This document shows, piece by piece, positions 1 to 45,654 of a stretch of DNA of 45,654 bases. Origin of the DNA: Mariprofundaceae bacterium (GTDB lineage: Bacteria; Pseudomonadota; Zetaproteobacteria; Mariprofundales; Mariprofundaceae); contig JAUZRG010000092.1 in the NCBI GenBank assembly GCA_030950585.1, positions 1-45,654 of the forward strand, written 5' to 3'. The position numbers were made by a program, and so were the translations under genes. Positions within the stretch are counted from its first letter, which is position 1; each line of letters opens with the position of its first letter. Below the pieces are notes generated by a model, which was given only the letters and a program-made list of their open reading frames with translations, was not told the DNA's origin and ran no database searches.

Positions 1-1
1 T

Positions 2-31
2 AAAGGTTGTTATACTAACAACCGAGCCTTT
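2..31 (+). terminator. Hairpin, possible terminator of an upstream gene
   Basis: An 8-bp perfect stem (5-12 with 16-23, three-base loop) sits inside a longer A/T pairing in which AAAGG near position 2 can pair with CCTTT near 27. A short T-rich stretch follows. The shape fits a rho-independent terminator for a gene left of the window, but the T-run is short and that gene is not visible. It could also be the end of a repeat element. Confidence 0.35.
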
Positions 32-60
32 TAATATAACAATACCTTCGCCAAAATGAA

Positions 61-190
61 TAGTTCCCACGCTCTGCGTGGTAATTCATCCGTAGACGCT
101 CCAGCGTCGAGTAGGTAAACGGAAAAAACCAAAAAACGGGATGCAGAGCATCCCAACATGCATTCCCACGCAGGAGCGATAGGAACGGGG
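61..190. repeat. Degraded cluster of small palindromes (dispersed repeat)
   Basis: Three clean stem-loops stand in a row: CCACGC/GCGTGG (67-72 and 76-81), GACGCT/AGCGTC (95-100 and 103-108) and GGGATGC/GCATCCC (138-144 and 148-154). A fourth imperfect one follows (about 164-186). From memory, elements of this look (CCCACGC...GCGTGG, GGGATGC...GCATCCC) are dispersed repeats in many proteobacteria, but I could not search. The block GCAGGAGCGATAGGAA (170-185) recurs inverted, with one mismatch, at 2521-2536. Bases 191-350 between this repeat and the promoter show no gene and nothing else I can name. Confidence 0.6.
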
Positions 191-350
191 CACATAAGCT
201 ATTTCATCGTGAATAATAATATTCTGGTGGTGGCTTGTGATTGGCATCATCCCAAATCATTTTATATCTAAGAAAACACCTTGAATCTCATGCTCAATGG
301 TTTATGTTACGTAGCTATGAAAAAGTATGGTTATGAACAGAATATTGTTA

Positions 351-378
351 TTGGCTTAGGCAGATGTCTGCCTATTAT
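351..378 (+). promoter_or_regulatory. Predicted promoter with palindromic operator in the spacer
   Basis: A -35-like TTGGCT (351-356) is separated by 16 bases from a -10-like TATTAT (373-378). The spacer is filled by a palindrome, AGGCAGA-TG-TCTGCCT (358-373), with perfect 7-bp arms. Transcription would begin near 385, about 50 bases before the first gene of the four-gene operon. A repressor bound here would block RNA polymerase, so autoregulation is a reasonable guess. The palindrome alone could instead be a small hairpin. Confidence 0.4.
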
Positions 379-435
379 ACTTTTATGCAAAATAGCTACT
401 AGCTGAATTCAAGTATTATAAAAAAGGAAGTGTAA

Positions 436-831
436 ATGTTTTTAAATAAATTGGAAGATAATGAAAAAAATGCTTTTTTAACTATAGCTCACCATATAGC
501 AAGAAGTGATGGTGACTTTTCAGAAAGTGAGAGAAATGTGATCTCTACATATTGTTTGGAAATGCAAATAGAAGATGTTAATTATAATAAAAATAGTTTT
601 AAATTAGATGCTGCTTTAGAAGAAATTAAAAGTGAAGAAAATCAAAAAATAGTACTGCTCGAAATAATGGCTCTGATTTATTCTGATGGTTTGCATGAAG
701 CAGAGCAAAATATCTTAAATATTATAACTGATAAGTTTAATATAAACAGATCTTTAGCTGTTGTATATGCAGAGTGGAGTAAAGCCATATTATCAATTGC
801 AAATCAAGGGCAAGCACTTATAAAACTATAA
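436..831 (+). CDS. TerB-like (tellurite resistance B fold) protein
   Basis: This 131-residue, mostly helical acidic protein carries two copies of the pattern typical of TerB-like domains: ARSDGDFSESE near residues 22-32 and YSDGLHEAEQNIL near 82-94. In known TerB proteins such Asp-rich turns bind metal. TerB-like domains occur in stress-response and defence-associated operons as well as in tellurite resistance, so the exact role here is open. A GGAAG ribosome site precedes the ATG. The stop codon shares one base with the next start (TAATG), so translation is probably coupled. The A/T-rich codon use stands out from yqjG downstream and suggests acquisition. Confident on the fold, not on function. 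Confidence 0.65.
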   Translation: MFLNKLEDNEKNAFLTIAHHIARSDGDFSESERNVISTYCLEMQIEDVNYNKNSFKLDAALEEIKSEENQKIVLLEIMALIYSDGLHEAEQNILNIITDKFNINRSLAVVYAEWSKAILSIANQGQALIKL

Positions 832-1124
832 TGTTTCCATGTACAGGTTGTGGTTTGTGTTGTCAGAATATTTCAACCGTTGCTGAGTTGAAAGAACTTG
901 ATTTAGGTAATGGGGTTTGTAAATTTTTTAACAAAATCAAAAACAATTGTGAAGTTTACGATACAAGACCAGATATATGCAGAGTGGATAAAATGTTTGA
1001 TATAAAATATATAGATCATTTTCTTTCAAAGAAAGAATTTTATATTGAAAATGCAAAGGTTTGTAACAAATTACAAACAGACTTTAAAATAGAACATACT
1101 TTCAAAGTAATAATCGGGGATTAA
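831..1124 (+). CDS. YkgJ-family cysteine-cluster protein
   Basis: A 97-residue protein opening with a dense cysteine group (C4, C7, C10, C11) followed by C30, C40 and C50, the last in a DTRPDIC context. This matches the CxxCxxCC zinc/iron-cluster family (YkgJ-like), whose members are thought to bind a metal or Fe-S cluster and whose biochemical role is mostly unknown. It starts in the stop codon of the TerB-like gene and ends two bases before the next start, so it is the second gene of a tight four-gene operon. Pairing with a TerB-like partner suggests metal or redox sensing, which is inference. Confidence 0.7.
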   Translation: MFPCTGCGLCCQNISTVAELKELDLGNGVCKFFNKIKNNCEVYDTRPDICRVDKMFDIKYIDHFLSKKEFYIENAKVCNKLQTDFKIEHTFKVIIGD

Positions 1125-1126
1125 AT

Positions 1127-2107
1127 ATGCCAATACCATTTATATTAGGTGGACTCGCATTAGCGGCAGCTGTTACAGGTGTGAAAAAAGGATTTGATGC
1201 AAAGAGTAAAAATAAAGAAGCAAAAGGAATTGTGAAAAGTGCACAGCACCGCTTTAAAAAAGTAGAAGAAAATTTAAAAAATGAGGGTGATATCTTAAAT
1301 AAGAACCTTGAAGCATTTGCTGAGTTTAAACTGTTGGTTTTCACGACACAAATTAGAAATTTAGTTGAGTTGATGAAAAAACATAAAATAACCAGTTCAA
1401 GTTTGAATCATGAAAACATTAGTTTAACTCCAGAAGAGATAAAACAATTAGAAAATACTGTTTCAAACTCTCTTGAAATAACATCAGGGATTGCTAAAGG
1501 GCTTCAAAGCGGTGCATTAACTGCATTTGGCGCATATGGAAGTGTAGGAATGTTAGCATCTGCCTCAACAGGTACAGCTATAAGCACACTGGGGGGAGCA
1601 GCAGCAACCAATGCAACTTTAGCATGGTTAGGCGGTGGTTCATTAGCAGCGGGTGGCGGTGGTATGGCACTAGGAACAGCCGTGTTAAGTGGTGTTGCTG
1701 CTGGCCCTCTCATTGCTGTAGCTGGCTTTGTTATGGATTCAAAAGCAGAAGGTAATCTTACAGAAGCTTGTGAGTATGAAAGTGATCTTGATATAAAAAT
1801 AGAAAAAATGAAGTTATCAATCGAAGGATTTAAAGCTACCAGTAGTAGAATTAATGAATTGGAAACTCTTATCACGAACAGCGCAGCAAGATTTGATAAT
1901 GTATTTAGCATTATTCAAGATGTTAGTCTTCTTGAGAAAATTAAAAGAGCCTTAAGATTTAGTAAAGTTTGCGAACATCCAAAGATGAATATACTAATAC
2001 CGTTGGGTAGAAATTTAAAAGATTTGCTAAATATTCCATTACTAGATAAAGAAGGGAATAGTAATGATAACTTTAAACAAGAAATTAAAAGGATAGTTAT
2101 ATCATGA
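1127..2107 (+). CDS. Glycine-zipper hydrophobic protein, function unknown
   Basis: A 326-residue protein without a family I can name. Residues 1-20 are hydrophobic (small-residue helix). Residues about 25-120 are charged, helical and coiled-coil-like. Residues about 125-205 form a long Gly/Ala/Ser/Thr-rich hydrophobic stretch with a GAAATNATLAWLGGG-type core and a GGGG run, followed by a second charged helical part. The small-residue stretch could insert into a membrane or pack helices tightly. Similar Gly/Ala-rich segments are common, from memory, in uncharacterised bacterial proteins. The stop overlaps the next start by four bases (ATGA). A membrane-active effector is one possibility, unproven. 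Confidence 0.6.
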   Translation: MPIPFILGGLALAAAVTGVKKGFDAKSKNKEAKGIVKSAQHRFKKVEENLKNEGDILNKNLEAFAEFKLLVFTTQIRNLVELMKKHKITSSSLNHENISLTPEEIKQLENTVSNSLEITSGIAKGLQSGALTAFGAYGSVGMLASASTGTAISTLGGAAATNATLAWLGGGSLAAGGGGMALGTAVLSGVAAGPLIAVAGFVMDSKAEGNLTEACEYESDLDIKIEKMKLSIEGFKATSSRINELETLITNSAARFDNVFSIIQDVSLLEKIKRALRFSKVCEHPKMNILIPLGRNLKDLLNIPLLDKEGNSNDNFKQEIKRIVIS

Positions 2108-2496
2108 GTATTTTTAGTAAAAGTAAGCTTACGCCGCAGCAAGCATTTGAAGGACTTAAAATGTTTGCTGATGTTGCAAAAGAAAATCACAAAGTTACAG
2201 AAGAAGAGTCAACAAAAAGGCAAAGTATCACTGCAATGAAAGAGTTTGAAATTGCAAAAATTCAGGCTCAAAAGGAAGTACTTAAAGATTACTTTGAAAA
2301 AACATTTGCAGAACGAAGAATAAACTTCGATAAAATGTTTGAAGCATTAGATAAAGGTATTGAAAGTAATAATTTAGAGTTAATTCAGTTCTCGTTGGGA
2401 AGTATAGTTGAAATAGCTAAAGATTCACCATTAGCGCAAGTTGAAAAGTTAAGAAGTGATTTTTATAACCCTGAAGTTAAATCAATAGAAATATAA
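2104..2496 (+). CDS. Small charged helical protein, function unknown
   Basis: A 130-residue protein rich in Lys and Glu, predicted almost wholly helical, with coiled-coil character at about residues 25-75 (KENHKVTEEESTKRQ... into a long QAQKE-type helix). No signal peptide, membrane segment or catalytic motif is visible. It begins inside the last codons of the glycine-zipper gene (ATGA overlap), so the two proteins are probably made together and may bind one another, perhaps as effector and chaperone or neutraliser. That partnership is inference from overlap only. It is the last gene of the operon. No T-tailed terminator follows, and a palindromic repeat begins 24 bases on. Confidence 0.6.
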   Translation: MSIFSKSKLTPQQAFEGLKMFADVAKENHKVTEEESTKRQSITAMKEFEIAKIQAQKEVLKDYFEKTFAERRINFDKMFEALDKGIESNNLELIQFSLGSIVEIAKDSPLAQVEKLRSDFYNPEVKSIEI

Positions 2497-2520
2497 AGGT
2501 AATGCAAAATTATTGAATTA

Positions 2521-2945
2521 TTCCCATCGCTCCTGCTCACATTGAGCACCCTTTTTTTTTAAAAATGATATAATGCTTAAAATTGGAAATATGTTGGAAA
2601 TATAAGGTTTTTTATTCTTATTTTGGATATATGATACCCTTCTCGTGCGCTTATGTGACACGTGTTTAATACCAATAGAGATCAATATGCTTAATTTGAG
2701 TCAAAAACGCCAATACCTAATCAGCACAATAAAAGTAACTTCTCATAAAGTGTAGGTAAATGGCATGATCATAGCCGACATAAAAAATGTAAGCCTTTAA
2801 AATATAAAGACTTTTATTTTTCAGACTCTGTTCCTTACCTGCACTTTATGAGAAGTTACCAATAAAATCTTTAAGTTACTAATAATAAAGACATAGTTTA
2901 AATCAAAAAAACCTAAAAACAGGGTGCTCAATGTGAGATCCTGCG
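2521..2945. repeat. Inverted repeat arms enclosing the MITE-like element
   Basis: An exact 16-bp inverted pair, CTCACATTGAGCACCC at 2536-2551 and its complement at 2922-2937, bounds this gene-free stretch. Poly-T and A-rich tracts lie on the inner side of both arms. The outer part of the left arm (2521-2536) is an inverted near-copy of 170-185. The right arm repeats the AAAAAACC-N-AAAAAC layout seen at 123-137, so both flanks derive from one repeat family. Between the arms lie the MITE-like element (2727-2867) and an isolated extended -10-like TGATATAAT at 2566-2574. From 2946 to 3062 I see no gene. Confidence 0.55.
2727..2867. mobile_element. MITE-like element, 125 bp with 25-bp TIRs and 8-bp TSD
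   Basis: The outer 25 bases at 2735-2759 and 2835-2859 are inverted copies with one mismatch (24/25). They begin GTAACTTCTCATAAAGTG. The element is flanked on both sides by the same eight bases, CAATAAAA (2727-2734 and 2860-2867), the mark of a target duplication made by a transposase. The 75-bp interior holds no reading frame, so it is non-autonomous. Termini starting GTAA with an 8-bp duplication are what is known for the IS66 family, which is the best guess for the mobilising transposase. No such transposase is in the window. Confidence 0.75.
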
Positions 2946-3062
2946 TGGAAATGCCTACGATACCTAGCGGATAGCACGCTGTATGAGATCAAGAAAGTTC
3001 ATCAACCCTTGCAGGATTTAGGCCGAACCTTAATGTACGTACTTAGAATGAACGGGGGTTGT

Positions 3063-4040
3063 ATGGGCTTATTAATCAAGGGTGAATGGCACGATCAGTG
3101 GTATGAAACCAAAGAAAACGATGGTGACTTTGTGCGTGAGGACTCCATTTTTCGTCGTTGGTTGAGCAAAGATGGCGAAGCAGGTGTCTCGGGTTCTGCG
3201 GGTTTTAAGGCTGAAAAAGGGCGGTATCACTTGTATGTTTCGATGGCTTGTCCGTGGGCGCATCGCACCCTTATCTTTCGTCAACTCAAAGGTTTAGAAG
3301 ATTGGATTGATCTGACTATGGTGCATCCACACATGTTGGATAAAGGTTGGGCTTTTGCACCAAAACCTGAACCCTTGCATGGCTTTGATCATATGCACCA
3401 AGTGTATACCCATGCCAAAGCCGACTACACAGGGCGCGTGGTTGTGCCTGTGTTGTGGGATAAAAAGACGCAAACCATTGTTTCCAATGAATCTTCTGAA
3501 ATCATTCGCATGTTCAATGATGCCTTTAATCACCTTACGGGCAATGAGCTAGATTTTTACCCTGAGGCGTTGCGTGCAGAGATCGATGCTGTGAATGCCG
3601 ATGTGTATGAACACATCAATAATGGCGTCTATCGCTGTGGTTTTGCGACCAGTCAAGCGGCTTATGATCGTGCTTTTGATGCCTTGTTTGCAGCCTTGCA
3701 ACGTATGGAGGATCGTCTGGATGAGCAGCGTTACTTGGTGGGTGATACCTTAACCGAAGCCGATTGGCGGTTGTTTACCACTTTGGTGCGTTTTGATGCG
3801 GTTTATTTTGGTCATTTCAAATGCAATTTTCAAAGCATTGCCGATTATCCCAATTTATCGAATTATTTGCGTGACCTCTATCAATACCCTGATATTGCCC
3901 AGACCGTGGATTTGGATCACATTCAACAACATTATTATTATAGTCATGACACGATTAACCCAAGTCGTATTGTGCCCAAAGGGCCAGCCCTTTATTTGGA
4001 TGCAGCCCATGATCGTGATCGTTTTGGAAGTGTGGAATGA
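3063..4040 (+). CDS. yqjG: Glutathionyl-hydroquinone reductase (YqjG/Xi-class GST)
   Basis: A 325-residue cytoplasmic enzyme of the Xi-class glutathione transferases, which remove glutathione from glutathionyl-hydroquinones using a second glutathione. The family layout is present: an N-terminal GEWHDQWYETK segment, the thioredoxin-like active site CPWAHR with catalytic Cys63, then an all-helical GST C-terminal domain ending near PLYLDAAHDRDRFG. The ATG at 3063 was chosen because it gives the family N-terminus and has a GGGG ribosome site. In-frame ATGs from 3009 would add up to 18 unrelated residues. A 33-bp gap separates it from dapE. The role is probably quinone detoxification. Confidence 0.9.
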   Translation: MGLLIKGEWHDQWYETKENDGDFVREDSIFRRWLSKDGEAGVSGSAGFKAEKGRYHLYVSMACPWAHRTLIFRQLKGLEDWIDLTMVHPHMLDKGWAFAPKPEPLHGFDHMHQVYTHAKADYTGRVVVPVLWDKKTQTIVSNESSEIIRMFNDAFNHLTGNELDFYPEALRAEIDAVNADVYEHINNGVYRCGFATSQAAYDRAFDALFAALQRMEDRLDEQRYLVGDTLTEADWRLFTTLVRFDAVYFGHFKCNFQSIADYPNLSNYLRDLYQYPDIAQTVDLDHIQQHYYYSHDTINPSRIVPKGPALYLDAAHDRDRFGSVE

Positions 4041-4073
4041 GAATTTATTCAATCTCTGGGTTAGGGTGCGCCC

Positions 4074-5189
4074 ATGTATAAAGTTGAAGTCATTGCCAGC
4101 GACCTGATCCGTCGTGAATCCGTGACACCCGAAGATGGTGGGTGTCAGGAGTATTTAGAAAGCCTATTGCGTCCTTTGGGATTTGTACGTCATTCGGTGG
4201 ATGTGGGTGGCATTATCAATAGCATTTATAGCCGTGAGGGCGAATGCGAAGGGGTACTGGCGTTTGCAGGTCATACCGATGTGGTTCCTACAGGCCCTAT
4301 CGAACAATGGGACTTTCCACCTTTTTCGGGTCTTATTCAAGACGATATGTTGTGTGGGCGTGGCGCGCAGGATATGAAATCCGCTATTGCCTGTTGGGCA
4401 GTCGCTATCGAACGCTTGATTGGCCAAGAAGAGCCATTGCCAACCTTGCAAATGTTGATTACTTCAGATGAAGAAGGCGACTCTGTGGATGGCACGATTC
4501 GGATGTTGGAATACTTAGAAGCCAAACAAGCGTTGCCAGATGCTGCGATTGTGGGTGAGCCATCATCATTGCATCAAGTGGGCGATACTGTGCGACGTGG
4601 TCGGCGTGGTGTGGTGACCATTTATGTGGATGTGATCGGTAAACAAGGGCATTCGGCGTATCCCAATGATGCCAACAATGCGGTGCATCATGCCGTGATT
4701 GCTGGGCAACGTGTTTTAGATACGCATTGGGGCGAACCTTTTGAAGGTTTTCCTGCCACATCGTGCCAAATCACCAACTTCAATGGCGGTGCAGGTGCGA
4801 GCAATGTGATTCCGGGTGAAGCGACATTGATGATTGATATTCGTTATAACCCTTCCATCAACTTTGCAGGCATTAAGCAGCGCGTCGAAGCTGCGTTTGC
4901 AGGCATCAAAGTGGACTTGGATTTTCGTCATCAAGCCGAAGTCTTTTTTACCCCAGATGGAGACTTCTTGGATTTGGTCACCAATCAAATCAAAGATAAA
5001 ACAGGCATTGATAGCAATCGCGATACGGGTGGTGGAACCTCTGATGGTCGTTTCTTAGCCGTTGCAGGCATCCCAGTCGTGGAGCTTGGTTTGACCAATG
5101 ACCGCATTCATCAAATCAATGAACGGGTGATGTTGGCTGAATTGACCACTCTGACTGATATTTACCAAGGTATTATCAAACATTTCTAA
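4074..5189 (+). CDS. dapE: Succinyl-diaminopimelate desuccinylase
   Basis: This 371-residue M20-family zinc peptidase converts N-succinyl-LL-2,6-diaminopimelate to LL-diaminopimelate and succinate, the step before DapF. Visible signatures are AGHTDVVP with H67 and D69 as metal and catalytic residues, [10 protein letters not shown] with bridging D100, SDEEG with E133/E134 (base and zinc ligand), GEPSS, and a C-terminal region ending [12 protein letters not shown] that carries the last metal His. Length matches the family (about 375). It is followed after 17 bases by queF and then dapF, so two diaminopimelate steps share one transcript. Confidence 0.96.
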
Positions 5190-5206
5190 GAAAAGGAAAG
5201 AACAAG

Positions 5207-5554
5207 ATGCCACAAACTGATTTACTCGATTTTTTTGAGAACCCCAATCCTGAACGGGATTATAAAATTAACATTGAATCACCAGAATTTACATGCGTGT
5301 GTCCAAAAACAGGTCAGCCTGATTTTGCGGTGATCAAGTTATCTTATGTGCCTGATGCACGTTGTGTGGAATTAAAATCACTTAAATTGTATTTGGTGAC
5401 CTTTCGCGATGAAGGCCACTTTCATGAAAAAGTCACCAATATGATTGCCGATGATTTGATTAAGTTACTTGATCCGCGTTCGATGACATTGGAAACTATT
5501 TTTAATGTGCGTGGTGGTGTTTATACCAGTGTCATGGTTGATCATTCAAAATGA
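5207..5554 (+). CDS. queF: NADPH-dependent preQ0 reductase (short, type I QueF)
   Basis: A 115-residue enzyme reducing 7-cyano-7-deazaguanine (preQ0) to preQ1 with NADPH in queuosine tRNA modification. The nitrile-attacking Cys is C32 in CPKTGQPDF, with D39 as the acid. The QueF signature E-L-K-S-L-K-L-Y is at residues 55-62. The size is that of the unimodular Bacillus-type form rather than the about 280-residue E. coli form. A GGAAAG ribosome site precedes the ATG. The stop overlaps the dapF start by four bases (ATGA), so these functionally unrelated genes are translationally coupled. Confidence 0.95.
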
Positions 5555-6273
5555 GAACGCTTCCTTTTGTGAAGATGCAAGCTCAAGGCAATGATTTTGT
5601 GATTATGGATCATCGGCAAGGCGAGCACCCCAACTTCTCAGAAGAAGAGGTGGGCTTGTTGTGTGATCGTCGTTTGGGTATTGGTTGTGATCAATTATTG
5701 ATTCTGAATGTCGATGCTCTGGCGGATTGTCGCTTACAAATTTTCAATAGCGATGCTTCAGAAGCCCAGAATTGTGGTAATGGTTTACGTTGTGTGGGTG
5801 CGTTGTTGTTGGCGCAAAGTCAAAAAGCCTCGTGCGAAGTCGCTTTGTCTGATCGCAGTATCCACATCGAACAAGGTGAACATGGCATTCGGGTTTACAT
5901 GGGAAAAGCAGTCATTGTGGATCAAACATCGGCTTATGTGGATATTGATATGGGCAACCCGCATCGGGTGTATTTTGAAACCCCTCAATCGTTTCCCAAA
6001 GATCGCAACATTGAAATCATCAGTGGTGAGATTTTTGGCGAAGCAGCGGGTGAGCATATCTACATTGATATTATTGAGCGCGGTGTAGGGCCAACGCTCG
6101 CTTGTGGCAGTGGTGCTTGTGCGGTGGCCGCTGCGGTTTGGCTCAACGAAAATCACCACAACCCTTTGATGATTCATATGCAAGGCGGTGTGGTTACAGT
6201 ATCAGGAACAAGTGACGCGCTTGTGCTTGAAGGGGATGTCACGTCTGTTTTTGTGGGTGATATTCAAATATAA
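5551..6273 (+). CDS. dapF: Diaminopimelate epimerase
   Basis: This 240-residue cytoplasmic isomerase interconverts LL- and meso-diaminopimelate, the precursor of lysine and peptidoglycan. It shows the N-terminal KMQAQGNDF motif and both catalytic cysteines: C75 in NCGNGLRC and C185 in ACGSGAC, each in its half of the pseudo-twofold fold. It is some 30 residues shorter than common homologues (about 270-280), apparently from trimmed loops rather than truncation, since both ends look complete. The TAA stop lies within the 40-bp palindrome that ends the transcript. Confidence 0.96.
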
Positions 6274-6309
6274 ACGTAGAGACAAGGCATGCCTTGTCTC
6301 TACGTTTAT
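6270..6309. terminator. 40-bp perfect palindrome, likely bidirectional terminator
   Basis: Bases 6270-6289 are the exact reverse complement of 6290-6309 (half-site ends ...GAGACAAGGC, centre GCATGC). It begins at the dapF stop and finishes directly before the stop of the convergent HIT gene at 6310, so it can end transcription from both sides. The T-tract is short (TTTATT). The GTAGAGAC...GTCTCTAC form resembles dispersed palindromes I remember from other bacteria, including cyanobacteria, so it may be a mobile repeat taken over as a terminator. Confidence 0.7.
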
Positions 6310-6732
6310 TTAATTACCTGCAACACAAAACGAATCTTGAAAGGAGGCTTTGAGCTTTCTTTTGAGTTCATCAATGACAGCATCATCATAAGTGGCCGTT
6401 TCTTGCACACCCCAAACCACATGAGGCCAACACACATCATCATGCCGCCGTCCCACAATATGAATATGCAATTGTGAAACCACATTGCCAATGGCTGCGG
6501 TATTGATTTTATCCACATGCTCATGCTCTTTGATAAATTGAGCCAGTAAATTGACTTGCTCTAAGCTCTCGCATTGCAAGGCCTCATCCAGCTCATGCAA
6601 CTCTGTTTTATCCGTATTTGGAACCAAAATGAACCAAGGAAACAAAGCATTTTTATTTAACAACAAGACGCTGTGTGCAAAGTGCCCCAAGATATAAGTA
6701 TCTTGTTGTAAACGTGGATCAAGTGGGATCAT
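6310..6732 (-). CDS. HIT-superfamily nucleotide-binding protein
   Basis: A 140-residue protein of the histidine triad superfamily, which binds nucleotides and hydrolyses phosphoramidate or dinucleoside bonds. The C-terminal half holds QLHIHIVGRRHDDVCWPHVVWG, the active-site strand of a proteobacterial HIT subfamily in which the first triad His is Gln (QxHxH). The N-terminal part (DPRLQQDTYILGHF...FPWFILVP) also matches that subfamily. The ATG at 6732 is preferred because AGGA lies five bases upstream. A start 12 codons earlier lacks this and adds no conserved residues. The cellular substrate is unknown. Confidence 0.85.
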   Translation of the reverse strand: MIPLDPRLQQDTYILGHFAHSVLLLNKNALFPWFILVPNTDKTELHELDEALQCESLEQVNLLAQFIKEHEHVDKINTAAIGNVVSQLHIHIVGRRHDDVCWPHVVWGVQETATYDDAVIDELKRKLKASFQDSFCVAGN

Positions 6733-6817
6733 GGGTATCCTTTTTTTGATTTGTAGATGGATATACAACGATTGTTTTATTCATGTACACATCATGCCAG
6801 ACGTGCGCCGAATTGAA

Positions 6818-7309
6818 CTAATGATAAGACCTAAGAAAGTTTAAAAATATCTTTTCGACAACTTCGATAGAAGTGTTTAGTCGATGATCGCCTGATATTA
6901 AATGTAAAGAACAGTCAGCGTTTTTTGCGAATTTAATTGAGTTTTCAGGGGGAATAATATCATCAGACCAACCATGCACAATTTCAACATTGTTTTTACT
7001 GGTGTCAGGGTGGTTTTCATAGCCTTTTATAAACAAAGCGGGTGCTAGTAAAAATATTGCCGTTGCATTCACTTGCTCTGAAGCAACTAAGGAAACGTAG
7101 CCACCCATACTTGACCCTACAAGTAAGAAGTCATCTTTCTCATCCTTTAAGATATCAATCAGACGTTGCACTCGATGATCGGGGTCGTGGATACCTGAAT
7201 AATCAATACTCTCAACAGTACACCCTTGACCTTCAGCGACCTTTGCGAGCCTTTTAATCTTATAGCCCCACGGCCCACTTTCTTTTCCATGTGAAAAATA
7301 GACTTTCAT
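6818..7309 (-). CDS. YqiA/YcfP-like alpha/beta-hydrolase
   Basis: A 163-residue compact alpha/beta-hydrolase, probably cytoplasmic as no signal peptide is seen. The triad is readable: nucleophile Ser67 in GSSMGGY, acid Asp116 or Asp117 in HGWSDDIIPPE, and base His142 in SGDHRL. The opening MKVYFSHGKESGPWGYK is typical of small YqiA/YcfP-type esterases. These cleave short acyl esters in vitro, and their natural substrate is mostly unknown. It lies downstream of the large protease on the same strand but is separated by a strong hairpin, so independent expression is likely. Confidence 0.8.
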   Translation of the reverse strand: MKVYFSHGKESGPWGYKIKRLAKVAEGQGCTVESIDYSGIHDPDHRVQRLIDILKDEKDDFLLVGSSMGGYVSLVASEQVNATAIFLLAPALFIKGYENHPDTSKNNVEIVHGWSDDIIPPENSIKFAKNADCSLHLISGDHRLNTSIEVVEKIFLNFLRSYH

Positions 7310-7348
7310 CTTGTGCCCTCTTTATTTGTACATAACGCCATACTTACT

Positions 7349-7390
7349 ATATCGCAATGATCGCTGAGAACCCATTGATTATTGCGATAT
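7349..7390. terminator. Hairpin between protease and hydrolase genes
   Basis: Fourteen-base arms at 7349-7362 and 7377-7390 pair with one mismatch around a 14-base loop. It lies directly after the protease stop codon (minus strand). The T-run is on the plus-strand side, so on the minus strand the hairpin is preceded by A bases rather than followed by Ts. It may weaken read-through from the protease gene or protect its 3' end. True terminator activity is uncertain. Confidence 0.45.
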
Positions 7391-7393
7391 TTT

Positions 7394-10300
7394 TTACTCA
7401 CGGCGTTGGCCTGCAAATCTAACAAGTGCAATCATCAAGAAAGCCAATAACCAAAACCATGTATTGTTGTTGGACTCTGCGGGTAATAAACAACCTTTAC
7501 CGGGTGGTTGGATGAACGGTGCAGCACCGACCACAGGGGTGACGGGGATATTGTCGATGGCAACGGAGACAGGATCAACAATCACACCATTGGCCACACC
7601 ATCTAAATCGGTGAGTGGATCGCCATCGGTCAAGGTCATGTCGATGGTGTTGCCATTAACGGTGACCCATGTTGATGCAGGTAGGGCAATATAGTTACCA
7701 CCCATATCGACTTTGAATAACTTCACGGTGCCTGCAAGTGGGGAGGAGAAGGTCAAGCGGATGGTGGTGCTTTGACCCACTGCAACCGTGGTTGCATACG
7801 ATAGGTTGCCGTAAGGGAAGCTATAGGTGCTGATGGGTGCGTTTACACCCAGTGGGGCGTAAGCCACTTGGGTTAATGTTTGGCCTGCACTGTAAATATC
7901 CACGGTGCCATTGACGATATTCATGCCTTTGGCAATGGCTGCGTTGTTGGCATTGTTGCCAGCTTCCAATACATCGGGGAGACCATCTAAATCGGTGTCG
8001 GTGGGGGCGTTAACATTGCCAATTTCAACCCAATCCAGAATGCCATCACCATCACTGTCTAAGGTGTTGCTGTAAGGATCAATGCCGATTGCAAGTGATT
8101 GGGAAAAGCTTAAGCCTGTACCTGAAGGTGCAAGTATGTTGGCTGCTCCAGCGATAAAGGCTGAGACGGTCACGGTGCTAGTGGCTGAGCCTGTGTTGTT
8201 GGCTGAATCGGTGGCCGCATAGGTCACGGTGGTTGTGCCCACAGGGAAGGTGGCTGGCGCATTGTGGGTCACCGTGGTGTAAGGATCGACATCATCCACA
8301 GCTGTAGCACTGGCTAAGATGAGTTTCAAAATAGCGAGCGTTGCGGCTGTACCATTGGCGGAACCTGCACTCACCGTGATGTTGTTGGGTGCTGTCACCA
8401 CTGGCGGGGTTTGATTGATGAAAGGATCAACACGAATATTGGCTGTTGCGCTGGATGCATTTTGTTGATTATCCACACTGTTGAATGTAATCACGGTTGT
8501 GCCCACAACAAAAAGTTGGGGGGCATTGTTGCTGAGGCTTGGCTTGGGATCCATGTTGTCCACAGTGGTGGCTGCATTTAAAAAAGCGGCAATGGTTGGG
8601 TTGGTGATGCTGGTACCTGTGGCTGTGGTGGAGGCAACATAAATATCAACAGGTAAGTTGATGGTTGGCGCAAACACATCCATATAAGGTGAGATGACAA
8701 CCGTACCCACGGCAACGCCAGTGTTGCCCGCAATATCGGTGGCATAAAAATCAATGGGTGTCGCTCCGACTTGGAAAAGGGTCGGTGGGTTGATGGCATT
8801 AACGGTGACAGAAGGATCAAGGTTGTCGGTGGCTGTACCGGCGTTGATAAAGGCCGCAATGCTCACATGTGTGGCGGGTGTACCTGCGATTGAAACCGCT
8901 GGCAGTGTTAAGGTATTGGGTGCTTGAACCACAGGTGCGATGGTATCGACAAAAGCCAATACTGTGACCGTGGCGGGTAGTAAGCTTTGGTTGGTCATGG
9001 CATCGGTGGCATAAAAATCAACGATGGTGGCTCCGATAGGAAAACGCACAGGTGCGGTGTTCATCACTGTCAGGTTGCCATCGACATTATCCAAGGCAGT
9101 CGCCGTATTAAAAAAGGCGGTGAGCGAGGCATCATTGGCTAAGGTGCCATAAGAATCAATGGCAGCAATGGTGATGTTGGCGGGCACGGTCAAGACAGGT
9201 GCAACATGATCGATATAAGCAAGCACAGTCACATTGGCTGTGGCACTGCTTAGGTTGTTGGCTGCATCGGTGGCTTGGAAAGTCACAGCGGTGGTGCTTC
9301 CTGCTGCAAAGAGGGTGGGTGCATTATAAGGCGAGGCTGCCAAGGCACCATCGACATTATCAAGCGCGCTTGCGCCATTGAAAAAGGCGGTAATATAAGG
9401 ATCGGTCGCAAGGGTTCCTGTGGGAGATGCTGCGGTGACGCTAATGGCTTGGGGCAAGGTTAATATGGGAGCAATCACATCAATATAGGCTGCAATGGTG
9501 ATATTGGCGGTTGCTGTGCCGAGATTGCCCACCGCATCGGTGGCATGAAAGCTGATCGGTGTAACCGTACCAGCAGCAAACAAGGTGGGAGCATTGTATG
9601 GCGAAGCAGCCAAGACACCATCAATATTATCAAGTGCAGTGGCAGCATTTAAAAAGGTTGTGATATAAGGGTCTGTTGCCAGTGTGCCTGTTGGGTTTGT
9701 GGCTGCGACCGTGATCGCTAGCGGGGGACTGACAACAGGGGCTCTGGTGTCGGAACTCACAACCACCAGACTGCTTGCAAAACCAGCGTTGCCAGTTTTG
9801 TCGGTGGCGATGAAATTCACTAACGTGCTGCCAATCGGAAAAAGAGCTGGGGCATTATAAGGTGAAACGGCTAAACCAATATCGACATCATCGAGGGCAC
9901 TGGCTGTTGCAAAACGCGCGACAATACGGGGATCTGTGGCACTCAAACCATTCGTGTTGTTCAAGGTAACATAAAGATCAATGGGGGCCGTGACCACGGG
10001 AGCGGTGACATCAATCCAGCGGGTGACATCTAACGGGTAGGCATCAATAGTGAGGGCACTAGCAGCGATTTGTGCTGTGCTGGCATTGGGGTTCCAGTTA
10101 TCAGGGTGACCATCGGCATCGGTATCAAGTGAGGCAGCTGGATCAAGGTTAAAGGCATCGACATGGGTTAAGCCTGTGGTTGAGTTCGCGGCACTCATGC
10201 CAAAAGTCCAGTTATTGGGAAAATGATCATTGTCGCTATCCAAACTGGCTGCGATATCGGTGGGAAAGGCATCGCTGGCATCAGATACTTGATCACCATC

Positions 10301-12391
10301 GGTGTCGATGTTCGTGGATGCTGTGCCTGTGAGATAGGTTTGGATGGTATAAGCTGTATTGGCAGCTTTGGTGGTGTTGGATACCGCAATGAAATACGTG
10401 CCTGCACTTGGGGTTAAAATACTGATGCGTTCCATACCATCGCTGCGTGCTGACGTTAGGGTGTAGGCATCTTGGGCAGGGCGACTGCCAAATTTAGCAC
10501 TTAAATCAATATTGGCTGCGGATGTGGTGGCAATCACGAGTTCGGGCATATTGGTAGGAACTTGCACATGAAAATAATGCACATCGTCTTGGCCATCGAG
10601 TTGAATGGTATTTTGTGTCACACGGCCATCGCTCATTAAACCACCGATTTCAATTTCAAATGGGCGTGTGACGGTGTAATTGGTGGCATTGATGGTGAGG
10701 CTAAGGGGTAGGCGATAATGCTGGCTTAAGTTGGCGGCTAAACTCAAATTGAAAGCTGTCGCTGAAGCTGTGTTGGCACCTGTGGCTAAATTGGGATAAG
10801 TCACGGTGGGATTGTTGATGGTCACATTTAGGTCTGCACTGCTTAAGGTCGCTGAAATCACCGTGGTATTTTGCCAGATGTTTTCAAGGTCAACCCATAA
10901 ATTAACTGTTTCACCTGCATCCAATTGGCCATTGTTGTTGGCAGCCAAATCATCAATGCGGACTTGGCGAATGACGAGCACAGGTTGCGTGACCACACTT
11001 AAAGCGCCTGTGGCATCGGCATGGCCACCTGTGGCTGTGAGGCCTTTGCGTGATGTCGTGAGTTGATTGGCGGCTAAGCCTGCGGCGGCCATGATACGGC
11101 CTTTCATTTCTTGGGCTGTGGCGGCGGGATTAAAGGTTTTGATCAAGCCAGCAATACCTGCCACATAAGGTGCAGACATTGAGCTACCATTCATAAAACC
11201 ATAGCTTAAACCGTTTTGTTTGTTGTTGGCATAGAGTGCAGAAGTCGCGGGGTGCAGGGTGGTGTAGATAGACGTTCCTGGTGCGGCAAGGTCAACAGAA
11301 GAAAGACCAAATTGGCTCCATGTGCTTAAATTGTTGTTGGCTGTAGAAGCGGCAACACTCAAGATATTGTTTAAATCATAAGAAGAAGGGTAATCGGCCG
11401 TATCATCATTGTTGTTCTCATTGTTGCCAGCAGCGGCAACAACTAAAATACCTGCGGCTTGCAAGCGTGTGAAGGCAGCGAGTTCAGCTTGAGAAAACTG
11501 TCCTCCACCAAAACTAATATTAACAATGGTGACCCCTTGTGCGATGGCATAATCAATGGCGGCAATTTCACTGGCAACATCCAGACTGATGCGCAAAGGC
11601 ATGATGCGTGTTGTCCAGTTTACGCCTGCAATACCAAGACCATTATTACCCACAGCACCAATCACACCAGCCACAGCCGTACCATGACCATCGCCATAAA
11701 TATCGACACCAGAAGGATCAGCATCATTGGCATAAAAATCCCAGCCATGAATATCATCAATAAAGCCATTCAGATCATTATCAAGGCCATCACCAGCAAC
11801 TTCAGTGGGACTCAGCCAAATGTTGGCGGCTAAATCAGGGTGAAGCATATCAACACCATCATCTAAAACGGCAATGACGACTGCTGTACTACCTGTGTTG
11901 TTGGCCCAAGCGGTGGGCAACTTCATATCCACACCCACAGTGCCATTAAATGCTGCGCCGACTTCACTATAGGCATCATTGATCAATTGGCCTGTGTTGG
12001 ATAAGGCCCATTGTTGGTTAAATAAGGGGTCAGTAGGCAATAGGCTAGGGTAGCGTTGGTAATTGGGTTCGGCATAGCTGATATTGCCTAAGGCAATCAG
12101 CTGATTAATAATCGTTTGAAGGTTGCTATTGGCAGGAAGTTTCCATTTTTCTAAGCCTGTGACACTTGAAAGAACACTCGCATTGGCTTGCAGGGTAGTC
12201 TGCAATAAAAGACGTTGTTGTGCGGTTGCTTGAACATTAAACTGTACCAGTAATTCGTCTGGAACATAGTTTTGAACATTGTTGAGCACAGCAGCATGTG
12301 TTTGGTAGGCGAATAAAAAGCAGAAAAGAATAGAAAAACAAATGTTTTTTGTTGTGAGTAATAGAGATGAAGCAGCTTGCCACGGTCGCAT
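7394..12391 (-). CDS. Secreted subtilisin-like (S8) serine protease with HYR-like repeats and C-terminal anchor
   Basis: A 1665-residue exported protein. Order: signal peptide (1-33, ending THA); inhibitory propeptide with a PDELLVQF start; S8 catalytic domain with Asp near 177 (AVLDDGVD), His near 236 (DGHGTAVAG) and Ser near 402 (NGSSMSAPY); a pre-peptidase-like beta domain around 590-690; DxDxD calcium-type repeats around 695-790; seven HYR-like beta-sandwich repeats of about 88 residues (about 790-1412); a thrombospondin-3-like DSDGDGILD segment; a choice-of-anchor-U-like domain (LTDGDPLTDLDGVANGVIVDP); then GKGCLLPAE, one transmembrane helix and RRE. That tail is a Cys-containing sorting signal of the CTERM kind, so the protein is probably surface-displayed. 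A GGGG ribosome site precedes the ATG. Confidence 0.88.
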   Translation of the reverse strand: MRPWQAASSLLLTTKNICFSILFCFLFAYQTHAAVLNNVQNYVPDELLVQFNVQATAQQRLLLQTTLQANASVLSSVTGLEKWKLPANSNLQTIINQLIALGNISYAEPNYQRYPSLLPTDPLFNQQWALSNTGQLINDAYSEVGAAFNGTVGVDMKLPTAWANNTGSTAVVIAVLDDGVDMLHPDLAANIWLSPTEVAGDGLDNDLNGFIDDIHGWDFYANDADPSGVDIYGDGHGTAVAGVIGAVGNNGLGIAGVNWTTRIMPLRISLDVASEIAAIDYAIAQGVTIVNISFGGGQFSQAELAAFTRLQAAGILVVAAAGNNENNNDDTADYPSSYDLNNILSVAASTANNNLSTWSQFGLSSVDLAAPGTSIYTTLHPATSALYANNKQNGLSYGFMNGSSMSAPYVAGIAGLIKTFNPAATAQEMKGRIMAAAGLAANQLTTSRKGLTATGGHADATGALSVVTQPVLVIRQVRIDDLAANNNGQLDAGETVNLWVDLENIWQNTTVISATLSSADLNVTINNPTVTYPNLATGANTASATAFNLSLAANLSQHYRLPLSLTINATNYTVTRPFEIEIGGLMSDGRVTQNTIQLDGQDDVHYFHVQVPTNMPELVIATTSAANIDLSAKFGSRPAQDAYTLTSARSDGMERISILTPSAGTYFIAVSNTTKAANTAYTIQTYLTGTASTNIDTDGDQVSDASDAFPTDIAASLDSDNDHFPNNWTFGMSAANSTTGLTHVDAFNLDPAASLDTDADGHPDNWNPNASTAQIAASALTIDAYPLDVTRWIDVTAPVVTAPIDLYVTLNNTNGLSATDPRIVARFATASALDDVDIGLAVSPYNAPALFPIGSTLVNFIATDKTGNAGFASSLVVVSSDTRAPVVSPPLAITVAATNPTGTLATDPYITTFLNAATALDNIDGVLAASPYNAPTLFAAGTVTPISFHATDAVGNLGTATANITIAAYIDVIAPILTLPQAISVTAASPTGTLATDPYITAFFNGASALDNVDGALAASPYNAPTLFAAGSTTAVTFQATDAANNLSSATANVTVLAYIDHVAPVLTVPANITIAAIDSYGTLANDASLTAFFNTATALDNVDGNLTVMNTAPVRFPIGATIVDFYATDAMTNQSLLPATVTVLAFVDTIAPVVQAPNTLTLPAVSIAGTPATHVSIAAFINAGTATDNLDPSVTVNAINPPTLFQVGATPIDFYATDIAGNTGVAVGTVVISPYMDVFAPTINLPVDIYVASTTATGTSITNPTIAAFLNAATTVDNMDPKPSLSNNAPQLFVVGTTVITFNSVDNQQNASSATANIRVDPFINQTPPVVTAPNNITVSAGSANGTAATLAILKLILASATAVDDVDPYTTVTHNAPATFPVGTTTVTYAATDSANNTGSATSTVTVSAFIAGAANILAPSGTGLSFSQSLAIGIDPYSNTLDSDGDGILDWVEIGNVNAPTDTDLDGLPDVLEAGNNANNAAIAKGMNIVNGTVDIYSAGQTLTQVAYAPLGVNAPISTYSFPYGNLSYATTVAVGQSTTIRLTFSSPLAGTVKLFKVDMGGNYIALPASTWVTVNGNTIDMTLTDGDPLTDLDGVANGVIVDPVSVAIDNIPVTPVVGAAPFIQPPGKGCLLPAESNNNTWFWLLAFLMIALVRFAGQRRE
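8150..10010 (-). repeat. Seven tandem HYR-like repeat units within the protease gene
   Basis: Seven units of roughly 260-265 bp encode beta-sandwich repeats. Each begins with a [AP]PVVxxP-like strand and contains a TALDNxD segment and a FxATDxxGN segment. Units 2 and 3 are nearly identical in protein (TGTLATDPYIT..., SPYNAPTLFAAG) and clearly similar in DNA (around 9310-9440 and 9590-9700), pointing to recent duplication. Such units act as stalks or adhesive modules on secreted bacterial proteins. Confidence 0.8.
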
Positions 12392-12517
12392 GGTATTTTC
12401 CCCTTAAGCAATTAAAAATCCAATTTAATCGCTAAACTTATGGTTTTACTAAAAGTAAGCAATGACTTTTCTTGAGGTGTGATGGGTATATCAAGGCTAT
12501 TTAGACGCTAATTTCCT

Positions 12518-12540
12518 TAAAAAGCATGGTGTTCAATGCT
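12518..12540 (-). terminator. Weak rho-independent terminator of the transporter gene
   Basis: Reading the minus strand, AGCAT pairs with ATGCT across an eight-base loop and five Ts follow. It overlaps the last codons and stop of the transporter gene. The five-pair stem is short, so activity is doubtful. The remaining bases up to the protease start at 12391 show no other clear signal except its ribosome site. Confidence 0.4.
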
Positions 12541-13414
12541 TTACAAAATAATACCGACCTAAAACGACGGTCAAGATGCCGCCCAAAACGAGTAAGCTAG
12601 AAAAGATAAGCCGTGTCGTGATTGCTTCAGACACAAAGAGAACACCACCCATCGCCGCAATGATTGGAACGGATAACTGGACGACTGCCGCCTCAGTTGT
12701 AGATAGGCCAGCCAATGCCATATACCAAATGGTGTAACCTACCGCTGAGGCAAGTGCACCAGACATCACAGCCAACACAAATCCTTCAAGCGAAAGATGA
12801 ATGCTTAGTATCGCAATCAAGGCGAGCACGACCACGAAAGGAGCCGTCAGCTTGAAATTAGCAGCCGTATCTCTGAGTGGGTTCGTTGATCCACGACCAG
12901 CCAGTGAATAAGCTCCCCATGCAATGCCAGATACGCCCATTAAACAGAAACCAAAGATGCTGGGTGTTGTCATGGTGGGGTAGACCAAATACACAAGCCC
13001 AGTGAAGGAAATGGCGATTCCCAACCATTCCGATATGTGTAATTTATTGCCATTGATGATGCTGGCAATGATCATGGTTAACTGAACCGCACCAAACAAC
13101 ACAAGTGCGCCCGTTCCAGTGTCTAATGTCACGTAGGCGAATGAAAATGTGACAGCATATAAAAATAGCGTTAAAGCAGCCCACCAGCTACCATTTTTCG
13201 TTTCAGCGATGTCCTTTATTTTTGTTTTCTTGAGGTTAAGGAGAATCACAAACATGGCGATGCCAGACAGCAGGCGGATGACTGTAAAGCTTGATGCGTC
13301 AATGGTCTGATCTTTCAATGCCATGCGGCACAACACAGAGTTTGCCGCAAATGCAATTAACGCCGTGATGGTGTACCCGAAGGTCTTCATATCTCTAGGT
13401 AGGATTTCGCTCAC
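12533..13414 (-). CDS. DMT/EamA-family drug-metabolite transporter
   Basis: A 293-residue inner-membrane protein with about ten hydrophobic helices in two EamA halves (about residues 12-140 and 150-288), the arrangement of the drug/metabolite transporter superfamily. Members export amino acids, sugars or drugs, and the substrate cannot be read from sequence. The start is a GTG at 13414 chosen because a perfect AGGAGG lies seven bases upstream. A downstream ATG (13390) has no such site. It stands alone on the minus strand, 44 bases from the exported cassette. Confidence 0.88.
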   Translation of the reverse strand: MSEILPRDMKTFGYTITALIAFAANSVLCRMALKDQTIDASSFTVIRLLSGIAMFVILLNLKKTKIKDIAETKNGSWWAALTLFLYAVTFSFAYVTLDTGTGALVLFGAVQLTMIIASIINGNKLHISEWLGIAISFTGLVYLVYPTMTTPSIFGFCLMGVSGIAWGAYSLAGRGSTNPLRDTAANFKLTAPFVVVLALIAILSIHLSLEGFVLAVMSGALASAVGYTIWYMALAGLSTTEAAVVQLSVPIIAAMGGVLFVSEAITTRLIFSSLLVLGGILTVVLGRYYFVKH

Positions 13415-13458
13415 AAAAACACCTCCTGTTGAATAAGGTTAAAAAACAATGAGGAATC

Positions 13459-14238
13459 CTAATCTTCCTGAAACTTTTGATCATAAGCCGCTTGCCACTC
13501 TTGGGTGCTGCTACCTGTTTCTAGCTCGATACCTATTAATTGCGTTAAGGCTTGATCAAACACGTCTTGATTGAATACGGCTTGTTCTCTTGCTTGCAAA
13601 AGAATGGGGAAGTCAATTTGGTGCTGACCGTGTGTTGCCAGTGTTCCTGCGAGTTTTGCAGCGGTTAAATGATTGGCTTCTTGCACCAATTTCCGAATAT
13701 TCTTCAGGTCAATAGGTTCTTGTTTTAATGCATGAATGATGCTGATCCCTGGGCCAGATAAGCCCCATGATATCACATAATCTGAGTCTGTGCGTGTGGC
13801 ATGAATCCAGCCAGAATAAGCGATCAATAGACACAAGGCTGTCATGCCAATACTGGAAACGATGCTATAGTGAAATATATGATTTTGATCCCAACGTTGG
13901 CGTGTTTTTTTGCGTAATAACTGTATTGAAAGTTGCAGTGGACCTAATAAAAGGAAGAAGGAAAGAAAGGGCGCAACACCAAGTGCAATTTCGAGGGTAA
14001 GCATACTCAAAGCCAGCACAACGGATAACCAGCCGCGGACGAGAAGTCTGGGTTGAAGTGGGTCTTGACTGGAAATGATGGATGCAGCAACGAACCAAAA
14101 AATGGGAAAAAGTAACCAGACATGTACAGGTGGAAGGACATAATCCACATAAGCCAAGGTGCAGGTTCCACAGCCAAAAGCCGAACCAGGGGAGGTAAGT
14201 AATAAAAAACATAGGAAAATGTATATCTGTTTGGGCAT
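13459..14238 (-). CDS. Inner-membrane protein of unknown function (third gene of exported cassette)
   Basis: A 259-residue protein without a family I recognise. It has a signal peptide or first helix (PKQIYIFLCFLLLTSPGSA), then a CGTC motif (thiol pair) at the exported face, and about four more transmembrane helices over residues 30-155. A soluble helical C-terminal part of about 100 residues follows, with repeated LxxAxxxA patterns. The ATG at 14238 has AAGGAT seven bases upstream and puts the signal peptide at the N-terminus. An earlier in-frame start at 14268 adds ten unlikely residues. It follows the 1754-residue gene after 40 bases. The CGTC could be redox-active or metal-binding; this is untested. 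Confidence 0.65.
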   Translation of the reverse strand: MPKQIYIFLCFLLLTSPGSAFGCGTCTLAYVDYVLPPVHVWLLFPIFWFVAASIISSQDPLQPRLLVRGWLSVVLALSMLTLEIALGVAPFLSFFLLLGPLQLSIQLLRKKTRQRWDQNHIFHYSIVSSIGMTALCLLIAYSGWIHATRTDSDYVISWGLSGPGISIIHALKQEPIDLKNIRKLVQEANHLTAAKLAGTLATHGQHQIDFPILLQAREQAVFNQDVFDQALTQLIGIELETGSSTQEWQAAYDQKFQED

Positions 14239-14278
14239 GATCACTATCCTTGGTGTGCTGTTGAGCATGCACTGTGCT

Positions 14279-17200
14279 TTATTGCATGGGAACTTTCAAT
14301 CGGTAGTGATCATAAAAGTCGAGTTCACCTTTTCTAAAGTCACGCAAGGCACGACCTTCTGAGAAATGCCAAAAAAGTTGTAGGGCGATGCTGCTTTGAT
14401 TTTGGTTAAAGTCATGCGTGAAGCTTAATACCCATGTTAATATGTCAAGATTATCATGCCAAGTTAAGCCATTTAGCGTCACATTAATTTGATGGTTGGT
14501 ATAGGATTTGGCTCTGTTTTTATCTGCACGAAACCAACGCCATTGATACTGTGCTTTGGCTTGCATATCCCCTAAAATTTGATGCCACGACAAACGCAAG
14601 CCCAAGTGATCAGGGTTGAGCAGAAAAAGGTTTTCATTGGAAGTGATAAAGGCATGTGCTTTGAACTGGCTATCCAACCAAGGTTGATAGCGCCAAGTAT
14701 CGGATAACTTCAGGCCATAGAGATGATTGGCTTTGTAGAGGCTAAACACATCACGGTCACTATTGGGGCGGGGTTGATTGAGGTGGCTGAGGTAACGGCC
14801 AAAGAGACTGAACTTAATGCGTTGGCTGTTGTTTTCATCCCATTTTTGTTGATAACTCAAGCCGAGTTGAGTGGTGGCTGACCATGCGGGTTGTTGAAAG
14901 AAACTTGTGCCGCGTAATTCAAGTTGGACGGGCCATGCCAATGCAGTGTAGTTCAATTGACCTTTAAGGCCGAGCACCGAAGCTGTACTATGAGGTCGAA
15001 TAAGCATGGTTTCTTTTTGGTATAAGCGGCGATCCTCATCATAAAAACGATGGCTTAATGATAGCTCTGGAAAAGAGCCCCCTTTGTTTTTCTGGGTGAT
15101 ATCTTCTTGTTGTAGGTTTTGATTGATCCATGCAAGACCTAGACTCCAAGTGCCATCTTCTTGGCCGCCCAATTCAAAATTATTTTGAGGGATGTGCTGT
15201 TGTTGCGTGCTCTTTTTGAGTTTAAGCAAGTTTTGCGCGGCTTGAGGGCTTGGTGGGGCTTTGATGATGTGGATGCTGGTGGGGTTTGTCTCAACTTTTG
15301 GCATCAATTGATAAATACGATACAAGGCATGATCGGATGTGGTGCTGAGTTCTATGTCGTGCCAACCTTCAGACACGGCATGGTATTGGCTATGGGTTCG
15401 ACCTTTTTTGTAAAGGTCTATGCGTAACCATTGCGGGCCGCGCATATTGAGATGAATGGACTCATCGGCTGTGGCAACATGGTAAAGGCGTTCATATTGA
15501 TTGGGAATAAGTTTTAGTTGGCCTTTTTGTTGCTCATATACGGTGATTTGAGAAAATTGATTGGGTATAGGGTTGTGGATACCGACCCGAAAAGATTGCT
15601 CTCCTGTGGGAATATGAATGCGCTGACTGCCGTGCTGAAGTACTTTGTCGTTGTCATGGATATCATGGTATTCTAAATCTTGCGCTTGTGCTGGGATAAA
15701 TTCAGGCTGTGTATGCTGACTTTTAACGATGAATGTTTTGGCTCGGTAATTGCGCATGGCAAAGCCTTGTTGGGCATAGCCAAAAATCATAAAGTGTTGA
15801 TCAGAACTCACAGGCATCAACACTTTGCGAATCGCTAAGGCTGGGCTTTCAGGTTTCCAGCCTTGATGGCTGATGCGATGTAAGCCTGCACTTTGTTGCA
15901 CATGTGAAAGTCGCTTCCAATGCCAAGTTTGCTTGAGCCTAGAGATGAGTAGGCTGGACTCATGAAAGTTTGGGTAAGATTTTGCCAAAGCCAAGGCTTG
16001 AACACGTTCTTTTTCTTGTTCGCTTGATTGATGTTCGATACGCCACAGTAATTCGGTTATTTGTTGGCGAATATCGGTTTTATGCGCATGGATGACAGCA
16101 CCATGCTGCCATATGACACCTTCTTGTGTGGGTTCTGGTTTGAGATATACCCGATGACCTGCTTGTGCTTTGTTAGCCGCATGCTTGAGCAAGTCTTGAA
16201 ATGGTGTTTGGGCTGAGGGCTTGGCTATGGCAAGAGGAGATATGATTTCTGTGCTGGGTAATAAAGTGATGCAAGCAGTATGCACACAGGGTTGCCGTGC
16301 TGTGTTCGTCGGGGTTTGCAGAGCTTGTTGTAATGTCTGGCGCGAAAGTGGTGCCAAGACTGAGAGGGGAATATCCGCTTGTTGGCTGAAGATGCCGATC
16401 AACATATCATGTTGTTGGGCTTGCACACGAATCTGATGTAAGCCTGCACCAACATCATAATATATGTGCTCTTGTTGCCCGACTTGTGTTTGAGGGGAGC
16501 CGATGACGTTGAAGAGTTGGCTGGCTTGGTTGTTGGCAATCAGGACATGCGTTTGTTGGTCTTTTTCTTCAATGCTTAACCAATCATTGAGTGGCTCTTG
16601 TTGCGCCTGTGTGTGAATGGGTCTTATTTTTAACCAAAGACGTTTGGGACCCATCACCGTAAAAATCAATGGCGTTTGGCTAGTGGCGCGCACGTTGCTT
16701 ATGATTTTGCCTGTGAGCTTGTTTTGCATGCTCTGTGTGCCTGCAAAACCTTCTATGATGTTGTGTTCTTCTTTCCAGACCTTGAGATCTGGCTGTGACC
16801 ATGTCTCCCATTGTTCTAATATTTTATAGCTGCTTTTCAAATGCGCATGTTGCATTTCATGGCTAATCTTTTGACCTGACTTGAGACTTGTGATGAATGC
16901 TTGACCATCGCGCCCTGCTTGCTGCCAAAATTGAATGGCTAAGTCATACTTTCCTTGGTCTTGAGCGCGCAGTCCACGCCACAATGCCGCATTGTGTGCG
17001 GGCATACGGTTTAGGGTGTCGTTAAAGACTTGCCACCAATGCAGGTGCCAAGCGGCACGCATCAGTTGATCTGTTTGACGTTGGGCGGCTGGTAAGGCCA
17101 GTTGCAGCATCATAACTTTGCGGTATTGACCTTGGTTGAGCCACGCCTGACTCAATGCCAAAGCATGTTGAATACTAGGGTCTCGCATGAAAGCCACCGC

Positions 17201-19543
17201 ACTCAGGCGTGTGAGGGCAGCGGGTTGATGTTGATAGCGTTGTTGTAATAAGCTCAAGGCAGCCTGTTGCTCTGCTTCATTGCCGTATAAGAAGAGACCC
17301 TTCATGCGTTTTTCTGCCAAATAAGGTTCATTGAGGCGTTGCAAGAGGTGAATGCTTTTACGCTCAGCTTCTAGCTTGTATTGCGTGGTTTTTGCTAATT
17401 TCCGCCAGTTTTCAAGGGCTAATAGCCATTGATTATCCTGTTCAAGTTCGAGGGCTTGTTGATAAAGGTGATTCCAATCCATGCGAGCGATTATGGTGGG
17501 TCGTGGTGGCGCGATATGTCTTTGAAATGCCTTATTCTGTTCTTGCAGTTCATGGCCAAGCATGAACCATGCATTGTATAAATCAGATTCAGCAGCATGG
17601 CTGGGCTTTGTGTTTTGTTGTAAAAAAGATGCAAAGGTAGAAAGCCCTTGTTTAGTTAGCTGACTCATGGCTTCTCGGTAGTTTGATTCAGACATCTGAA
17701 AAGCTTTGCTTACACGGTATTGGATGGCCACACGCGCTGCCTTGTCTTGTGGTGACCATAACTGAATGCGTTGTACATGAGGCGGCAATGCCACTTCAAT
17801 GATGGCAACTTCTCTTAGGGGTAGCGGTGTTCTTTTTGAGCCAAATGGAGCGGCTAGGGTGGAGGGGGTTGAAAATTGTTTGGCCAAAATGGCAAGACCA
17901 GCTTCACTCATACTGGGTTGGTGTGCATAGCTGGGCGCTTGGGGGTCTAAATGCAATGCTCTGCTTTCTTGGTCATCAAGGCGTAAAAAATATTGATGAT
18001 CTTGTGGGCTGTGTGGGTTTATTTCGACCACGATACGTAAAACCGACATGGCCATACGCTGGCCTAGCTCGTAGCTCTGCGCGTTCTTTTGGGTGCTTGA
18101 TAGCGGGTAAAAGGTGCTTTTATTCAAACGTTTTAAAAGGTCGTCATGTTGGCGCATATCCACCACAAGATTTTGTTCTTCTCGTTTCAGAGGAGCCAAG
18201 TGGGTAGTATGAAAATAAGCTGTTTCCACTTTGCCTGTGGGGTTAGTCTGAGGGTGTAAGGTGCGATAAAAGCTATGCCGACCAAACAATTGTTGTGCCA
18301 CCGTTTGGATTTGTGGGGCACCTTGGCGAGCCTTGGCAGCTTCTTGCATGATTTGGGCAGCGATTAATGCACCGTCGCTGTAGCGGTTGTTGCGCACAAG
18401 GTGAAAGGCCGCTTGTTCGCGTTGTGTGGCCTGCTTTGGGGCATGATTGCTTAATTGAGTGAGCGCATTTTGATGAAGTCGCCAATGTGAGGCGAGGGCA
18501 TCGCTTGTGCTGTATGGATCGTGAAAGGTTTCGTTTAAGGCTGGGGGTGCATTGAGGTCAGGAAACAACCATGCATCATCTTCTTGTTTTAATAAGCGCA
18601 ATAACACGGCTTGGTTGGATGCAATGCCTAGTTGGTGTTTCCCTTTGGGTAATTCAAAAAAAGATTGTTGCTGTTCGCCTGTTAAGATGACTTTGTTATT
18701 GGCATAGAGAACTTTGATGCGTTCAGAGGCTGTGGATAAATCCAAGACACGCCAAGGCTTTTGATCAAGGTATAAGGTGATGCGGTAGTCTTGATCAATG
18801 CCTGCTTCGTGGTCGGAAAAGACCAAACGACTTTGCAGCATAAAGCGGCTTCCGTGTTGGGAGATAGTTTTTTTTTCGTGTGCATTGAGTCGCCAAAAGC
18901 TTTGTTGTTTCTTATTGAACTGCTCTTCAAGTAAAAGGGATGATGAGTCGAGCGGAATGAGTTCGCGATAAAGCTGTTGCTGACGATCAAGGATGGGGCG
19001 TGATATAAAGAGAGCAATCTCAATGCCTTTGGCGGCTGTTTTTGGGCAATGAATTTTGGCGATCCAATCGTGTTGGCTGTTGTATTGGTAGTGTGAATCG
19101 TGGTCTTGATTCTGGTCTTGATTCTGGTCTTGATGCTGGGCTTGATGCTGGGCTTGATGCTGGGCTTGATGCTGGGCTTGATGCTGGGCTTGGAGCTTGA
19201 TAAAGAGTGATTGACCATGTGAGGCAAAGACTTGGATGTCTGCGTCTTGAAGCTGCTCATCTTCATGGTGCAGGCGTAACATTTGTTGTTTGGCTAAGCG
19301 CACATAAGTGGATTCACCTGCTTCTAGGTGGATGGTGTGCATGCCCCATGCTGTATTGTATGTTGGTTCCTGTTGACTGCTCAAAGCTTGTTGATTTTCA
19401 ATATTATCCCAACGCCATGCAGGGCCTTGGCGTGTTTCAAGCAAGTGTAGTTGCAGTTCATCCAGTTGGGCATAAGCGATATGACTATGGGGAAAACTAG
19501 AGCCCAACAAGAAAATAAGAATAATCCATGATTTTATAGACAT
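14279..19543 (-). CDS. Giant exported protein with TPR-like helices and predicted C-terminal beta-barrel
   Basis: A 1754-residue protein I cannot assign. A signal peptide (1-25, ending AYA) leads into beta-rich N-terminal domains interrupted by a Gln-rich QAQH/QDQN tandem repeat (about 115-147). A helical TPR-like region spans about 690-870 (LYQQALELEQDNQWLLALENW, QGQYRKVMML, QDQGKYDLAIQFW). More beta-sandwich-like segments follow to about 1460. The last about 290 residues show alternating hydrophobic/polar strands rich in Tyr, Trp and Leu, like a 12-16-strand outer-membrane barrel. TPR plus barrel recalls exopolysaccharide porins such as PgaA, BcsC or PelB, but no glycosyltransferase is nearby. 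Its start overlaps the preceding gene by ten bases. Confidence 0.65.
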   Translation of the reverse strand: MSIKSWIILIFLLGSSFPHSHIAYAQLDELQLHLLETRQGPAWRWDNIENQQALSSQQEPTYNTAWGMHTIHLEAGESTYVRLAKQQMLRLHHEDEQLQDADIQVFASHGQSLFIKLQAQHQAQHQAQHQAQHQAQHQDQNQDQNQDHDSHYQYNSQHDWIAKIHCPKTAAKGIEIALFISRPILDRQQQLYRELIPLDSSSLLLEEQFNKKQQSFWRLNAHEKKTISQHGSRFMLQSRLVFSDHEAGIDQDYRITLYLDQKPWRVLDLSTASERIKVLYANNKVILTGEQQQSFFELPKGKHQLGIASNQAVLLRLLKQEDDAWLFPDLNAPPALNETFHDPYSTSDALASHWRLHQNALTQLSNHAPKQATQREQAAFHLVRNNRYSDGALIAAQIMQEAAKARQGAPQIQTVAQQLFGRHSFYRTLHPQTNPTGKVETAYFHTTHLAPLKREEQNLVVDMRQHDDLLKRLNKSTFYPLSSTQKNAQSYELGQRMAMSVLRIVVEINPHSPQDHQYFLRLDDQESRALHLDPQAPSYAHQPSMSEAGLAILAKQFSTPSTLAAPFGSKRTPLPLREVAIIEVALPPHVQRIQLWSPQDKAARVAIQYRVSKAFQMSESNYREAMSQLTKQGLSTFASFLQQNTKPSHAAESDLYNAWFMLGHELQEQNKAFQRHIAPPRPTIIARMDWNHLYQQALELEQDNQWLLALENWRKLAKTTQYKLEAERKSIHLLQRLNEPYLAEKRMKGLFLYGNEAEQQAALSLLQQRYQHQPAALTRLSAVAFMRDPSIQHALALSQAWLNQGQYRKVMMLQLALPAAQRQTDQLMRAAWHLHWWQVFNDTLNRMPAHNAALWRGLRAQDQGKYDLAIQFWQQAGRDGQAFITSLKSGQKISHEMQHAHLKSSYKILEQWETWSQPDLKVWKEEHNIIEGFAGTQSMQNKLTGKIISNVRATSQTPLIFTVMGPKRLWLKIRPIHTQAQQEPLNDWLSIEEKDQQTHVLIANNQASQLFNVIGSPQTQVGQQEHIYYDVGAGLHQIRVQAQQHDMLIGIFSQQADIPLSVLAPLSRQTLQQALQTPTNTARQPCVHTACITLLPSTEIISPLAIAKPSAQTPFQDLLKHAANKAQAGHRVYLKPEPTQEGVIWQHGAVIHAHKTDIRQQITELLWRIEHQSSEQEKERVQALALAKSYPNFHESSLLISRLKQTWHWKRLSHVQQSAGLHRISHQGWKPESPALAIRKVLMPVSSDQHFMIFGYAQQGFAMRNYRAKTFIVKSQHTQPEFIPAQAQDLEYHDIHDNDKVLQHGSQRIHIPTGEQSFRVGIHNPIPNQFSQITVYEQQKGQLKLIPNQYERLYHVATADESIHLNMRGPQWLRIDLYKKGRTHSQYHAVSEGWHDIELSTTSDHALYRIYQLMPKVETNPTSIHIIKAPPSPQAAQNLLKLKKSTQQQHIPQNNFELGGQEDGTWSLGLAWINQNLQQEDITQKNKGGSFPELSLSHRFYDEDRRLYQKETMLIRPHSTASVLGLKGQLNYTALAWPVQLELRGTSFFQQPAWSATTQLGLSYQQKWDENNSQRIKFSLFGRYLSHLNQPRPNSDRDVFSLYKANHLYGLKLSDTWRYQPWLDSQFKAHAFITSNENLFLLNPDHLGLRLSWHQILGDMQAKAQYQWRWFRADKNRAKSYTNHQINVTLNGLTWHDNLDILTWVLSFTHDFNQNQSSIALQLFWHFSEGRALRDFRKGELDFYDHYRLKVPMQ
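19102..19197 (-). repeat. In-frame 12-bp tandem repeat, about eight units
   Basis: On the plus strand the units read GGTCTTGATTCT (two), GGTCTTGATGCT (one) and GGGCTTGATGCT (four), followed by a degenerate eighth copy. In protein the array gives QAQH units grading into QDQN units. A 12-bp period keeps the frame whatever the copy number, so the count may vary between strains. Confidence 0.9.
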
Positions 19544-20391
19544 TGTAATAACGCATGTTGCATATCGGTGTTGTGGCGCAGTGTTTTACGGGTTTCAAAA
19601 CTCATTTCTAAATGAATAAAGCTATGATGGCGTTGCTGGACGATATACTTTGCAATGACGTTGGTGGTGCCACCTAGCTCTTGCACATCAGTGGGGTAGA
19701 TTAAGATAGATTGTGTTTGATCTCTTTTGAGGCAATGCGCCAAGTTTTGCAAAGTTCGGCTGGGGTATTGTTGACCGCTACTGAGTATCATGTCGGCTTG
19801 TTGCGCGCTGATGCTTTGACGTTTTTTTTGGGAAAACCCATGCAGTTGCAAGGTTTTACCTTGCGGGTATGCTTGTATAAAAGCATGGCTAAAGGCTGTG
19901 AAGAAGGTGTTGTCTCGGTGGGCTAAGTCAGCATCAACCCTTTCAGAGTCGGCAAAGTAGTGGCGTGGCACGGTATTCCAAGCAGCTGCTTTGGCATGGC
20001 TCTTTTGAAATAGTTTTAAGGCTATGCGGCCTGTGTGCAAATCTTTGAAGGCATGCGGTGCTTGCAGAAGCAGTGCATGGTTTTCCTCTGAACGAATAGC
20101 AAAAAAACCACGACCATGATATTGATTGTTTTGTTCTTGAATGACAATGAAAGCTTGTCCTTTTTTGTGAAGGTATTTGACTTTCATACCCAAACTTTCC
20201 CATGCCTCTGGGTTGCTGTTGTTGTTTGTGAATAGGTCGAAGAAAAGCTGTGTTGCTTGTTCAACTTGGTATTGGCTGGGTTGAACAAAGACACCTTGGC
20301 GGCTTTCTTTCCAAGTTTGGTTTAAGCTATCGGCATGAACCCATGATAAAGGGCATAAACACAAGATAAGAAAACACAGTATTTGAATCAT
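19534..20391 (-). CDS. Periplasmic protein of unknown function (first gene of exported cassette)
   Basis: A 285-residue protein with a clear signal peptide (MIQILCFLILCLCPLSWVHA, then DSL). The mature part is a mixed alpha/beta domain with conserved-looking RHYFADSERVDADLAHRDN, LQLHGFSQKKR and LEMSFETRKTLR segments. The last, with its charged residues at the C-terminus, is reminiscent of hydrolases that act on peptidoglycan or poly-glutamate, but I cannot identify a family. The ATG at 20391 is chosen for the GGGGAG just upstream. An in-frame TTG six codons earlier (20409) is less likely. Its 3' end overlaps the 1754-residue gene, so they are translationally coupled. Confidence 0.65.
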   Translation of the reverse strand: MIQILCFLILCLCPLSWVHADSLNQTWKESRQGVFVQPSQYQVEQATQLFFDLFTNNNSNPEAWESLGMKVKYLHKKGQAFIVIQEQNNQYHGRGFFAIRSEENHALLLQAPHAFKDLHTGRIALKLFQKSHAKAAAWNTVPRHYFADSERVDADLAHRDNTFFTAFSHAFIQAYPQGKTLQLHGFSQKKRQSISAQQADMILSSGQQYPSRTLQNLAHCLKRDQTQSILIYPTDVQELGGTTNVIAKYIVQQRHHSFIHLEMSFETRKTLRHNTDMQHALLQCL

Positions 20392-20488
20392 AAGTCTCCC
20401 CAGTAACAATCGCTATACTGAAGCTTTGATCATGAAATTAAAACTGAAATAAGATTAAAAACGTCATCATTAAAAAAGAATCATGAAC

Positions 20489-20518
20489 TTGTCATCTTTC
20501 TTAAAGCTTCGGTTTATA
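20489..20518 (+). promoter_or_regulatory. Predicted promoter of the 20-residue microprotein gene
   Basis: TTGTCA (20489-20494) and TTTATA (20513-20518) are spaced by 18 bases, placing a start near 20525 and a leader of about 30 bases before the small reading frame. It lies in the 256-bp gap from 20410 to 20665 and is divergent from the exported cassette. The A-rich stretch 20410-20480 shows no other clear signal. Confidence 0.4.
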
Positions 20519-20554
20519 GCTTCTCACCTATCATACAGAGAGAGGAACTTGATT

Positions 20555-20617
20555 ATGAACGAACATTGCCCAGATTGCGGATACCACGATTCAGAAGGTT
20601 GTCAGTGTCCACACTAA
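20555..20617 (+). CDS. 20-residue Cys/His-rich microprotein
   Basis: A complete ATG-to-TAA frame of 20 codons holds four cysteines as CPDC (5-8) and CQC (16-18), plus His4, His11 and a C-terminal CPH. The spacing CxxC...CxC with His looks like a miniature zinc or copper knuckle. An AGAGAGAGG ribosome site lies nine bases upstream, a plausible promoter precedes it and a hairpin with a seven-T tail follows, so the whole unit is gene-like despite its size. No function can be assigned. It could instead be a leader peptide or part of a small RNA, but the ribosome site and terminator favour a translated metal-binding peptide. Confidence 0.55.
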   Translation: MNEHCPDCGYHDSEGCQCPH

Positions 20618-20639
20618 GAAAACGGTAAGACTCATTTCA

Positions 20640-20667
20640 AGCAGGGCTTTTAAGCGCTGCTTTTTTT
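20640..20667 (+). terminator. Terminator after the microprotein gene
   Basis: An eight-base stem with one mismatch (AGCAGGGC with GCGCTGCT) and a six-base loop is followed by seven Ts. It lies 22 bases after the microprotein stop on the plus strand and touches the stop of the convergent lipoprotein gene. Confidence 0.7.
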
Positions 20668-21226
20668 ATTCTGTGCTATGGATCAAGATAAGCGGTTTAT
20701 CCCATAAGAACAAAGGGATTTCTGTTGTGGAACTCAGGCGTGCAAGTTGTGCGTTGCTGAGTTTACCCAAAACGATTGATTTTTCTTCTACCTTTCCTTC
20801 TAAGTGACCTTTTTCAATGAGTGACTTTATTCTATCAGCATCAGGTAACCAGATGAGAATATGATCACCATCATTTTCAATTCTTGCCCAAAGGTAATTT
20901 GCTCCTTTCTTGGCATCTTCTTCACGCACACTGACCATCTTCCATGTGCCTACTTTGCGCACAAATGCTTTGACAATTTGCATGCTAAAGTTCTTTTTCC
21001 CACCTTCTTCAATCCATGCTAAGCGCAAAATACCTTGGCTACGACTCACCACATGCACATGTAAAGCACCTTCAGGGTGTGTCCAAACCCCATCCCAATC
21101 AGCGCGTTTTAACTTGACAGGTTCGCTGCCGACTTGTTGGATGCTCATCACACTATGACAAGCTGTTAAGATGAATAGAAGGCTTAGAAAAAGGCTTGTT
21201 TTGATGAAGATACGTTTAAAATTCAT
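20666..21226 (-). CDS. Lipoprotein of unknown function
   Basis: A 186-residue protein with a type II signal peptide: KR, a hydrophobic stretch and the lipobox LTAC, giving lipidated Cys23. The mature part (VKLKRADWDGVWTHPEGALHVHVV...) is a beta-rich domain without known catalytic motifs, and I do not recognise a family. The residue after Cys is His rather than Asp, so transport to the outer membrane is expected. It lies downstream of hisF on the same strand with a 67-base gap and converges on the microprotein gene. Confidence 0.75.
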   Translation of the reverse strand: MNFKRIFIKTSLFLSLLFILTACHSVMSIQQVGSEPVKLKRADWDGVWTHPEGALHVHVVSRSQGILRLAWIEEGGKKNFSMQIVKAFVRKVGTWKMVSVREEDAKKGANYLWARIENDGDHILIWLPDADRIKSLIEKGHLEGKVEEKSIVLGKLSNAQLARLSSTTEIPLFLWDKPLILIHSTE

Positions 21227-21293
21227 AGTTTAGCTCATCGTGGTCGAGATAAGGTTGTGGGGTCAGTGCTAATCCAACCCCATGAAAAGACGT

Positions 21294-22052
21294 TTAGGTG
21301 AGACGAACAGGAATGCCTTGTACGTGTAAGTGCTCTTTGGCTTGATTGATGGTGTATTCGCCAAAGTGAAAAATGCTGGCAGCAAGCACTGCACTGGCTT
21401 TGCCTTCACCCAAACCTTGGGCTAAGTGCTCTAAATTTCCCACGCCACCAGAAGCAATCACAGGAATACTTACGCCATCACTCACTTGTTGGGTTAGGGC
21501 AATATCGTAACCTGCTTTGGTTCCATCGGAATCCATGCTGGTTAATAAAATTTCACCTGCACCAAAATCAGCCATTTGTTTGGCCCATGAAATGGCATTG
21601 ATACCTGTGGGTTTGCGGCCACCGTGGGTAAAGCATTCCCAATGATCATCCACACGCTTGGCATCGACAGCCACCACAATGGTGGATGAACCAAAACGCT
21701 GTGAAGCTTCGCGCACCAATTCAGGCTGAAAAATAGCAGCGGTATTGATGGAAACTTTATCTGCACCTGCATGCAAGAGGTTTTCAATGTCTTTCAGGGC
21801 TTTTACACCACCACCGACGGTGAGGGGCATGAATACATTTTCAGCCACGCGCGTGACCACATCATAAAGGGTGTCACGGGTTTCCACAGAAGCACGAATA
21901 TCTAAAAAACAAAGTTCATCTGCACCTTGTTCATCATAGCGAATCGCCGCTTCGACAGGGTCGCCAGCATCGATAATATCAACGAACTGAACGCCTTTGA
22001 CCACCCGACCATGCGCAATATCTAGGCAAGGGATAATACGTTTAGATAGCAT
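21294..22052 (-). CDS. hisF: Imidazole glycerol phosphate synthase, cyclase subunit
   Basis: This 252-residue TIM-barrel subunit joins PRFAR with ammonia from HisH, giving imidazole glycerol phosphate and AICAR in histidine synthesis. Signatures are [23 protein letters not shown] with catalytic Asp11, [20 protein letters not shown] and [13 protein letters not shown] with the second Asp, and ASGGVG near the C-terminus. It overlaps hisA by 11 bases and ends the hisH-hisA-hisF block. HisI/HisE, which often follow, are absent here and must be elsewhere. Confidence 0.97.
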
Positions 22053-22782
22053 CGGTTAAGGCCTTTACTGTTGCAGCAAAATCAAGGGTGTCTTCATAAA
22101 TAGCACGGCCTGTGATGGCTCCACAAATACCATCATTAGAATGTTTGCTAAGTTCGATCACATCGTCATAACGTGTGATACCACCAGAGGCAATGATAGG
22201 AATATTAACACTTTGAGCTAAGCGGTGGGTTTCTTCAATATTGGGGCCACTCAACATGCCATCACGGGCAATATCAGTATAAATAATGGCAGAAACACCA
22301 TCGTCTTCAAATTTCTTGGCAAGGTCAACGGCATCCTGTGTGGTCACATCGTCCCAACCATGCACGGCCACTTTGCCACCCTTAGCATCAATACCAACGC
22401 AAATTTGATTGGGGAATTCAGCACAAGCTGCTTTGACCAATTCGGGGTTAGACACAGCAATAGAACCTAAGATCACACGTTCAATACCAAGTTCTAAGGT
22501 CGATGCGATGGTGTTTAGATTACGCAAGCCCCCACCGAGTTGCACAGGAATGTTCATGTGTTTACAAATCTCAGCAACCGCTTGGCGGTTTTCTGGTTTT
22601 CCAGCAAAAGCACCATCCAAATCAACAAGGTGCAAACGTGTTGCACCAAGGTTTTGCCAATGTTGTGCCATCTTAGCAGGGTTATCACCATAGACGGTTG
22701 CATCTTGCATGCGTCCTTGGCGTAGGCGAACACATTGACCTTGTTTGAGATCAATCGCGGGAATAAGTTCAAAAGTATTCAT
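22042..22782 (-). CDS. hisA: ProFAR isomerase (HisA)
   Basis: A 246-residue TIM barrel that opens the aminoaldose ring of ProFAR to PRFAR, the substrate of HisF. Visible are [18 protein letters not shown] with catalytic Asp11, [35 protein letters not shown] with the second catalytic Asp, and IASGGI. The ATG at 22782 is preferred over one three codons upstream because it forms an ATGA overlap with the hisH stop and matches the family N-terminus. It overlaps hisF by 11 bases. Confidence 0.96.
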
Positions 22783-23405
22783 GGGTTCCATGTTGTAAAG
22801 GCCTCTAGCATTGCCAAGCCTGCGGCCTGACTTTTTTCAGGGTGAAATTGCACACCGAGTATATTATCTTTTCCAATCGCTGCGGCAAAGGGATGATTAC
22901 CATAGCTACAAGCAGCTTGAATATGTTGGGGATTCTTGGGAACGCACACATAAGAATGCACATAATAACATTGCTTAGCACGTAAACTTGCCAAGACAGG
23001 GTGTGCTTCTGTTGCAGGAATCACATCATTCCAACCCATATGGGGAATTTTGATGCCATCTTCTGTGAGGTGCGCAGGAAAATGTTTAACAGAACCTGCG
23101 ATGACACCTAAGCCCTTGTGCTCACCAAATTCATATGATTCATCTAATAAGATCTGCATGCCCAAGCAAATACCCAAATAAGGTGTGCCTGAACGCATGG
23201 ACTCTAAAAGGGCTTGATCTAAATCATTTTTTCTCAGCGATGCGATGCAGTCACGAAATGCACCAACGCCCGGTAAAACAATGCGAGAAGCATCTTTGAG
23301 GTCATCGGGTGTGGTGGCAATGCGTACTTTTCCACCCACTCGTTCAAGGGCTTTTGCCACTGAATGGATGTTTCCCATGCCATAATTAACTAATGCTATT
23401 GTCAT
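22779..23405 (-). CDS. hisH: Imidazole glycerol phosphate synthase, glutaminase subunit
   Basis: A 208-residue class I glutamine amidotransferase that frees ammonia from glutamine and passes it to HisF. It has the opening IALVNYGMGNIHSVAKAL, the oxyanion region PGVGAF, nucleophile Cys80 in YLGICLGMQ and the His188/Glu190 pair in GVQFHPEKS. It is the first gene of the minus-strand hisHAF block and so lies next to the unexplained 445-bp region at 23406-23850, where its promoter must be. Confidence 0.97.
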   Translation of the reverse strand: MTIALVNYGMGNIHSVAKALERVGGKVRIATTPDDLKDASRIVLPGVGAFRDCIASLRKNDLDQALLESMRSGTPYLGICLGMQILLDESYEFGEHKGLGVIAGSVKHFPAHLTEDGIKIPHMGWNDVIPATEAHPVLASLRAKQCYYVHSYVCVPKNPQHIQAACSYGNHPFAAAIGKDNILGVQFHPEKSQAAGLAMLEAFTTWNP

Positions 23406-23850
23406 GATTGTTCCAATATTTTTGTTGTTTTAGGGGATGGTACGTCTGAATGATTGGAAAACAAGTTTAAGGGCTTTATCTTGGTGGATAGTTCGACTAC
23501 AGCTGAATCAAATCACCAATCTGTAGGGTGCAATAACCAACGGGCATTGCACCACCCAAGCTTCACGACATAAAATAACTTCAAGCTGTATCATCATCAT
23601 TTTGGTGTCATGTCTTTCAATGATGACACCTTACGATGGCTCAATCAAATGGCTGATCATATCGTTCACTATGACCTTGTATCTTAGCCTGTTTTTGCTT
23701 ACGCTAAGCAGCCATTAAAAACAGATCCTCGAAACGACAAGTAAGGAAATGAATGGGCAGGTGCTTGTTTAATATTAAAAAATGACAAACTCAGGAACCA
23801 GAGGCACATGTTTTTTATAAGTCAGACGATACTGAAATGAAAGGAATATC
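23406..23850. other. Gene-free region between hisH and the NYN gene
   Basis: These 445 bases separate divergent genes and hold no reading frame of note. The one clear structure is an inverted repeat, GGTGTCAT at 23604-23611 with ATGACACC at 23623-23630, without a T-tail. Promoters for hisH (minus) and the NYN gene (plus) must lie here, but no pair of boxes stood out. No tRNA or transposon end was seen. Confidence 0.5.
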
Positions 23851-24567
23851 ATGGTTGATCAAGATAATAAAAAACTAGCAGTTCTCATTGATGCGGATAA
23901 TGCTCAGGCGGTCGTTTGTTCAGAATTGCTCGCTGAAATTGCAATATATGGCACTGCGAATATTAAACGGGCTTATGGGGATTGGACGACAACAAACCTT
24001 AAAAGTTGGAAAGATTATTTGCTTAAACACGCAATCCAGCCGATTCAGCAATTTAGTTATACCATCGGAAAAAATGCAACGGATTCATCCATGATTATAG
24101 ATGCAATGGATTTGCTTCATGATCAAAAATTAGATGGCTTTTGTATTGTTTCCTCAGATAGCGATTTTACGAGGCTTGCCACTAGAATTCGTGAAGAAGG
24201 ATTGGTTGTCTATGGGTTTGGTGAGAAAAAAACACCTAAACCCTTTGTGTCGGCATGCGATAAGTTTACTTATACGGAAGTTCTAAGGCGTAGTAAAAAT
24301 AATAGTGAGGTCACTAAACAAGTTGATACTGATCTCAAAGAAATTTTAATCATGGCCATCAGAGCGGTATCTAAAGAGGATGGCTGGGCTCCATTATCTG
24401 GGGTGGGAGGTTATATTAATAAAAACTACCCTTCATTTGACTCTAGGAATTATGATTATGATAAGCTAGGGCAATTAATAAAATCAGTGGACTATCTCGA
24501 TGTTGATGAACAAGCATCCTCAGCAGGTTCACAGGTCATTCATATTTATATTAAATTGAAGAAGTGA
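23851..24567 (+). CDS. NYN-domain (LabA/DUF88) putative ribonuclease with C-terminal LOTUS/OST-HTH domain
   Basis: A 238-residue protein. Residues 8-145 form a PIN-like NYN domain with acidic metal-binding residues Asp14 and Asp16 (LIDADN), Asp78 (KNATDSSMIIDAMD), Asp103 and Asp105 (SSDSDF). The family is thought to cleave RNA. Residues about 165-238 (LIMAIRAVSKEDGWAPLSGVGGYINKNYP...) match an OST-HTH/LOTUS winged helix, an RNA-binding module often fused to NYN. AAAGGA precedes the ATG. It interrupts the histidine genes in opposite orientation, and its target RNA is unknown. Confidence 0.88.
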   Translation: MVDQDNKKLAVLIDADNAQAVVCSELLAEIAIYGTANIKRAYGDWTTTNLKSWKDYLLKHAIQPIQQFSYTIGKNATDSSMIIDAMDLLHDQKLDGFCIVSSDSDFTRLATRIREEGLVVYGFGEKKTPKPFVSACDKFTYTEVLRRSKNNSEVTKQVDTDLKEILIMAIRAVSKEDGWAPLSGVGGYINKNYPSFDSRNYDYDKLGQLIKSVDYLDVDEQASSAGSQVIHIYIKLKK

Positions 24568-24702
24568 CTTCTAATAAGCAACGAATATTGCACGACTCAA
24601 GCTTCTCGAAACTAAAAATAATGAAACCTTAGGTGCGTTGAATTATTGACTTGGTAATATTGAATGGTTGCAGGTGATAGAAAATATGAAAGGTGTTTGT
24701 TT

Positions 24703-24942
24703 ATGAAAAAAGTGTTGAAAACTCGAAATCTTGTGGTGCTGCTTGTGACCTTTCTTATTTCAGGCTGTGGCGGCGCACATTGGGATGCTAAAACGCAAGA
24801 TAAATCTTATAAAGATTTGTATTCATCCATTCAAGAGAATCAACGGCAGGCTTGCTTAAGGCAGAAAGGTTTGCCAAGAGATTGTTCAAATAGAGATAGA
24901 ATTTCCTATGAAGATTATAAAGAAGAGCGCGAATCAAAGTGA
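24703..24942 (+). CDS. Small lipoprotein of unknown function
   Basis: A 79-residue protein with basic residues, a hydrophobic stretch and lipobox ISGC, giving lipidated Cys22. The mature part of about 57 residues is charged and hydrophilic, with two further Cys (RQACLRQKGLPRDCSNRD) that could form a disulphide. The ATG at 24703 with AAGG nine bases upstream is chosen. A start at 24664 would put 13 residues in front of a complete signal peptide. It shares strand with the NYN gene, 135 bases upstream, and converges on the DOPA-dioxygenase-like gene. Confidence 0.65.
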   Translation: MKKVLKTRNLVVLLVTFLISGCGGAHWDAKTQDKSYKDLYSSIQENQRQACLRQKGLPRDCSNRDRISYEDYKEERESK

Positions 24943-25028
24943 CGTTGGTTTGAAAAATAATGATGGAAATAATCAAGAGTGGTCTGACTGAGAGAAGGGG
25001 AGGCCATTCAGCTATCCCCCCCTATTTC

Positions 25029-25352
25029 CTATTTCTTTAATTGACTAAAATCCAACTCTAAAGCTTCACCCAACCAAATCGCTTCATCACGATGATCTGC
25101 CACAAGATCATCGCTCATGGGATGAATCAAAACGGAGTGGTTTATTCTGTTTCTTTCTAACCATTCCATTATATTCATGAGGTAACAGTCGATAAACTGT
25201 ATTTGAAACATGCCTTGTGGGTGTGGGCCCATAGGTTCATCGTGCATGAAGCCCAAGCGGTCGATGGGTAACTCTTCATGCAATATTTGTTGATGAATCT
25301 GTTGGGCTTGTTCTTTGTTTTCAGTGTTATAATAAATATGGGCGTGATACAT
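25029..25352 (-). CDS. DOPA 4,5-dioxygenase-family protein
   Basis: A 107-residue protein with the compact fold of the DOPA 4,5-dioxygenase family: YHAHIYY at the N-terminus (paired His), GPHPQGMFQIQF in the middle and SVLIHPMSDD towards the end, each carrying a His that could hold metal. Fungal members open the ring of dihydroxyphenylalanine, and bacterial roles are mostly unknown. The ATG at 25352 starts six bases after the hisB stop. A TTG at 25367 would overlap hisB. It is the last gene of the murA-hisGDCB operon, though no histidine step needs it. Confidence 0.8.
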   Translation of the reverse strand: MYHAHIYYNTENKEQAQQIHQQILHEELPIDRLGFMHDEPMGPHPQGMFQIQFIDCYLMNIMEWLERNRINHSVLIHPMSDDLVADHRDEAIWLGEALELDFSQLKK

Positions 25353-25357
25353 GACGC

Positions 25358-25942
25358 TTATAAACAACCTTTGGTGGATGGAATACCTTTTTGGCGATCA
25401 TCATAAGCCACAGCCATGCGTAAGGCACGACCCAAAGCTTTGAAGATGGTTTCTGCAATATGGTGATTGTTGCGACCACGTAAGCAATCAATGTGTAAGC
25501 TAATGCGGGCATGATTGGCCAGTGCTGCAAAAAATTCACGAAACAAATCAATATCAAAATCACCAACGCGCTCGCGTGGAAAGTTCACATGATACTCAAG
25601 TGAAGGGCGGCCTGAGAAATCTAAAACCACCCTTGATAAGGCTTCATCCAAAGGCACATAAGCATGACCATAACGCACGATGCCACGTTTATCGCCAATG
25701 GCTTTGTAGAATACTTCGCCCAAACAAATGGCAATGTCTTCGACGGTGTGATGATCGTCAATTTCGTGATCACCTTTAGCAACCAATTGAATGTCTATCA
25801 GGCCATGACGTGCGATTTGTTCCATCATGTGATCTAAAAAAGGCACGCCACTTTGAATGCTTGAGTTGCCATCACCATCAAGGTTGATGCTTAATGAAAT
25901 TTTTGTTTCTGCTGTGTTACGTTCGATTGATGCTTGTCTCAT
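25358..25942 (-). CDS. hisB: Imidazoleglycerol-phosphate dehydratase
   Basis: This 194-residue manganese enzyme dehydrates imidazole glycerol phosphate to imidazole acetol phosphate. The family motifs are complete: [29 protein letters not shown] (metal-binding His cluster), and in the C-terminal half [26 protein letters not shown]. It is the monofunctional form without the HisB phosphatase domain of enterics, so histidinol-phosphatase must be encoded elsewhere. Its start overlaps the hisC stop by four bases. Confidence 0.97.
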
Positions 25943-26976
25943 GCTGGGGTGGCTTCCGTTAGTAGTTGTAGAAAATAATCGTTTTCATCGTTTGTGCCGA
26001 TAGTGACCCGTAAACAGTTTTTTAAACTGGGATGGCTACCGTGTAGGTTCTTAATTAAAAGACCATTGGATTTGAGTGTTTCAAAGGTGGCATTGGCATC
26101 TGGGCAACGAAAGGTCAGAAAATTACTTTTCGAGGGGTAGACATCAATATTCGTGAGTTGATGTAAGGACTGAAAGACCTTTTCACGATTTTCGCATATA
26201 TCTTTAATTTGGGCATCAAAAACATCACTGTGCTTGAGCAAAAAAGATGCTGCTGCTTGGGTGAGGACATTGATATTATAAGGCATTCTGATTTTATTGA
26301 GATGATCGATAATACTCGGGTCTGCAATCAGGTAACCAAGACGCAAACCAGCCATGCCCATTTTAGAAAATGTGCGGCTAATGATGACATTATGGCTAAT
26401 AAGGTCTAAAAATTGATGATCTGAAAAAGGCAAATAAGCTTCATCAATGACCACTAGTCCACCAAAATTTTTAGCAATTTTGGTGACTTCATCTTGATCC
26501 CACAAGTTGCCTGTGGGATTGTTTGGACAAGCTAAAAAAACAATGGATGCTTTTTCACGCACACAAACATGCAAGACATCTTTGGCATTAAGCGAAAAAT
26601 CCTTGGCTAAAGGCACTTCAGAAATTTGACGCTGCAACCACTTGGTAATAAGTTTATACATCACAAAGGTGGGCGAGGGTACAACACATGTACCACTTTC
26701 AGCTGAAAGTAGTAATAGTTGAATCAATTCATCGGAACCATTGCCAAGTAAAATTTGATTGGCATTGACCCCATCTCTTTTGGCAATCTGTTCACGCAAG
26801 GACAACATGCTTGAATCAGGGTAGCGATTAATGGCAACTTTGGATAAGTGTGTGGCCAAATCTTGCTGTAAGGCTTCAGGTAAAAGATAAGGGTTTTCCA
26901 TCGCATCAAGCTTAATAAGGCCTTGATGTTCGGGCACACTATAACTACGCATTTTGCGAATATCAGAACGGATCAT
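25939..26976 (-). CDS. hisC: Histidinol-phosphate aminotransferase
   Basis: A 345-residue class I/II PLP aminotransferase turning imidazole acetol phosphate and glutamate into histidinol phosphate. Readable features are [10 protein letters not shown] near the cofactor phosphate site, [20 protein letters not shown] with the Asp that pairs with the pyridine nitrogen, and [16 protein letters not shown] holding the Schiff-base Lys and a phosphate-binding Arg. Length is normal. It is joined to hisD and hisB by four-base overlaps on both sides. Confidence 0.96.
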
Positions 26977-28271
26977 GAGCTTTCAATATCTTTAAGGCGG
27001 ACTTCGATGCTTAGGGCATGGGCAGACAAGCCTTCGCGGTGAGCGAGGTGGATAGCAGCAGAGCCAAGGTTTCTTAATGCTTGGGCACTACCACGTAAAA
27101 TACTGCTTTTCTTCACAAAATCATCGACGCTAAGAGGCGAGGAGAAGCGTGCGGTGCCATTGGTGGGTAACACATGGTTTGGACCAGCAACATAATCACC
27201 AAGGGCTTCAGCCACATGGTGACCTAAAAAGATCGCGCCTGCATGCTTGATAAAAGGCAATAATAAATCAGGATCATCCATAGCCAGTTCTAAATGTTCG
27301 GGAGCGATGGTGTTGATAATATCAGCAGCTTCACTTAAATCGTGAACATGAATCATTGCACCATGATTTTGCAAAGAGGCTTTGCAAATCTCACTTCTTG
27401 GCAGGGTTTTGAGGTGTTCGTGAATGGCTGCTTCCACATCATTGATCAATTGTTGATCTGTGGAGATAAAAATACTTTGGGCAGCTTCATCATGTTCGGC
27501 TTGTGATAAGAAGTCAGCAGCCAACCAAGTGGGTTCACCACTGTCTGCCATGACAACGATTTCAGAAGGACCCGCAATCATATCAATGCCACAAGTACCA
27601 AAGACTTGACGCTTGGCAGCAGCAACAAATTTATTGCCAGGGCCAACGACTTTATCCACTTTAGGGATACTTTCTGTGCCATAGGCAAGTGCAGCGATGG
27701 CTTGTGCGCCACCGACAGCAAAAACACGGGTCACATTGGCAATATGAGCCGCAGCCAAGACGAGTTCATTGAGTTCACCATTGGGTGTTGGCACAACCAT
27801 GATGATTTTTTCCACACCTGCAACATGGGCAGGAATAGCATTCATTAAGACAGATGAAGGGTAGGCGGCTTTGCCACCTGGAACATAAAGACCAACAGAA
27901 TCAAGGGCTAAGATGCGTTGACCAAGTACCATGCCCGATTCATCTTCGTATTCCCAGCTTTCAGGTTTTTGGCGTTCATGAAAGGTGCGAATGCGATTGG
28001 CGGCAAGTTCCAAGGCTGCACGATCTTCATTAGAGACAGATTTCCATGCTTGGTGTACACGTTCACGACTAATTTCGATGTTGTCGCTATTCATATCCCA
28101 ATGATCAAACTTTTGGGTATAGTCGCATACGGCTTTATCGCCTTCACAACGTACTTTTTCTAAAATATCAGCGACAAGGTTTTGTATAGATGCACCTGTA
28201 TCGGTTTCACGTGCTAATAAACTAGCGAGCTGATCTGAAAAATCAGCTTGATGGCTATCCAGTTTTCTCAT
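26973..28271 (-). CDS. hisD: Histidinol dehydrogenase
   Basis: A 432-residue zinc enzyme that oxidises histidinol to histidine in two NAD-dependent steps, the last of the pathway. It carries DSVGLYVPGGKAAYPSSVLMNAIPA, VVGPGNKFVAAAKRQVFG, GIDMIAGPSEI, AEHDEAAQ and the C-terminal GPNHVLPTNGTARFSSPLSV with active-site and zinc His residues. A start at 28271 has GAGG seven bases upstream. An ATG two codons earlier (28277) overlaps the hisG stop as ATGA but has poor spacing. The central position in the operon fits the pathway. Confidence 0.96.
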   Translation of the reverse strand: MRKLDSHQADFSDQLASLLARETDTGASIQNLVADILEKVRCEGDKAVCDYTQKFDHWDMNSDNIEISRERVHQAWKSVSNEDRAALELAANRIRTFHERQKPESWEYEDESGMVLGQRILALDSVGLYVPGGKAAYPSSVLMNAIPAHVAGVEKIIMVVPTPNGELNELVLAAAHIANVTRVFAVGGAQAIAALAYGTESIPKVDKVVGPGNKFVAAAKRQVFGTCGIDMIAGPSEIVVMADSGEPTWLAADFLSQAEHDEAAQSIFISTDQQLINDVEAAIHEHLKTLPRSEICKASLQNHGAMIHVHDLSEAADIINTIAPEHLELAMDDPDLLLPFIKHAGAIFLGHHVAEALGDYVAGPNHVLPTNGTARFSSPLSVDDFVKKSSILRGSAQALRNLGSAAIHLAHREGLSAHALSIEVRLKDIESS

Positions 28272-28273
28272 GT

Positions 28274-28915
28274 TCATGCCTCTCCCACAGCCTCACGAAA
28301 AAATTCAACTAAGGGTTGTATTTCTTTTCGACGTAAGGCAAAGCTCGCTGGATTGATAATCAAGCGACTTGAAATGTTGAATAATGAATCCTCTTCCACC
28401 AATTCATTGGCTTTGAGTGTAGCACCCGTTGAAACAACATCAAGAATATAGTCAGCCATACCAATGAGTGGTGCCAGTTCCATCGAACCATATAAATGAA
28501 TGATTTCAGCCTGCATACCATGACGACGGTAATATTGCTGGGCTAAATAATCATATTTTGTTGCGACACGAATATGTGCGCCTTGTTGTTTATTGATGCT
28601 TTTACCTTTGGGATACGCTGTGCATAAGCGGCATTTACCAATTTTAAGATCAAGTTGTTCAAAGACACGCGGACGAAACTCAAGCAATAAATCCCGACCG
28701 ACAATGCCCATGTCAGCAGCACCGCGTTCCACATAAGTGCAAACATCTGAGTTACGAATCAATAAAAAATTGACACGACCATCTGTGCTTTTGATCATGA
28801 GTTTACGGGTTTTAAGTAAGTCATCTTCAGGAATGAGATTTACTTTTTTGAGTAACGGCAAAATGTCTTCTAAAATTCGCCCTTTTGCCAAAGCAATCAC
28901 TAAGGGTTGGCTCAA
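28274..28915 (-). CDS. hisG: ATP phosphoribosyltransferase, short form
   Basis: A 213-residue catalytic subunit for the first and committed histidine step, joining PRPP and ATP. Motifs are LVIALAKGRILED near the start and VVSTGATLKANELVEEDSLFNISSRLIIN near the PRPP loop. At 213 residues it lacks the C-terminal ACT-like regulatory domain of the long form (about 299), so it belongs to the HisGS type, which needs HisZ, a histidyl-tRNA-synthetase-like partner, for activity and feedback control. No hisZ is seen in the window. Overlaps murA and hisD. Confidence 0.95.
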   Translation of the reverse strand: MSQPLVIALAKGRILEDILPLLKKVNLIPEDDLLKTRKLMIKSTDGRVNFLLIRNSDVCTYVERGAADMGIVGRDLLLEFRPRVFEQLDLKIGKCRLCTAYPKGKSINKQQGAHIRVATKYDYLAQQYYRRHGMQAEIIHLYGSMELAPLIGMADYILDVVSTGATLKANELVEEDSLFNISSRLIINPASFALRRKEIQPLVEFFREAVGEA

Positions 28916-30198
28916 TATTCCTCTCCTGTACTTGAGGATTGGCTAATGCGTTGAATGCTGGCACCCAAAGACATTAACTTTTCTTCGATGCGTTCATAAC
29001 CACGATCAAGGTGATAAATTCTTGAAATATGGGTGGTACCTTGTGCCGCAAGTGCGGCCAAAATCAAACAAGCGGAAGCACGTAAATCGGTGGCCATGAC
29101 GGGTGCGCCTGATAATGGCTTGCCACCATGCACAATGGCAGAATGGCCATCAAGTTCGATATGAGCTCCCATGCGCAAGAGTTCTTGCACATGCATAAAA
29201 CGATTTTCAAAAATATTTTCAGTAATCACAGAGCTACCTTGGGCGCAACACATTAAAGCCATGAATTGTGCTTGTAGATCTGTGGGGAATCCAGGATGTG
29301 GTGTGGTGTGAATACTCATGGCTTGCAAAGGTTTATCGCTAGCACAGCGAATCCAATCTTGGCCTGTTTTAACCATTGCACCAGCTTCTTCTACTCGGGC
29401 TAAAAAAGCTTCTAACATGTGTGGGTCTGTATCGGTAACGGTGACATCACCACCCGTGATGAGGCCAGCGGCAAGGTAAGTGGCTGTTTCAATGCGGTCA
29501 GCAATAATGTGTACATCACCGCCGTGCAATGTTTCAACGCCTTGAATGCAAATGCGGTCTGTGCCCGCACCTTCAATTTTTGCACCCATCATAATTAATG
29601 TTTCAGCAAGATTGACCACTTCAGGCTCACGCGCTGAATTCTCAAGAATGGTTTCACCTTTTGCCAAGACGGCAGCCATCATAATGTTTTCAGTACCTGT
29701 CACTGTGACATGGTCAAAATGAATGTGCGCACCATGTAAACCATTTTCCGCAATGGCTTTAACATAGCCATGCTCCATGTGAATGGTCGCACCCATTTTC
29801 TCTAAGGCCTTCAAATGCAAGTCGATAGGGCGTGCGCCAATGGCACAGCCACCAGGTAGACTCACATAAGCATGACCAAAGCGTGTGAGCAAAGGCCCAA
29901 GCACAAGCGAGGAAGCCCGCATGGTTTTGACAAGCTCATAGCTAGCTTCTGATTTGGTCAATGATGCGGTGCATACGGTAACTTGGTTACCTTCATTGAT
30001 GGAGACATCAGCACCTTGGTGAACCAATAAGCTCAACATGGTGGAGACATCTTTTAAATGGGGAATGCGGTGGAAAAGTAACTCTTCTGACGTTAATATT
30101 GCCGCCGCCAATAAAGGTAGTGCTGCATTTTTTGCACCACTAGCTTCAATGCTACCGTGAAGTGTCTTTCCACCATGAATAATTAACTGCTCTGACAT
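28912..30198 (-). CDS. murA: UDP-N-acetylglucosamine 1-carboxyvinyltransferase
   Basis: A 428-residue cytoplasmic enzyme adding enolpyruvate from PEP to UDP-GlcNAc, the first committed step of peptidoglycan synthesis and the target of fosfomycin. The catalytic Cys is retained ([12 protein letters not shown], about Cys118), so sensitivity is expected from sequence. Also visible are [11 protein letters not shown]-like [14 protein letters not shown] near the start, GHTDLQ-like [15 protein letters not shown], and the final [10 protein letters not shown]. The second Met (30198) gives the family N-terminus; one at 30207 is possible. It leads the hisGDCB operon, overlapping hisG by four bases. Confidence 0.96.
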
Positions 30199-30303
30199 CG
30201 GCGACAAACTAGAAGTTTATGCAGGAATAGCAATTGCAGTGCTTTGTTCTCGGTCGTACGAAATATCAGCATTTATTCTTAGGCTATGGTCAACAACACA
30301 AGC

Positions 30304-30309
30304 ATTATA
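30304..30309 (-). promoter_or_regulatory. Possible -10 box for the murA-his operon
   Basis: On the minus strand TATAAT occurs about 105 bases before murA in the divergent murA/thrB gap. No good -35 lies 16-18 bases further up, so this is only a candidate. No attenuator with a run of His codons is seen between it and murA. Confidence 0.25.
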
Positions 30310-30358
30310 GCCTTGAAGTCGTATGAAGGTGCGACCGTGATGCGCATAGGGAGAATAT

Positions 30359-31303
30359 ATGTCTGTTTATACTGAAATTAATCAGCTTGAAATGCAGGGG
30401 ATTTTAAAACAATACAATTTAGGAAGCTTAAAAAGTTTTCAAGGTATTAGTGCGGGGATTGAAAACAGCAATTTTTTTGTTGATACAGATCAAGGTCGCT
30501 TTGTTTTGACTATTTTTGAACGCATGCAAGAAGATGAATTGCCTTATTTTATGAACTTGATGCAACACCTTTCCGCACAAGGCATTCCTTGTCCAAAAGT
30601 TCAAATCCAAGTCAGCGGGGGTATGATCTTTGATTTCCTCGATAAAAAAGGTTGCATCATTAGTTGTTTAGAAGGTCAAACTTTAGAAAGCTTGAATCAG
30701 CAGCAACTAGAAAGTGCTGGGCGCATGTTGGCAGCACTGCACAACGCTGGATCGAATTTTAAAGAAGATCATGTGAATCCAACAGGCTTGATCTGGATGC
30801 AAGAAACCACACAGCAAGTCTTGCCTTTATTAAATGAACGCTATGGCCAAAGTACTGTGGATCTATTGCAAGAAGAGCTTGCGATGCAACAAAATCTAGA
30901 TGTTTCAGATGTGCCAGCTGGATTGATTCATGCAGATTATTTTGTGGATAATATTTTGGTTTCAGCCAATGAAGTGTCGGGTGTGATTGACTTTTATTAT
31001 GCTTGTGATGATTTGTATGTGTATGACCTTGCAATTGCCGCCAATGCCTTGGCTTTGCAGTGTGCAGAAGATGATGCACAAAGGTTAAAATCTTTTGTGG
31101 ATGCTTATCAAAATGTGCGAGTGTTATCGAATAAAGAAAAAGGCTTATTGGCCATGATGTTACGCCGTGCGGCCTTGCGTTTTTGGGTCTCACGTTTGTA
31201 TGATGCTTTTTTTCCACGCGAGGGTGCGATGATTCATATCAAAGACCCTGAAGAATACCGTGAAAAATTATTGTTATTGCGTCAACAAGACCTTAGCTGC
31301 TAA
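30359..31303 (+). CDS. thrB: Homoserine kinase, choline-kinase-like type
   Basis: A 314-residue kinase of the APH/choline-kinase fold that phosphorylates homoserine for threonine synthesis. It has GISAGIENSNFFV (nucleotide loop region), FDFLDKKGCIISCLEG, the catalytic loop IHADYFVDNILV (Asp and Asn) and GVIDFYYACDD with the magnesium Asp. This is the type found in many alpha-, beta- and non-enteric gammaproteobacteria, unrelated to the GHMP ThrB of E. coli. A GGGAG site precedes the ATG. Its 3' end overlaps the convergent lpxI by 11 bases. Confidence 0.92.
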   Translation: MSVYTEINQLEMQGILKQYNLGSLKSFQGISAGIENSNFFVDTDQGRFVLTIFERMQEDELPYFMNLMQHLSAQGIPCPKVQIQVSGGMIFDFLDKKGCIISCLEGQTLESLNQQQLESAGRMLAALHNAGSNFKEDHVNPTGLIWMQETTQQVLPLLNERYGQSTVDLLQEELAMQQNLDVSDVPAGLIHADYFVDNILVSANEVSGVIDFYYACDDLYVYDLAIAANALALQCAEDDAQRLKSFVDAYQNVRVLSNKEKGLLAMMLRRAALRFWVSRLYDAFFPREGAMIHIKDPEEYREKLLLLRQQDLSC

Positions 31304-32102
31304 TGCCAAATACACTGATTTTATAAGAAGAAGCTGTTTTAAAAAAGCTTTCTCGTTGTAAGATCAGTGTTTTATGAGCTTCGATGGCAAGGGTTGTGCA
31401 ACCATGCGCATGCATGGCATGTAGTGTATCCACACCCACAGCAGGAACATCAAAACGCTGATCTTGATTAGGTTTTTCAACCTTAATAACAACAGCCTTA
31501 CCATTGCCTAAATTACCACCACGCACAATGGCTCCATCACTGCCTTCAATGGCTTCAACGGCCATTACGGTTTGTTTTTGCACCACAATGGTTTGACCAA
31601 TATCCAAAGCGGCAATGCCGCGTGCTTGTCCATAACCAAATTCAATATCTTTTTTAGCTTTCTTGGATAAACGAGGGCCACATAATAAACCTTCTGCGGC
31701 TAACATTTGTGGCATAATGAGTTGAGAGACTGTTTCAAGGCCATGTTTTCTGAGTTCATCTGCAATGGCACAAAGTAAGGTGTTATCGCGTAAATCACCC
31801 ATTTTAGCCAAGACTTTGAGAGCGGTTAAATCGGGTTTGAAGTTTCTGAATAAATGAAGTTTTTTTACTTTTCCTGCAAAGATAACTTGGCTCACACCTG
31901 CTTGTTTGAAAGTGCGAATCATGCCACCAAGTTGGCCAACGTGTAGCCAACATAAGCTGGCTGCATATTGCTCAATCTCGGGTGATGTTTCTTCGCGTGC
32001 CGCAACGATATGGACATCCATACCTTGGGCGCAGAGTTCAGCCGCAACCTCTAAGGGGAAAGAGCCATAACCTGCCATAAGTCCAATGCTTTTTTTTATC
32101 AT
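31293..32102 (-). CDS. lpxI: UDP-2,3-diacylglucosamine pyrophosphatase LpxI
   Basis: A 269-residue enzyme cleaving UDP-2,3-diacylglucosamine to lipid X and UMP, the fourth lipid A step. It shows the DUF1009 family features: IGLMAGYGSFPLEVA at the start, FAGKVKKLHLFR, GDLRDNTLLCAIADEL, GIAALDIGQTIVVQKQTVMAVEAIEGSDGAIVRGG and VDTLHAMHAHGCTTLAIEA. LpxI replaces the unrelated LpxH used by E. coli. It is the last gene of the rpsB-lpxI cluster, 12 bases after lpxA. Confidence 0.93.
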   Translation of the reverse strand: MIKKSIGLMAGYGSFPLEVAAELCAQGMDVHIVAAREETSPEIEQYAASLCWLHVGQLGGMIRTFKQAGVSQVIFAGKVKKLHLFRNFKPDLTALKVLAKMGDLRDNTLLCAIADELRKHGLETVSQLIMPQMLAAEGLLCGPRLSKKAKKDIEFGYGQARGIAALDIGQTIVVQKQTVMAVEAIEGSDGAIVRGGNLGNGKAVVIKVEKPNQDQRFDVPAVGVDTLHAMHAHGCTTLAIEAHKTLILQRESFFKTASSYKISVFGISS

Positions 32103-32114
32103 GATCTGATGACT

Positions 32115-32909
32115 TTATTGGCTTGCACGTCGATGCAATGTTAAACCACGTTTTGCTGTTTCTGTAAATTCAATCAGTTGTTGACAATAAATATCTTCAG
32201 TAGAGACATCGCGGGCTTCATTCAAGCGTTCGCTTAGTTTTCCCGTATCTTGTAGAAGAATGCGATAAACCTTTTTTAAGTTATGGATACTCTCTTTGGC
32301 CACTTTATGACGGCGTAATGCCACAATATTTAAGCCAGCAAGACTGGGGCGATAACCACCAGCAGTCAGGCAAAAGGGTGGTACATCCTTGACCACGCCA
32401 CTCATACCACCAATCATCGCATGATCACCGATACGTAAAAATTGATGAATAGCCGATAGTCCGCCAATAATAGCGCCATTTCCAACTTCAATATGACCCG
32501 CAAGGGTGGCACAGTTGGCCATGACAATATCATCTTTTAAAATACAATCATGTGCAATATGCACATAAGCCATCAATAAATTGTTATTGCCAAGGCGGGT
32601 GATCATGCCACCACCCTCGGTACCGGGGTTAATGGTGACGTTTTCACGAATAGTATTATTATCACCAATAATAACTTGTGATTTTTCACCGTGAAACTTG
32701 AGGTCTTGAGGTTCTCTGGCAATACTACTAAAAGGAAAAAAGCGGTTTTTTTTACCAATTGTGGTGTAGCCATCAAGAGAAACATGAGATTTTAATTCAG
32801 TTCCAGCATCAATTGAGACGTGTTCACCCACAACACAATAAGGGCCTATGATCACATCATCATGGATTTGCGCACCTTCAGCAATGATGGCTGTGGGGTG
32901 TTGCTTCAT
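32115..32909 (-). CDS. lpxA: UDP-N-acetylglucosamine acyltransferase
   Basis: A 264-residue trimeric left-handed beta-helix enzyme that moves a 3-hydroxyacyl chain from ACP to UDP-GlcNAc, the first lipid A step. Hexapeptide repeats (IHDDVIIGPYCVVGEHVSI, IGDNNTIRENVTINPGTEGGG) run over the first about 190 residues. The catalytic His is in MAYVHIAHDCILKDD, and a helical C-terminus follows. Its start overlaps the fabZ stop by four bases (ATGA). lpxB is not in the window. Confidence 0.96.
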   Translation of the reverse strand: MKQHPTAIIAEGAQIHDDVIIGPYCVVGEHVSIDAGTELKSHVSLDGYTTIGKKNRFFPFSSIAREPQDLKFHGEKSQVIIGDNNTIRENVTINPGTEGGGMITRLGNNNLLMAYVHIAHDCILKDDIVMANCATLAGHIEVGNGAIIGGLSAIHQFLRIGDHAMIGGMSGVVKDVPPFCLTAGGYRPSLAGLNIVALRRHKVAKESIHNLKKVYRILLQDTGKLSERLNEARDVSTEDIYCQQLIEFTETAKRGLTLHRRASQ

Positions 32910-33343
32910 ACGTCTTTCTCACTCACCAATGAAGCCGTGAGTTGGCCTTGGCAGACAAGCTTGTCATCAACAAATGCTTTCGCTTCAAATTTCCAAAGGA
33001 AACCACGTCTTTGTAGGCAAGTGAGTTCAAAAATAAGTTGATCGCCAGGTACCACTGGTTTGCGAAACTTCACGCCATCAATGCCTGTGAAATAGACTAG
33101 AAAGTTTTGATCTTGGGGAGCGGAGTGAAAGGCGAGGATGCCACCAACTTGTGCCATTGCTTCAACAATCAACACACCAGGCATCACGGGGTGATCAGGA
33201 AAGTGACCCATGAAGTGAGGTTCATTAATGGTGACATTCTTTAAAGCACGAATGGATTTATCTTTTTCAAATTCTAATACGCGATCGACCAGTAACAGTG
33301 GGTAACGATGCGGCAATTTAGCCATGATACTTTTAATATCCAT
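32906..33343 (-). CDS. fabZ: 3-hydroxyacyl-ACP dehydratase FabZ
   Basis: A 145-residue hot-dog-fold enzyme dehydrating 3-hydroxyacyl-ACP in fatty acid elongation. The signature HFMGHFPDHPVMPGVLIVEAMAQ contains the catalytic His and Glu, and YPLLLVDRVLEFE precedes it. It competes with LpxA/LpxD for 3-hydroxyacyl-ACP, which explains the conserved grouping. An AAGGAG lies ten bases before the ATG. It is 21 bases from lpxD and overlaps lpxA. Confidence 0.97.
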   Translation of the reverse strand: MDIKSIMAKLPHRYPLLLVDRVLEFEKDKSIRALKNVTINEPHFMGHFPDHPVMPGVLIVEAMAQVGGILAFHSAPQDQNFLVYFTGIDGVKFRKPVVPGDQLIFELTCLQRRGFLWKFEAKAFVDDKLVCQGQLTASLVSEKDV

Positions 33344-33364
33344 TTGGCTTTAACTCCTTGAACT

Positions 33365-34366
33365 TTAGCTTGTTTTTTTAGAGATTAGTGTGCTCCACAG
33401 TTTTGGTAACCGTGAAAAAATAGCCGATGATCGCAACCATGTACGAAGAGGAATAGCGGGATAGCCTGAGTATTGGCCAGCTTTATCCACATTGCTCATG
33501 ATACCTGATTTACCCGCAAAGCTACAGCCATCACTGATTTCTAAGTGTCCTGCAACTGCGGACTGCCCACCAAACTGACAACCTTTGCCAATTTTTGAAG
33601 AGCCTGCAAAGCCAGCTTGACCTGCAATAGCGCTATGTGCACCGATCTCAACATTGTGTGCAATTTGCACGAGGTTATCTATTTTGACACCATAACCAAT
33701 GCGTGTTTCACCCAATGCAGCCCGATCAATACAGGTATTTGCACCGATTTCGACATCATCTTCGATCACAACCCGACCCACTTGGGGGATTTTGATGAAT
33801 GCTTGGCCTGACCATGCAAAGCCAAAGCCATCAGAGCCAATCACAGCTCCAGCCTGAATGAGCACGCGCTTGCCTAAATGACTATCCGCACAAATAACAA
33901 CTTTTGGGTGTAAAAAACATTGCGATGACAGATGAGCATTTTTTTCAATAATACAGCCTGCACCAATACGAGAACCCTCACCAATATACACACCAGCTTC
34001 AATAATAACGCCATCAGCAATATCCACATCATCAGCAAGCTCTGCCTCTGGATGGATAATCGCGCTTTTGGCACGTAGACCTTGGCTTTTTGGCTGTGGC
34101 TGTAAGTGAGATTGAATTTGAGCATAGGCAAGGTAAGGATCTTGAACACGAATAACAGGACGAGATAACTCGGGCATCACAGCCAGACCGATGATAATGA
34201 CACCAGCTTGGCTTGTGAGTGCATCCTGTTGATATGTGGTGTTGGCTAAGAAAGCAAGTTGTGTTGATGTGGCCAACAACAAGGTGTTGACCGTATCAAT
34301 ATGCGCTTCTGCATTGCCATGCTCTAGTTGACCAGCAACCAGAGCGGCTACTTCTGAAAGCCTCAT
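33365..34366 (-). CDS. lpxD: UDP-3-O-(3-hydroxyacyl)glucosamine N-acyltransferase
   Basis: A 333-residue enzyme adding the second 3-hydroxyacyl chain, the third lipid A step. An N-terminal uridine-binding domain (about 1-100) precedes hexapeptide repeats ([32 protein letters not shown]) and the catalytic segment [33 protein letters not shown] short C-terminal helix follows. It overlaps the skp stop by four bases (ATGA), as in most proteobacterial bamA-skp-lpxD clusters. Confidence 0.96.
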
Positions 34367-34875
34367 TTTGATCTTTGATCAAGCTTCTTGGTAATTTCAC
34401 CTGTGAGGTCATATTTGTCTTGACCATAAAGGACCATGGGTTGTTTTTGTAGAATCATGTCATAACCATTGTCTTTAGCATACTGACTAATAACATTGAA
34501 TAAACCTTCGCCTACACCTTCATTTAAACGACGTGTCTCACGACCAACATGGCTGCCACCATCTTCTTGTTTGCGTTTAAATGATGTTTCTAAATCCGCA
34601 AGTTCATCACGTTTTGCTTGTAACTTTTCAGGACTCCAAACCATGCCACCCTTATTGATTTCACCTTTAACAGCTTGCATTCTTTCTTTAAGTGTTTTTA
34701 GCTCATTCTCAATTTTGCTCACGAGTGATTTCAGGCGAGAAGATGCATCTTTATACTTCTGTGTATTTTCGATGGCACTTTTAACATCAACAAAGCCAAT
34801 CTTTAATTCAGCTGCCTGTGCTGTTGCTGTGCTTAATAACAATGCAGCAGCGATTCCTGTCATCCACTTTTTCAT
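34363..34875 (-). CDS. skp: Periplasmic chaperone Skp/OmpH
   Basis: A 170-residue exported chaperone that holds unfolded outer-membrane proteins for BamA. The signal peptide is [21 protein letters not shown], followed by the short beta part [14 protein letters not shown] and two long charged coiled-coil helices (about 40-135). These form the tentacles of the trimer. The C-terminus ends [31 protein letters not shown] lies seven bases before the ATG. It sits between bamA and lpxD. Confidence 0.92.
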
Positions 34876-34905
34876 TCAATTACTCCTTGAGAAGGTAATA
34901 TATCA

Positions 34906-37155
34906 TTAAAATCCTGAACCAAGTGCAAACTCAAAGGCCTTGAGTCTATCACCTGGCTGCTGTCGAATGGGGTAGCCCCAAATCAGGCCAACGGGTCCAA
35001 TCGGAGATAACCATTCAATAGCAAAACCATAAGAGGCGCGCATTGTACGCCACTGTAAACTATTTGTCTTGTCGGCCACGGTACCTGCATCAAGGAAGAA
35101 TACCCCTCTAAAGCCACCTGTTTTGACATAAGGCAAGGGAACAAATAAGTTTAAAGAGGCTTTCATCATTTGGTTACCACCAATAATATCACCAGTAACT
35201 GGATCTAATATGCTGACACCAAAGTTATCAAAGCCACGAAGGCTGCCCATGCCACCTATCGAGTATCGGCGATAAATAGGCACATTCTTTTTCTTGTAGC
35301 CACTGATTTGTCGCAATGAAACTTGAGGATTGAGGATATACCTAGGGGCAAGTTGAGTGTACCACTTGGAGGCAACACTAAACTCAGTGAAGTAATTATC
35401 ACCACCAATACCCGCAATATTGACGCTAAGGCTATGGGTACTTCCTGATGTTGATGCCAATACTTTATCGCGGTTGTCCCAACCAATGGCTTGAGAGACT
35501 TCACCTGTGACATTGATACCCGCTTGGCTTAATAATAACAAAGAAGCGTTGACTGGAATATTGGTTAAGTTGGTGCCTGTGTATTGATAGCCGATGCTAT
35601 AAGACATTTCTTCGGTGAGAGGAACACCCAATGTGAGTCCGCCACCGGTATTGTTTTGGGTGTATTGGGTGATTGTTTGTAAATTCGACTGTGTTTTAAA
35701 AACATTGGTTGTGAGGCTTAGCTCTTCACCAAGAAAATAAGGTTCTGTGATACTTAGGTTAAAGTTTTGGGTTGTGCCACCAATAGATGCATTGAGATTA
35801 GCCCCGAGCCCTTTACCTAAAAAGTTACGTTCTTCTAATTTGCCTGTGAAAAAAGTTTTTTCAAGCTGTGAATAGCCAGCACCAATGGAAAAAGAACCTG
35901 TTTTCTTTTCTTCAACGGCAACTTCAAGGTCAACTTGGCTTTGTTCATTGGTTTCTTTAAAAGAAAAGCGAACTTTTTCAAAGAAGTCTTTGCGATTCAA
36001 GCGTTTTTTACTCATATTATACTTGCTGGCATCATAACGTGATGCTTCATGTTGCCTTAGTTCACGTCGAACAACTTCGTCTTCTGTTTTACTATTGCCT
36101 GTGATGAAGATACGGCGAATATAAATTTCACGATTTTTTTCAACATTAAAACGAATGTCGACAGTATTGGTGTTGAGGTCACGGTGAAACTCAGGTGTGA
36201 CATTGGCAAAGGCAAAACCTTCATTACCCACGGCTTCTGTCATTGCACTAAGGGTGCTTTGCAGTGCGGTTAGGGAGTAAGTTTCACCGTACTCTAATAA
36301 AATTTTTGATTTTAATGTTTTGCGATCAGGAACTATATCACCAGAGAGGCTCAGTTTTCTAACTTTATAAATAGGGCCTTCATGAATGTTGAAGTTAATA
36401 TAAAACCAGCGTTTGTCTGCAGATAAGGAAGCGATGGTTGACTCCACTTGGGCATCAAGGTAACCGTGATCTAAATACCATTTCATGAGTACTTGTGCAT
36501 CTGCTTTCAGGCGCTCACTATCAAAAATATCACGGTCTCCAAACCATGCTACAAAATCAGCAGCACGAGACATCGTTACACCTTGTAAATCTTGATCACT
36601 AAAGGCGTTGTTGCCAATAAAGCGGATACGCTTAATGCGGGTGACATCACCTTCTTCGATATAAAAGGTTAATGCCACACGACCATCACTCAGTTTTTTT
36701 GGTGTAACCTTAATATCTACTTGGTAGAATCCTTTTTTAAGGTATTCTTTGCGCAGGCGAGTTTCATCTTTTTGCATGGCTGCCATGCTTAAGATACGCC
36801 CTGGTTTTAAAGATAAAAGCGGCGTGAGTTTCTTGGTGAGAATCTCATCATTTCCTTCAAAGTCTAAAGAAGCGATCATGGGATTTTCAATGACCTTAAA
36901 AATAAGTACGCCATTTTCATAAAGGACACGGACATCTTGATAAAAACCCGTTTTCATTAAGCGGCGAATATCTTTTGCAATATGGTTGTTATTGATATCC
37001 TTAGCTTTTTGGCTAACAAGGTTAGCTAAAATGTGATCTGTTTCGACAAACTGATTGCCGCGTACTTGAATATCACTGACATATACATCTTGTTCATTGG
37101 CTTGAACAGAAGATGTAAATAAAATTGATAGAAAACAAAAAACGATTATTTTCAC
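34906..37155 (-). CDS. bamA: Outer-membrane assembly factor BamA
   Basis: A 749-residue outer-membrane protein that folds and inserts other beta-barrel proteins. It has a 19-residue signal peptide ending VQA, five POTRA domains (about 22-420) and a 16-strand barrel (about 425-749) containing the SIGGMGSLRGFDNFG segment (the VRGF/Y loop motif) and IEWLSPIGPVGLIWGYP near the end. The final residue is Phe, the usual insertion signal. The start is a GTG (37155) with GGAG eight bases upstream and three bases after rseP. Length is slightly below E. coli BamA (810). Confidence 0.95.
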   Translation of the reverse strand: MKIIVFCFLSILFTSSVQANEQDVYVSDIQVRGNQFVETDHILANLVSQKAKDINNNHIAKDIRRLMKTGFYQDVRVLYENGVLIFKVIENPMIASLDFEGNDEILTKKLTPLLSLKPGRILSMAAMQKDETRLRKEYLKKGFYQVDIKVTPKKLSDGRVALTFYIEEGDVTRIKRIRFIGNNAFSDQDLQGVTMSRAADFVAWFGDRDIFDSERLKADAQVLMKWYLDHGYLDAQVESTIASLSADKRWFYINFNIHEGPIYKVRKLSLSGDIVPDRKTLKSKILLEYGETYSLTALQSTLSAMTEAVGNEGFAFANVTPEFHRDLNTNTVDIRFNVEKNREIYIRRIFITGNSKTEDEVVRRELRQHEASRYDASKYNMSKKRLNRKDFFEKVRFSFKETNEQSQVDLEVAVEEKKTGSFSIGAGYSQLEKTFFTGKLEERNFLGKGLGANLNASIGGTTQNFNLSITEPYFLGEELSLTTNVFKTQSNLQTITQYTQNNTGGGLTLGVPLTEEMSYSIGYQYTGTNLTNIPVNASLLLLSQAGINVTGEVSQAIGWDNRDKVLASTSGSTHSLSVNIAGIGGDNYFTEFSVASKWYTQLAPRYILNPQVSLRQISGYKKKNVPIYRRYSIGGMGSLRGFDNFGVSILDPVTGDIIGGNQMMKASLNLFVPLPYVKTGGFRGVFFLDAGTVADKTNSLQWRTMRASYGFAIEWLSPIGPVGLIWGYPIRQQPGDRLKAFEFALGSGF

Positions 37156-37158
37156 TGA

Positions 37159-38499
37159 TTATGCTCCAAACAGTCGTAGTAAATCATTGTAAAATGCAAA
37201 AAACATGAGTGCCATGATGAGCATCATGCCAACGACTTGACTAAATTCCATGATTTTCTGTTCTAAAGGTTTACCACGAATGGCTTCTAAAGATAAAAAG
37301 ACGAGGTGACCACCATCTAAAATCGGTACGGGCAATAGATTTAACACCCCGAGATTAATGGAGATCATGGCCAAAAAGATAAGAAAGGGAATCAGCCCCA
37401 TATCTGCTGAACGACGAGCTAGTTGTGCAATGGCGATGGGACCACCCAAGTTATCAGTTGAGATGGTAGAGGAAACCATTTTACTCAGCACTTCAGTGGT
37501 GAGAACGGTCATTTCCCATGTGCGTGTGAAGCCATATTGTAGGCCATCAATAAAGTTGAACTGGTGTTGGATGGGAGGGTGCGTGACTTTTTCTTGCAGG
37601 CTAACGCCGATACGACCCATACCATTGTCATCTGCTTGAGGAATAATGGCAATGCTTAACATGTTGCCATCACGCTGCAAACTCAATGTGGTGGCCTGAT
37701 TAACATTGGTACGAATTTCTTGAATAAAAGAGATATTATCATCAATGGTTTTTCCATTCACGAAAAGAATTAAATCACCTTTATGGAGTCCCGATTTTTG
37801 TGCAACAGAATCCTCTTGGATGCTATTGAGATAAACTTGTTTACCTAAGCTGACCCCAAAGACATCGCGTGCGACATTAGTTAGTAAAGGATCTTTTTCA
37901 GGTGAGCCCAAAAGAACATTAAATTCTATGAGGCTGCCATCGCGTTCAATATGAAGTTGAATGGTTTGGCCGACATGTTGTTTGAGGGTTTCTTCAAAAG
38001 TACGCCATGAGTAAATGTGACGATCATTGATGGCAACAACTTTATCTTCTGTCATCAAGCCAATTTGTTCGGCGGTACTTGATGGCATAACTTTGCCGAC
38101 AATCGGTGCCAAAACCTGTTGGCCTAGCCATGCAATGCACATAAAAATGAATATGGCAAAAAAGAAGTTGTAAGCTGGGCCTGCAATGGCAACCGCCGCT
38201 CGCTTCCAAACGGCTTGGACATCATAGGCGCGTGCACGTTCTGATTCACTTAAGGTTTGGTCATCTTGGCCTTGTTCGCCAAGCATTTTGACATAACCAC
38301 CAAGCGGTATCGCGGCGATGATGTATTCAACCTCTTGATCCTTGCTGCGCCATGAAAAGAGGGCAGGGCCAAAACCAATGGAAAACTTTTCAACGCGAAT
38401 GCCTAGTTTTCGTGCCACAATAAAGTGACCATATTCATGCACTGCAACTAATATTGCAATGGCGAGGATAAAGGTAAATAAAGTATAAAGACCTTCCAT
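37159..38499 (-). CDS. rseP: Site-2 protease RseP (regulated intramembrane proteolysis)
   Basis: A 446-residue inner-membrane metalloprotease that cuts anti-sigma factors such as RseA in envelope stress and clears signal-peptide remnants. The zinc site is HEYGH (residues 21-25) in the first membrane helix and LLPVPILDGGH in a late one. Two PDZ domains lie between (about 125-310), with further helices at about 100-120, 375-395 and 425-440. The start directly abuts the dxr stop. Placement before bamA links stress control to outer-membrane assembly. Confidence 0.95.
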   Translation of the reverse strand: MEGLYTLFTFILAIAILVAVHEYGHFIVARKLGIRVEKFSIGFGPALFSWRSKDQEVEYIIAAIPLGGYVKMLGEQGQDDQTLSESERARAYDVQAVWKRAAVAIAGPAYNFFFAIFIFMCIAWLGQQVLAPIVGKVMPSSTAEQIGLMTEDKVVAINDRHIYSWRTFEETLKQHVGQTIQLHIERDGSLIEFNVLLGSPEKDPLLTNVARDVFGVSLGKQVYLNSIQEDSVAQKSGLHKGDLILFVNGKTIDDNISFIQEIRTNVNQATTLSLQRDGNMLSIAIIPQADDNGMGRIGVSLQEKVTHPPIQHQFNFIDGLQYGFTRTWEMTVLTTEVLSKMVSSTISTDNLGGPIAIAQLARRSADMGLIPFLIFLAMISINLGVLNLLPVPILDGGHLVFLSLEAIRGKPLEQKIMEFSQVVGMMLIMALMFFAFYNDLLRLFGA

Positions 38500-39675
38500 T
38501 TAGTGGATGCTCCGATGTTGTTTAATCATAGTGTTTGCCATTATCCTTGCTTGTTGATCTTGTTCCCAAATGGCATCAATGCAGTTGGCGGGTGTCGCAT
38601 CATGGTGCTGTAGAACATACTCGACAACTTCAACAATGGCTGTAAAGCCAATACGACCATGCCGAAAAGCTTCATTGGCGACTTCATTGGCGGCATTCAT
38701 GACCACAGCCATGACATCATCGGCCTTTAAAACATCTTGAATCATGCGCATGGCTGGAAAGCGATCTTCGTTGACGGCTTCAAAACTAAGGTTTGCTATA
38801 CTGGCAAGATCTAATGATTTGATTCCTGAGCTTAAACGGTCATCCGCAGACAGAGCATAAGCGATAGGGCCACGCATATCAGGCACACCCATATGCGCTA
38901 AAACAGAACCATCAATATATTCTGCCATAGCATGCACAATACTTTGAGGGTGAATAATGGCAGATAACTTGTCGGGTTTAAGGTCAAAAAGCCAACGAGC
39001 TTCAATTAATTCAAGGGCTTTGTTCATCATGGTGGCAGAATCAATACTAATTTTTGCACCCATGTCCCAGTTAGGGTGGGCAATGGCTTCTGCGGGTGTG
39101 ACAAACTTCAATGTTTCAGGGTCACGTTGACGAAAAGGGCCACCTGAGGCTGTTAACACAATGCGTTCCAAGCGATCTTTGCGGTGCCCTTCTAAGCATT
39201 GCAATAAGGCAGAGTGTTCTGAATCAACGGGGAAGATGGTTGCGCTATATCGTTTTGCAGCTGCCATAAAGAGACGGCCTGCGGTCACCAAGCATTCCTT
39301 GTTGGCAAGGGCAAGTTGTTTACCAGCTTTGACGGCAGCCAATGCTGAAGGAATACCAATGGCTCCCACCATAGCAGCGACCACAATATCAACTTCAGGT
39401 GCTTCAGATACGTCAATGGCTGCTTGCATACCTGTATGTACTTTTGCTGTGGAACCTAAGACAACTTGTAGGTCTTTGGCTGCCTGTTCATCTGTCATCA
39501 CGATGATTTCAGGCCGCAAGCATGAGACCAATTTCACCATACCTTGCACATTGCGATGTGCAACCAAAGCATAAGTCGAAAAACGATTGGGATGTTGTTG
39601 GAGGACATCTGCTGTTGATAAGCCAATGGATCCTGTCGCGCCAAGAATGGTTACTTTTTTCAAAGTTGCATCCAC
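38500..39675 (-). CDS. dxr: 1-deoxy-D-xylulose 5-phosphate reductoisomerase
   Basis: A 391-residue NADPH enzyme making 2-C-methyl-D-erythritol 4-phosphate, the second step of the MEP isoprenoid route and target of fosmidomycin. Features are the nucleotide loop VTILGATGSIGLSTADVL, LALANKECLVTAG, FPVDSEHSALLQCLEG with metal ligands, TASGGPFR and PNWDMGAKISIDSATMMNKALELIEA. The start is a GTG (39675) 16 bases inside the end of cdsA. Its product feeds undecaprenyl diphosphate made by uppS in the same operon. Confidence 0.96.
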   Translation of the reverse strand: MDATLKKVTILGATGSIGLSTADVLQQHPNRFSTYALVAHRNVQGMVKLVSCLRPEIIVMTDEQAAKDLQVVLGSTAKVHTGMQAAIDVSEAPEVDIVVAAMVGAIGIPSALAAVKAGKQLALANKECLVTAGRLFMAAAKRYSATIFPVDSEHSALLQCLEGHRKDRLERIVLTASGGPFRQRDPETLKFVTPAEAIAHPNWDMGAKISIDSATMMNKALELIEARWLFDLKPDKLSAIIHPQSIVHAMAEYIDGSVLAHMGVPDMRGPIAYALSADDRLSSGIKSLDLASIANLSFEAVNEDRFPAMRMIQDVLKADDVMAVVMNAANEVANEAFRHGRIGFTAIVEVVEYVLQHHDATPANCIDAIWEQDQQARIMANTMIKQHRSIH

Positions 39676-40442
39676 AACATGCCTGTGATGGCGATGGCAG
39701 GAATGAGAGCATCAATGCGGTCAAGAATACCACCATGCCCCGGTAAAAGTTTGCTGCTATCCTTGGTTCCAAGAACACGTTTGCATGCTGACTCGGCTAA
39801 ATCACCAAGCACTGAAACTGTGGCCAAAAGGACGGCTAATAAAAGGGCGAAAAGCCAATGCATGCTAAGTTCACTAAGCCATATATACATCACAACAGGT
39901 ACAGATATAATAATTCCACCGACAAAACCTTCGATGCTTTTCCCTGGGCTAACGAGTGGGCATAGCTTGTGTTTACCAAAGCGACGACCCACAAAATAAG
40001 CTCCAATGTCGGCAAGCCAGACACCTATAAAAGCGCCGAATAACCACTTTCGGCCATCGGGAAAAGTTTGTAATTCAATCAATACCCAAATAAACAACAC
40101 GACCCAAAGCAATAGCCATTGAAACATCAGGCTGCGTTGCCAATGCTGTGCCATGTCTTCTTCGACATGGAATAAAAAGAGCACGACACTGGCAATCATG
40201 CTAATGCTAAAAATAAGCGGTAGTGATTTTTCTAAGGCTAGCCAAAGAAAAATGGTGGCGCATAGCAGTATCCATGCACTTTTGGGCTTTAATTTTAAAA
40301 GTAGGATAAATTCAAGGCAGGCAAAAAAACCAAGTGCAGCAGCAATCCATTCAAACCACGGTGAAGCTGAGAAGGCAAGCCACCAGATTGCAAGAGGAAG
40401 AAGAATAGAGGCTGTTAAAACACGTTTAAGAAGCTCACTCAT
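39660..40442 (-). CDS. cdsA: Phosphatidate cytidylyltransferase
   Basis: A 260-residue integral membrane enzyme that makes CDP-diacylglycerol from phosphatidate and CTP for all phospholipids. Seven to eight hydrophobic helices are seen. The family signature is in the C-terminal third: PGKSIEGFVGG, then SVLGDLAESACKRVLGTKDSSKLLPGHGGILDRIDAL, with Ser, Lys-Asp and Asp residues of the active site. It overlaps uppS by four bases and dxr by 16. Confidence 0.95.
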   Translation of the reverse strand: MSELLKRVLTASILLPLAIWWLAFSASPWFEWIAAALGFFACLEFILLLKLKPKSAWILLCATIFLWLALEKSLPLIFSISMIASVVLFLFHVEEDMAQHWQRSLMFQWLLLWVVLFIWVLIELQTFPDGRKWLFGAFIGVWLADIGAYFVGRRFGKHKLCPLVSPGKSIEGFVGGIIISVPVVMYIWLSELSMHWLFALLLAVLLATVSVLGDLAESACKRVLGTKDSSKLLPGHGGILDRIDALIPAIAITGMLWMQL

Positions 40443-41185
40443 GTGTTTTTACCCTGAACTTGTTCATCGATCATGCCAAAACGTCGTTGCCGTGACTGAA
40501 AAAAACGAACTGCATCATTCAAATCAGTGAGGTTAAAATCAGGCCAAAATTTTTCTGAAAAGAATAACTCTGCATAAGCTGCATCCCATAATAAAAAGTT
40601 AGAAATACGTTGCTCTGATCCAGTACGAATAATTAATTCCACAGGATCATGTTTATGACTCCATAGATGATCTCGAAAGTTTGAGGTGCTTAATGTTTCA
40701 ATAGCGGTCTGTGGGTCATCTTGTGTTAAAGCCCATTGCATCGCTTTTTTTGCACCTTCAATAATTTCTTGTTGTCCACCATAGTTTAGGCATAGGCAAA
40801 CTTGAATTTTTGTGTTGTGTTTGGTCTTTTCTTGAGCATGATTAAGTGCAGCCTGAACTTTTTCAGGTAGGTTTTTAATATCGCCTACAGTGCTTAGGCA
40901 GACACCCTTTTTTATCATATTGGGTAATTCTAGCTTGAGCATGGTTGATAAGAGTTTCATCAGACCTTGCACTTCACTATCTGGACGGTTCCAGTTTTCG
41001 GATGAGAAAACGAATAAAGAAAGTTTAGGAATGTCCAAGTCAGCGGCCCACTCAATCACACTGCGTGTGGTGCGTGTGCCGCGCCTGTGTCCTTCTAACC
41101 TAGGTAAGCCTTTTTGTTTTGCCCAGCGACCATTGCCATCCATGATGATGCCAATGTGTTTGGGAAAAAAATGTTGTGTTGTCAT
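40439..41185 (-). CDS. uppS: Undecaprenyl diphosphate synthase
   Basis: A 248-residue cis-prenyltransferase that extends farnesyl diphosphate by eight isoprene units to make the lipid carrier for peptidoglycan and other envelope sugars. It opens HIGIIMDGNGRWAKQKGLPRLEGHRRG with catalytic Asp and the diphosphate-binding region. It continues with LSLFVFSSENWNRP and ends with LIIRTGSEQRISNFLLWDAAYAELFF. It lies 42 bases after frr, which could hold a minor internal promoter, and overlaps cdsA. Confidence 0.96.
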   Translation of the reverse strand: MTTQHFFPKHIGIIMDGNGRWAKQKGLPRLEGHRRGTRTTRSVIEWAADLDIPKLSLFVFSSENWNRPDSEVQGLMKLLSTMLKLELPNMIKKGVCLSTVGDIKNLPEKVQAALNHAQEKTKHNTKIQVCLCLNYGGQQEIIEGAKKAMQWALTQDDPQTAIETLSTSNFRDHLWSHKHDPVELIIRTGSEQRISNFLLWDAAYAELFFSEKFWPDFNLTDLNDAVRFFQSRQRRFGMIDEQVQGKNT

Positions 41186-41227
41186 TGCTTCCCAGTTTTT
41201 AAATAAAGATAGATAATATAAAAATCT

Positions 41228-41770
41228 TTAGATGGTTAAAATATCTTTTTCTTTTTTGGCACAAAGCACATCAACTTGTGCAATGTAGTCATCTGTTATG
41301 GTTTGATTTCTCTCTTGAACACCACGAGATTCATCTTCAGACAACTCTTTGTTTTTAACTTCTTTCTTAACCACATCGTTAAAATCTCTGCGGATATTAC
41401 GAATAGCAACCTTAGATTTCTCACCCATTTGACTTGTTTTTTTAACAAATTCACGTCGGCGATCTTCATTGAGTTCAGGTAAAGATAAGCGAATCATTTC
41501 ACCATCATTGGTTGGTGTTAATCCAAGGTCAGAGGTTAAAATAGCTTTTTCAATACCACCAAGCAATGCTTTTTCCCAAGGTGTGATGGTGAGTTGTCTT
41601 GCTTCAGGAATGGCAATACTTGCGACTTGTGCAACAGGTGTTGGTGAACCGTAATAATCAATATTAATACGATCCAATAGTGCTGCTGTTGCTTGGCCTG
41701 TGCGTACAGTTGCCAATTCTTTCGCCAATGAGTCAAGGGCTTTTTTCATTCTGTCAGTGATGTTTTGCAT
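41228..41770 (-). CDS. frr: Ribosome recycling factor
   Basis: A 180-residue factor that splits the post-termination ribosome together with EF-G. It has the expected helical bundle plus small beta domain: MKKALDSLAKELATVRTGQATAALLDRI, YYGSPTPVAQVASIAIPEARQLTITPWEK, LPELNEDRRREFVKK and a long C-terminal helix. It is five residues shorter than E. coli RRF, at the N-terminus. AGGAG lies six bases before the ATG. Three bases separate it from pyrH. Confidence 0.96.
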   Translation of the reverse strand: MQNITDRMKKALDSLAKELATVRTGQATAALLDRINIDYYGSPTPVAQVASIAIPEARQLTITPWEKALLGGIEKAILTSDLGLTPTNDGEMIRLSLPELNEDRRREFVKKTSQMGEKSKVAIRNIRRDFNDVVKKEVKNKELSEDESRGVQERNQTITDDYIAQVDVLCAKKEKDILTI

Positions 41771-41773
41771 AAC

Positions 41774-42496
41774 TTACTCCTGAACCAATGTTCCGACATT
41801 TTCTCCAGCTATCGCTTTAAGCAAGTTTCCGGATTCTAAAATACTAAAAACCAAAATAGGCATATTGTTATCACGGCATAGTGAAAAGGCTGTGGCATCC
41901 ATGACTTGAAGCTGTTTGTTTAATGCTTCTGTAAACGTCAATTTATCATAACGGATGGCATCAGCATTTTTCATCGGGTCAGCATTATAAATACCATCTA
42001 CTTTTGTACCTTTCAAGACCACATCGGCTTGAATTTCCATTGCACGGAGGCTGGCCGCTGTGTCTGTGGTGAAGTAGGGGTTACCTGTACCCGCAGCAAA
42101 AATAACAATACGTTTTTTTTCTAAATGCCGAACAGCACGGCGACGAATATATGGCTCTGCTACTTCTTTAATGGATAGGGCTGATAAAACACGAACCTCC
42201 AACCCTAACTTTTCCATAGCATCTTGTAGTGCAATTGCATTCATCACCGTTGCCATCATGCCCATGTAATCGGCACTCGTGCGATCCATGTTTGAAGCAC
42301 AGCTATCAAGACCACGAAAGATATTTCCACCACCAATCACAATCGCTAGCTCAATACCTTGATTGTGAACAGTAAGTAGTTCTTTGGCCATGCTTTCAAT
42401 CGTTGAAGAATCAATCCCATAGCTACCTGAACCCATCATCACTTCGCCAGATAATTTTAGGAGTACGCGCCGATACGCGATGGGTTTTTTAACCAT
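41774..42496 (-). CDS. pyrH: UMP kinase
   Basis: A 240-residue bacterial UMP kinase of the amino-acid-kinase fold, hexameric, making UDP and usually controlled by GTP and UTP. Signatures are [60 protein letters not shown] and [16 protein letters not shown]. Its start overlaps the tsf end by eight bases. The tsf-pyrH-frr order is conserved widely in bacteria. Confidence 0.97.
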
Positions 42497-43382
42497 TAAC
42501 TTGTGCAGCTACTTCAGCCGCAAAGTCATTCTCTGCTTTTTCGATACCTTCGCCTAATTGAAAGCGAACCATATCACTAATGTCACATGCTTCACCCAAT
42601 GCTGATACGACTTGACCCACTGTGCGGTCAGCGTCTTTCACAAAGTCTTGGTTTAATAAGCAAGATTCTGCAAAGAATTTTTTCAATTGACCATCAACAA
42701 TGCGGGCAATGATTTTTTCTGGTTTGCCACTTGCAGCAGCGCGTTCAGAAAGAACAGTACGTTCGCGTTCAACTGCGGGTACTGGAACGTCTGAATCACG
42801 TGTGTAATCTGGATTTACAGCAGCCACATGCATCGCAATATCACGGGCTGTGCTTGAAGCTTCATCGCTTTCAATGCCACTGATGCCAACAAGAACACCA
42901 ATTTTTCCTGCGCCATGAATATATGCACCAACAGAACCAGCTTCAACGCTAACAAGTTGAAAGCGACGAATGCTGATGTTTTCACCAATATTAGCGATCA
43001 ATTGAGATAGAGCTTCAGCAACATTTAAGCCTTCTGAAAAGCTTAATGTTTTAAGTATGTCGATGTCAGCTGGTTTTTCTTTGATAATAAACGCAGCAAG
43101 GTCTGTCACAAATTTTGTAAAAGCATCATTTTTACTGACAAAATCAGTTTCTGCATTTACTTCTAAAAGCAAACCTGTGTTGCCTTGGGCTGTTGCCAAA
43201 ACAACGCCTTCAGCAGCAATGCGTCCAGATTTCTTCTCAGCAGCACCTAGGCCTTTTTTACGCAAGAAATCAACAGCAGCATTTAAGTCACCATCGGTTT
43301 GCGTTAAAGCCTTTTTACAATCCATCATGCCTGCGCCACTAAGGTCACGAAGTTTTTTTACGTCTTTAGCTGTAATTGCCAT
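42489..43382 (-). CDS. tsf: Elongation factor Ts
   Basis: A 297-residue nucleotide exchange factor that reloads EF-Tu with GTP. The N-terminal UBA-like domain ([24 protein letters not shown]) and the TDFV core motif ([15 protein letters not shown]) are clear, followed by two dimer/core subdomains to [14 protein letters not shown]. It is somewhat longer than the E. coli protein (283) at the C-terminus. A GGAAG site precedes the ATG, 16 bases after rpsB. Confidence 0.97.
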
Positions 43383-43398
43383 GATTCTATTACTTCCT

Positions 43399-44157
43399 TC
43401 AGCCTTCGTGATCTACGCCGAGTTCTTCTTCGACATCATCTAATTCTTCTGCTTCTGCTTGGTTTTCAAGATGCCAAGCCTCGTTACCTTCAATGAGAGA
43501 ATCTGCAATTTTATTGCAAAATAGTTTAACAGCGCGAATTGCATCATCATTACCAGGAATAATATAATCGATATTCTTAGGACTACAGTTTGAATCGACA
43601 ACAGCTACAACTGGAATTTTTAATTTAGCAGCTTCAGCAACAGCAAGTTCTTCTTTACGTACATCAATGATGAATAAGCAGTCAGGAAGGTTGTTCATTT
43701 CCTTGATACCGCCCAATGAGCGTTCCAACTTATCTAATTTGCGCTGTCTCATTAACCCTTCTTTCTTGGTTAACAATTCAAATACGCCATCTTCTTTTTT
43801 GTTTTGAAGATCTTTCATGGTACGAACAGATTGTTGAATAGTACTGAAGTTGGTTAATGTACCACCTAACCATCTGTGGTTTACAAAGTACTGGTTAGAA
43901 CGTGTTGCTTCTTCTTTAATTGCATCGCTTGCCTGGCGTTTTGTACCAACAAATAAAACTTTACCACCAGCAGCAGAAAGTTCACGCATGAAATGACAAG
44001 CTTCGTTGGCCAATTTCAATGTTTTTTGCAAGTCAATGATATGAATACCATTTCTTTGGCCGAATAAATAAGGAGCCATTTTTGGATCCCAACGACGTGT
44101 TTGGTGACCAAAGTGAACACCAGCTTCTAGTAGCTGTTTCATAGTAAAACTAGACAT
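43399..44157 (-). CDS. rpsB: Ribosomal protein S2
   Basis: A 252-residue small-subunit protein, the first gene of the long operon. It shows [73 protein letters not shown] and [29 protein letters not shown]. An acidic tail ([13 protein letters not shown]) ends it. The ATG at 44157 is chosen because AGAGG lies six bases upstream and the family N-terminus follows. A frame start at 44223 adds 22 unrelated residues. S2 usually controls rpsB-tsf through its leader. Confidence 0.97.
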
Positions 44158-44563
44158 AAATAACCTCTGATTGTTTATAACCTCAGCCAACCTTGATCCA
44201 TTGAAATCAATAGACACAATCAATAGTAAGCTTGTGAAGTGACGCGAATTGCTAGCGAAAAGGATCTTTTAAGGCAAGGGAAAGCATCTTAAGCCATGTG
44301 TACCTGCATATTCAGTGGCAGTTTATTGAGCCTTTTTTGTTTTTTTAAACGTTATTTCAAATATATGCGAGAAGGTTCCTTTATGCCACTTCATTTTTTT
44401 TTGAATCTTTATTGGTCATAGAGCTTACACATAACAAGCTAAGGCCTTGTTATATAAGGGTGAATACAGGGTGCTAGAGAGTAAATATTCAGGGGTTTTC
44501 TTTGACTTTCGTGAAAGTAATTTTTAAATGACTTCTTAAAGCGTTCTAATAGAAAAATGGAAG
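44158..44563. other. Leader and promoter region of the rpsB operon
   Basis: About 400 gene-free bases lie between rpsB (minus) and the ComEA-like gene (plus). They must hold the rpsB promoter and mRNA leader, where S2-dependent autoregulation is known in other proteobacteria, but no convincing -35/-10 pair was found by eye. The only sharp structure is an 8-bp stem, ATAACAAG (44431-44438) with CTTGTTAT (44446-44453), without a T-tail. Confidence 0.4.
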
Positions 44564-44592
44564 TTGACTTTATACGTCATAAAATTTATTTT
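44564..44592 (+). promoter_or_regulatory. Predicted promoter of the ComEA-like gene
   Basis: TTGACT (44564-44569) and TATTTT (44587-44592) are spaced by 17 bases, giving a start near 44599 and a 26-base leader carrying AGGAGAG before the ATG at 44625. Confidence 0.5.
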
Positions 44593-44624
44593 TTATCGCT
44601 CATATCGGGTATTAGGAGAGTATT

Positions 44625-44936
44625 ATGCGTATTGTTATTGGGGTATTATTTGCCTTGTTTTTTTTCTTAAGTCCGCCAGCATTTTCATCAACCATTAATT
44701 TAAATACAGCGACATCAAAAGATTTGCAAAGTATTAAAGGCATTGGTGAGAAAACAGCTCAAGCGATTATTGAGTACCGCACAACGAATGGTAACTTTAA
44801 GTCAGTTGATGCCTTGGTTAAGGTGAGCGGTATTGGAAATAAAAAACTGGCAAAAGTGAAAGACCAGTTAAGTGTGGGTAGTGCAAAGGCAGTTGCCTCA
44901 AAAGGTGCAAAAGGATCAGAAAGTAGCACACATTAA
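44625..44936 (+). CDS. ComEA-like exported helix-hairpin-helix DNA-binding protein
   Basis: A 103-residue protein with a signal peptide (1-21, ending AFS) and one HhH domain: INLNTATSKDLQSIKGIGEKTAQAIIEYR followed by FKSVDALVKVSGIGNKKLAKVKDQL. This is the DNA-binding part of ComEA, which binds incoming DNA in the periplasm during natural transformation. A Ser/Ala/Lys-rich tail ends it. Stand-alone small ComEA proteins of this kind are common in Gram-negatives. AGGAGAG precedes the ATG, and a strong terminator follows, so it is a single-gene unit. Confidence 0.9.
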   Translation: MRIVIGVLFALFFFLSPPAFSSTINLNTATSKDLQSIKGIGEKTAQAIIEYRTTNGNFKSVDALVKVSGIGNKKLAKVKDQLSVGSAKAVASKGAKGSESSTH

Positions 44937-44955
44937 AGCTAGTTAGTGCATGTTT

Positions 44956-44990
44956 AAACGGGCAAAAATTCATTTTGTCCGTTTTTTTTT
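44956..44990 (+). terminator. Rho-independent terminator of the ComEA-like gene
   Basis: Twelve-base arms (44956-44967 and 44973-44984), with one G-T pair and a five-base loop, are followed by a run of Ts to 44990. It lies 20 bases after the stop. Confidence 0.88.
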
Positions 44991-45076
44991 ATGCAAATAA
45001 GTTGGGTATATGGTCTATTCAACTTGATGTTTTTGATGCAAAGTAAAGTGTTTTTATCTTTTAAGAGAGAGAGGAT

Positions 45077-45415
45077 ATGTTAATATCAAAAAAGCCAATT
45101 TTATTGGTTTCTTTTATGATTAGCTTGATGATGTGCTCGGTATTTTACTTTAGCTTAATGGCTGTAAAACAAATTGAGTTACAGCATCAAGTCACACAAG
45201 ATTTTTATGATCACCCATTTAAAGTAAGCACCGCTTCTGCTCGTTTAGAAAACACATTGGTAAAAATACGTGTAAATATGCTTCAGCTTTCACGAACGAC
45301 AGATAAAGACATTGTCTTTCATATTGTTGAATCTGTGGGCGTGAATCATTTTAATGCTAGAGCAGAGCTATCGATTATTCAGAAAGGCTTTCTTGGCGAT
45401 ATAGCTAGATCCTAG
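45077..45415 (+). pseudogene. Truncated sensor/chemoreceptor-like N-terminal fragment
   Basis: A 112-residue frame starts like a sensory receptor. A transmembrane helix (residues 7-30) follows two Lys, then a periplasmic helical region (VTQDFYDHPFKVSTASARLENTLVKIRVNMLQLSRTTD) resembles the first helices of a four-helix-bundle ligand domain found in chemoreceptors and sensor kinases. It ends after IIQKGFLGDIARS, where such domains normally continue, with no second helix, HAMP or signalling domain and no continuation in other frames nearby. AGAGAGAGG precedes the ATG. I read it as a remnant. A short functional membrane protein is the alternative. Confidence 0.6.
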
Positions 45416-45424
45416 CCGAAAAGC

Positions 45425-45460
45425 ATAACATACTGATATTTAACAGAAGTATGTTATAAT
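45425..45460 (+). promoter_or_regulatory. Palindromic promoter/operator before the last gene
   Basis: A perfect 10-bp inverted pair, ATAACATACT (45425-45434) and AGTATGTTAT (45448-45457), runs into a consensus -10 TATAAT (45455-45460). The following reading frame starts only eight bases later, at 45468, so the message would be almost or fully leaderless. Such overlap of a palindrome with the -10 is typical of self-repressed genes. It might instead be an A/T-rich terminator of the truncated gene. Confidence 0.5.
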
Positions 45461-45467
45461 TTAAGTT

Positions 45468-45654
45468 ATGAATAGCCAACTTTTACCTGTAATCTTCCAA
45501 AGATCCCTTTTTCACTCTGCTCCAGAGAGTAAATTTAGCATTGAGTTGAATGAAGTTCTTCAGTTGTACCTTAAAAACCCAAGCATTAAAAAATCAATTA
45601 TCGACGACCAAGAGACTTACGGAAAGAGGAAGAAAATTGAGAGGTTGATGGATA
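45468..45654 (+). CDS. Unidentified gene, 5' part only (runs off the window)
   Basis: An open frame of 62 codons from ATG at 45468 to the window edge without a stop. The visible part (MNSQLLPVIFQRSLFHSAPE..., then a helical, Lys-rich NPSIKKSIIDDQETYGKRKKIERLMD) shows no motif I recognise, no signal peptide and no membrane segment. It is basic and helical. The palindrome over its -10 hints at self-regulation as in toxin-antitoxin or mobile-element control genes, which is only inference. Confidence 0.45.
   Translation, partial: MNSQLLPVIFQRSLFHSAPESKFSIELNEVLQLYLKNPSIKKSIIDDQETYGKRKKIERLMD

Follow-up and report, generated by a model that had tools for sequence, protein, structure and literature searches.

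What do three closely coupled genes in a Mariprofundaceae genome encode, and with which other genes do they belong? They lie in a window of 45,654 nucleotides (the whole stretch of DNA analysed; contig JAUZRG010000092.1, assembly GCA_030950585.1). A first-pass annotation had read them as an exported three-gene cassette that could span both membranes. All three ORFs are intact and, as it described, lie close together on one strand:

20391-19534, minus strand: gene for a 285-residue predicted hydrolase (hyd)
19543-14279, minus strand: gene for a 1754-residue predicted barrel protein
14268-13459, minus strand: gene for a 269-residue protein with five predicted transmembrane segments
14363..15151, minus strand: region coding for a predicted 14-stranded outer-membrane β-barrel (AlphaFold and PDB fold matches)
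19101..19192, no strand assigned: 12-bp tandem repeat (7.7 copies, 97% match), in frame within the 1754-residue gene

The first two genes overlap by 10 nt and the third follows after a gap of 10 nt; the gene for the 269-residue protein is probably co-transcribed with the other two. An EamA transporter gene lies 44 nt beyond. Searches of Pfam and NCBIfam gave no family above cut-off for any of the three proteins, and promoter and terminator scans found sites no more numerous than in shuffled sequences.

A predicted outer-membrane barrel and a putative periplasmic hydrolase

The 1754-residue protein is exported and has an N-terminal β-rich part, a middle of TPR-like helical repeats, a periplasmic β domain and a C-terminal barrel. 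AlphaFold prediction of its last 625 residues, with 58 homologs as input, gave 14 long strands between residues ~1465 and 1727 (pLDDT mostly 91 to 98, ~97). The best PDB fold matches of this region were all outer-membrane barrels (OmpG, OccAB4, AlgE, PgaA and PelBC). OmpG, which has 14 strands, matched with a TM-score by target of 0.59 to 0.67, and the PgaA barrel (4y25) with 0.48. A closed outer-membrane barrel is thus strongly supported by the model, closure being judged from the OmpG match, and the soluble fold that would have told against the first reading was not obtained.

The same annotation had likened the protein to TPR-plus-barrel exporters. The barrel half of that plan stands; the TPR half is weakly suggested by a TPR_1 match in the window protein with an E-value of 0.89, far short of the Pfam cut-off, and by a match of the family profile to designed TPR proteins (E 2.4e-4). 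No Pfam or PDB-sequence match linked the protein to PgaA or PelB.

In most related operons the barrel homologs are ~1600 to 1980 residues long. In Methylococcaceae, Legionella and a Halomonas relative the protein is divided into two adjacent ORFs of ~1100 and ~740 residues (split loci L036, L037, L043, L054, L069, L074 and L081; ~830 and ~1100 residues in L069). The barrel proteins of one genus (g7) carry an inserted SPOR domain (PF05036, E 8e-8), which fits a periplasmic arm touching peptidoglycan. The 12-bp repeat encodes (HQAQ)n/(HQDQ)n from residue 118, near the N-terminus; it is absent from the protein's homologs and is possibly a hypervariable linker.

The 285-residue protein has a single N-terminal hydrophobic segment (residues 1 to 19), a signal peptide. 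Residues 22 to 285 were modelled by AlphaFold from 52 homologs with a mean pLDDT of 96. A comparison of its fold with the PDB matched zinc exopeptidases, M20- and M14-type enzymes among them, all with probabilities of 0.99 to 1.00: the DapE catalytic domain (E 2e-5), the deglutamylase CCP5, TAFI carboxypeptidase and 2odf. TM-scores to these solved structures were low (0.35 to 0.45), so the fold class is firm and the substrate is not. PDB sequence searches with hydrolase profiles gave no real match, and a Foldseek search against viral models gave weak matches only, the phage enzyme PghP not clearly among them.

All 52 homologs share H113, D117, R143, D155, H184, N244, E262 and R268 (precursor numbering), and N139 is kept in 51. 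By analogy with M14-type peptidases, we take two histidines and one acid to bind zinc, a glutamate to be the base and an arginine to hold a carboxylate. The protein is therefore predicted to be a periplasmic hydrolase of the zinc-exopeptidase fold with a conserved putative active site, and the hydrolase-type fold suspected at the outset is borne out.

A conserved operon and its partners in the same genome

Genome contigs were scanned with a ligase profile, giving 298 loci. The best 80 were taken with up to 10 kb of sequence on either side, and their genes called with iterated profiles. The conserved order is capC-p820-hydrolase-barrel-ligase, complete in 34 of these 80 loci; many of the others lie at the end of a contig. 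The hydrolase and barrel genes were adjacent in all 42 loci having both, window included, so this pair survives the neighbourhood check. Barrel and ligase genes were likewise adjacent (61 of 61). Neither a glycosyltransferase nor a polysaccharide deacetylase is among the conserved operon genes.

The best 80 loci span Proteobacteria, Nitrospirae and Planctomycetes. Carriers among them include Mariprofundus, Sulfuricellaceae, Nitrosomonas, Thiomargarita, Parabeggiatoa, Crenothrix, Methylovulum, Halomonas/Vreelandella, Marinobacter, Legionella, Thiodiazotropha, Desulfocicer, Nitrospirae and Pirellulaceae. Operons of the Erythrobacter group (L087, L090, L097, L104, L106 and L108) have a short p820 and run capC-p820-hydrolase-ligase, with no detectable barrel.

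Within the family, the 1754-residue protein is encoded in the genome under study and four others of 74, most of the family being without the barrel; relatives that carry the operon have the order response regulator, CapC-like, p820, hydrolase, barrel, ligase. A scan of 299 genomes of the phylum found barrel and full ligase together in the same six genomes. These are not six independent events, because five of the six genomes belong to one family, and four 'ligase' matches consisting of HEAT repeats only were left out of the count. The hydrolase profile matched in five of the six; in the remaining one, the barrel gene runs off the end of its contig.

One further genome of the phylum has a lone hydrolase homolog (L110, G131:C149), with ligase, CapC and barrel absent from the stretch read; the enzyme is perhaps used there on a foreign polymer.

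The 269-residue protein shows a different pattern. Its five predicted transmembrane segments and CGTC motif are present as first described, and any conservation of the motif lacks a homolog to show it: none was found in 73 other genomes of the family, 298 others of the phylum or any related operon. On sequence comparison it is an orphan outside the conserved system, its CGTC motif being without comparative support. The three genes occur together in none of the other genomes searched, the outcome that the first-pass annotation had itself named as refuting its trio. The cassette does not form a unit of three genes; two of its genes are parts of a larger conserved operon.

The remaining parts were found in the same genome, all intact, so that the system is divided among three contigs: the window is C205, the ligase gene is on C143, and C67 carries those for the sensor kinase, CapC and p820.

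G000:C143:10627-14697: PgsB-like ligase, 44% identity
G000:C67: capC-p820, 44% identity, preceded by a CHASE2 histidine kinase gene

The initial impression that no synthase is present arose because the ligase and capC genes of this PgsB/PgsC-type pair sit on other contigs. As the parts are unlinked here, their joint function in this genome rests on the relatives, in whose operons CapC matches PF14102 (E 4e-37) and the ligase matches TIGR04012 (E 5e-62).

The ligase (~1390 residues) has N-terminal HEAT repeats and the PgsB-type P-loop GTRGKS. That of the genome under study matches TIGR04012 (PgsB) at positions 10 to 355 of 380 (E 6.7e-56), its 189.6 bits lying just under the equivalog cut-off of 222.7. 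CapC (~1080 residues) matches PF14102 with 129 bits against a cut-off of 27 (E 1.4e-37) and TIGR04011 (PgsC) with 65.8 bits (E 4.5e-18), under the equivalog cut-off of 96.45. As the ligase and PgsC scores fall below these cut-offs, the monomer or linkage may differ; judged by its sequence, the ligase is homologous to PgsB, a score that does not certify the same function.

CapC also contains two domains of the hydrolase family. In the alignment, the first of these in the genome under study has both candidate zinc histidines replaced (PHS to PAS and QLHG to QIRG), and therefore probably became a binding or scaffold module. The p820 protein (~825 residues in relatives) is an anchored exported protein, and its hhalign comparison with the periplasmic domains of the barrel protein (70.9% probability) is suggestive only. 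CapA/PgsA (PF09587) was absent from all five Mariprofundaceae genomes searched, in which positive controls were detected; p820 may substitute for it.

Directly upstream of capC in the genome under study is the gene for the CHASE2 sensor histidine kinase (L028, 10964-13672), and relatives (L021 and L024) have a kinase and a receiver upstream of capC. The CHASE2 kinase is a probable regulator of the system.

Two of the contigs that carry the separated parts also encode giant exported proteins in which HYR-like segments recur:

window 7394-12391: 1665-residue subtilisin-like exported protein with HYR-like repeats
L028 1-5199: exported protein of at least 1733 residues with HYR-like repeats

Proposed function and alternative explanations

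It is likely that the window holds the hydrolase and outer-membrane exporter genes of a poly-amino-acid synthesis and export system of diderm bacteria. This reading is built on computed gene content, order, co-occurrence and folds, the conserved putative active site, and membership of the ligase and CapC families. From these we infer the glutamate monomer, the direction of transport, catalysis by the hydrolase and the periplasmic bridge.

In the proposed mechanism, the HEAT-fused PgsB-like ligase would join amino acids at the cytoplasmic face in an ATP-dependent reaction, the monomer most likely being glutamate linked via its γ-carboxyl. The PgsC/CapC-like protein would form the membrane complex of the synthase, from which the chain would pass to the periplasm. 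There a bridge may be formed by p820 together with the long periplasmic arm of the 1754-residue protein, and the chain would leave through the 14-strand barrel. The 285-residue zinc-dependent hydrolase might trim or release the chain in the periplasm. The product would be a γ-linked polyamide, most likely poly-γ-glutamate, glutamate being the likeliest monomer because the ligase is kin to PgsB. Since a polyamide rather than a polysaccharide is predicted, the absence of a glycosyltransferase is as expected. The first-pass annotation had already glimpsed an envelope-spanning plan for polymer export, and on this point it is supported.

One alternative is polysaccharide export. The PDB matches of the barrel include the PgaA barrel, AlgE and PelBC, and these exporters are built on a TPR-plus-barrel plan. 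The barrel and hydrolase might then export and trim a polysaccharide in the manner of PgaA/PgaB or PelB/PelA, the likeness to PgsB/PgsC being incidental or reflecting a peptide cross-link. However, the constant partners of the barrel are a PgsB-like ligase and CapC, in an operon with neither of the polysaccharide enzymes sought, and the hydrolase has the fold of a zinc exopeptidase rather than a glycoside hydrolase. This explanation is accordingly considered unlikely. Somewhat less probable still is a system whose polyglutamate is stored inside the cell or in the periplasm, the barrel protein being a mere structural or uptake porin. CapB/CapC of lucinid symbionts were filed under storage compounds in one report (PMC11168628), and the encoded hydrolase could mobilise such a store. 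Yet a Ca. Thiodiazotropha locus (L052) is a complete operon with the barrel between hydrolase and ligase, and the invariable adjacency of barrel and ligase points to export.

Tight spacing on one strand speaks for the original proposal, a novel envelope system of three genes with the CGTC protein as a member. With that protein lacking homologs in the other phylum genomes and in related operons, and its two neighbours always in a different, larger set, this proposal retains very little credibility. The preferred reading, a poly-amino-acid export system, has a broader form that we hold only slightly more probable than its opposite: the barrel protein would be the first recognised outer-membrane exporter dedicated to a poly-amino acid, in a widespread diderm version of PgsB/PgsC with barrel, bridge and hydrolase, whose γ-polyamide would serve many environmental Gram-negative bacteria as capsule, sheath or matrix.

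Comparison with known systems

The sfz stalk cluster of Zetaproteobacteria comes from the same bacterial class and is proposed to synthesize and export an extracellular polymer; it has a family-2 glycosyltransferase (Sfz2), a BcsB-like Sfz1 and CotH proteins (PMC8250860). It was rejected as the identity of the present system, as its five components showed none of the domains described in that paper. The paper on the Favne sheath gives no gene candidates.

PgaA, PelB and AlgE(AlgK) likewise combine exported helical repeats with an outer-membrane barrel, and are linked to a synthase complex and to an enzyme that cleaves the polymer in the periplasm; the alginate and Pel systems carry a periplasmic lyase or hydrolase. 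In contrast to these, the present system shows no sequence homology in the searches made and has an amide ligase instead of a glycosyltransferase and a barrel of 14 predicted strands. The barrels of PgaA and PelB have 16.

The hydrolase shares a zinc-carboxypeptidase-like fold and an invariant His...Asp...His plus Glu and Arg with zinc exopeptidases, N-formylglutamate amidohydrolase-like folds and the phage γ-PGA hydrolase PghP, although PghP is not among its listed fold matches. It differs from zinc exopeptidases in having no Pfam family or PDB sequence match, in its HxxxD spacing and in being secreted and operon-bound.

Closest are PgsBCA/CapBCA (Bacillus, capBCA in Francisella and the Fusobacterium polymer), which share the PgsB-type ligase and PgsC/CapC, encoded in one operon in the relatives. 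Here, however, the ligase is enlarged by HEAT repeats and CapC by its two hydrolase-like domains, CapA/PgsA is missing, and p820, a periplasmic hydrolase and an outer-membrane barrel are added. The CapsuleFinder study treats CapA as accessory, detects CapB/CapC in most phyla, states that diderms require one more protein for translocation and bases its PGA model on CapABCDE alone (PMC5542703). A capBCA locus in the diderm Francisella is noted in another paper (PMC4688374). The consulted portions of the literature found, which lay outside subscription journals, describe neither a dedicated outer-membrane barrel nor the five-gene operon, and no component by which a PgsB/PgsC-type polymer crosses the diderm outer membrane.

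By supplying a barrel and a putative trimming enzyme, the conserved gene set opens such a crossing to direct tests in bacteria that can be cultured. It also challenges the view that CapB/CapC of lucinid symbionts form a storage pathway (PMC11168628). Carriers include the sheathed, filamentous and mat-forming Crenothrix, Thiomargarita, Beggiatoa relatives and Mariprofundus relatives, bacteria with little-studied envelope polymers. The ligase and CapC belong to known families, and the diderm export module is a widespread and apparently undescribed extension of the poly-γ-glutamate synthase.

Follow-up and report, generated by a model that had tools for sequence, protein, structure and literature searches.

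A 256-base gap between two minus-strand genes contains, on the plus strand, a 20-codon frame, a ribosome site and an orphan terminator, Table 1. We read these features, with a probability of roughly 45%, as a small independent plus-strand unit whose RNA encodes, as a miniature messenger, a 20-residue peptide that is young or restricted to one lineage. The window, i.e. the complete stretch of 45,654 nucleotides analysed here, belongs to an assembly of 2.5 Mb. The HisF of this assembly has its best match, 83%, in a MAG of the Zetaproteobacteria, with Ghiorsea and Mariprofundus next. Transcription would start somewhere in 20410-20554 and would end at the intrinsic terminator. The RNA would carry one good ribosome site and, in its middle, the 20-codon frame, so the unit is most likely a miniature messenger.

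Table 1. Features of the plus-strand unit and its two flanking genes (positions in the window).
Feature	Position	Strand	Description
291-aa neighbour gene	19534..20409	-	divergent from the 20-codon frame; no Pfam family
Promoter-like pair TTGTCA, 18 nt, TTTATA	20489..20518	+	weak, unsupported
Ribosome site AGAGGA	20541..20546	+	8-9 nt 5' of ATG 20555
20-codon frame MNEHCPDCGYHDSEGCQCPH	20555..20617	+	ATG start, stop TAA
Intrinsic terminator, hairpin and T7	20639..20667	+	no same-strand gene upstream for 14,366 nt
186-aa neighbour gene	20666..21226	-	convergent with the 20-codon frame; stop codon overlaps the T tract of the terminator

The T-tailed terminator of the original prediction is borne out when the hairpin is compared with shuffled sequences and with other hairpins of the genome. 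Its stem covers 20639-20662 with one mismatch and is followed by seven T, and it ranks second among the hairpins of the window, both strands taken together. A simple terminator scan missed it, presumably as its stem contains a mismatch. We defined a class of hairpins with -12 kcal/mol or better and at least seven T in eight positions, and collected its members from a sample of 445,654 bases (the window plus twenty 20-kb stretches from the same genome), where genes were called crudely as the longest non-overlapping frames. The sample contains 20 such hairpins, and 16 of them are located at most 120 nt after a same-strand stop codon. Two of the other four are inside called genes, one is found at 212 nt and also closes a gene on the opposite strand, and the last is the hairpin studied here. 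The intergenic part of the sample (~41 kb) holds 18 members of the class, whereas 60 shuffles average 0.17. Of 2000 shuffled versions of the local piece, 2 contain a plus-strand member. When the limits are relaxed to -10 and 6 T, the whole window has 2 hairpins versus a shuffle mean of 2.8, therefore the strength of this one matters. Since an orphan terminator belongs here to a class that closes same-strand genes, a separate plus-strand transcript of less than about 230 nt, ending at 20639-20667, is likely. Downstream of the terminator, up to 23405, all genes are on the minus strand.

The predicted promoter-like pair, on the other side of the frame, is at chance level. After the TTGTCA at 20489 there is either TTTATA (3/6) at 18 nt or TATAGC (4/6) at 20 nt. 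The best plus-strand total is 8/12, which is equalled or beaten by 94% of 500 shuffles, and a promoter scan did not find a plus-strand site. Just 5' of the frame, at 20501-20523 on the plus strand, two near-identical 10-mers, TTAAAGCTTC and TTATAGCTTC, are placed 13 nt apart. The pair is possibly an operator and possibly due to chance.

The ribosome site fares better and is as good as originally claimed. Its duplex energy is -6.3 kcal/mol, and a site at least as strong is found for 36% of 313 called genes versus 4.8% of 1976 random ATGs, i.e. the frame has a gene-like ribosome site. The frame itself is complete, as predicted, and contains the motif CPDC-N7-CQC-PH with four Cys and three His in total. 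It is open farther upstream to an ATG at 20483, which would give a 44-aa form, and at this start no ribosome site is present (duplex energy +0.3 kcal/mol). The ribosome site and the layout make it plausible that the 20 codons are translated.

The codon usage was scored against intergenic DNA. The frame obtains -0.37 bits per codon, a value exceeded by 99.6% of 1555 gene pieces, and another reading frame over the same bases scores higher (0.115). Part of this low score comes from the Cys codons, whose frequency is low in genes (1.2%) and higher among intergenic triplets (3.8%). The codon score speaks against an ordinary gene, weakly so with 19 codons.

We also estimated how often the combination of features arises by chance. 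In the 445,654 bases there are five cases of a ribosome site followed by 12-45 codons and, within 80 nt, a terminator; 12 shuffles have one to six each (mean 2.7). When at least four Cys are demanded there is one case in the sample and one in the 12 shuffles pooled. The generic combination is not rare, so that the case depends on the terminator together with a frame of ~8% chance. The latter is an estimate of how often a frame of such size with such a ribosome site would be present by chance in such a gap, and it is based on the 37 of 730 small intergenic frames with such a ribosome site and on about 49 kb of intergenic DNA.

No credible relative of the 20-mer was found in 150 genomes, 73 of them from the same family (best E besides self 0.0375), in 398 genomes of the phylum, where the best hit is the same match, or in 385 genomes of another class (best E 0.042). 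Three weak matches (G018, E 0.0375; G569, E 0.042; G705, E 0.0437) were rejected, as they coincide with long ordinary frames and are read in a different frame or on the opposite strand. The remaining weak matches of the 150-genome search were judged by the local translation in one frame, for the minus strand not always the matching one. When all frames of the weak-match loci from this search were scanned for CXXC-N6-8-CXC, the window alone had the motif. The 20-mer has no match in plasmids, and three matches in phages have E-values of 8-9. The 44-aa form gave seven matches besides its own in 80 genomes, all with E above 0.03, and the DNA of the unit gave short matches only in 78 genomes, several of them to the terminator part.

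The original prediction proposed a motif search in related genomes, and no relative of the 20-mer was seen with CXXC-N6-8-CXC at the weak-match loci or with CPXCG-N6-CXC in the 150 genomes. The codon pattern CXXC-N7-CXC is found at 46 places in its own genome versus 26 for a reversed control, so the motif by itself is unremarkable. CPXCG-N6-CXC occurs at 17 places in 15 of the 150 genomes (4 of 74 within the family); the stop-to-stop frames of these places were inspected and none resembling the 20-mer was seen. In viral contigs the exact peptide pattern has no occurrence. The pattern HCPXCGYH has 11 there, and no second Cys pair at this spacing was seen at these places, one of which ends at the locus edge (L167) and one of which was viewed in part (L166).

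To calibrate the searches we used a 20-residue piece of a 57-aa protein as a control. Among 78 genomes, the piece detected a match in 31 (E <= 0.05) and the whole protein in 32 (E <= 0.001); both counts include the own genome. The piece recovered 30 of 31 known carriers; relatives of the 20-mer with ~50% identity or more would therefore have shown up.

Synteny with relatives is lacking for both neighbours. The relatives of the 291-aa neighbour in three genomes (G009, G027, G034) overlap an upstream same-strand gene, without a matching gap, and for the 186-aa neighbour a search of 60 other genomes gave a single weak match (E 3e-4). The start of the latter protein is lipoprotein-like. The locus is not common to the relatives, and the unit would be restricted to one lineage or young. 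The "self-contained gene" of the original prediction very likely stands as a small transcription unit, through the orphan terminator, while its translation gains no comparative support, as no homologue of the peptide, the DNA or the locus was found.

Two further genes of the window, both on the minus strand, encode large proteins. The 291-aa gene overlaps the gene of a 1754-aa protein (14279-19543), and the two form one minus-strand cluster. The 1754-aa protein has a tandem run of QHQA/QNQD units close to its start and no Pfam family at significance. Farther away, at 7394-12391 on the same strand, a 1665-aa protein of the subtilase family contains HYR and PPC domains.

The terminator argues for a transcript and not for a peptide, and the unit might instead be a small non-coding RNA, about 140-200 nt long, acting by base-pairing and ending at the terminator, with the frame arising from an ATG that by chance follows a purine-rich stretch. 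This agrees with a codon score that is not gene-like and with a protein homologue being absent from the 150, 398 and 385 genomes. However, the ribosome site is gene-like and correctly spaced, DNA homologues are limited to short pieces, and no Rfam match reaches threshold, the best being sbrA with 20.7 bits versus 45, mainly over the terminator. Further, 20527-20667 folds no better than shuffles do (z -0.58). With a fold at shuffle level and no Rfam family at threshold, positive evidence for a structured RNA is therefore lacking, and we consider a small RNA somewhat unlikely. A proto-gene, i.e. a random young frame that is transcribed, perhaps translated, and without function, is unlikely. It would explain the restriction to one lineage and the codons, and in Enterobacteriaceae intergenic small frames with translation signals are mostly without a sign of selection, according to the accessible part of PMC11188072. 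On the other hand, the ribosome site and the terminator are each well formed, and four Cys in 19 codons would be drawn from intergenic triplets with a probability of 0.005, a value for a motif chosen after being seen.

Very unlikely is that there is no plus-strand unit at all and that the hairpin belongs to the 186-aa gene on the minus strand, as part of its 3' end, with the T7 on the plus strand as a coincidence. The hairpin starts directly after the stop codon of this gene, and two-way hairpins do occur in the genome (L182 11499, L189 5627), but the minus side continues as GAAATGAG, without a T tract, and the plus orientation belongs to the class that marks same-strand 3' ends.

If the unit is a miniature messenger, its peptide can be compared with known systems. 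In family scans against Pfam, NCBIfam and PDB sequences the peptide had no match reaching cut-off; below the threshold there are matches to HVO_0649 (E 0.094, 12.6 bits versus a cut-off of 70) and to 6ydh, labelled DUF1610 domain-containing protein (E 0.17). Attenuator leader peptides are tiny frames with repeated residues of one kind, located between a ribosome site and a terminator. The 20-codon frame is alike in size, in the repeated residue and in this layout, but no same-strand gene follows the terminator and the next gene is convergent.

The four Cys in CPDCG and CQC make metal binding plausible. The peptide, if made, would present four thiolates (Cys5, 8, 16 and 18) and His residues close to them as ligands for a single ion of the Zn(II) or Fe(II) kind, and might have a role such as minor metal buffering or partner binding. 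It resembles the C(P)XCG zinc-finger micro-proteins of haloarchaea (HVO_0649, HVO_0758, HVO_2753; PMC11241148) in being tiny, in its CPXCG and in its four Cys. In the accessible part of that report these micro-proteins are defined by two C(P)XCG motifs, whereas the 20-mer has one CPDCG and a CQCPH as its second pair; neither does it show above-threshold similarity to the family. The same part lists no C(P)XCG protein under 30 aa in H. volcanii, and the 20-mer, with 20 aa, is shorter than every one of them. It also reports zinc in 9 of 14 purified C(P)XCG proteins, therefore even true members need a test. A second group, the ismORFs, are small intergenic frames of bacteria (PMC11188072), and the 20-codon frame is like them in being intergenic, within the range of 15-70 codons, and limited to a lineage. 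According to the available text they are called by purifying selection and are mostly hydrophobic, unlike the 20-mer, a polar peptide with many Cys and His.

It is rather improbable that the locus encodes, in its own transcription unit, a stand-alone 20-residue metal-binding peptide of a single Zetaproteobacteria-like lineage, with a minimal one-metal site as the whole protein. If the peptide were made and bound metal, the size limit of stand-alone metal-site proteins would be lowered, and such genes could arise within one lineage.

Other orphan terminators of the sample were collected as intergenic hairpins of -10 or better without a same-strand gene within 120 nt, giving nine cases including 20639-20667. 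For two of them, L183 + 18224 and L182 + 11499, frames with a ribosome site are found, of 57 and 50 codons, ending 32 and 21 nt before the terminator, respectively; at the other six a clear independent small gene was not seen. The L183 frame (18018-18188 on the plus strand, G000:C160:38018-38188) encodes an unlisted 57-residue Cys-bearing protein, MNIDQHLKVAQ..., with a ribosome site and its own terminator. It is present in 31 of 77 other genomes with 58-77% identity, and has no Pfam family. As this frame is conserved, an orphan terminator can, although not always, reveal a real tiny gene, and since the test led to such a protein, orphan intrinsic terminators could be used as pointers to list overlooked small genes in this class. 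The L182 terminator (11499-11523, plus strand) is two-way with the 50-codon frame on its plus side; this frame has a ribosome site of -7.1 kcal/mol, and its start is hydrophobic and signal-like, its end acidic and rich in Ser.
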